Position numbers and translations under genes: made by a program. Shown here in pieces: positions 1-34,550 of a stretch of DNA of 34,550 bases. Location of the stretch: the NCBI GenBank assembly GCA_903874055.1, contig CAIQQR010000027.1, forward strand, positions 1-34,550, read 5' to 3'. Origin of the DNA: an uncultured Bacteroidota bacterium (lineage in GTDB: Bacteria > Bacteroidota > Bacteroidia > Chitinophagales > Chitinophagaceae). The first letter of the stretch is position 1. Each line of letters starts with the position of its first letter. The notes beneath the pieces were generated by a model, which saw only the letters and a list, made by a program, of their open reading frames with translations, did not search any database and was not told where the DNA came from.

Positions 1-617
1 AATAGTTCATGCATTTTAAATAACAGGTCATCAAAATCCATTGCACCGCTTTTAAAACAACGCGCTACATAGCTTGCATAAATCTCTGCAATTTGTGGAC
101 GATTGCTTCTGGCGTCTTCTTGTTTTAAAAAATTGTCCATAGCATATTCTGCTGGACCCACTAAAGCATTTTTTGCACTTGAAATTCTATTTAAAACAAT
201 ATTGGGTTTATATAATTTATCATCTAAACCCATATCGTTAATAACTTGTTTTAATACCGACTTAGAATCGTCGGAATCATAGATGGTAAAGCTTTGAGGA
301 TACCCTATTTTAGACGCTTCCGCTCTTAATATGCGTGCAAATACACTATGGAATGTACCGATATATAAATTTCTTGCTTCCGTATTACCAAGTGCTTTTT
401 CAACACGCGCTTTCATTTCGGCCGCAGCCTTATTAGTAAAAGTAAGTGCAAGAATATTAAATGAATCCACACCACTATACATTAAATGTGCAATGCGTGA
501 AGTAAGTACTTTTGTTTTACCACTACCTGCTCCGGCAATAATCATCAAGGGGCCATTCAAATGTAAAACCGCTTCTTTCTGTCTTTCGTTGAGTCCGTCT
601 AAATACGCTTGTTGCAT
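1..617 (-). CDS. UvrD/PcrA-type superfamily 1 DNA helicase, N-terminal part
   Basis: An ATP-dependent 3'-5' DNA helicase of the UvrD/Rep/PcrA family, acting in nucleotide-excision repair or replication restart. About 205 codons are visible; the gene runs off the left edge, so only domain 1A/1B is here. The start reads MQQAYLDGLNERQKEAV, then the Walker A motif GAGSGKT near residues 31-37, motif Ia (LALTFTNKAAAEMK) and the GTFHS motif, then MDFDDLLF near the cut end. All match the family order. The ATG at 617 is the first in frame and follows a TATCTTCG promoter-like box by 4 bases. UvrD, PcrA and Rep cannot be told apart from this portion. Confidence 0.92.
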   Translation of the reverse strand, partial: MQQAYLDGLNERQKEAVLHLNGPLMIIAGAGSGKTKVLTSRIAHLMYSGVDSFNILALTFTNKAAAEMKARVEKALGNTEARNLYIGTFHSVFARILRAEASKIGYPQSFTIYDSDDSKSVLKQVINDMGLDDKLYKPNIVLNRISSAKNALVGPAEYAMDNFLKQEDARSNRPQIAEIYASYVARCFKSGAMDFDDLLFKMHEL

Positions 618-621
618 TGAG

Positions 622-650
622 CGAAGATAAACAAAAACCCCACCTTTCAA
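622..650 (-). promoter_or_regulatory. Promoter-like site for the helicase gene, overlapping a terminator
   Basis: TATCTTCG (622-629, minus strand) fits the Bacteroidota -7 box TAnnTTTG with one mismatch. CTTG-like sequence 18 bases upstream (648-651) would be the -33 box and lies in the loop of the upstream gene's terminator hairpin. Only 4 bases separate the box from the ATG. Confidence 0.45.
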
Positions 651-661
651 GGGTGGGGTTT
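630..661 (-). terminator. Intrinsic terminator of the OmpA-family lipoprotein gene
   Basis: A 10-bp perfect stem (AAACCCCACC at 635-644 with GGTGGGGTTT at 652-661). Read on the minus strand it runs into TTTTTGTTT, so it ends transcripts coming from the gene at 689-1579. Confidence 0.8.
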
Positions 662-688
662 GATAGTTTTTATAAAACTAAAATGGTC

Positions 689-1579
689 TTACTTTTTCTC
701 TAGTAATTTGAAGAATTGATCTAATTGAGGTAAGATCACGATTCTTGTACGTCTGTTTTTAGCTCTGTTTTCAGCCGTATTGTTTTCTGCAACAGGAATA
801 TATTCTGATCTACCAGCAGCAGTCATACGCTTAGGATCTAAACCATAAGTTTCTTGTAAAATACGTACTACTGTAGTTGCACGCTTTACAGATAAATCCC
901 AGTTGTCTTCTAAAGCAGGATTTGTACCTAATAATTGTTTAGTGTCTGTGTGACCTTCCACCATAAATTCAATTTGAGGTTGAGCAGCTAATACTTTAGC
1001 AACCTTACCTAGCACCACTTTAGCTTTATCTGTAACAGTAAAGCTTCCACTTTTAAATAATAATTTATCAGAGATGTCTACGTAAACAACACCTTTATCC
1101 ACTTTAACATTGATATCTCCATCGCTTAAATCACCAATCGCACCTTTCAAATTCATTACCAAGTTCATGTTAATAGAATCTTTACGCGCAATTGAGCTTT
1201 GTAAACCTTGAATATATAAATCTTTAGCACCAAGATTATCTAAAGACTTTTTAATGCTTTCCGCTTGAGCGCCAGTAACTACTGATAAATCTTTTAATTG
1301 ACTTAACACTACATTGTTATTAGATTTTAAGAAATCTATTTGTTTGTTTAAATCATCAATTGTTGCTTGAGCAGATTTTGCTTTATCATTTGCCTTGTCG
1401 GTAGCTGACTTACTTTTGTTTAATTCGTCTTCAGCATTACGTAGTTTTCCTTGTAATTCTGCATAAGCACCATTCAATTGAGCAACTTTTGCTTCACTTT
1501 CTTGTAATTTTTTAGGACTCACACAAGAATAAGCACCTATACTTACAATTGCAAGTGCTAAAAAAATCTTACTTTTCAT
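689..1579 (-). CDS. OmpA-family lipoprotein with coiled-coil N-terminus
   Basis: A predicted outer-membrane lipoprotein that anchors the envelope to peptidoglycan. It has an N-terminal signal with lipobox ending at Cys19 (SIGAYSC), then a long Lys/Ala/Asn-rich coiled-coil stretch at about residues 22-125, then an OmpA-like peptidoglycan-binding domain at about 160-285 with VEGHTDTK and NRRTRIVILP. Family knowledge: OmpA domains bind diaminopimelate through conserved Asp/Arg residues, which are present here. At 296 residues it is longer than Pal (about 170) because of the coiled coil, so it is a Pal-like or MotB-like stalk protein rather than Pal itself. It is transcribed alone: it has a full-consensus promoter upstream and a strong hairpin terminator downstream. 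Confidence 0.88.
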   Translation of the reverse strand: MKSKIFLALAIVSIGAYSCVSPKKLQESEAKVAQLNGAYAELQGKLRNAEDELNKSKSATDKANDKAKSAQATIDDLNKQIDFLKSNNNVVLSQLKDLSVVTGAQAESIKKSLDNLGAKDLYIQGLQSSIARKDSINMNLVMNLKGAIGDLSDGDINVKVDKGVVYVDISDKLLFKSGSFTVTDKAKVVLGKVAKVLAAQPQIEFMVEGHTDTKQLLGTNPALEDNWDLSVKRATTVVRILQETYGLDPKRMTAAGRSEYIPVAENNTAENRAKNRRTRIVILPQLDQFFKLLEKK

Positions 1580-1624
1580 ACTCTATTTTTTTTATTTATT
1601 AATAAAATTTGCCAACGGCTAAAA

Positions 1625-1655
1625 CAAAAATACTAATATAGAACAGCCTTTCAAA
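1625..1655 (-). promoter_or_regulatory. Full-consensus Bacteroidota promoter of the OmpA-family gene
   Basis: On the minus strand TTTG (1652-1655) is followed after exactly 19 bases by TATTTTTG (1625-1632), matching the TTTG-N19-TAnnTTTG consensus known from Bacteroides. It lies 45 bases before the ATG at 1579 and is the best-matching protein-gene promoter in the window. Confidence 0.75.
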
Positions 1656-1681
1656 ACATTTGTTTAAAAATTAACTTGACG

Positions 1682-2245
1682 CTAACCTTCTATGTCTTCG
1701 GTGATGCTATAATCGGGAATATATCCTAGCATACCCTTAAAAAAGGCAACAATTTTTCGTTTGTCTCCTGTTTCATCATCACTTGTGTAAAAAGGTGCTC
1801 CAAATACCACTTTTTTGTTACCAAAGTCTAAGCCAACTAGAATTATGGGGATATTGGCGTTTTTAGCAATATGGTAAAAGCCGGTTCTAAGCCTGCTCAC
1901 CTTTTTTCGAGTTCCCTCTGGAGATAAGGCAATATGAAAGCTTTCTTTCTCATTATATAGCTTTACCACCTGGTCAACCTGATTTAGGTTTTTGCTTCTT
2001 TCTACAGGAAAACCGCCCAATTTTCGCAAAATAACCCCAAAAATGCCCCAAAAAAGCTCTTTTTTGCCCAAAAAATGCACAAATTCAATATGCACTTTTT
2101 TTCTAATAGCAAGTCCTAGAAAAAAGTCTAAATAATGGGTATGAGGTGCGACAACCAGGATGGACTTTTTCAATTCAAAAGGAAATTGACCTTCCACCTT
2201 CCAACCTCTCACTTTAAAAATCCACCAAGCAATTAACTGTTGCAT
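1682..2245 (-). CDS. PlsC-like 1-acylglycerol-phosphate acyltransferase family protein
   Basis: A membrane-associated acyltransferase of the lysophosphatidic-acid type, 187 residues. It shows the HX4D catalytic motif (HTHYLD) near residue 37 and the PEGTR substrate-binding motif near residue 110; both define the family. The open frame extends upstream to 2314, but that extension overlaps selU. The ATG at 2245 lies 5 bases past the selU stop and begins MQQLIAWWIFKVRGWKVEG, a typical hydrophobic start, so it is preferred. The protein is short for PlsC (about 240) and lacks a clear second membrane segment. Its true acceptor (lysophospholipid or another lipid) cannot be read from the sequence. 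It is the last gene of a tight minus-strand cluster after a glycosyltransferase and selU. Confidence 0.82.
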   Translation of the reverse strand: MQQLIAWWIFKVRGWKVEGQFPFELKKSILVVAPHTHYLDFFLGLAIRKKVHIEFVHFLGKKELFWGIFGVILRKLGGFPVERSKNLNQVDQVVKLYNEKESFHIALSPEGTRKKVSRLRTGFYHIAKNANIPIILVGLDFGNKKVVFGAPFYTSDDETGDKRKIVAFFKGMLGYIPDYSITEDIEG

Positions 2246-2250
2246 ATAAT

Positions 2251-3318
2251 TTATTGAGTCAAAGCTAATAACAAATCTGCATTTTCTTCTTCCTTCACGT
2301 CGGCTGCCTCCCATTTTATTACTTTTAATTTCGGGAATTCCAGATTCACTTCGGGATGTGTAAATTTTTCATACCATTTATCATAGTACTTTAATAATAT
2401 ATTAAATGCAGCACTTATATCGTCGTTTTCTAAAAATTGGATTGTATTTTTTGTTTCTAATCCTCCCAATCTTTTTTGTATTCTTTGGGTTGCACTAATT
2501 AAATCGGCTTTATTAAAAATACCATATTGCTTCACAATAAACTGTAACCTTTTTTCAAAAGGAATATTGATAAAGTAGCAAGCGCTATTGCGCATTAATT
2601 TAAAAAATGGAGTAGGGACCATTACAGTTCCAATTCTTTGACTTTCATCTTCCACCCAAATATACTTTTGAGTAGACGAAAATTTTGATAAAGCAAGTCC
2701 TAATAAGTTTTCAAACATTTCTTGACTCGGTTGAGTTGCTTGTCCAATAGCACCGAAAGAGGATCCTTTATGATTGGCCAATCCTTCTAGGTCAATAATA
2801 TTTTCTCCTTTAAATTTTAAGGCATGTAAAATTTCAGTTTTGCCTGAACCGGTATAACCACCAATCACTTTTAATTCAAATTCTTTTTCAAAATGTGCAA
2901 TGATCCAATTTCGATAAGTTTTATATCCACCAACCAGTTGCGTTACCTTAAATCCATATAAGTCTAATAACCAGGCTACCGCTGCACTGCGCATTCCTCC
3001 TCTCCAGCAATGTACAATTATTGAAGGCTTTTTACCCTCATTATTTTCTTGATATTTTTTTACCCAGGTTTCCACTTGATTTACCATCTCAAGCATTTTA
3101 TCACCAAACATGGGCAGTGCAATTTTAATAGCATCTTCTCTACTTTGTTTTTTATAGGTAGTACCCACAACGACTCTTTGTTCATTACTAAAAAGGGGTA
3201 AAGAATAAGCACCAGGAATATGTGCATGCTCAAACTCAAGTGGGCTGCGCACATCAATGGTAATTTGATCTTGGCCATTTTGTGTATATGCTTCGATACT
3301 TATTTTTTGAACTGCCAT
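2251..3318 (-). CDS. selU: tRNA 2-selenouridine synthase (SelU/MnmH)
   Basis: Converts 2-thiouridine to 2-selenouridine at the wobble position of tRNAs for Lys, Glu and Gln, through a geranylated intermediate. The 355 residues hold an N-terminal rhodanese domain (about 5-135) with catalytic Cys104 in CWRGGMRS, then a P-loop GGYTGSGKTE at about 153-162 and the downstream nucleotide-binding domain. Length and motif order match the family. It starts 1 base after the upstream glycosyltransferase ends. A TATCTTTG box inside that gene's last codons (3323-3330) sits only 4 bases before this ATG, so it may be transcribed separately. Selenophosphate synthetase (SelD), its selenium donor partner, is not in the window. 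Confidence 0.93.
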   Translation of the reverse strand: MAVQKISIEAYTQNGQDQITIDVRSPLEFEHAHIPGAYSLPLFSNEQRVVVGTTYKKQSREDAIKIALPMFGDKMLEMVNQVETWVKKYQENNEGKKPSIIVHCWRGGMRSAAVAWLLDLYGFKVTQLVGGYKTYRNWIIAHFEKEFELKVIGGYTGSGKTEILHALKFKGENIIDLEGLANHKGSSFGAIGQATQPSQEMFENLLGLALSKFSSTQKYIWVEDESQRIGTVMVPTPFFKLMRNSACYFINIPFEKRLQFIVKQYGIFNKADLISATQRIQKRLGGLETKNTIQFLENDDISAAFNILLKYYDKWYEKFTHPEVNLEFPKLKVIKWEAADVKEEENADLLLALTQ

Positions 3319-3319
3319 A

Positions 3320-4408
3320 CTACAAAGATAGACGCTTTAATTCGCTTGCTAATGCTTCTTGGTTAAAAGATAAAAATGTTGGTGTTTGGTATTCAAATTT
3401 TTTTGCTGCTTTTAATGCATCTAATAAATTAAAATTTTCTTGATCAAAATAAATAGCCCATTTTTTTTCATGCCAATAATGCGCTAGATATTCTTGTTCG
3501 GTTTGACCAGGCGTTGGAATTAAAATCAATTTCTTTTTAAAAGGAATAAGCTCTAAAAGCGTGGTATAGCCTCCTCTACAAATAATAAACTCAGCATTAT
3601 TTATTTGATCAGCAAGCGCTTTTCCAATTAAGTGATGATAAAGCGTTCCTTTTAAAGTTATTTTATTATATAATTTATTATCAGGAACACCTGCAACAAT
3701 AACAAATGGATAATTCAAATCGTTTCCGCTATTCCACAAAATATTTTCAAAAATTGCTCTTTGTGGATCTGGTCCTGAAACAATTCCTAAAAATTTTATT
3801 TCATTTTCATACTCATTTTCTTGTACATATTCTTGAAGCCTTGATAAACAATTCATATACCAAATATCAATTGCCGGAAGTTGATTTGTGTTTACTAAAT
3901 TTCCTGCAATATTATTAGGGGGCTTGCTATCCGCTACCCAGCATGCATTGAATTTATTGATAAAATGATAGGAAATATTTTGACATAATCGCGTCAACCA
4001 ATTATAAGGAGTTTGAATTTCCAATTGATGTGTAATAAAAACACTAGTAATTGATTTATGAAAAAATCCATAACGGTTGTCCGAAATAATTAAATCAAAA
4101 TGATGTTGTTTACTTATTTTATTTAACCATTTATTTTCCCGAATAATTGAAATAATGATTTTTGGAACTTGAAAAAGTATTGTTGGAATTAAAAACTTTT
4201 TCTGTTTTGCGTAATGAATACGATATCCTTTTAAAGGAATAAATACAGCATTGGGAAATTCTTCTCTCAAAATACTTGCTTGTTTTCCTTCACCTGCAAT
4301 ATAAATACAGTAGTTAAGTGCCGCTAATGCATGAATAAGGGGAATGCATCTTGTAGCATGACCTAATCCCCAATCTAGTGGAGCAATACAAACAGCTTTT
4401 TGTTCCAT
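3320..4408 (-). CDS. MurG-like glycosyltransferase (GT28-type fold)
   Basis: A probable nucleotide-sugar glycosyltransferase of 362 residues with a GT-B fold. The N-terminus has the glycine-rich DWGLGHATRCIPLI motif (about 12-25), comparable to the GGxxGH acceptor loop of MurG. The C-terminal half has FIICRGGYTTLLELIPFKKK, matching the donor-binding signature of GT28 enzymes, followed by IPTPGQTEQEYLA. The sugar donor and acceptor are not known; a UDP-sugar and a lipid or glycan acceptor are likely. It heads a cluster with selU and a PlsC-like acyltransferase. A weak TAATTTAG box lies 6 bases before the ATG at 4408. Confidence 0.75.
   Translation of the reverse strand: MEQKAVCIAPLDWGLGHATRCIPLIHALAALNYCIYIAGEGKQASILREEFPNAVFIPLKGYRIHYAKQKKFLIPTILFQVPKIIISIIRENKWLNKISKQHHFDLIISDNRYGFFHKSITSVFITHQLEIQTPYNWLTRLCQNISYHFINKFNACWVADSKPPNNIAGNLVNTNQLPAIDIWYMNCLSRLQEYVQENEYENEIKFLGIVSGPDPQRAIFENILWNSGNDLNYPFVIVAGVPDNKLYNKITLKGTLYHHLIGKALADQINNAEFIICRGGYTTLLELIPFKKKLILIPTPGQTEQEYLAHYWHEKKWAIYFDQENFNLLDALKAAKKFEYQTPTFLSFNQEALASELKRLSL
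3323..3330 (-). promoter_or_regulatory. TAnnTTTG box before selU
   Basis: Perfect TATCTTTG on the minus strand, 4 bases before the selU ATG and inside the 3' end of the glycosyltransferase gene. No good TTTG at -33 is seen. Confidence 0.5.
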
Positions 4409-4433
4409 TGACCACTAAATTAGTTAATCTGCA

Positions 4434-4973
4434 TCAATAACGCTTAGTATCATTTTGTTTTTCCATTGCTAAAACAACACCATTAATGCAATATCTTAAC
4501 CCTGTTGGAGGAGGACCATCTTCAAATACATGTCCTAAATGTGATTTACATTTTCCGCATTGCACTTCGGTACGTACCATACCATGTGAATTATCTGGCG
4601 TGTAAATAATGGCTGATTTTGTAATGGGTTCAAAAAAACTAGGCCATCCACAACCACTGCTAAATTTTGCATTACTCTTAAATAGTGGGTTTCCACATAC
4701 AATACAATGATAAGTGCCCACTTCCTTACTTTCTTCAAAAGGAGAGGTAAAAGGACGCTCTGTCCCTTTTTGTCTTGCAACTGCAAATACTTCGGGTGCT
4801 AGAATATTGGCCCAAACGCTATCTGCTACCACTACTGCATCCTTTTGTTCTGGTTTATAATAGGGATTGTTCTTATTTTCCATGGTATTCTTTTTTAAAG
4901 TGTTTGACTTTGTAGTTGACTGCCCACAAGCAGTAAAACTAATTAAAGTCAACAAACAAAGTGTTTTAAACAT
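4434..4973 (-). CDS. msrB: Methionine-R-sulfoxide reductase B, lipoprotein form
   Basis: Reduces the R epimer of methionine sulfoxide in oxidised proteins. The 179 residues begin with a lipoprotein signal ending at Cys16 ([10 protein letters not shown]), so the enzyme is probably anchored in the envelope rather than cytoplasmic. The MsrB domain spans about 45-172. Structural zinc is held by two CxxC pairs (Cys90/93, Cys139/142); the catalytic Cys is Cys162 in [12 protein letters not shown] and a candidate resolving Cys is Cys108 in SSGCGWPSF. Many MsrBs have RYCxNS; here Gly replaces that Ser. The gene stands alone, divergent from adk. Confidence 0.92.
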
Positions 4974-5076
4974 AAAATTGGTTTCTATTATAAAAATACT
5001 AACAAGTATTCGAAAGCTTTGTTCAGTTTTTTATTTGTTGTAAGGCCATTTTGTAAAATAATTTAATGGAGTTCAG

Positions 5077-5084
5077 TATCTTTG
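5077..5084 (+). promoter_or_regulatory. TAnnTTTG box before adk
   Basis: Perfect TATCTTTG, 16 bases before the adk ATG. The nearest TTTG (5050-5053) is 23 bases upstream, longer than the usual 19. Confidence 0.5.
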
Positions 5085-5100
5085 AATCCAACTCCTTATC

Positions 5101-5676
5101 ATGTTCAATTTAATATTATTTGGCCCTCCAGGTAGCGGCAAAGGCACACAAAGTGAAAATATTATTGCAGCTTATGGCTTGCAACACTTGTCCACTGGAA
5201 ATTTATTAAGATCAGAAATCGCAGGTCAAACTACATTAGGTTTGAAAGCTAAAACCTTAATGGATGCAGGTCAATTGGTTCCAGACGAAGTGGTAATTGG
5301 AATGGTAGATAATTTTATGAATGCACATCCTGAGGCAAAAGGGTTTTTATTTGATGGTTTTCCTCGTACTACAGCTCAATGTGTTGCTTTAGATGATTTG
5401 TTAAAACAAAAAGGAAATGAAATTAATGTAGTGTTGGCATTGGAAGTTGGAGAGGAAGAATTGGTTAAAAGATTATTAAGTCGTGGCGCAACATCGGGCC
5501 GTAGTGATGATACCAACGAAACTGTAATTCGTGCAAGAATTAAAGAGTATAACGATAAAACTACCGCTGTTGCTACTTATTACGCACAATTTGAAAAAGT
5601 AGTGAATGTAAAAGGAGAAGGATCTGTAGAAAGCATTTATGCTGATTTGAAAAAAGAAATTGACGCAAGAATTTAA
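5101..5676 (+). CDS. adk: Adenylate kinase
   Basis: Interconverts ATP + AMP with 2 ADP in the cytoplasm. The 191 residues contain the P-loop GPPGSGKGT (8-16), the AMP-binding LSTGNLLRSEI segment, the FDGFPRT motif (about 84-90) and SGRSDDTNETVIRARI, which replaces the long LID domain. It is therefore the short-LID, zinc-free form usual in Bacteroidota. The stop codon overlaps that of the convergent fabG within a TTTAAA palindrome, so there is no intergenic terminator. Confidence 0.96.
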   Translation: MFNLILFGPPGSGKGTQSENIIAAYGLQHLSTGNLLRSEIAGQTTLGLKAKTLMDAGQLVPDEVVIGMVDNFMNAHPEAKGFLFDGFPRTTAQCVALDDLLKQKGNEINVVLALEVGEEELVKRLLSRGATSGRSDDTNETVIRARIKEYNDKTTAVATYYAQFEKVVNVKGEGSVESIYADLKKEIDARI

Positions 5677-6428
5677 ATATTCAAACCACCGCAAGCACTA
5701 ATTACTTGTCCTGTAACATAGCTACTCATTTCACTAGCCAAAAACAAAGTGGTGTTCGCAATTTCTTCGGCCTTACCAAATCTTCCTAAAGGAATTTTAT
5801 CTAAGAATGCTTTACCTGCTTCCCCTTCATTTAAATAATGCGTCATGTCGGTTTCAATAAAACCAGGAGCAATCGCATTACAACGAATATTTCTACTACC
5901 AATTTCGGCAGCGATTGACTTTGTAAAACCAATGATACCTGCTTTGCTAGCTGCATAGCTACTTTGACCTGCATTGCCTCGGATACCAATAATAGAACTC
6001 ATATTAATAATACTACCACTTCTTGCTTTCATCATTGGACGAATCACTTGTTTGGTCATATTAAATACACTTTTCAAATTCGTTTCCATCACATCATCCC
6101 ATTGTTCTGGGGTCATGCGTAACAATAAATTGTCTTTTGAAATTCCTGCATTGTTTACACAAATATCAACGGTGCCAAATGTAGACACTACATCGTTTAC
6201 AAAAGTTTCACATGCAGCAAAATCCCCTGCATTTGCTTTATATGCTTTGGCCTTAACGCCTAATTTTTCAATTTCAGCTACTAATAAACTTGCTTTTTCG
6301 GCACTGCTATCACTCACATAAGTGAATGCAATGTGAGCGCCTTGTTCCGCTAATTTTAACGCAATTGCTGCACCAATTCCTCTTGCTGCCCCTGTAACTA
6401 TGGCTACTTTTCCAGCTAATAATTTCAT
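5673..6428 (-). CDS. fabG: 3-oxoacyl-[acyl-carrier-protein] reductase
   Basis: NADPH-dependent reduction of 3-oxoacyl-ACP in fatty-acid elongation; a classical SDR of 251 residues. It has the TGAARGIGAAIA dinucleotide motif (about 12-23), NNAGISKDNLLLRM, and the catalytic Ser...YAASK set (INMSSIIG and SSYAASKAG). NNAGI(S/T)+DNLLLRM is typical of true FabG rather than of general SDRs. It lies 40 bases downstream of the GH3 gene on the same strand, with its own TATCTTTG box overlapping the end of that gene. It converges with adk, with stop codons overlapping. Confidence 0.93.
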   Translation of the reverse strand: MKLLAGKVAIVTGAARGIGAAIALKLAEQGAHIAFTYVSDSSAEKASLLVAEIEKLGVKAKAYKANAGDFAACETFVNDVVSTFGTVDICVNNAGISKDNLLLRMTPEQWDDVMETNLKSVFNMTKQVIRPMMKARSGSIINMSSIIGIRGNAGQSSYAASKAGIIGFTKSIAAEIGSRNIRCNAIAPGFIETDMTHYLNEGEAGKAFLDKIPLGRFGKAEEIANTTLFLASEMSSYVTGQVISACGGLNI

Positions 6429-6458
6429 ACGATCAATATTTATTTATAATTATTATAG

Positions 6459-6466
6459 CAAAGATA
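6459..6466 (-). promoter_or_regulatory. TAnnTTTG box before fabG
   Basis: Perfect TATCTTTG on the minus strand, 30 bases before the fabG ATG and straddling the end of the GH3 gap. The -33 position reads GTTC, a poor match. Confidence 0.45.
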
Positions 6467-6468
6467 AT

Positions 6469-7986
6469 TTAATTAATTGCTTCATGAACAGATTTAATCT
6501 CTTCGATATATTTTCTCTCATTGGATAATCTTGGCACTTTATGTTGTCCTCCCAACTTCCCCTTTTGTTTTAACCATTCATGAAAACATCCTGATTTTAC
6601 AGCAGTCACTTTGGGCATACCCAGTGCAATATTTTTATGTCGCTTTGCTTCGTAATCACTATTTAAACTTTGTAAGTTTTTATCAAGTGCTTCCGTAAAA
6701 GCTTGCATGTCTTTTGGATTTTCATCAAATTCAATCAACCACTCATGAGCACCCGAATTTTTGTCTGACATATAAATTGGAGCAGCAGTATATTCTTTCA
6801 TAGTTATGCCAAACTCAATACAGGCTTCACTAATCGCCTTATCTGTGTTGTCAGAAATAACTTCTTCACCAAAAGCATTTATGTATTGTTTAATCCTACC
6901 AGATACTTTAATTCTGAATGGAGCAACACTTGTAAATTGAATGGTATCTCCTACCAAGTACCTCCACAAACCACCATTAGTGCTAATTACAATAGCATAA
7001 TTTTTTCCTACTACTACTTTATCTAAACCAATAGTGATAGGATTTGGTTTTCCATATTCTTCGGTCGGCATGAATTCATAAAAAATGCCATGTTGTAAAA
7101 ACAATAACATTCCTTCCTCGTTCACTCGATCCTGTGCTGCAAAAAATCCTTCGCTTGCATTGTATATTTCTATGTAGTTACAATTGGGACCAATGATTTT
7201 TTCAAATTGTGCTTTGTAGGGGGTAAATGCAACCCCACCATGAATATAGAGTTCAAAATTGGGCCATACTTCTTTGATATTCTTTTTACCCGAGATGGCT
7301 AATATTCTTTTTAATAAAACCAAGGTCCAAGTAGGCACACCAGCGATAGAACTTACGTCTTCGTTAATGGTGCTTTGCGCAAGGCTTTCAATTTTTTGTT
7401 CCCACTCGTCCATAAGTGCAATGGAAAGTTCGGGCGTGCGAATTAGGCTGGACCAAAATGGTGAGTTCTGCAACAATACCCCACTTAAATCGCCATACTG
7501 AATGTTTTCTTTGATGGGATGCACTTGATGACTTCCTCCAATTACTAAGCCTTTGCCCATTAATAAATCACTATCTGGTAAATCATGATAATAAATGGTA
7601 AGTACATCTTTAGATCCTTGAAAGTGGTTGTCTTCAATACTTTCCTTGGTAAGTGGAATAAATTTACTCTTGTCATTAGTAGTACCACTACTTTTTGCAA
7701 ACCATTCAACAGGAGTATTCCATAAAACAGACTCTTCACCCTCCATAATTTGATCAATGTAGGGTTTTAAATCCTCGTATTCATGTATGGGAACAGTCTC
7801 TTTAAATTTTCGGATATTAAAAATTTCAGCAAATTGAAATTTGCGTCCAAACTGGGTATACTGACCATGCGTAATTAAATCCTGAAGTACTTCGCGTTGA
7901 GCTGCAATAGGGTCATTTACCCAGTGCTCTATTCGCCAGTAGCGAAGGCGAGCCAGTCTTGACAATGCGGGACTAAAAATCTTCAT
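6469..7986 (-). CDS. GH3 auxin-responsive-promoter family protein (acyl-adenylating enzyme)
   Basis: A bacterial homologue of plant GH3 acyl-acid amido synthetases, 505 residues, full length for the bacterial family. Visible motifs are FAKSSGTTNDKSKFIP (the ATP-binding P-loop-like motif of the firefly-luciferase/ANL fold, about 90-105), GGVAFTPYK, EIYNASEGFFA (motif equivalent to YxxTE) and LWRYLVGDTIQF. The plant enzymes join amino acids to jasmonate or auxin; the substrate in Bacteroidota is not established, and nothing here shows auxin chemistry. The gene starts 36 bases after lptB ends, on the same strand, so it probably forms an operon with lptB and perhaps fabG. Confidence 0.88.
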   Translation of the reverse strand: MKIFSPALSRLARLRYWRIEHWVNDPIAAQREVLQDLITHGQYTQFGRKFQFAEIFNIRKFKETVPIHEYEDLKPYIDQIMEGEESVLWNTPVEWFAKSSGTTNDKSKFIPLTKESIEDNHFQGSKDVLTIYYHDLPDSDLLMGKGLVIGGSHQVHPIKENIQYGDLSGVLLQNSPFWSSLIRTPELSIALMDEWEQKIESLAQSTINEDVSSIAGVPTWTLVLLKRILAISGKKNIKEVWPNFELYIHGGVAFTPYKAQFEKIIGPNCNYIEIYNASEGFFAAQDRVNEEGMLLFLQHGIFYEFMPTEEYGKPNPITIGLDKVVVGKNYAIVISTNGGLWRYLVGDTIQFTSVAPFRIKVSGRIKQYINAFGEEVISDNTDKAISEACIEFGITMKEYTAAPIYMSDKNSGAHEWLIEFDENPKDMQAFTEALDKNLQSLNSDYEAKRHKNIALGMPKVTAVKSGCFHEWLKQKGKLGGQHKVPRLSNERKYIEEIKSVHEAIN

Positions 7987-8022
7987 AGGCGTACCACAAT
8001 ATACGCCATACGCTTAAATAAT

Positions 8023-8787
8023 CTAGCTTTTTTGACCCATTTCAATGATCCAATCTTTGCGTTTTAATTCAAAATTGGTTCCCAAGTAAAGTCTTCTTAC
8101 TTGTTCATCTTCCGCTAGTTCTTCGGCAGTGCCGTGTTTGAAAATTTTACCCTCAATAAGTAAGTAAGCACGGTCACAAATAGATAAAGTTTCGTTTACA
8201 TTGTGGTCGGTTATTAAAATTCCTATGTCTTTTAATTTTAATCTTGCTACTACCGATTGTATATCTTCCACTGCGATAGGATCCACGCCAGCAAAGGGTT
8301 CGTCTAATAAAATAAATTTTGGGTCTACTGCTAAAGCGCGTGCAATTTCTGTTCTTCTTCGTTCTCCTCCACTTAAACTATCCCCATTATTTTGTCTAAC
8401 ATGATGCAAATTAAATTCATCTAAAAGTGATTCTAATTTATGTTCTCTCTCACCCTTAGTTAGTTTTGTCATTTCTAAAATAGCCATGATATTATCTTCA
8501 ACCGATAACTTTCTAAAAACGCTAGCTTCCTGTGGTAAATATCCAAGGCCCATTTGTGCTCTTTTATACATGGGCAATTTGGTAATATCCTCATCGTTCA
8601 AAAAAACACGTCCTTCATCAGGTGCAATTAAACCCACCACCATATAAAAAGTAGTGGTTTTACCTGCTCCGTTGGGACCCAAAAGTCCAACAATCTCCCC
8701 TTGCTTCACCGAAATGCTAACATTATCAACAACGCGTCGGTTCTTGTATTGTTTAATAAGCTTGTCAGTATGGATGGTAAGTATCAC
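8023..8787 (-). CDS. lptB: LPS export ABC transporter ATP-binding protein LptB
   Basis: The cytoplasmic ATPase that drives extraction of LPS from the inner membrane by LptFGC. The 254 residues show Walker [12 protein letters not shown]-loop [18 protein letters not shown] (the signature LptB sequence), ABC signature LSGGERRR, Walker [13 protein letters not shown] and the switch His in ITDHNV. The open frame can be extended to 8835, but a TATTTTTG promoter box lies inside that extension (8802-8809). The GTG at 8785-8787 begins [10 protein letters not shown], matching the usual family start, so GTG is preferred. It is divergent from metF. Confidence 0.95.
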
Positions 8788-8801
8788 AGTGAATATTTGT
8801 A

Positions 8802-8809
8802 CAAAAATA
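8802..8809 (-). promoter_or_regulatory. TAnnTTTG box before lptB
   Basis: TATTTTTG on the minus strand, 14 bases before the GTG chosen as the lptB start. It argues against the longer open frame that begins at 8835. Confidence 0.5.
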
Positions 8810-8852
8810 AGGGTAAATCCTTCTTTTACACCCATCGCTTATCATTATTAAG

Positions 8853-8860
8853 TATTTTTG
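8853..8860 (+). promoter_or_regulatory. TAnnTTTG box before metF
   Basis: TATTTTTG, 36 bases before the metF ATG, divergent from the lptB box with 43 bases between them. Confidence 0.4.
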
Positions 8861-8896
8861 TAAACTATCTAATTTGGCAAAGAGAAAAATAAGCAC

Positions 8897-9850
8897 ATGC
8901 ACGTAACTGAACATTTAGCTAAGGCAAAAGACACATTGGTATCCTTTGAGGTATTGCCCCCATTAAAAGGCCGTACCATTTCTTATATCTATGATCACTT
9001 GGATCCATTGATGGAGTTTAAGCCAGCTTGGATTAATGTAACTTATCATCGAAGCGAAACCCTTATTCGTAAAAATGCCGCAGGTGTGGAGGAAAGAGTG
9101 GATGTACGCAAGCGTCCAGGTACCGTAGGTATTTGCGCAGCTATTATGAACCATTACAATGTGGACGCTGTGCCACATATGATTTGTGGAGGCTTTTCTA
9201 AAAGAGAAACCGAGGACGCCTTAATAGATTTACAGTTTTTAGGCATTGATAATGTATTGGTGTTAAGAGGAGATGCAGAAAAAGGACAAAAAACATTTGT
9301 ACCTGAACCCGATGGTAATAAGCAAGCCATTGATTTATTAAAGCAAGTAGTGGGATTGAATAATGGTGAATATTTAGACAAAGAAATTATCAACGGAAGC
9401 AAGACCAATTTTTGTATGGGTGTTTCTGGCTACCCCGAAAAACATTTTGAAGCACCAAGTATGGAATTTGATTTGCAAAGAGCAAAAGATAAAGTAGATG
9501 CAGGTGCACAATATATCATGACACAAATGTTTTTTGACAACAAAAAATATTTTGAATACGTAGATGCTTGCCGAAGTATGGGTATTAATGTTCCCATTAT
9601 TCCAGGACTAAAACCTATTACCAATAAAAAGCAGTTGACTATTTTACCAGATATCTTTTTTGTAGATATTCCTACCGACCTGCGAAACGCAATGCTAGCG
9701 GCTAATACAGACGAAGCTTGTGAACAAGTTGGTACAGAATGGTTAAAACAACAAAGCAAGGAATTAAAAGCAGCAGGGGTACCTGTTTTGCATTACTACA
9801 CTTTAGGGAAACCTCAAGTAATTAAAAATGTAGTAGCGGGTATATTTTAA
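8897..9850 (+). CDS. metF: Methylenetetrahydrofolate reductase
   Basis: Reduces 5,10-methylene-THF to 5-methyl-THF with FAD, supplying methyl groups for methionine synthesis. The 317 residues form the single TIM-barrel domain of the bacterial enzyme. Visible family sequences are VSFEVLPPLKGRT (catalytic Glu near residue 19), INVTYHR, HMICGGFSKRETEDALIDL, DNVLVLRGD, GVSGYPEKHFEAP, YIMTQMFFDN and PIIPGLKPI. Length and order are normal. It is transcribed alone and converges with the thioredoxin-like gene at 9880. Confidence 0.95.
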   Translation: MHVTEHLAKAKDTLVSFEVLPPLKGRTISYIYDHLDPLMEFKPAWINVTYHRSETLIRKNAAGVEERVDVRKRPGTVGICAAIMNHYNVDAVPHMICGGFSKRETEDALIDLQFLGIDNVLVLRGDAEKGQKTFVPEPDGNKQAIDLLKQVVGLNNGEYLDKEIINGSKTNFCMGVSGYPEKHFEAPSMEFDLQRAKDKVDAGAQYIMTQMFFDNKKYFEYVDACRSMGINVPIIPGLKPITNKKQLTILPDIFFVDIPTDLRNAMLAANTDEACEQVGTEWLKQQSKELKAAGVPVLHYYTLGKPQVIKNVVAGIF

Positions 9851-9879
9851 TAAATGCAGTTTTCACTAATCTACTAGTA

Positions 9880-11337
9880 CTATTTTTTTGAAGTGGATTG
9901 TAAAAAATCATTGAATTGTTCAATAGATAAATTCTTTGCAATGATTTTTTTATTCTTATCTAATAAATAAAAAGTAGGCGTTTTGTAAACATCATAAAGC
10001 TGTCTAATGGTAGTAGGCTTGCCTTCTTTAATTTCTAAATTTAAATCTTCTTCCGTTTGGTAACCGTTTATCCATTCTTCCAAATGATGTTCTTTTATAA
10101 AATTCTTCCAAGCGGTGATTTCCTTAAAATTAATATTAACTGAAACCACCTTTACATCTAATGCCTTCCATGATGCTTTGTAAATGGAATCAAGCTTAGG
10201 AATTTCTACTTTACAATGACTGCAGGTTGGATCCCAAAAAGCCACAAAGGTAAATGGAGCCTTGATATTGTGTAATGCAAATCGTTTATCATTCACATCA
10301 TTTAAAACCAATATTGGTGCAGGTAAACCTAATTGATTTGCCATTAAACTATATGCACGATCACGTAGTGACTTTTTAGAAGCCTCGGTTAAAAGTACAG
10401 TATCTCCCTTGGCAAAAAAGTTTTGATAAATATGAAGGAATACCTTGTCCTGGCCCATAAACTCGGGACTAATATATTTATTGGTAAATTTAAAAAGTAA
10501 AAACGGATAAATTTCCTTTCCGGTTTTGGCAACAGTAAGCATGTATTGTATCTCTTCTATAACCGAGTCGGGTTCTCTTGATACATAATTTTTAAAATAG
10601 TCATCTAACTTTTTTTCAAAAAAAGGAGTGCGTAATAATCGGTTGTCATTAAACACAACATTATCCCAATAATGATTTTTTACATACCTAAAAGGATACA
10701 GGGAATCCGCTTTGCCATTGACTATTGGAATACTTGGCGCTTCGGGCAACTCCATTGTATTTAACAAAAAGCTCATCATTGAATTAGGGTTCGCCTGTAT
10801 AAAAGATTTTCTTTTTTGCTTAATTTCTTTATCCTTATTAATGTAAGCTTCTTTTAAACTTGCAGAATCTTTCGCGGTTGTTGCCCCCTTAAAGTTTTTT
10901 TCTATTTCTCCTAATTGAACAAATAAATCATTTATTGATTTGGAATAATTTTGAAATAAAATATTTTCATTAGACCCTGTAATGGTTATATTTTTTAAGT
11001 CTAAAGTATCTGCAACAATTTTAAAGTGTTGATTATCATCTACAATAAAATCAAATAAAATGCTCATTTTAGGAGATACCACAAAATAAATACCTGGTGT
11101 TAATTTTTGTTTTGACTCAAATACCCCTTCACTTTTATTATTCAATACACAGGAGTCCGCAAATGCACGCGCATTCCCATAGTTTGTACCTAGGTATATT
11201 TTAGTATCCTGGTAGGGCTTAAGGGTAATTTGGATTTGATGACCTAAATTGGCAGGTGCTGTCTTTGAATTAGGTTTATTTGTTTGTGCAAATAAGCAAG
11301 TTGGTAGTATAAAAAGTATAAAAAATAGCTGTTTCAT
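9880..11337 (-). CDS. Periplasmic DUF4369/DUF5106 thioredoxin-like (TlpA family) protein
   Basis: An exported thiol-disulfide oxidoreductase-like protein of 485 residues. It has a signal peptide (MKQLFFILFILPTCLFAQ), a DUF4369-like N-terminal domain at about 32-125 (family assignment from overall pattern), a DUF5106-like helical middle at about 210-330, and a C-terminal TlpA/AhpC-type redoxin domain at about 335-480. The redox motif is WDPTCSHCKVEIPKL with Cys372 and Cys375; a cis-Pro is present in YKTPTFYLLD. Such multi-domain TlpA proteins are abundant in Bacteroidota; the client protein is unknown. A TATTTTTA element lies 4 bases before the ATG. Confidence 0.85.
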   Translation of the reverse strand: MKQLFFILFILPTCLFAQTNKPNSKTAPANLGHQIQITLKPYQDTKIYLGTNYGNARAFADSCVLNNKSEGVFESKQKLTPGIYFVVSPKMSILFDFIVDDNQHFKIVADTLDLKNITITGSNENILFQNYSKSINDLFVQLGEIEKNFKGATTAKDSASLKEAYINKDKEIKQKRKSFIQANPNSMMSFLLNTMELPEAPSIPIVNGKADSLYPFRYVKNHYWDNVVFNDNRLLRTPFFEKKLDDYFKNYVSREPDSVIEEIQYMLTVAKTGKEIYPFLLFKFTNKYISPEFMGQDKVFLHIYQNFFAKGDTVLLTEASKKSLRDRAYSLMANQLGLPAPILVLNDVNDKRFALHNIKAPFTFVAFWDPTCSHCKVEIPKLDSIYKASWKALDVKVVSVNINFKEITAWKNFIKEHHLEEWINGYQTEEDLNLEIKEGKPTTIRQLYDVYKTPTFYLLDKNKKIIAKNLSIEQFNDFLQSTSKK

Positions 11338-11409
11338 TTTGTAAAAATATAAATTAAATCCACAAGTTAAATTATAGGTTCATTTACTTTAAATATACCC
11401 CTTGTTGAG

Positions 11410-11417
11410 TACCTTTG
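11410..11417 (+). promoter_or_regulatory. TAnnTTTG box before rlmD
   Basis: TACCTTTG, 5 bases before the GTG taken as the rlmD start, with TTTA 18 bases upstream (11388-11391). It lies inside the longest open frame (from 11402), which argues for the later start. Confidence 0.5.
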
Positions 11418-11422
11418 TTCCC

Positions 11423-12844
11423 GTGAGAAAAATAAAGCAAAAACCAATATTGGAAAAAGTCCTCATTGAGGATTATGCTGCTGAGGGCAAGTCCTTAGCG
11501 AGGGTAGATGGAAAGGTTGTATTTGTAGAAGGAGCGGTACCGGGCGATGTAGTGGATATTCAATTGCAAAAAAATAAGGCAGACTGGGCCGAGGGGTTTG
11601 CCAAACATTTTCATAGTTATTCGGAAATGAGGGTTAAGCCTTTTTGTACGCATTTTGGCGTTTGCGGTGGCTGTCAGTGGCAGATGCTTCCTTATGAGCA
11701 ACAACTAAAATATAAGCATAAGCAGGTAGTTGATAATTTAACAAGAATTGCAAAAGTGGAGTTGCCGGAAATACAACCAATTATGGGTGCTCCTGCAACT
11801 GAAGGCTATCGAAATAAAGTAGAATATACATTTGCAACGGAAAAATTTATTCCATTTGATGAATTCAAAGTAATGAAGGCAAATGGAGAAGCACCACAAA
11901 AATTACCAGGTGCTGGTGGTTTTCATGCCCGTGGATTTTTCGAAAAAGTGGTAGAAATTGATACTTGTTATTTGCAAATAGAACCTACTAATTTAATGCG
12001 TAAGGCGGTGGTGAATTTTGCGATTGAAAATGATATGCCATTTTATAATATCAAACAACATCAGGGTTGGTTAAGAAATATGTTTGTGCGTAATACGACG
12101 GATGGACAATGGATGGTTAATTTGATATTGGGTTTTGAGGATGTTGAAAAGAGAGAAGCGCTTTTAAATTTGTTATTAAAACAATTCCCGCAGATCACTA
12201 CCTTGTTGTATACAATCAATACCAAGCGTAATGATAGTATGCAGGATTTGATACCGCAGGTATTTTTTGGAAAAGGATATATCACTGAAATGTTGGAAGA
12301 TTTTGCATTTAAAATTAGTCCAAAGTCTTTTTTTCAAACAAATTCAAAACAAGCAGAACGCTTGTATCAAGTAACAAGAGATTTTGCTGAGTTAACAGGA
12401 AAGGAAGTGGTTTATGATTTATATTGTGGAACAGGAAGTATTGGCATTTTTTGTAGCAAGCAAGCTAAAAAGATTGTGGGTGTTGAGTTTGTGGCCGATG
12501 CTATTGAAGATGCAAAGGAAAATGCAAGCATGAATAATTTAACAGATACTGCATTTTTTGCAGGAGATGTAATTGATATTTGTGATGATTTATTTTTTGA
12601 AACCCATGGAAAGCCAGATGTAATTATTACAGATCCTCCACGTGCAGGTATGCATGAAAAATTAGTGAGAAAGCTTTTAGAAATGGAAGCACCCACAATT
12701 GTTTATGTAAGTTGTAATCCTGCAACACAAGCAAGAGACCTTGCTTTATTAGATGAAAAATATAAGGTAACAAAAATTCAACCCGTAGACATGTTCCCTC
12801 ATACCTTACATATTGAAAACGTTGTTCAATTAAAAAGAAAGTAA
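11423..12844 (+). CDS. rlmD: 23S rRNA (uracil-5-)-methyltransferase RlmD (RumA family)
   Basis: SAM-dependent 5-methylation of a uridine in 23S rRNA. It has an N-terminal TRAM domain (about 1-65), a [4Fe-4S] site with the pattern CTHFGVCGGC plus a later Cys in DTCYLQ, and a C-terminal methyltransferase domain with YDLYCGTGSIGIF, ITDPPRAGMH and the catalytic VYVSCNPATQARD. The open frame begins at TTG 11402, but the GTG at 11423 gives MRKIKQKPILEKV, the usual start, and follows a promoter box. Bacteroidota often have a single RumA-like enzyme, so the exact target (RlmD or RlmC site, or tRNA TrmA-like) is inferred. It heads a run with two rhomboids and a nuclease-like gene. Confidence 0.9.
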   Translation: MRKIKQKPILEKVLIEDYAAEGKSLARVDGKVVFVEGAVPGDVVDIQLQKNKADWAEGFAKHFHSYSEMRVKPFCTHFGVCGGCQWQMLPYEQQLKYKHKQVVDNLTRIAKVELPEIQPIMGAPATEGYRNKVEYTFATEKFIPFDEFKVMKANGEAPQKLPGAGGFHARGFFEKVVEIDTCYLQIEPTNLMRKAVVNFAIENDMPFYNIKQHQGWLRNMFVRNTTDGQWMVNLILGFEDVEKREALLNLLLKQFPQITTLLYTINTKRNDSMQDLIPQVFFGKGYITEMLEDFAFKISPKSFFQTNSKQAERLYQVTRDFAELTGKEVVYDLYCGTGSIGIFCSKQAKKIVGVEFVADAIEDAKENASMNNLTDTAFFAGDVIDICDDLFFETHGKPDVIITDPPRAGMHEKLVRKLLEMEAPTIVYVSCNPATQARDLALLDEKYKVTKIQPVDMFPHTLHIENVVQLKRK

Positions 12845-12856
12845 ACAAATTATAGC

Positions 12857-13573
12857 ATGACGCAATTTAGACCCACAGGATATAGTAGTTTACCTACCAT
12901 TATCAAAAACTTGCTTATTATAAATGGCTTGGTATTTTTTGCTCAAAAAACATTTGGAGGTCAATACAGTAGTTTTAATTTTGAAGACATTTTTGCCTTA
13001 CATGCTTTTCAAAGTGATTTGTTTAGACCTTGGCAGCTAATTACACATATGTTTTTGCATGGTGATTTTGGACATATTTTTGGGAATATGTTAGCCCTAT
13101 GGATGTTTGGTTCAATTCTTGAAAATATATGGGGACCTAAACAATTCTTGTTATTTTATTTTTTATGTGGAGTGGGCGCTGCAATGATTCATTTAGGTAT
13201 TCTTTCTTTTGAATTGATGGATGCTACCAAATATTATCATCAATTAATATTGTCTGGAGCTCATTCTGCTGATGCTACTGACTTTTTAAATATTTATAAA
13301 GCCAAAGTAGATGTTGCTACTTTGGGTGCTAGTGGAGCGGTTTTTGGTATCTTAATTGCATTTGTATATTTATTTCCTAATACCTATATCTACATTTATT
13401 TCTTTATCCCAATGAAGGCAAAGTGGTTGGGAATTTTATACTTCTCTTATGAATTATTTTTTGCTTTAAGAAATTCGGCGGGGGATAATGTAGCAAGATG
13501 GGCGCATGTGGGTGGTGCCATTGTCGGATTTATATTGGTATATATTTGGAAAAAAAACAATCGAAGATTTTAA
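12857..13573 (+). CDS. Rhomboid intramembrane serine protease
   Basis: A multi-pass inner-membrane protease of 238 residues that cleaves transmembrane substrates. The catalytic dyad is visible: Ser159 in TLGASGAVFG and His217 in WAHVGGAIVG. The HGDFGHIFGNMLALWMFG segment (about 68-85) carries the oxyanion-hole Asn and His, and six or so hydrophobic helices can be traced. There is a hydrophilic insert of about 35 residues (120-155) between helices, common in this Bacteroidota group. It starts 12 bases after rlmD and is followed 10 bases later by a second, apparently inactive rhomboid. Substrates are unknown. Confidence 0.93.
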   Translation: MTQFRPTGYSSLPTIIKNLLIINGLVFFAQKTFGGQYSSFNFEDIFALHAFQSDLFRPWQLITHMFLHGDFGHIFGNMLALWMFGSILENIWGPKQFLLFYFLCGVGAAMIHLGILSFELMDATKYYHQLILSGAHSADATDFLNIYKAKVDVATLGASGAVFGILIAFVYLFPNTYIYIYFFIPMKAKWLGILYFSYELFFALRNSAGDNVARWAHVGGAIVGFILVYIWKKNNRRF

Positions 13574-13583
13574 AATATAATCC

Positions 13584-14270
13584 ATGCAAACAGAAAATAA
13601 TGAAAAGCCACTTTTAGGTGCAGATAATAATGCATTAGTTGCTTTATTAGCAGTAAATTTAGTTGGGTATGTGATTTTGGGATTAATAAAAGTGGTTTAT
13701 TATTTAGAAAGTTTGCCCTTAGAGCAATATGCGGCACAAATTTTTCAACCATTGACCCTTAGCGAAAAATGGGTAAGCAGTCCTTGGTCATTACTTACTT
13801 ATAATTGGGTTCATGATGGTTTTTGGATCTTATTGGGGAATATGATTTGGCTAAGTATATTCAGTTATACATTACAATTGAAAGGAGCGAATAAACATAT
13901 TTTTCCTATTTACTTTTATGGAGGTATTTTAGGTGCTATTTTTTATATCATCATTGGGTCTAATCAAGCTTTATTTGGTGCTGGTGTTAGTGTAACAGCA
14001 ATTGTAATTGCTACCCTTACATTGATTCCAAATCATAAGTTATTGCCTAGTTTACCGGGTGGTATTCCTGTATGGATTTTAGGTATTGTGTTTTTATTAT
14101 TACAAGTAAGCTTTTTAATAAATGCAAATATGACTACGAAAATTGTCACTATATGTGGCGGCATTGCTGGTTTTGTTTATGTAATGTTATTAAAAAGAGG
14201 AATGGATTTGGGAAAATGGATGCATCAACTATTACATTTGTTAAATAACAGTTTAGCTCCTAAAAATTAA
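13584..14270 (+). CDS. Rhomboid-family protein lacking the catalytic dyad (pseudoprotease)
   Basis: A second rhomboid-fold membrane protein, 228 residues with about six hydrophobic helices. It aligns with the upstream rhomboid in the helix-2 segment (NWVHDGFWILLGNMIWLSIFS against THMFLHGDFGHIFGNMLALWMFG) and in the C-terminal helix (CGGIAGFVYV against VGGAIVGFILVYI). At the catalytic positions the GASG motif reads GAGV (Gly134 for Ser) and HVGG reads ICGG (Ile190 for His), so neither nucleophile nor base is present. It is therefore likely a non-proteolytic rhomboid, possibly a partner of the active one. Its stop codon overlaps the next ATG (TAATG), indicating translational coupling. Alignment was done by eye. 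Confidence 0.8.
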   Translation: MQTENNEKPLLGADNNALVALLAVNLVGYVILGLIKVVYYLESLPLEQYAAQIFQPLTLSEKWVSSPWSLLTYNWVHDGFWILLGNMIWLSIFSYTLQLKGANKHIFPIYFYGGILGAIFYIIIGSNQALFGAGVSVTAIVIATLTLIPNHKLLPSLPGGIPVWILGIVFLLLQVSFLINANMTTKIVTICGGIAGFVYVMLLKRGMDLGKWMHQLLHLLNNSLAPKN

Positions 14271-15361
14271 TGCCAAAAAAATCACGCATAAGAATATTTG
14301 GAAAGAGGGTACTCCTGTTTTTTAACCTGCTGATTTCTTTATTACTACTATATCCCTTAGCATTTTCACCACTTAATTTTATTTGGTTGAATGGTTTCAT
14401 AGGATTAATTACTCCGTATTTATTAATAGCCGAAGTACTGTTTTTATTTTTTTGGTTAATTGTAAAACCATTAGTGGCTATCCCTTCGGTGTTGAGTTTA
14501 ATATTATGTTGGAAACTGTTATTAGTTATAGTGGGATTACATCCTGGACTATCCTTTCCTAAAAATAAAAAAGAAAATAATTTAAGAGTTATTAGTTGGA
14601 ATGTGAGAGGTTTTAATGGTATTATGACTAAATCTACCATGAAATTAAGAACGCAAGAGATTGCCTATTCTATTCAAAAATGGAATCCTGATATTATTTG
14701 CATGCAGGAATATAATACCAATGAACGCAAGGGGGATATTGCCAATCATGCACAATATTTTGAAAAAAATTATCCTTACTCTTTTTTTTCTAAAGATTAT
14801 CAAACTAAAGAAGCTGCTTATTACTCGGGCTGTATTATTTATTCAAAATATAAAATAATACACAGCGAAAGATTTCCATTTACCAATAAGGAAAGTTTAA
14901 TTGCTTGTACTATTGTAAAAGGAGATGATACGATTCAGGTTTTTACAACACACCTAGCTTCTTATCGTTTTAAGCAGGATGATTTTGAAGCCATTGATGA
15001 TGCTACTAAGAACAAATTTGGTGTCATTAAAAAAATGAAAAATGCTTTTCAACAAAGAGCAGTGCAAGCAGCAATTGTGTCTAAGCAAATTAATGAAACT
15101 ACTTACCCAACTATTATAACAGGTGATTTTAATGATGTACCTAGTTCCTATACCTATCGAACAATTGCCACTGGGTGGAAGGATGCATTTTTAGAAAAAG
15201 GATTTGGCATTGGGGTAACTTATTTGGGATTATCTCCAACCCTCAGAATTGATTATATTTTAACTAACCCTTCATGGGATGTAAAAGCTTTTGAACAGGT
15301 AGATGAAAATTTAAGTGATCACCATATGATGATGGCGGACTTATTGTTAAAAAAACAATAA
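14270..15361 (+). CDS. Membrane-anchored endonuclease/exonuclease/phosphatase (EEP) family protein
   Basis: A metal-dependent phosphohydrolase of the DNase I/sphingomyelinase fold, 363 residues. Three hydrophobic segments occupy about residues 10-95 and anchor it in the inner membrane; the catalytic domain follows. It has [11 protein letters not shown], the metal-ligand Glu in [26 protein letters not shown] and the terminal catalytic His in LSDHHMM. This set of residues is complete, so activity is likely, on DNA or on phospholipid/phosphoinositide-type substrates; the family does not settle which. It is coupled by a 1-base stop/start overlap to the rhomboid-like gene before it. Confidence 0.88.
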
Positions 15362-15380
15362 TCGGTTACCTAAAATAAAA

Positions 15381-15388
15381 TATCTTTG
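15381..15388 (+). promoter_or_regulatory. TAnnTTTG box before cysS
   Basis: Perfect TATCTTTG, 10 bases before the cysS ATG; no clear TTTG at -33. Confidence 0.5.
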
Positions 15389-15398
15389 TGTCTACATT

Positions 15399-16904
15399 AT
15401 GGCACTTAAAATATACAACTCCCTAACACGTCAAAAAGAAGTTTTCGAACCTATTAATGCCCCTTATGTGGGTATGTATGTTTGTGGACCAACCGTAAGT
15501 GGAGAAAGCCATTTGGGTCATGCTCGTCCTTTTATCACTTTTGATGTGGTGTACCGATATTTATTGCATAAAGGATATAAGGTTCGTTATGTTCGAAATA
15601 TCACTGATGCCGGCCATTTTGAAGAAGAGGGAAAACAAGCCGAAGATAAAATTGCATCAAAAGCTATTTTAGAAAAGTTAGAGCCCATGGAATTGGTGCA
15701 AAAATATACGCACTTATATCATTGGGCAATGGAGCAATTTAACAATATGCCTCCAAGTATTGAGCCAACGGCTACTGGACATATTGTAGAGCAAATTGAA
15801 ATGATTAAAACCATCATGAAAGACGGCTATGCTTATGAAAGCAATGGTTCGGTTTATTTTGATGTGGTAAAATACAATGACGATTTTTCGAAAAAAAATC
15901 AGCCTTATGGAATTTTAAGTGGTCGCAATTTAGAAGAGCAATTAGAAACTACCCGTGAGTTGGAAAATCAGGAAGAAAAAAGAAACAAGGTAGACTTTGC
16001 GTTATGGAAAAAAGCACCCATTGAGCATATCATGCGTTGGCAAAGCCCATGGGGAGAAGGTTTCCCGGGTTGGCATATTGAGTGCTCGGCAATGGCAACT
16101 AAATATTTAGGAAAGAGATTTGATATACACGGAGGTGGAATGGATTTACAATTCCCACATCATGAATGTGAAATTGCACAAAGCAATGTTTGTAATCATG
16201 AAATTCCAGCACGTTATTGGATGCACAATAATATGATCACCATTAACGGTCGTAAAATGGGGAAAAGCTATAATAATGTGATTAAGTTAAGTGAATTGTT
16301 TACAGGCAATCACCATGAATTAACACAGGCGTATGCTCCCATGACAGTTCGCTTTTTTATCTTACAAAGTCAGTATCGAGGTACATTAGATTTTAGCAAT
16401 GAAGCATTACAAGCATCTGAAAAAGCATTAAAGCGATTGATGGAAGGCTATGAGTGGTTAAAAGCGCAAAGCTTTACTGCCGGTACATTTGCGACTGATA
16501 ACAATTTGGATACTCAACTTAATACCTTGGCAAACGAACTTGAACAATTCATGGATGATGACATGAATACCGCTAAAGTGATTGCAAACATGTTTGAAAT
16601 GTTACCTAGTATCAATTCATTAAAAGATAAACATATTGCAGCGGATGCTGTGAGTGGAGACACTTGGTTATTTGTTCAAAATCAAATGACTTTATTTATC
16701 GAAAACATCATGGGTATCAAGATAGAGGCTGGCGCTAATCGTGATCAATTAAAAGGCGTTATTGATTTGTTAATTGAAATTCGTAAAGATGCAAAAGCAA
16801 GAAAAGACTTTGCAACCAGCGATAAAATCAGAAATCAATTAACTGCAATGGGCATTCAGTTGAAGGATGAAAAGGATGGCTCAATGAGTTATACCTTCGC
16901 CTAG
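15399..16904 (+). CDS. cysS: Cysteinyl-tRNA synthetase
   Basis: Charges tRNA-Cys with cysteine. The 501 residues show the class I signatures: a HIGH-type motif ([11 protein letters not shown], about 34-44), the zinc ligand Cys in YVCGPTV (about 28-34) with further ligands in [10 protein letters not shown] and [10 protein letters not shown], and a KMSKS-type loop reading KMGKS (in [11 protein letters not shown]). Gly replaces the middle Ser of KMSKS, which is seen in some bacterial CysRS. The C-terminal DALR-like domain is present. It is probably monocistronic and converges with the MerC-like gene. Confidence 0.96.
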
Positions 16905-16946
16905 TTGGCACCCCCTATATTTTAAATTATCTTTACAATCCATCCA

Positions 16947-17339
16947 TTAGTGATCACAATCGTCAGCGTGTGCATGATTGTGCACTCTACAACGCATATG
17001 GTTATTGACATGTGCGTAAATGATTAAAATAGCGGCAGGGAATAATAAATACAATTCAATTTCTCTAAATACCATTCTTGAGAACATAATGGCAATACCC
17101 ACACTAAATAAAATAATGGGCTTATAGGAATGATGGTGTTTTTTATACCCATGGTAAAGTGAATAAGCACCAATGGCAAAAGAAACAAGAATCATCCCAA
17201 ATTCAAATTGGTAATTGTGTAGGATATTGATGCCTAATAATGGAAGGGAGCTAAAAAACAAAGGCAGTAAAGCACAATGAATGGCACAGGCTAATGAAGC
17301 ACTGATTCCGATTGCATCCCAATTCCAATTTTTAAACAT
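16947..17339 (-). CDS. MerC-domain small membrane protein, probable metal handling
   Basis: A 130-residue inner-membrane protein with about four hydrophobic helices and the paired-cysteine motif SLACAIHCALLP in the first helix. This is the metal-binding motif of MerC-family mercury transporters. The C-terminus is His/Cys-rich (NNHMRCRVHNHAHADDCDH region), a likely cytoplasmic metal-binding tail. Bacteroidota MerC-domain proteins are usually not in mer operons, and no merA or merP is here, so the metal need not be mercury. The open frame begins at 17357, but a TATCTTTG box lies within that extension, 4 bases before the ATG at 17339, which gives MFKNWNWDAIG and is preferred. It is divergent from a SCO-type copper protein. 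Confidence 0.8.
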   Translation of the reverse strand: MFKNWNWDAIGISASLACAIHCALLPLFFSSLPLLGINILHNYQFEFGMILVSFAIGAYSLYHGYKKHHHSYKPIILFSVGIAIMFSRMVFREIELYLLFPAAILIIYAHVNNHMRCRVHNHAHADDCDH

Positions 17340-17343
17340 ATCG

Positions 17344-17351
17344 CAAAGATA
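17344..17351 (-). promoter_or_regulatory. TAnnTTTG box before the MerC-like gene
   Basis: Perfect TATCTTTG on the minus strand, 4 bases before the chosen ATG. It lies inside the longer open frame and decides the start. Confidence 0.5.
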
Positions 17352-17369
17352 GGGCAACCAAAATAATAT

Positions 17370-17377
17370 TACCTTTA
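17370..17377 (+). promoter_or_regulatory. Promoter-like box before the SCO gene
   Basis: TACCTTTA (one mismatch to TAnnTTTG), 37 bases before the SCO ATG; back-to-back with the box for the MerC-like gene, 18 bases apart. Confidence 0.35.
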
Positions 17378-17414
17378 TGTCTCAAAGTATTGCAGCGCAA
17401 TTAAATTTAATGTT

Positions 17415-18026
17415 ATGTCAAAAAAATGGGTTGGTTATTTAGTATTTTTTACAGTGTTGCTCTCTGGCTTTTTTTACTTTGTATTTAGAGGAACTGATAA
17501 TTGGAAAGTAAAACTGCCAACATTGAGCTATGTAAAACCCTTTCATTTTACCAACCAAGATGGTCAACCCGTAACCGAGGCCGATCTTACCAATAAAATC
17601 ACTGTTGTAGAGTACTTTTTTACAACCTGCAAGGGTATTTGTCCCAAGTTAAATACCAACATGAAGGATATTTATATGCAGTTTAAGAATGAGCCAGATT
17701 TTCAAATATTCTCACATACTTGTAATCCAGGTACCGATTCGGTAGCCGTTTTAAAACACTATGCAGATTCTTTACAGGTAGATACCAAAAAATGGATTTT
17801 TATAACTGGCCGAAAAGATAGTTTATACCAAATGGCTAGAAGTTCTTACTTGTTGGATGATCCAAAAAATAACGTAGAAAAAATAGAAGATCAATTTATC
17901 CATACCCAGTTTTTTGCACTCGTAGATCGTAATGGAAAAGTGCGTGGAAAAATTTATGATGGTTTAAAAACACTTGAAGTACAACAATTAAAAAGAGACC
18001 TTGCAAGGTTATTAAAAGATAAATAA
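17415..18026 (+). CDS. SCO1/SenC/PrrC-family copper chaperone
   Basis: A membrane-anchored thioredoxin-fold protein that delivers copper to the CuA site of cytochrome oxidase, 203 residues. An N-terminal hydrophobic helix (about 7-24) anchors it facing the periplasm. The copper ligands are complete: Cys72 and Cys76 in TTCKGICPKLN and His163 in FIHTQFFALVD. It is a little shorter than mitochondrial Sco but normal for bacteria. The divergent neighbour is a MerC-like metal protein, and the extended SDR follows 6 bases after its stop. Oxidase genes are not in the window. A redox role without copper cannot be excluded. Confidence 0.9.
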   Translation: MSKKWVGYLVFFTVLLSGFFYFVFRGTDNWKVKLPTLSYVKPFHFTNQDGQPVTEADLTNKITVVEYFFTTCKGICPKLNTNMKDIYMQFKNEPDFQIFSHTCNPGTDSVAVLKHYADSLQVDTKKWIFITGRKDSLYQMARSSYLLDDPKNNVEKIEDQFIHTQFFALVDRNGKVRGKIYDGLKTLEVQQLKRDLARLLKDK

Positions 18027-18032
18027 TCAATT

Positions 18033-19010
18033 ATGAATTTTGTAACTGGAGCAAGTGGTTTAGTAGGAAGTCATTTAATTCAATCTTTACTTTCAAAAGG
18101 CGAAACGGTTCGTGCTTTATATAGAAATACGATACCTCAATTTAAAGGATCAGAAAAAGTGGAATGGGTAAAAGGAGATATATTAGATGTGATTTCTTTA
18201 AATCATGCAATGCAAAACATTAAGCAGGTTTATCATTGCGCAGCTATTGTGTCTTTCTCTCCAAAGCAAGCTATTGTTATGTTACAGGCCAATATGGAAG
18301 GTACTGCCAATATTGTAAATGCATCTATTGAACATAAAATTCAAAAATTAGTGTATGTAAGTTCAGTAGCAGCACTCGGAAGAATTAGAGAAGATGCACC
18401 TATAGATGAGACTATGAATTGGACACCAGAAACAAGTAATAGTGTGTATGGTAAATCAAAATATTTAGCCGAGATGGAAGTGTGGAGGGGAATGGGTGAA
18501 GGATTGAATGTGGCAATTGTTAATCCAGTAATTATTTTAGGTGCAGGAGATTGGAATAAAGGGTCTTCAGAAATTTTTAAATCGGCTTATGATGAATTTC
18601 CATGGTATACCAATGGAGTGAGTGGATTTGTGGATGTAATGGATGTGATTGATGCAATGCAATTATTAATGCATAGCGATGTACAGGGACAAAGATTTAT
18701 CATTAGTGGAAGCAATGTTCAATACAAGGAAGTATTTACGCATATTGCAAAAGTATTTGACAAAAAACCACCTCATAAACAAGTAACTCCATTATTAGCA
18801 GCGATTGTTTGGAGAGTAGAGGCAGTGAAAGGAATGATCACAGGTAAAACTCCGTTATTAACCAAAGAAACTGCTGCAACTGCGCAAGCAGTGGTACATT
18901 TTGACAATACGAAGTTCTTGAAAGCATTTCCAGCTTTTAGTTATCGAAAATTGGAGGATACCATAACGCGCACTTGTGCAACATTAAAGGAACTGCATCA
19001 TCTGTCTTAA
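18033..19010 (+). CDS. NAD-dependent epimerase/dehydratase (extended SDR)
   Basis: An extended short-chain dehydrogenase of 325 residues. It begins with the nucleotide-binding motif VTGASGLVGSHLI (about 4-16), followed by VKGDI, a YVSSVAALG segment and the YxxxK catalytic pair in VYGKSKYLAEME. The pattern resembles dihydroflavonol-reductase-like and 3-beta-HSD-like bacterial enzymes; the substrate cannot be named. It starts 6 bases after the SCO gene and probably shares its transcript. A hairpin shared with the convergent LpxD-type gene ends it. Confidence 0.85.
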   Translation: MNFVTGASGLVGSHLIQSLLSKGETVRALYRNTIPQFKGSEKVEWVKGDILDVISLNHAMQNIKQVYHCAAIVSFSPKQAIVMLQANMEGTANIVNASIEHKIQKLVYVSSVAALGRIREDAPIDETMNWTPETSNSVYGKSKYLAEMEVWRGMGEGLNVAIVNPVIILGAGDWNKGSSEIFKSAYDEFPWYTNGVSGFVDVMDVIDAMQLLMHSDVQGQRFIISGSNVQYKEVFTHIAKVFDKKPPHKQVTPLLAAIVWRVEAVKGMITGKTPLLTKETAATAQAVVHFDNTKFLKAFPAFSYRKLEDTITRTCATLKELHHLS

Positions 19011-19047
19011 AATAAAAAGAGTTGCGCTAGCAGCCTCTATTTATTTT
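19009..19047. terminator. Bidirectional terminator between two convergent genes
   Basis: AAAATAAAAAGAG (19009-19021) pairs with CTCTATTTATTTT (19035-19047) with one mismatch, around a 13-base loop. A-rich on one arm and T-rich on the other, it suits both directions, and it overlaps the stop of the SDR gene and the last codons of the LpxD-type gene. Confidence 0.6.
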
Positions 19048-19987
19048 CCATTACTTTTTTCCATAGTTCAGGAATACGTTTAATCCAAACATATTCTCTA
19101 CGTTTAATACTTGCATCTTCGGCAGGGAATCCCATATAAACTTTATTGCCTTTGATAGAGCTTGGTACACCAGCTTGAGCTAATACTACCGCATTTTCTC
19201 CAATGGTTAGGGTTTTACCAACCCCCACTTGACCCCATAAAGTAACGCCAGCTTCTAATTTTACACCCCCTGCAATTCCAACTTGTGCAGCAATCAAGCA
19301 ATTTTCGGCCGTTTGGGTGTCATGTCCAATATGAACCATATTATCAATCTTGGTTCCCATTCCAATTTTCGTATCACCACTAACCCCTCTATCAATGGTG
19401 CATCCACATCCAATTTCTACTTTATCTTCTAATATAACTCTCCCACAACTCAACATTTTTTTGTACCAAGCTGGGCGATTCTTTTTAGTGTTATAATAAA
19501 AAGCGTCACCCCCAATTACCGAATTCGCTTGTATAATTACTTCATTGCCAATAATGGTATCCGATAAAATAGTTACTCCAGGATAAATGGTACAATGCTT
19601 TCCAATTTGAACATTGTTTCCAATAAAAACATTGGGCATAATAATAGTGCCTTCACCAATAATTGCATCCTCACTAATTGCTTTTTCATTCACAATCAAA
19701 GGTTTAAAATGCTTTACGATTGTTAAATAAGCTTCAAAAGGATCTGCACAATATAGTAAAGCTTTGCCCTCAGGAACGTTCACTTCTTTATTATTAATAA
19801 TGATGCATGATGCTGCACTATTTAAGCAAGTATCATAATATTTTGGATGATCAACAAACACAACATCTCCCTTTTCAACTTGATGAATTTCATTTACTCC
19901 TGCAATTTCTAATTGATCATTTCCAACAATTTCTGCTCCAATTAAATTAGATAACCATTTGATAGAAACGGGTGCGATAAGCTTCAT
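19037..19987 (-). CDS. LpxD-type acyltransferase (UDP-3-O-acylglucosamine N-acyltransferase family)
   Basis: A left-handed beta-helix acyltransferase of 316 residues. The N-terminal uridine-binding-like domain (about 1-100) includes the LpxD-type GVNEIHQVEKGDVVFVDHPKY segment. Hexapeptide repeats ((I/V)GxxxxI type) fill about 105-290, with the IGGDAFYY and TIDRG segments typical of LpxD and His in MVHIGHD at the position of the LpxD catalytic His. Real LpxD is about 340 residues and Bacteroidota often carry a second shorter homologue, so this may be either the lipid A enzyme or that paralogue. lpxA, lpxC and fabZ are not adjacent, which favours the paralogue. Confidence 0.8.
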   Translation of the reverse strand: MKLIAPVSIKWLSNLIGAEIVGNDQLEIAGVNEIHQVEKGDVVFVDHPKYYDTCLNSAASCIIINNKEVNVPEGKALLYCADPFEAYLTIVKHFKPLIVNEKAISEDAIIGEGTIIMPNVFIGNNVQIGKHCTIYPGVTILSDTIIGNEVIIQANSVIGGDAFYYNTKKNRPAWYKKMLSCGRVILEDKVEIGCGCTIDRGVSGDTKIGMGTKIDNMVHIGHDTQTAENCLIAAQVGIAGGVKLEAGVTLWGQVGVGKTLTIGENAVVLAQAGVPSSIKGNKVYMGFPAEDASIKRREYVWIKRIPELWKKVMENK

Positions 19988-20009
19988 AATTGTGTTTTTT
20001 GGCCTAAAT

Positions 20010-20017
20010 CAAAGGTA
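20010..20017 (-). promoter_or_regulatory. TAnnTTTG box before the LpxD-type gene
   Basis: TACCTTTG on the minus strand, 22 bases before the ATG at 19987; no clear -33 TTTG. Confidence 0.45.
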
Positions 20018-20263
20018 ACGAGCCTTTTTTGTAAAAAATTTTTTTTGTCCATATTCTCTGAAAAATTATTGCAGATAGAACATAAAAATTTACAACTATC
20101 AATGATTAAAAAGAATCAATGATCAAAAATTAATTCTTTTGTAATCCTTTGTTTATAGCCGTTACAGCGTTATATAAAAAAATAAAAATCAATAGAATGA
20201 TTTTAAAATCATAAAAAAAAGAGCAAAAAATAAATTAGATTGAACTGCAGTAAAACATGCTAT

Positions 20264-20272
20264 TGTGGATAA
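20264..20272 (-). promoter_or_regulatory. Exact DnaA-box match (TTATCCACA)
   Basis: TGTGGATAA on the plus strand equals TTATCCACA on the minus. It is the only exact copy noticed in this non-coding stretch. Confidence 0.4.
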
Positions 20273-20298
20273 ACCCAAAAAATTTGTTTAAAAAAATT

Positions 20299-20329
20299 TT
20301 TGAATTAGGATAAAGTATAATTAATATTG
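20299..20329 (+). promoter_or_regulatory. Promoter of the candidate small RNA
   Basis: TTTG (20299-20302), 19 bases, then TAATATTG (20322-20329). Spacing is exactly the Bacteroidota optimum and only one base of the -7 box deviates. Confidence 0.6.
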
Positions 20330-20332
20330 TGA

Positions 20333-20404
20333 TGGGAATTCAATTCCCGTACTTACTAACCCATCTATATACGAGGTCCCACAACAGTGGGACTTTGTTT
20401 TTTT
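20333..20404 (+). ncRNA. Candidate ~70-nt small RNA or leader RNA
   Basis: A self-contained unit: promoter directly upstream, a 5' hairpin region and a strong intrinsic terminator. GGGAATTCAATTCCC (20334-20348) can form a short hairpin; alternatively GATGGG (20331-20336) can pair with CCCATC (20360-20365). The two pairings share the same GGG and exclude each other. The 3' end is the GTCCCAC/GTGGGAC hairpin followed by a T-run. It ends 14 bases before the rluE ATG, so it could be a free sRNA or an attenuating leader of rluE. I do not recognise a known RNA family. The start position is estimated from the promoter. Confidence 0.5.
20376..20404 (+). terminator. Intrinsic terminator of the candidate small RNA
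   Basis: Perfect 7-bp GC-rich stem GTCCCAC (20376-20382) and GTGGGAC (20387-20393), loop AACA, followed by TTTGTTTTTTT. A textbook plus-strand terminator with no gene ending just upstream of it on that strand. Confidence 0.8.
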
Positions 20405-20418
20405 AGACAATATTTTGG

Positions 20419-21000
20419 ATGCAATACTATCTCTTATATAAACCATTTCAAGTACTTTCTCAATTCACATCTTCCGATGGAAAATTGTGTTTGAAAGATA
20501 TTATTGAAGTTGAAAAAGATGTGTACCCAGTAGGTAGATTAGATTATGATAGTGAGGGTTTGCTATTATTAACGAATGACAAAAGCGTTAATCATCAATT
20601 ACTTCATCCCAATTTTGAGCATAAGCGAACTTATTGGGTACAAGTGGATGGCGCCATTACACAGGAGGCAGCAAATACTTTATCAAAAGGAGTTACCATT
20701 CATATTGATGGGCAACAATATAAAACTAAAAAGGCCATCGTAAATTTATTGCCAGATAGCATTGAAGTGCCTGATCGCAATCCACCGATACGTTTTAGAA
20801 AATCCATTCCAGCAACCTGGGCCTCCATTCAATTAACTGAAGGAAAAAATAGACAGGTGCGTAAAATGTTTGCATCCGTTGGATTTCCAGTATTAAGATT
20901 AATTCGTGCACAAATGGGAACCTATACTATCTCTAAGATGCAACCAGGCGATTTACTTTCTTTGACCGAACAAGAAGTAAAAGCAGGCTTCTTTCGCTAA
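20419..21000 (+). CDS. rluE: 23S rRNA pseudouridine synthase, RluE-like
   Basis: Isomerises a uridine to pseudouridine in 23S rRNA. The 193 residues match the short RsuA/RluB/RluE group without an S4 domain: the N-terminus YYLLYKPFQVLSQFTSSDGK, catalytic Asp in VGRLDYDSEGLLLLTND (Asp at about residue 47), then NRQVRKMFASVGFPVLRLIR near the C-terminus. Absence of the S4 RNA-binding domain and the length point to RluE (E. coli target U2457). It stands 14 bases behind the small-RNA terminator; a TATTTTGG element lies 0-8 bases before its ATG. Confidence 0.88.
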   Translation: MQYYLLYKPFQVLSQFTSSDGKLCLKDIIEVEKDVYPVGRLDYDSEGLLLLTNDKSVNHQLLHPNFEHKRTYWVQVDGAITQEAANTLSKGVTIHIDGQQYKTKKAIVNLLPDSIEVPDRNPPIRFRKSIPATWASIQLTEGKNRQVRKMFASVGFPVLRLIRAQMGTYTISKMQPGDLLSLTEQEVKAGFFR

Positions 21001-21015
21001 TTGCTGCTTAAGTTT

Positions 21016-21023
21016 TACTTTTG
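21016..21023 (+). promoter_or_regulatory. TAnnTTTG box before lysS
   Basis: TACTTTTG, 19 bases before the lysS ATG; TTCG (20993-20996) stands 19 bases upstream as a partial -33. Confidence 0.45.
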
Positions 21024-21042
21024 CGGTATTAATACTATATAA

Positions 21043-22563
21043 ATGAGTCAAGATTTATCAGAACAAGAGATTATTAGAAGAGAAAAGCTCCAAAATTTAG
21101 AAGCTGCGGGCATCAATCCATACCCAGCTCCATTATATCCAGTTTCTCATTATTCTGCTGAAATAAAGCAAAATTTTTCCGAGGAAACCAAGGACAACTA
21201 TCTGAATGTATGTGTCGCGGGTAGAATTATGAGTGTAAACGATAAGGGCAAGGTATTGTTTGTGAAGATTCAGGACAATGACGGCATTTTTCAATTATAT
21301 ATAAAGAGAGATGAAATTTGTCCAGATGAAGACAAAACCTATTGGGATGTATTGACTAAAAATGGCATGGACCTAGGAGATATTATTGGAGCTACTGGTT
21401 ATGTGTTTATCACTAAAACAGGCGAGACTTCATTGCATGCCAGCACGGTTACATTATTGGCTAAGTCTTTAAAGCCATTGCCGGTTGTAAAGAGAGATGA
21501 GGAAGGAAATACTTTTGATGCAGTAACCGATCCGGAATTTAGATATCGTCAACGATATGCCGATTTAATTATTAATCCAGATGTAAAAGAAACATTTGCG
21601 AAGCGTACTATCTTAATGAATACGATTCGTGAATTTTTAAACACACGTGGTGCATTAGAAGTTGATACGCCAGTTTTACAAGCTATCCCTGGTGGTGCTG
21701 CAGCAAGACCATTTATTACGCATCATAATGCGTTGGATGTGCCTTTCTACTTGCGTATTGCCAATGAATTGTATTTAAAGCGTTTAATTGTGGGCGGATT
21801 TGATTGGGTGTATGAGTTTAGCCGCAACTTCCGTAACGAAGGCATGGACAGAACACATAATCCAGAATTCACCGTATTAGAATGGTACACTGCTTACAAG
21901 GATTATTTTTGGATGATGGAAATTACCGAGCAGTTGTTTGAAAAAATTGCTTTGACTTTACATGGCACTACAAAATTAACCGTAGGCGATAAAACGATTG
22001 ATTTTAAAGCACCTTATCGTCGCGTGAGTATTATGGATGCGATTAAAGAAAATACAGGTATAGATATAACAGGAATGGACGAAGCAGGTTTAAGAGAAGT
22101 GTGTAAGACTTTAAAGATTGATGTAGCTCCAACTATTGGAAAAGGAAAATTAATTGATGAAATTTTTGGCTCAACAAGTGAGCATACTTATACGCAACCA
22201 ACCTTTATCATTGACTATCCGGTGGAAATGAGTCCACTAACTAAAAAGCACAGAACCAAGGAAGGCTTGGTAGAGCGTTTTGAATTAATGGTCAATGGAA
22301 AAGAATTAGCGAATGCTTATTCTGAATTAAATGATCCAATTGATCAACGTAAGCGTTTTGAAGATCAGTTGGCTTTAATGGAAAGAGGAGATGACGAAGC
22401 CATGTTTATTGATCATGACTTTTTAAGAGCCTTAGAATATGGCATGCCACCTACTTCAGGTATTGGTATTGGAATAGACCGATTATGTATGATGATGTTA
22501 AATCAACCTTCTATTCAAGACGTATTGTTCTTCCCTCAAATGCGACCCGAGGCGCATAAATAA
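21043..22563 (+). CDS. lysS: Lysyl-tRNA synthetase, class II
   Basis: Charges tRNA-Lys with lysine. The 506 residues consist of an N-terminal OB-fold anticodon-binding domain (about 55-160, VAGRIMSVNDKGKVLFVKIQD) and the class II catalytic core with motif 1 (FLNTRGALEVDTPVLQ), motif 2 (FRNEGMDRTHNPEFTVLEWY) and motif 3 (GIGIGIDRLCMMMLN). The signature residues for lysine recognition appear intact. Length is normal for a bacterial LysRS. It is monocistronic with a hairpin terminator. Confidence 0.97.
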   Translation: MSQDLSEQEIIRREKLQNLEAAGINPYPAPLYPVSHYSAEIKQNFSEETKDNYLNVCVAGRIMSVNDKGKVLFVKIQDNDGIFQLYIKRDEICPDEDKTYWDVLTKNGMDLGDIIGATGYVFITKTGETSLHASTVTLLAKSLKPLPVVKRDEEGNTFDAVTDPEFRYRQRYADLIINPDVKETFAKRTILMNTIREFLNTRGALEVDTPVLQAIPGGAAARPFITHHNALDVPFYLRIANELYLKRLIVGGFDWVYEFSRNFRNEGMDRTHNPEFTVLEWYTAYKDYFWMMEITEQLFEKIALTLHGTTKLTVGDKTIDFKAPYRRVSIMDAIKENTGIDITGMDEAGLREVCKTLKIDVAPTIGKGKLIDEIFGSTSEHTYTQPTFIIDYPVEMSPLTKKHRTKEGLVERFELMVNGKELANAYSELNDPIDQRKRFEDQLALMERGDDEAMFIDHDFLRALEYGMPPTSGIGIGIDRLCMMMLNQPSIQDVLFFPQMRPEAHK

Positions 22564-22592
22564 AAGCTTTTTTAAATCTAAGCTTTTATTTA
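22561..22592 (+). terminator. lysS terminator
   Basis: TAAAAGCTT (22561-22569) pairs perfectly with AAGCTTTTA (22580-22588), loop of 10 bases, followed by TTTATT. It begins at the lysS stop codon. Confidence 0.6.
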
Positions 22593-22611
22593 TTGCTACT
22601 TTAATGATTTT

Positions 22612-22640
22612 TCAATGCACCCCATAAACGGGTGCATTGA
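22612..22640. repeat. Perfect 11-bp inverted repeat, no T-tract
   Basis: TCAATGCACCC and GGGTGCATTGA around CATAAAC, in the gap between convergent lysS and the M20 gene. No T-run follows on either strand, so it is not a standard intrinsic terminator; it could stabilise or process a 3' end or bind a protein. Confidence 0.6.
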
Positions 22641-22665
22641 TCTAGATAAAATTAATTGAGTTGTG

Positions 22666-24129
22666 CTAATCGCGGTAGTTGAGTGCTGGTTTAATATCGC
22701 CTAATAATGCTTTGTATTTATAATCTCCAATACCTGCTTTAAATTCTTCGGTTGCTTTTTGTATGAGTGCTGGGTTGCTCATTAAATCAATTGCAGTGAG
22801 TGCCATGGTTTTACTGGCAACAAGCATTCCTTTGGTTCCAATTTCAGTTCCGCCAGCTGCAACTGCTTGCCAACTATGTGCTGGTGTTCCAGGAACCCAG
22901 GTTGCTGCAGTTAATCCTACAGTTGGTTTCACATAACTTACATCACCTACATCGGTGGAGCCCGTATTCCCTTCTACTAAATAGCTTAAAGGTTTTACAG
23001 CCGCTGCAGATTCTACTGCCTTTGGACTTCCAATAAAACTTGGTTGAATTTTTTTAGCAAATGCATTTTCTGCTTCGGTATAATTTACACCCCCTACTTT
23101 TTCTAAATTAGATTGCATTACTTCGGCAAGCGTTTTATTAATTAATAAATCGTGTGTGCCTCCAATGATATCATACTTCATAGTGGTACCTGTTCCCATT
23201 GCAGCACCTTCGGCAGCTTTCACCACTCTATCAAAAATTTCTACAACATCTTTACGTTTTGGATGACGCACATAATAATACACTTCGGCAAAATCGGGAA
23301 CTACATTCGGAGCCTTACCCCCATTGGTGATTACATAATGTATTCTTGTTTCTTGAGGAATATGTTCACGCATCATATTTACCATATTGTCCATTGCTTC
23401 TACTGCATCTAATGCCGAACGACCTTGCTCTGGTGCTTGCGCAGCATGTGCAGCAATCCCATAAAATTTAAATTTAGCAGATTTATTTGCCAATGCACTT
23501 GTGGTAGACACTCCATTTACATCACTTGGATGCCAATGAATTACTGCATCTAAATCATTAAATAATCCTGCGCGTACTAAAAATACTTTTCCGCTTCCAC
23601 CTTCTTCAGCAGGACATCCGTAAACTTTAATGGTACCTTTTAATTTACCTGCTGCAATTAATTCTTTAATAGCAATACCTGCTGATACACTTGCAGTTCC
23701 AAATAAATGGTGACCACATCCATGTCCCGCATTTTTTTCAGCAATTACCGATTTTTCTGGTACTGCATTTTGTGCAAGCCCTGGTAATGCATCATACTCT
23801 GCTAAAATTCCAATAGCCGGAGATCCTGAACCATAAGTAGCAACAAATGCTGTTGGAATACCCGCTACGCCTGTTTCTATGGTAAATCCAGCTTCTTTTA
23901 AATGCTGAATATGAAGTGCTGAACTTTTATTTTCTTTATATCCAACTTCAGCAAAATCCCAAATTTGTAATGCTGTTTTTTTATCTGCTTCATAATTTGC
24001 GGACAAGGAATTTAATGCAGCCTCCTTGTTTGCATTTACTGCAGCAGTAGTAGGATCTTGTTTTGTTTTCTTTTGTGCATTGCTCATTAAAGCAATCATT
24101 AAAAATCCACCAATTAAAAATTGTTTCAT
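22666..24129 (-). CDS. Secreted M20-family amidohydrolase (AbgB/AmhX-like)
   Basis: A zinc metallopeptidase-type amidohydrolase, 487 residues, with a signal peptide (MKQFLIGGFLMIALMSNAQ) that sends it to the periplasm. Metal-binding motifs of the M20D group are visible: GILAEYDALPGL, GHGCGHHLFG, CPAEEGGSGK and VIHWHP, with a dimerisation insert in the middle and STDVGDVSYVKPT near the C-terminus. The layout resembles AbgB, which cleaves p-aminobenzoyl-glutamate; N-acyl amino acid substrates are equally possible. It is last in a minus-strand set with the HSDL2-like SDR and gmk. Confidence 0.88.
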   Translation of the reverse strand: MKQFLIGGFLMIALMSNAQKKTKQDPTTAAVNANKEAALNSLSANYEADKKTALQIWDFAEVGYKENKSSALHIQHLKEAGFTIETGVAGIPTAFVATYGSGSPAIGILAEYDALPGLAQNAVPEKSVIAEKNAGHGCGHHLFGTASVSAGIAIKELIAAGKLKGTIKVYGCPAEEGGSGKVFLVRAGLFNDLDAVIHWHPSDVNGVSTTSALANKSAKFKFYGIAAHAAQAPEQGRSALDAVEAMDNMVNMMREHIPQETRIHYVITNGGKAPNVVPDFAEVYYYVRHPKRKDVVEIFDRVVKAAEGAAMGTGTTMKYDIIGGTHDLLINKTLAEVMQSNLEKVGGVNYTEAENAFAKKIQPSFIGSPKAVESAAAVKPLSYLVEGNTGSTDVGDVSYVKPTVGLTAATWVPGTPAHSWQAVAAGGTEIGTKGMLVASKTMALTAIDLMSNPALIQKATEEFKAGIGDYKYKALLGDIKPALNYRD

Positions 24130-24160
24130 TGAAAATATTTAAGATGATAATTAAATAGGT

Positions 24161-24979
24161 TTATAAAAATAAATCGGTATAAAGTTGTGCGCCAGGTATT
24201 ACAGAGTAAGCAGATAAATCGGTGATGCCCTCCGCAGCCAATACCTGCTCATCAATAAATGTATTTCCTGTGCACACTAATTTTTCTTTAGATAAAATAT
24301 AATAAGCAGCATCTGCTAAAATAGCAGGTGTACGACTCATATTAGCAAGCAGCTCTCCGCCTAATAAATTGCGCACAGCAGCAGTATCAATGGTTGTGCG
24401 TGGCCAAAGTGCATTCGATGCAATACCATCGTCTTTAAATTCATGTGCCCAACCAATGGCAAGCATACTCATATCATATTTAGAAAGGGTATAGGCAACA
24501 TGTGGCCCCAACCATTTAGGATCTAAATTAATGGGAGGAGATAAAGTAAGAATATGTGCGTGTGAAGATTTTTTTAAATAAGGCAAAGCATGTTGCACCA
24601 CTAAAAAAGTACCTCGTACATTAATGCTATGAATTAAATCAAATCTTTTGCTAGGCGTATTTTCGGTGTCTGTTAATTGAATTGCAGACGCATTATTGAT
24701 TACAATATCAATACCTCCAAATGTATCAACAGTTTGTTTAATTGCATTTGCAATTTGTGCTTCGTCTCTAATATCCACCTGCACTGCCAAGGCTTTTACG
24801 CCTAAAGCTTCTACTTCGGCAGCTGCCGAAAAAATAGTACCACCTAATCGCGGATCTTCCTCTACCGATTTTGCAGCAATTACAATATTAGCTCCTGCTC
24901 CTGCTAATTTTAATGCAATGGCTTTTCCTATGCCTCTGCTTCCACCGGTTATAAACACTGTTTTTCCTTGCAAAGACAT
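24161..24979 (-). CDS. HSDL2-like short-chain dehydrogenase/reductase
   Basis: A classical SDR, 272 residues. It has FITGGSRGIGKAIALKLA (about 9-26), INNASAIQLTDTENTP, the LTLSPPINLDPKWLGPHVAYTLSKYDMSM segment (catalytic Ser, and Tyr/Lys in YTLSK) and NALWPRTTIDTAA. The last two are diagnostic of the hydroxysteroid-dehydrogenase-like 2 branch, whose bacterial substrate is not known. The SCP2 lipid-binding domain of animal HSDL2 is absent, as usual in bacteria. It lies 27 bases after gmk and 31 before the amidohydrolase, same strand. Confidence 0.88.
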   Translation of the reverse strand: MSLQGKTVFITGGSRGIGKAIALKLAGAGANIVIAAKSVEEDPRLGGTIFSAAAEVEALGVKALAVQVDIRDEAQIANAIKQTVDTFGGIDIVINNASAIQLTDTENTPSKRFDLIHSINVRGTFLVVQHALPYLKKSSHAHILTLSPPINLDPKWLGPHVAYTLSKYDMSMLAIGWAHEFKDDGIASNALWPRTTIDTAAVRNLLGGELLANMSRTPAILADAAYYILSKEKLVCTGNTFIDEQVLAAEGITDLSAYSVIPGAQLYTDLFL

Positions 24980-25006
24980 AGTTGTACATTTTATTTTTTA
25001 AAAAAG

Positions 25007-25594
25007 CTATTTCGTGAAATCAGGTCCCAAAAATTCAATCAATAAATTGGCAGTATCATTGCAGGCTGTCTCCAATACTTCGTTTTTCACAACCTTATTA
25101 AATTGATTGCTAAAACTAATTTCATATGCAGCTTTATCAATTCTTGTTTGAATACTTTCTGGTGTTTCCGTTTGTCTATGCAATAATCTTTCTTTCAAAG
25201 CATCAATGGAAGGAGGCATAATAAATATAGAAAGACTTTTATCCCCCAATTGCTTTTGTACTTGAATGGCTCCTTTTACATCAATATCTAATACGGGTAC
25301 TTTTCCTAAGGCCCAAATACGCTCTAATTCTGACTTTAAGGTACCATAATAAACACCTTCATACACCTGCTCATATTCTAAAAACTCATTTTGATAAATG
25401 AGGCCTTCAAATTTGGCTAAACTTAAAAAATGATATGCTACTCCGTCCTGTTCGGCACCTCTAGGGGCACGGGTAGTAGCAGAAATAGAAAATGCTAAAC
25501 GCGAAAATCGTTCCAATAAATATTTAGTAATTGTAGTTTTACCTGCCCCCGATGGTGCAGCCAAAATGATTACTTTTTTCAAACTAGTTGACAT
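25007..25594 (-). CDS. gmk: Guanylate kinase
   Basis: Phosphorylates GMP to GDP. The 195 residues show the P-loop APSGAGKTTI (about 11-20), SISATTRAPRGAEQDGVAYHFLS (GMP-binding region), YYGTLKSELE, VLDIDVKGA and LLHRQTETPESIQTRI. The open frame can start two codons earlier at TTG 25600, but ATG 25594 is preferred because a TAAATTTG box ends 3 bases before it. It is divergent from the S10 peptidase gene, with both promoters in 68 bases. Confidence 0.96.
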   Translation of the reverse strand: MSTSLKKVIILAAPSGAGKTTITKYLLERFSRLAFSISATTRAPRGAEQDGVAYHFLSLAKFEGLIYQNEFLEYEQVYEGVYYGTLKSELERIWALGKVPVLDIDVKGAIQVQKQLGDKSLSIFIMPPSIDALKERLLHRQTETPESIQTRIDKAAYEISFSNQFNKVVKNEVLETACNDTANLLIEFLGPDFTK

Positions 25595-25597
25595 GCT

Positions 25598-25605
25598 CAA
25601 ATTTA
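25598..25605 (-). promoter_or_regulatory. TAnnTTTG box before gmk
   Basis: TAAATTTG on the minus strand, 3 bases before the gmk ATG: the shortest box-to-start distance in the window. Confidence 0.45.
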
Positions 25606-25619
25606 ATTAAATTATGCCG

Positions 25620-25627
25620 TATATTTA
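25620..25627 (+). promoter_or_regulatory. Promoter-like box before the S10 gene
   Basis: TATATTTA (one mismatch to TAnnTTTG), 35 bases before the ATG at 25663, divergent from the gmk box. Confidence 0.3.
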
Positions 25628-25662
25628 ACTATCATAATACTAAAGAACTTAAAAAGAAAAAT

Positions 25663-27198
25663 ATGCAAAAACAATTATGGGTAGCACTATTAATGGTTGG
25701 CTCTTTATTTGCGCAAGCACAAAAACCAAGTGAAGAAAGTCCAAAGCCAGCTGCAAATCAAGCCGATAATAATCCAAGCTTTAAAAGAGCACTTTCATTA
25801 GAGTCCAAAACGGAAGCAAGGGGTGAAGCCACTATAAAGGGACAAAAAGTACCTTATAAAGTAGTATCTGGAACTATACCTGTTTGGGACGAAGATGGTA
25901 AAGCGATTGCCGGTTTATTTTATGTGTATTATGAAAGAACTGATGTTACCAATAAAGACGAGCGTCCCTTAGTGATTTCATTTAATGGTGGCCCGGGTAC
26001 GGCAAGTGTTTGGATGCACTTAGGTTATACTAGCCCTAAAAAATTAAAAATTGACGATGAAGGATATCCTGTACAACCTTATGGTGTGGAGGATAACCCC
26101 AATTCCATTTTAGATGTGGCGGATATCGTGTATGTAGATCCTGTGAATACTGGCTTTTCACGCATTTTAGATAAGTCTGTTCCAACTTCAAAATTCTTTG
26201 GCGTAAATGCAGATGTAAAATATCTAGCGGATTGGATTAATACATTTGTTGGAAGAAATAAAAGATGGGCTTCACCAAAATTCTTAATTGGAGAAAGTTA
26301 TGGTACAACACGTGTATCTGGTTTGTCTTTAGAGTTACAAAATAGACACTGGATGTATTTAAATGGAGTTATATTAGTATCTCCAACCGATTTAGGTATT
26401 AAGCGCGAAGGCCCTACTAGTGCAGCGTTACGTGTACCTTATATGGCAGCAACTGCATGGTATCATAAAAAATTACCTGCTGATTTACAAAGCAAAGACC
26501 TTACTGCTTATTTACCCGAAGTGGAAGCTTTTACTTTAAATGAATTATTACCAGCCATTGCAAAAGGTTGGAATATTGATGCGGCACAGAAAACAGCCAT
26601 CACAAAAAAATTAGCACGTTACACAGGTTTAAGTGAAACTGCAGTGACACAACAAAATTTAGAAATTCCATTTGATTTTTTCTGGAAAGAATTATTACGT
26701 GATCAAGGAAAAACAGTAGGTCGTTTAGATTCAAGATATATTGGTATTGATAAAAAAGACGCCGGCGTAGGCCCTGATTATAATGCAGAGTTAACAAGTT
26801 GGGAGCATTCCTTTACGCCAGCAATTAATATTTATTTGAGAGATGTATTGGGTTATAAGACTGATTTAAACTATTATATTTTCGGCCCTACTTTCCCATG
26901 GGATAATAACAATAACCATACGGGTGATGACTTGCGTCAAGCAATGATGCAAAATCCTTACTTGCATTTATTGGTACAATCAGGATATTATGATGGCGCT
27001 TGTGATTATTTCAATGCCAAGTTTAATATGTGGCAAATGGATCCAGCAGGTAAAATTAAAGATAGAATGAGCTGGGAAGGCTATCGTAGTGGACATATGA
27101 TGTACTTACGAAAAGAAGACATTGTAACAAGCAATGATCACCTAAGAGCATTTATTAAAAAGAGTATTCCAAAATTTGGTACACCTGCAAAGTTTTAA
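25663..27198 (+). CDS. Secreted S10-family serine carboxypeptidase-like protein
   Basis: A periplasmic or secreted alpha/beta-hydrolase peptidase, 511 residues. The start at ATG 25663 gives a clean signal peptide (MQKQLWVALLMVGSLFAQAQ); the longer open frame from 25588 would bury it and overlaps gmk. Family motifs are SFNGGPGTASVWMHLG, VDPVNTGFS, the nucleophile elbow in LIGESYGTTR, and the acid/base pair in QSGYYDGACDY and EGYRSGHMMYLR, so the Ser-Asp-His triad is complete. This bacterial S10 branch is common in Bacteroidota; its substrate peptides are not known. It converges with ykuK across the twin hairpin module. Confidence 0.9.
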   Translation: MQKQLWVALLMVGSLFAQAQKPSEESPKPAANQADNNPSFKRALSLESKTEARGEATIKGQKVPYKVVSGTIPVWDEDGKAIAGLFYVYYERTDVTNKDERPLVISFNGGPGTASVWMHLGYTSPKKLKIDDEGYPVQPYGVEDNPNSILDVADIVYVDPVNTGFSRILDKSVPTSKFFGVNADVKYLADWINTFVGRNKRWASPKFLIGESYGTTRVSGLSLELQNRHWMYLNGVILVSPTDLGIKREGPTSAALRVPYMAATAWYHKKLPADLQSKDLTAYLPEVEAFTLNELLPAIAKGWNIDAAQKTAITKKLARYTGLSETAVTQQNLEIPFDFFWKELLRDQGKTVGRLDSRYIGIDKKDAGVGPDYNAELTSWEHSFTPAINIYLRDVLGYKTDLNYYIFGPTFPWDNNNNHTGDDLRQAMMQNPYLHLLVQSGYYDGACDYFNAKFNMWQMDPAGKIKDRMSWEGYRSGHMMYLRKEDIVTSNDHLRAFIKKSIPKFGTPAKF

Positions 27199-27276
27199 GT
27201 CGCTATAAGAATTTAGCTCCTTAAAACTTTCGATAATGATTCAAAAGGCCGCAATTCTGCGGCCTTTTTGTTTAAT
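27189..27276 (+). repeat. Hairpin-plus-terminator module, copy A
   Basis: AAAGTTTTAAG (27189-27199) pairs perfectly with CTTAAAACTTT (27220-27230), overlapping the S10 stop codon. A linker CGATAATGATT follows, then the terminator hairpin AAAAGGCCGC/GCGGCCTTTT (27243-27268) and TGTTT. The 55 bases at 27222-27276 recur at 27383-27437 with 50 identities. Confidence 0.75.
27243..27273 (+). terminator. Terminator of the S10 gene (copy A)
   Basis: Perfect 10-bp stem, loop AATTCT, run TTTTTGTTT. It follows the S10 stop by 45 bases. Confidence 0.8.
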
Positions 27277-27287
27277 AATTATTTTTT

Positions 27288-27330
27288 AAATATAGAAGCC
27301 CTAAACTGAAAAGTTAGTGCTTCTATATTT
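27288..27330. repeat. Inverted repeat between the two terminator copies
   Basis: AAATATAGAAGC (27288-27299) pairs perfectly with GCTTCTATATTT (27319-27330); inside, CTAAAC/GTTAG can pair with a bulge. No coding potential is apparent. Confidence 0.65.
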
Positions 27331-27352
27331 AATGCTTGGCACTCCGGCAAAG

Positions 27353-27437
27353 GTTTAGACCGTTAATAAAAATATAACGATCTAAAACTTTCGATAAAGA
27401 TTTAAAAGGCCGCAATTCTGCGACCTTTTGTTTTAAT
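27353..27437 (+). repeat. Hairpin-plus-terminator module, copy B
   Basis: GTTTAGACCGTTA (27353-27365) pairs with TAACGATCTAAAAC (27375-27388) with one mismatch and one bulge. The linker CGATAAAGATT follows, then AAAAGGCCGC/GCGACCTTTT (27404-27429), which has one C-A mismatch against copy A, and GTTTT. The 3' arm of the first hairpin is shared with copy A but the 5' arm is not. Confidence 0.7.
27404..27435 (+). terminator. Terminator-like hairpin, copy B
   Basis: Near-copy of the S10 terminator, weakened by one mismatch; followed by TTTTGTTTT on the plus strand. It also lies 22 bases beyond the ykuK stop and could serve that gene on the minus strand. Confidence 0.55.
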
Positions 27438-27450
27438 TCGTATTTATTTT

Positions 27451-27924
27451 TTAATGTATAACCTTATCTGCACAACAGCTACTAGCAAAGGCATCGGGTT
27501 TGGCTTTAAAGGCAAAACCCATTCCCATTATGTATCCCATGGCATCTTTTAAAGCATCATTGCTTTTGAATTGAGCGTTGGTATTGATATCTGCATGTAC
27601 TTCCATTTCAATATCGTATTCAATAAATAAATCACAAAGTTCATAAGCAACCTCGATACTTTTTGAAACTTCTAATAACATTCGTTCTTTAATGTGCAAT
27701 GACTGGGTTGATTTTTCATTATGTATAAACATAAAACCACCATTGTTTTGACGAAGAAAAACAATTACGGTTGCAAATTCTGTAAAGTTTTGTTTTACTT
27801 GACTATCGGTTCCAATATATACGGACAGCTTATTGTTTTTTTCAATTTCAGCTTCAATTGTTTTTCGAACCTGATCTTTGATAGGTAAATGAATAGGTTC
27901 TCCATTAAATTTTCTCCAATTCAT
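27451..27924 (-). CDS. YkuK-family (DUF458) RNase H-like protein
   Basis: A 157-residue member of the YkuK family, a predicted RNase H-fold nuclease of unknown role. The N-terminal LSVYIGTDSQVKQ carries the first acidic residue of the fold; EVHADINTNAQ (about 118-128) and MGYIMGMGFAFKAKPDAFASS match the family C-terminus. In many relatives the last motif reads SYxASSVADK; here it reads AFASSCCADK, with two cysteines. It converges with the S10 gene. Function in RNA or DNA metabolism is inferred from fold only. Confidence 0.8.
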   Translation of the reverse strand: MNWRKFNGEPIHLPIKDQVRKTIEAEIEKNNKLSVYIGTDSQVKQNFTEFATVIVFLRQNNGGFMFIHNEKSTQSLHIKERMLLEVSKSIEVAYELCDLFIEYDIEMEVHADINTNAQFKSNDALKDAMGYIMGMGFAFKAKPDAFASSCCADKVIH

Positions 27925-27992
27925 ACTATAAATATTATAGACATAAATTACTTAAAAAATTTAATTCAAACTAAATTTCTATGTTAAGTAAT

Positions 27993-29246
27993 CTATAATA
28001 AATGAGTGGCTTCCGATTTTTCGTAATTTGCATGCATTACAATAATCATGGTTAAGAATGTGGATGTATAAAATAAGTAGGTGTAAGGAACGTCAATAAA
28101 AGTATAAAAAAGGACTAAGCTTAATTTTAAGCTTGATAACAAAATTGCCGTTTTATTAAATTGATATTTTTTCTTAATCAATAGGAGTATGCTCATGTAA
28201 ATGGATGGAACCAAAAGCGAAAGTCCAATTAGCATTCTATGTTGAAGCATAATGTTGTTTGCACCAAAAAATTTAGCAAAACCCAAACCTTCTGTGAAAA
28301 CGGTGGGAGTGTCTTTCCAAACTCTGCTGGTAAAATCAATATAGCGTCCTGGTAAATTTAAAATATCGTGAATCAATTGCGTACCGAAAGGGTATATCAT
28401 AAAAAAGTAAAAAAAAACTAAAATGATAGCGCCCTGAGTAATAATATATTTCCAATTTTTTTCAATAATGCTATATAACAGTATAGCAGGAATCCATCCA
28501 ATAAATGCATACCTACTAAACAAACATAAAGTAATTACGATTGCCATTAAATACTTTTGTTGGTGTATAATGGTTACAGCAAGTAATAAATAAAATGTGA
28601 TTACGACAGTCTCTTCGGTATAAATAATCAAATTGGCGTCTTCCACACTAAATAAATACCAGAACAATAAAAATATAGAGGTGATCATTAAAACAGACCC
28701 CTCCTTATTTAAATTTAATCGCCAAATTGGGTAAGCAAAAATTAAAAAAAATAAACTCACCGATAACCATCTAATATCAATATGCAAAAAGGTTGGAATC
28801 GAAAATGGCATCCAAAGTGCAGGTAAATAAATCGGTTTGGTACCTCCCCAAATTTCATTAATGGGTTTATATACATCCTTTATTTTTAAATTTACGAATC
28901 GCTCACACATTACTTTGATAATGGGTAACATATCCGATTCCTTGTAATTGAGCGGATTGTATATAAAATATTCCATCGAAAATCGATACATAACAATCAA
29001 TACAATGATACTTATCAGTACTTTGTATTGAATATTTTTTCCATAAATATTTTTTAATTCATACTTATAAGAAGTAGCTTCAAATTTATTCTTGAGAATA
29101 AAAAAGGTGATTCCAAGTCCTGATAGCGTGTATAAAATTGAAATTAAAGACATGTAAGGCTTTAAATTCAGCAAAAAAGTAACACATAAGGTTTCAATCA
29201 GAAAAAATGCAATTAAAATAAAATTAAAGTATCTGTCCTTATTCAT
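27993..29246 (-). CDS. Multi-pass membrane protein, possible GT87/DUF2029-type glycosyltransferase
   Basis: A polytopic inner-membrane protein of about 417 residues with around ten hydrophobic helices. The first non-membrane loop after helix 3 holds short charged motifs and YKPINEIWGGTKPIYLPALWMPFSIP, a layout like the DUF2029/GT87 polyprenyl-phosphate mannosyltransferases. That assignment is by general resemblance only. The ATG at 29246 (MNKDRYFNFILIAFFL) is preferred to one at 29309, since the extension is hydrophilic and overlaps a plus-strand gene remnant. It is AT-richer in codon use than the neighbours and has no operon partner, so it may be a lineage-specific gene. Confidence 0.6.
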   Translation of the reverse strand: MNKDRYFNFILIAFFLIETLCVTFLLNLKPYMSLISILYTLSGLGITFFILKNKFEATSYKYELKNIYGKNIQYKVLISIIVLIVMYRFSMEYFIYNPLNYKESDMLPIIKVMCERFVNLKIKDVYKPINEIWGGTKPIYLPALWMPFSIPTFLHIDIRWLSVSLFFLIFAYPIWRLNLNKEGSVLMITSIFLLFWYLFSVEDANLIIYTEETVVITFYLLLAVTIIHQQKYLMAIVITLCLFSRYAFIGWIPAILLYSIIEKNWKYIITQGAIILVFFYFFMIYPFGTQLIHDILNLPGRYIDFTSRVWKDTPTVFTEGLGFAKFFGANNIMLQHRMLIGLSLLVPSIYMSILLLIKKKYQFNKTAILLSSLKLSLVLFYTFIDVPYTYLFYTSTFLTMIIVMHANYEKSEATHLL

Positions 29247-29311
29247 AATAGAGGCAAGATACAATTTACTTATAAATTTTCTTGAAAAACCATTTTGCCA
29301 TTCACCCAAGT

Positions 29312-29437
29312 TTGCAAGCTACAAAGGAAGATGATGCCTATTGGTTAAAAGGGATTGAACTTGGATTATTAGGCATACAAACAGATCATCCAAAAGAATT
29401 GGTACAATTTTTAAAAAAGATAAAAGTGCATAATTAA
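29312..29437 (+). pseudogene. C-terminal remnant of an unidentified protein gene
   Basis: A plus-strand frame of about 41 codons ends at TAA 29435-29437 and reads like the tail of a normal protein: KEDDAYWLKGIELGLLGI, then TDHPKELVQFLKKIK. There is no ATG; a TTG at 29312 is the only start-like codon and a stop lies in frame at 29273. The residue composition is strongly protein-like, and the fragment fills the gap between two minus-strand genes. I read it as the 3' end of a gene lost by deletion. A genuine small protein starting at TTG is the alternative. I do not recognise the family. Confidence 0.4.
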
Positions 29438-29458
29438 AAAAGAAAATTCAATACAACA

Positions 29459-30766
29459 CTAATCTACCCTTTTGATATCTGCACCTAATTCCTGTAACCT
29501 TGTATCAATGTATTGATAACCGCGGTCTATTTGTTCAATGTTTTGAATAACACTTTTTCCCTCAGCACTTAATGCTGCAATCAATAAAGCTTGACCAGCA
29601 CGGATATCAGGGCTAGTCATGGTAATGCCACGCAGTGGGTATTTGCGTCCTAGTCCAATCACGGTTGCTCTATGTGGATCACACAAAATAATTTGTGCAC
29701 CCATGTCAATTAATTTATCAGTAAAGAACAATCTGCTTTCAAACATTTTTTGATGTATCAATACGCTTCCTCTTGCTTGTGTTGCGGTAACTAAAACAAT
29801 ACTTAATAAATCGGGTGTGAAGCCGGGCCATGGATTATCATAAATGGTTAAAATTCCACCATCCATATAAGTTTGAATTTCATAATCTTCCTGAGCTGGG
29901 ATAAAAATGTCATCTCCTTGAATATCAAAATCAATACCTAGTAATCTAAATTTTTCAGTAATAATACCTAAGTGTTGAATGCCGGCATCTTTAATACGAA
30001 TCTCACTTTTAGTCATGGCAGCAAGACCAATGAACGAACCAATTTCAATCATGTCAGGTAAAATGCGATGTTCAGTTCCACCTAATTTTGTAACTCCTTC
30101 AATGGTTAATAAATTACTTCCTACTCCGGTTATTTTTGCACCCATTCTATTTAACATGCTACATAACTGTTGTAAATAAGGTTCACAGGCTGCATTGTAA
30201 ATGGTAGTAATTCCTTCGGCCAAAACTGCAGCCATCACAATGTTTGCAGTACCTGTCACCGAAGGTTCATCTAGTAACATATAACAACCCTTAAGTCCTT
30301 CTGTTTTAATAGTGAAGCAAGCAAGGTCTTGATCATATTCATATTTTGCACCTAATTTTTCAAAACCAATAATATGAGTATCTAATCTTCTGCGACCAAT
30401 TTTATCTCCACCTGGTTTAGGAAGATACGCAACCTTAAAGCGCGCTAATATAGGTCCAGCAAGCATTACAGAGCCACGTAAACGACCACTTTTTTTTCTA
30501 AATTCTTCTGAGGCTAAATATTGTGGATCAATTTTATCTGCTTGAAAACGATAAATACCTTCTCCTAATTTTTCAACACTCACTCCCATTTCATGTAATA
30601 ACTCAATCAATAAATTTACATCTACAATATTGGGGATATTAGAAATGGTAATGGGATCACTGCTTAAAACTACAGCCGATAAAATTTGTAAAGCTTCGTT
30701 TTTCGCCCCCTGTGGAATAATGGTGCCTTTTAATGCTTTACCGCCGCGCACTTCAAATGAACTCAT
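29459..30766 (-). CDS. murA: UDP-N-acetylglucosamine 1-carboxyvinyltransferase, Asp-type
   Basis: First committed step of peptidoglycan synthesis: transfers enolpyruvate from PEP to UDP-GlcNAc. The 435 residues show the two-domain EPSP-synthase fold, with the active Lys22 in QGAKNEALQ, RGSVMLAGPILARF, and RIKDAGIQHLGIITEKFRLLG. The catalytic-loop residue that is Cys115 in E. coli aligns to Asp121 here (PKPGGDKIGRR). Asp at this site is known from other bacteria, such as Mycobacterium and Chlamydia, and makes MurA insensitive to fosfomycin. It follows the DUF4290 gene in the same direction, a common pairing in Bacteroidota, but a terminator lies between them. Confidence 0.95.
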   Translation of the reverse strand: MSSFEVRGGKALKGTIIPQGAKNEALQILSAVVLSSDPITISNIPNIVDVNLLIELLHEMGVSVEKLGEGIYRFQADKIDPQYLASEEFRKKSGRLRGSVMLAGPILARFKVAYLPKPGGDKIGRRRLDTHIIGFEKLGAKYEYDQDLACFTIKTEGLKGCYMLLDEPSVTGTANIVMAAVLAEGITTIYNAACEPYLQQLCSMLNRMGAKITGVGSNLLTIEGVTKLGGTEHRILPDMIEIGSFIGLAAMTKSEIRIKDAGIQHLGIITEKFRLLGIDFDIQGDDIFIPAQEDYEIQTYMDGGILTIYDNPWPGFTPDLLSIVLVTATQARGSVLIHQKMFESRLFFTDKLIDMGAQIILCDPHRATVIGLGRKYPLRGITMTSPDIRAGQALLIAALSAEGKSVIQNIEQIDRGYQYIDTRLQELGADIKRVD

Positions 30767-30783
30767 GATAATTGTTTGTATAA

Positions 30784-30791
30784 CGAAAATA
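30784..30791 (-). promoter_or_regulatory. TAnnTTTG-like box before murA
   Basis: TATTTTCG on the minus strand, 17 bases before the ATG, just past the terminator of the DUF4290 gene, so murA can be transcribed independently. Confidence 0.35.
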
Positions 30792-30801
30792 AACTTTTAT
30801 T

Positions 30802-30838
30802 GTAAAAAAAATCCCGTTACTAAATAAGAACGGGATTT
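30802..30838 (-). terminator. Intrinsic terminator of the DUF4290 gene
   Basis: AAATCCCGTT (30809-30818) pairs perfectly with AACGGGATTT (30829-30838); on the minus strand the hairpin is followed by TTTTTACAA. It separates DUF4290 from murA. Confidence 0.8.
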
Positions 30839-30856
30839 ACTTTATAATATTTTGAA

Positions 30857-31549
30857 CTAGTACCTTTTTTTGAAATTGCGGTTATTGTTGTTTCTTCCAC
30901 CTCCGCCTCCGCTAGGTCCACGGCCACTTCCTCCGCCTTGTCCACCTCGATTGCGGTTATTGTTTTGCCATCTTCCTCCAGCTGGTCGGTAATCATCACT
31001 AAAGTTTTGATTGCGATGTTTAATATAAGGAGTATTGCTAAATTCAAGACCACCGCCTGTTATTGAATTTAATTCACTTCGAATAGCGTCATCTTGTACC
31101 AATTCTTTATGCCAATTACTATATGCTAACTTCATATAATGGGCGATACTATTGGCAAAACCTGCTTTCTTTTCTTCATCGGTCTCCGCCATGGCTTTAT
31201 CAATCACCAATTCTAAATTTTTACCTAGGTGTGCATATTTGATTTTGCGTTTAGGATAAGGCAATGGATCGGGCTTTTGCTTATAGGTTTCCTTGGTAGG
31301 AATCGGATAAGGACTTTCCAAGTCCAATTTAAAATTGCTCATAAAAAACAGGTGGTCCCATAATTTATGCTTGTAATCTTCAATATTCTTTAGGGACGGA
31401 TTTAAGAATCCCATCAATTCAATCACTACTTGGGCTTGCTCTTGACGCTTGGCTTTGTCCTCAATAGTCATAAGATGGTCCACCATCCTTTGAACGTGAC
31501 GGCCATACTCTCTCATCCCCATTATGCTTCTTGCTGTATTGTACTCCAT
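30857..31549 (-). CDS. DUF4290 protein with Gly/Arg/Asn-rich tail
   Basis: A conserved Bacteroidota protein of unknown function, 230 residues. The DUF4290 domain fills about 1-180 (MEYNTARSIMGMREYGRH at the start, IAHYMKLAYSNWHKE later) and looks all-helical. The last 43 residues (188-230) are low-complexity: runs of Gly, Asn and Arg with RGG and GRG steps, ending in basic FKKRY. Such tails bind RNA in other proteins, so an RNA-associated role is possible; that is inference. It sits upstream of murA and divergent from pheS. ATG 31549 is the only good start. Confidence 0.82.
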   Translation of the reverse strand: MEYNTARSIMGMREYGRHVQRMVDHLMTIEDKAKRQEQAQVVIELMGFLNPSLKNIEDYKHKLWDHLFFMSNFKLDLESPYPIPTKETYKQKPDPLPYPKRKIKYAHLGKNLELVIDKAMAETDEEKKAGFANSIAHYMKLAYSNWHKELVQDDAIRSELNSITGGGLEFSNTPYIKHRNQNFSDDYRPAGGRWQNNNRNRGGQGGGSGRGPSGGGGGRNNNNRNFKKRY

Positions 31550-31569
31550 GTATTAAATCTTCCGAATAA

Positions 31570-31577
31570 CAAATGTA
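31570..31577 (-). promoter_or_regulatory. TAnnTTTG box before the DUF4290 gene
   Basis: TACATTTG on the minus strand, 20 bases before the ATG at 31549, divergent from the pheS box. Confidence 0.4.
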
Positions 31578-31622
31578 GGGTTTTTATGGGTAATTTTCGT
31601 CAGATGAAAAACCACTTTTGCG

Positions 31623-31630
31623 TATATTCG
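31623..31630 (+). promoter_or_regulatory. TAnnTTTG-like box before pheS
   Basis: TATATTCG, 4 bases before the pheS ATG; one mismatch to the consensus. Confidence 0.35.
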
Positions 31631-31634
31631 TGCT

Positions 31635-32675
31635 ATGGAGCAATTGTTACAACAAATAGAAGCCATCAAGGCCGAAATCGCAGCTACGGTGGCAACAACC
31701 CCAGATGCGGTGGAGCAATACAGAATCAAATACTTAGGAACCAAGGGTTTGGTAAAACAAATCATGGGGGAGATGAAGAATGTGCCGAATGAGCAAAAAA
31801 AGGAATTTGGTCAAATATTGAATGCTTTTAAAATTGTAGCCGAAGAAAAAATGGTGCAATTGCAGGAAGCATTGGGGGATAGTGATGAGCAAGGAAATGA
31901 AAAGTTCGATTTTACTTTACCAGGCGATCCAATTGCAGTGGGAACAAGACACCCATTGAATTTAGTGCGTAACCAAATGGTTTCTATATTTAAGCGTTTG
32001 GGTTTTGCAGTGGCAGAAGGTCCAGAGGTAGAAGATGACTGGCATAATTTTGGTGCGATGAATTTGCCCGAAGATCATCCAGCGCGTGATATGCAGGATA
32101 CATTTTATGTACAAGCAGCTACCGAAGAAAGTTCAGCATGGTTATTAAGAACCCATACTTCCAGTGTACAGGCACGTGTGATGGAAACACAAAAACCACC
32201 TATTCGTGTAATTTGTCCTGGACGCGTATATCGTAATGAAACCATTTCTGCAAGAGCACATTGCTTTTTTCATCAAGTAGAGGGATTATATATTGATGAA
32301 AATGTAAGCTTCGCTGATTTAAAACAAACACTCTATTTTTTCGTACAAGAAATGTTTGGCAAGGATGTGAAAGTAAGATTCCGTCCAAGTTATTTTCCAT
32401 TTACTGAGCCAAGTGCCGAAATGGATATTAGTTGTCAAATATGTGCTGGCAAAGGATGTAATATATGTAAGCACACTGGATGGGTAGAAATTTTAGGATC
32501 AGGAATGGTGCATCCAAAAGTTTTAGAGAATTTTGGTATTGATCCTGAAAAGTATACTGGCTTTGCGTTTGGAATGGGTGTAGAAAGAATAGCACAATTA
32601 AAATACCAAGTAAACGATTTAAGATTATACTCACAAAATGACCTACGCTTTTTAGAACAGTTTAAGCCTGTTTAG
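31635..32675 (+). CDS. pheS: Phenylalanyl-tRNA synthetase alpha subunit
   Basis: Catalytic subunit of the alpha2-beta2 PheRS, 346 residues. An N-terminal coiled coil (about 1-85) that grips tRNA is followed by the class II core: HPLNLVRNQMVSIFKRLGF (motif 1), VICPGRVYRNETISARAHCFFHQVEGLYI (motif 2), FRPSYFPFTEPSAEMDI and GFAFGMGVERIAQLKY (motif 3). A Cys cluster, CQICAGKGCNICKHTGW, is found in many bacterial PheS. pheT is not adjacent on either side, so the subunits are encoded separately. The stop abuts the convergent higA stop with no gap. Confidence 0.96.
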   Translation: MEQLLQQIEAIKAEIAATVATTPDAVEQYRIKYLGTKGLVKQIMGEMKNVPNEQKKEFGQILNAFKIVAEEKMVQLQEALGDSDEQGNEKFDFTLPGDPIAVGTRHPLNLVRNQMVSIFKRLGFAVAEGPEVEDDWHNFGAMNLPEDHPARDMQDTFYVQAATEESSAWLLRTHTSSVQARVMETQKPPIRVICPGRVYRNETISARAHCFFHQVEGLYIDENVSFADLKQTLYFFVQEMFGKDVKVRFRPSYFPFTEPSAEMDISCQICAGKGCNICKHTGWVEILGSGMVHPKVLENFGIDPEKYTGFAFGMGVERIAQLKYQVNDLRLYSQNDLRFLEQFKPV

Positions 32676-32984
32676 TTACGCAGCTTGTATCTTTTTTGCC
32701 TTGAATGGCTTTAATTTCAAGCTTTTATTTAATTGTTCAGCTTCTCTCATGTCAAAAGAAAGTTGAAGTCTTATCCATATATCAGCAGTACCTCCAAAAA
32801 CTTTTGCAATTCGTGTAGCAAGTTGTGGTGTAATGGGTGATTTTCTATTTAATACATTAGAAAGTGAAGGACGTGAAATGCCTAGTAAGCTAGACGCATC
32901 TGTTATAGTGAGCGCGTTCGCAAGAATAACATCTTCTTTAAGAATTTCGCCCGGATGGGTATTATGTTTAATTTTTCTATTCAT
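32676..32984 (-). CDS. higA: HigA-family antitoxin, XRE-type helix-turn-helix
   Basis: Antitoxin and DNA-binding autoregulator of a type II toxin-antitoxin module, 102 residues. The NTHPGEILKEDVI opening (HPGEIL motif) is diagnostic of the HigA family; the helix-turn-helix lies at about 25-60 (TITDASSLLGISRPSLSNVLNRKSP). A basic C-terminus follows (LKLKPFKAKKIQAA). It starts 8 bases after the toxin gene ends, giving the toxin-first order usual for higBA. Its stop abuts that of pheS. Confidence 0.92.
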   Translation of the reverse strand: MNRKIKHNTHPGEILKEDVILANALTITDASSLLGISRPSLSNVLNRKSPITPQLATRIAKVFGGTADIWIRLQLSFDMREAEQLNKSLKLKPFKAKKIQAA

Positions 32985-32992
32985 TAGTAATT

Positions 32993-33277
32993 TTAATGAT
33001 AATCAACCAAGTTGATATCGTAGACTATTTCTTCATCAAATCTAAAAATAATTCTCCAATTTTCTTTGACAATTAAACTCCAATACTCAACATAGTTTCC
33101 CTTTAACTTATGTATACCCCAATTTTTAAAAGGAATTAAGTCTTGAGGTACCTGTTTAATGTCATTAAGTGTATCTAATATGCGTCTTATTTTATCAATT
33201 TGATCCTGAGGTAGCTGCTTGGTGTTACCTGACTCCCAAAACAATTTTAGTCCCTTATGTTTGAAAGTTTTAATCAT
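32993..33277 (-). CDS. higB: HigB-type toxin (RelE/ParE superfamily)
   Basis: A ribosome-dependent mRNA interferase of the HigB branch, 94 residues. MIKTFKHKGLKLFWESG at the start, KNWGIHKLKGNYVEYWSLIV and NWRIIFRFDEEIVYDINLVDYH are characteristic of HigB. The frame extends upstream to 33466, but the extension overlaps recO on the other strand and ATG 33277 gives the normal family start and length. The C-terminal catalytic-type residues (Arg in WRIIFRF, His/Tyr at the end) are present, so it is probably active. Confidence 0.92.
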   Translation of the reverse strand: MIKTFKHKGLKLFWESGNTKQLPQDQIDKIRRILDTLNDIKQVPQDLIPFKNWGIHKLKGNYVEYWSLIVKENWRIIFRFDEEIVYDINLVDYH

Positions 33278-33362
33278 ATTGTAAATGTGTCCCTTTCTTA
33301 TTGAAAAATAAAATAAAACGATTTGAAGATTTTCTAAAAAACAAGCTTTATTTTTATTTAAG

Positions 33363-34097
33363 ATGCTACACAACACCAAAGGAATTGTACTTCGCGTAAC
33401 TAAGTATGGAGATACGAGTTTGATTATGACGGCGTATACCGAGCTTTTTGGTTTGCAACAATACATTTTAAAAGGGGTTCGAACTACTAGTAAAAAGGGT
33501 GCTAATAAAGCAGTGTATTATCAACCTGCAGCTATTTTACAAATGGAAGTGTACCATAGTCCTATGAAAGGATTGCAAATGGTAAAGGAAGTTAATTGGA
33601 GTTATATTTATCAAAATGTATATTCAGATGTGGTCCGCAATGCAGTGGCCACCTATATTGTAGAGGTATTGCAACAAACATTGCAGCCCGAACCTTATCC
33701 TGAATTATTTTATTTAATTGAAGATACTTTTACACAATTAGACAAGGGCGATGCAACGCTAGCAAGTAATCTTTCCATTTATTTTTTAATTCATTTGTGT
33801 GAAACATTGGGTTTTGGTTTGCAAGGAAATTTCTCCGAGTCCACTCCTTACTTGGATGTAAAGGAAGGACAGTTTATAAGAGAAAAACCATTGCACCCCT
33901 ATTTTCTAGAAGGACAGGAAGCGCAAACAGCATCCATCTTTTTACAGGTTCAATTTTACAATGATTTGGAAAATATTACACTAAGTGGTGCTCAAAGAAA
34001 AAAAATTCTTGAACTATTCCAGCTCTCTCTAAGTTGGCACTACAAGGGCTTTAAAGAAATTAAGTCCTTGGCTATTTTGCAAGCAGTGTTGTATTAA
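33363..34097 (+). CDS. recO: DNA repair protein RecO
   Basis: Recombination mediator that loads RecA on SSB-coated DNA with RecF and RecR. The 244 residues show the N-terminal OB fold (about 1-80; NTKGIVLRVTKYGDTSLIMTAYTELFGLQQYILKGVR) and the helical C-terminal domain, with LCETLGFGLQGNF at about 150-165. The zinc-binding cysteines of some RecO proteins are absent, as often in Bacteroidota. ATG 33363 follows an AT-rich leader with TATTTTTA at 33349-33356. Its stop overlaps the stop of a tiny minus-strand frame. Confidence 0.9.
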   Translation: MLHNTKGIVLRVTKYGDTSLIMTAYTELFGLQQYILKGVRTTSKKGANKAVYYQPAAILQMEVYHSPMKGLQMVKEVNWSYIYQNVYSDVVRNAVATYIVEVLQQTLQPEPYPELFYLIEDTFTQLDKGDATLASNLSIYFLIHLCETLGFGLQGNFSESTPYLDVKEGQFIREKPLHPYFLEGQEAQTASIFLQVQFYNDLENITLSGAQRKKILELFQLSLSWHYKGFKEIKSLAILQAVLY

Positions 34098-34171
34098 TCT
34101 TTACTTCTAAAATGTCTACGCAACATAATTATGATAATGGCAAAAATGCCAAATAGTATTGGGAGTGCCAT
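34094..34171 (-). CDS. Possible 25-residue single-pass membrane peptide
   Basis: A minus-strand ATG frame of 25 codons reads MALPILFGIFAIIIIMLRRH and ends with FRSKD. That is one hydrophobic helix of about 15 residues followed by an Arg/Lys-rich end, a typical inside-positive small membrane protein. It lies in the recO-GDPD gap and its stop overlaps the recO stop. No promoter box is convincing. It could be chance, but the composition is better than random AT-rich sequence would give. Confidence 0.4.
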   Translation of the reverse strand: MALPILFGIFAIIIIMLRRHFRSKD

Positions 34172-34230
34172 AATGATTATTTAATTATTAAAATTACTAT
34201 AAATACATAGCTTTATATTAAATAAGATAA

Positions 34231-34550
34231 ATGAATTTTAAAACTACTTGTACATTTTTGATAGTTGTAAGTGGCTTACTTACAAGTTATTGCTCATTTT
34301 CTCAAATTTCAACATCATCAAAAATGGGAATCGATTATCAAGCCCACCGAGGAGGTCGGGGGTTAATGCCAGAAAATACCATTCCTGCAATGCTTTCGGT
34401 AATGGATAATGATAAAGTTACTACGCTTGAAATGGACTTAGCAATTACTAAGGACAAGCAGGTTGTTGTTTCGCACGATCCCATTTTAAATCCAATCATT
34501 ACTACCAAGCCCGATGGAACATTTATAAAAGGAAATGAGCTGAATGAAAA
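34231..34550 (+). CDS. Glycerophosphodiester phosphodiesterase, N-terminal part
   Basis: Hydrolyses glycerophosphodiesters to glycerol-3-phosphate and an alcohol, scavenging lipid head groups in the periplasm. About 106 codons are visible before the window ends. A signal peptide is present (MNFKTTCTFLIVVSGLLTSY, cleavage probably near the CSFSQ region; the Cys could be a lipobox). The catalytic start of the GDPD TIM barrel follows: YQAHRGGRGLMPENTIPAM (His/Arg and Glu-Asn), LEMDLAITKDKQVVVSHDP (metal Glu and Asp, second His). All active-site residues in this half are intact. Confidence 0.92.
   Translation, partial: MNFKTTCTFLIVVSGLLTSYCSFSQISTSSKMGIDYQAHRGGRGLMPENTIPAMLSVMDNDKVTTLEMDLAITKDKQVVVSHDPILNPIITTKPDGTFIKGNELNE

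Follow-up and report, generated by a model that had tools for sequence, protein, structure and literature searches.

The window, that is the whole stretch of 34,550 nucleotides analysed here, comes from a draft genome that totals 2.13 Mb and is split into 131 contigs. It carries a gene for an S10 serine-carboxypeptidase-like protein, at whose end two tandem copies of a hairpin–linker–hairpin unit are found, with a separate third hairpin between them and an RNase H-like gene on their other flank. An intact unit of the same kind lies at the stop codon of lysS (Table 1).

Table 1. Features at the S10 and lysS gene ends, in window coordinates
Feature	Position	Strand	Basis or remark
lysS	21043-22563		
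Intact family member at the lysS stop	22553..22643	+	R2 86 bits, E 3.3e-15, this member being part of the R2 training set; also found without the model
lysS member, hairpin 1	22556-22593		
lysS member, hairpin 2	22613-22639		Loop CATAAAC
S10 serine-carboxypeptidase-like gene	25588..27198	+	ORF; Pfam Peptidase_S10, E 5.9e-13
5' arm of copy 1 hairpin 1	27189-27199		Last S10 codons and stop
Copy 1, degenerate family member	27188..27271	+	R2 match, fold, terminator scan
Copy 1, hairpin 1 arms	27189-27199/27220-27230		
Copy 1, linker	27231-27242		
Copy 1, hairpin 2	27243-27268		
Third hairpin, separate module	27288..27330	.	Arms 27288-27299 / 27319-27330
Second copy of the S10 gene tail	27336..27357	+	Reads LGTPAKV-stop
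Copy 2, degenerate family member	27348..27432	+	R2 match, fold, homology to copy 1
Copy 2, hairpin 1 arms	27349-27359/27381-27391		
Copy 2, linker	27392-27403		
Copy 2, hairpin 2	27404-27429		
RNase H-like gene	27451-27924	-	
murA-like gene	29459-30766		

The end of the S10 gene and its copies

The first-pass annotation of this region had reported a 55-base repeat with 50 identities (27222-27276 against 27383-27437), present twice on the same strand, and recomputation returned the same value. The true copy, however, is longer and begins within the final S10 codons: in the alignment of the two tails (TTGGTACACCTGCAAAGTTTTA, 27176; TTGGCACTCCGGCAAAGGTTTA, 27336), similarity reaches upstream into these codons. 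The full alignment of copy 1 with copy 2 scored 117 (best of 1000 shuffles, 46), and its upstream part by itself scored 35 (best of 5000 shuffles, 31). Since the similarity continues through the S10 end codons, copy 2 includes a copy of the gene end with an in-frame stop, and the upstream partner arms of the two units, which had been described as differing in sequence, turn out to be homologous. A perfect 12-bp inverted repeat between the copies, also noted earlier, was found again and folds with a z-score of -9.05; the two units fold as had been claimed (z-scores of -6.30 and -3.41), and for the entire stretch the z-score was -8.46, with none of 200 shuffles equally stable.

Both units match the family model R2 described below, which was trained without S10 members. 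Specifically, copy 1 scored 33.4 bits (E 2e-4 in the window and 0.0025 in a 425-kb search, these E-values, like all those of R1 and R2 given here, being rough because of a short calibration). Copy 2 scored 26.1 bits (E 0.0063 and 0.078, respectively), which is weak alone, and it is counted as a family member because it is homologous to copy 1. The hairpin 2 loop of both copies differs from CATAAAC, and a terminator scan listed hairpin 2 of copy 1 on the plus strand and copy 2 on the minus strand only. The S10 copies of the window are degenerate, and they may now act as terminators. Weak R2 matches were also recorded elsewhere in the window, at 631-717 (minus strand, 22.1 bits, E 0.042) and 30802-30867 (plus strand, 16.5 bits, E 0.59).

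The exact linker and tail of the window copies occur nowhere else in the window's own genome. With two mismatches allowed, the linker gave one extra match there, against four for the reversed control; with three mismatches, the tail gave none, against two. A wider search for the exact modules was carried out in 61 sampled genomes of the genus. The third hairpin, with three mismatches allowed, was found at six places in five of these genomes, each adjoining an S10 gene, so that it is present at the S10 ends of four genomes besides the window's; the terminator, with two mismatches, was found at two places, both within the window. Roaming copies of these two modules were therefore rejected. The linker, with one mismatch allowed, gave 19 places in 14 genomes, 13 at S10 ends and six elsewhere, the latter carrying one mismatch each, compared with 12 matches in the reversed control.

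By S10 protein, the close relatives are mostly metagenome-assembled Bacteroidetes, Chitinophagaceae and Sediminibacterium; in our reading of their names, the clade is of freshwater origin. Among 41 distinct S10 loci with more than 74% amino-acid identity and at least 150 nt of downstream sequence, 11 showed a copy of the gene tail (at least 18 of 24 positions) within 400 nt, compared with none of 41 in the reversed control; no tail copy was found in 41 more distant S10 loci. In several loci tail copies and modules repeat with a step of about 83 nt, and the modules differ. The CATAAAC loop is present in the S10 copies of several relatives, and R2 scores of relatives' S10 copies ranged from 25.7 to 81.8 bits among the matches listed. 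A single plain terminator in relatives had been proposed as the observation that would speak against a structured unit: as a group the S10 relatives look different, although some do have one plain hairpin.

Hairpin 1 of the S10 loci covaries, with both sides changed at 6 of 16 pairs and 25 cells against 9.0 in shuffles, none of 500 shuffles reaching 25; one of five covariation measures, the count of further pair types, gave 9 against 10.4 in shuffles. Tail duplication as a genome-wide habit was not seen among 158 gene ends of a 213-kb sample, in which S10 scored highest (18 of 24); this test is weak alone, because the reversed control also reached 18 once.

Some further observations concern single loci. 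About 273 nt past the S10 stop of L008, an inverted copy of the S10 tail lies within a longer palindrome. At six loci (L005, L008, L009, L015, L020 and L054) the S10 gene end is itself a near-perfect palindrome of the TTTGGCA-CACC-TGCCAAA type, and the synonymous choice between GCC AAA TTT and GCA AAG TTT tends to track the following module. The spacer between the S10 and murA-like genes (27199-29459) varies in gene content among relatives, the genes, named by eye, being RNase H-like here and regulator-like, ORF6N-like or AbrB-like in relatives. As these genes differ across relatives, the spacer may be an insertion hotspot.

A family of two-hairpin elements at gene ends

R1, a covariance model built on hairpin 1 of the S10 loci, gave strong matches (E<=1e-5) at S10 ends and weaker ones at other places. 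Ten weak matches were inspected, together with one S10 end as a check, and seven of the ten fit a two-hairpin plan: these lie at the ends of other genes and show two hairpins with a similar linker (L174, L175, L176, L179-L182), and the fit of the remaining three (L173, L177, L178) is incomplete. A detector of the hairpin–linker–hairpin arrangement, run on 213 kb of the window's own genome, returned five matches, namely the lysS end of the window, the two S10 copies, one case in which hairpin 2 and the third hairpin were taken as a pair, and one apparently by chance; the reversed sequence returned none. The pattern ATGATTTTT...CCATAAACG was found at 75 places in 29 of the 61 genomes, and at none in the reversed control of all 61.

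Inspection covered 71 distinct members; 12 near-duplicates, S10 members and odd ones were dropped, and 50 of the remaining 59 were aligned (alignment A2). On A2, RNAalifold predicted two hairpins, and 20 of their 21 pairs show double changes, which bears out the earlier proposal of a structured unit whose fold is kept despite changes in stem sequence. Because the collecting pattern fixes ATGATTTTT and CCATAAACG, their invariance in A2 holds by construction; R2 matches with altered letters at these positions (L296, L299, L305, L306, L313) indicate that the conservation is real, though not absolute.

R2, the covariance model built from A2, matched at E<=0.01 in 34 of the 61 sampled genus genomes, with 4 to 27 matches each and 16 in the window's own genome. 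In an order-wide search at E<=1e-4 with stricter filters, 3 of the 298 genomes sampled gave matches; all three belong to this genus, so that one of 140 genera was positive. A further 178,765 bases of the own genome gave no R2 match at E 0.1. Phages were considered as carriers of the family and rejected: the pattern occurs in 12 viral stretches, but R2 gave no match there at E 0.1. The covariance-model search that had been recommended did find family matches after unrelated genes. The earlier idea of a mobile or family element is hence upheld as regards the family, but not as regards movement of the exact modules of the window: the third hairpin, the terminator and the strong R1 matches are confined to S10 ends in the genomes searched.

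With Rfam 15, no match in the window reached the gathering score, and the S10 and lysS matches all stayed below it, at a relaxed E-value too. Among the titles and abstract openings covered by a literature search we recognised no description of the family, and we claim its absence from these only. In conclusion, the unit belongs to a family without an Rfam 15 match, which is real, limited to this clade and located at gene ends.

The architecture of the element is as follows. Hairpin 1 lies at the stop codon and is free in stem sequence, with 14-19 bp in 58 of 72 stems (range 8-21). It is followed by a conserved linker near TCTTATGATTTTTTC and by hairpin 2, whose stem is again free in sequence and mostly of 11 bp (42 of 57), and whose loop is CATAAAC. 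After hairpin 2, many members show a ATTTATTT-like sequence and no clean T run. The core is found 25-55 nt past a stop codon of the same strand in 56 of the 71 members; two others have no detectable stop, and several of the remaining 13 are second copies. A peptide encoded by ATGATTTTT was rejected by eye, as its distance from the loop is not constant, differing by 1-2 nt.

Ten candidate host proteins, eight of them as C-terminal pieces, were compared with NCBIfam. The curated cut-off was reached for rho, nadD, an alpha-glucan phosphorylase, rplT and lysS; carB, a dihydrolipoamide acyltransferase, a deoxyhypusine-synthase-like protein and gyrB came out as best matches without reaching it. The tenth protein, which had no NCBIfam match, we take to be a dipeptidase. 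gyrB was rejected as a host, since the stop at the element belongs to another reading frame, which lies downstream of it and is open for 72 codons. The gene for the Rho termination factor itself carries a tandem pair of elements (G000:C52:4925-5103, L301). Occupancy of a given gene end varies: among 32 distinct versions of the convergent lysS/amidohydrolase spacer, R2 matched at E<=0.1 at lysS only in six, at the other gene only in nine, at both in four and at neither in 13.

Pairing bias and relation to the coding sequence

The mismatches tolerated in the stems were counted by type. The 77 distinct stems of hairpin 1 are nearly perfect, with one G-U, 20 A-C and 21 other mismatches, and the 57 distinct stems of hairpin 2 have one G-U, 16 A-C (seven of these 16 being one recurrent variant) and eight others, so that the two stems combined hold 2 G-U and 36 A-C. 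As a control we used 89 other gene-end hairpins of the same sequences, leaving out stretches with family motifs, and obtained 29 G-U and 7 A-C. Since the original requirement of a T run could favour G-U, the control was run again in six forms that kept or dropped the T run, the G+C limit and the stem base; these comprised 85-126 hairpins with 23-32 G-U and 4-9 A-C, giving Fisher p-values of 4e-11 to 1e-13, which are strong but not exact because related loci are not independent.

What reads as an A-C mismatch on one strand becomes a G-T or G-U wobble on the other, so the constrained fold appears to be that of the strand complementary to the mRNA, either as DNA or as antisense RNA. The structured RNA that had been suggested earlier does not look like one of the mRNA strand, as wobble pairs are tolerated on the opposite strand. 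Many hairpin 1 stems bear A and T tracts like those of a two-way terminator, so that an RNA role may still hold. The same logic, a direction argued from G-U pairs, is used in the report on the L17 downstream element (PMC2864571). That element resembles ours in that it, too, is structured and sits 3' in a gene's region; it lies downstream of one gene and its G-U pairs favour the drawn strand (PMC2864571), whereas here many genes are involved and the other strand is favoured.

Hairpin 1 follows the end of its own gene. Of 72 members, 58 have a stem that covers the stop codon; the stem extends 2 nt or more into the codons in 22, by up to 20 bp (L188, L189), and stops short of them in 47. Over 65 members 115 base pairs lie in codons, against a mean of 29.6 and a maximum of 65 in 200 swaps of the tails, and genes with similar ends (those of the putative dipeptidase: L188, L273, L254, L298) have the hairpin in different registers. 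The drop upon swapping and the shifting registers indicate that the 3' arm of hairpin 1 is complementary to whatever sits upstream, codons included.

Second copies about 83-94 nt downstream were observed at other genes too. In L301, L303, L304, L305 and L306 the 5' arm of the second copy is missing, either entirely or in its outer part; the second copies of L199 and L217 have an intact stem of their own, and in L307 an intact one lies farther off. Past hairpin 2, 13 of 81 members show direct repeats of arm and loop of at least 12 nt; swapped pairs gave a mean of 1.2 (maximum 4) and reversed sequence none. Such repeats as a flank of every element were rejected: they are found in a subset only, and the median equals that of swapped pairs.

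Comparison of species pointed to the sharing or replacement of whole blocks. The window and the S10 loci L060, L036 and L105 agree in every base over the 12-15 nt that precede the S10 stop and over 45-46 nt counted from it (in L036 up to the contig end), at a CDS end identity of 85-91%; five other S10 loci share merely 2-10 nt from the stop on. At lysS, window and L105 are identical over 12+51 nt, with a CDS end identity of 89.5%. Among the 528 pairs of 33 S10 loci, five combine a module identity >=0.95 with a CDS identity <=0.90, and 32 a module identity <0.6 with a CDS identity >=0.88. Hairpin 1 and linker are thus moved or replaced as a unit.

Possible origin and role

We consider it probable, judging from sequence comparison, that the window carries tandem, degenerate members of a clade-specific gene-end element, with a fold on the strand opposite to the mRNA and with copies produced by template switching, slippage and recombination. 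The mechanism and function that we infer would be the following. Either a DNA site on the folded strand or an antisense transcript would be recognised by way of loops and linker. The matching arms, the tandem units and the copy of the gene tail would arise from short-range template switching and from slippage at palindromes, together with recombination between relatives. At the S10 gene of this genome the hairpin 2 loop would have been lost, and the copies are perhaps stacked terminators between convergent genes.

A somewhat unlikely alternative is a module of the mRNA 3' end, in which the stop region is protected by hairpin 1, transcription ends at hairpin 2 as an intrinsic terminator, and further terminators in reserve are supplied by the tandem copies. 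The distance of the core from a same-strand stop in most members would fit such a module, as would the terminator-scan result for hairpin 2 of copy 1 and the T tract that ends many hairpin 1 stems. However, G-U pairs are nearly missing and A-C is tolerated, the opposite of other gene-end hairpins, many hairpin 2s are followed by the ATTTATTT-like sequence instead of a clean T run, and termination needs no conserved loop or linker. Intrinsic terminators do share with the element hairpins past the stop codon, and clusters of hairpins reportedly act as terminators; unlike them, the element has a conserved linker and loop, a hairpin built on the gene end and a reversed wobble skew.

An extension of the folded-strand idea to a cassette-like system is rather unlikely. 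In that case a single DNA strand opposite to the mRNA would fold and be recognised by loops, linker and stem length, would be built onto the gene end with the help of an inverted copy of it, grow in tandem and be swapped between species, and would allow core genes to exchange their 3' ends while the protein is kept. Integron attC sites lie at gene ends, are defined by structure more than by sequence, and fold on the bottom strand. Our element differs in having two hairpins.

An antisense element seems unlikely; in this reading transcripts coming from downstream would fold, stop before the gene and shield it against antisense transcription. The complementary strand tolerates wobble, the A and T tracts of hairpin 1 would terminate in that direction and convergent neighbours are common; yet a convergent gene is missing from the stretch examined around some members (e.g. 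L217, L307), stems entirely within codons (e.g. L188) lack a T tract, and hairpin 2 does not have terminator form on that strand. No likelier is the absence of any function, in which case template switching would keep the palindromes uniform and slippage would raise their number. Homogenisation of arms by template switching has been described in yeast (PMC8604942), and near-perfect stems, arms matching codons, tandem units and the arm and loop direct repeats (13/81 members against a swapped mean of 1.2) would all follow; but a linker and loop common to unrelated genes, the 11-bp stem of hairpin 2, the position at the stop codon and the skew of G-U against A-C would be left unexplained. That copy 2 is the mere 3' remnant of a duplicated S10 gene, as its gene tail and stop might suggest, is scarcely credible, because this tail is just about 22 nt long, tail copies occur in 11 of 41 distinct S10 loci with differing modules often about 83 nt apart, and no second S10 match was found in the window's own genome.

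Among repeat families, the clade-specific gene-end element is reminiscent of REP and BIME sequences, which PMC3733652 describes as short palindromes downstream of coding regions, sometimes clustered, with proposed roles in termination and mRNA stability; here too short palindromes lie past coding regions. REPs mostly bear a GTAG or CGTC tag and usually number more than 100 copies, as stated in PMC3733652 and PMC2817692. Our element, in contrast, has free stems with a conserved loop and linker, amounts to 4-27 matches per positive genome, and shows no conserved GTAG or CGTC column in the 50 sequences of A2.

If the interpretation is correct, a clade of freshwater bacteria would mark the ends of genes such as rho, rplT, lysS, nadD and carB with one and the same element, a testable gene-end element shaped by the folding of a DNA strand or by antisense RNA. 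It would also be a natural system in which to watch template switching write inverted copies of coding sequence, and it would mean that covariation at gene ends need not signify mRNA structure.
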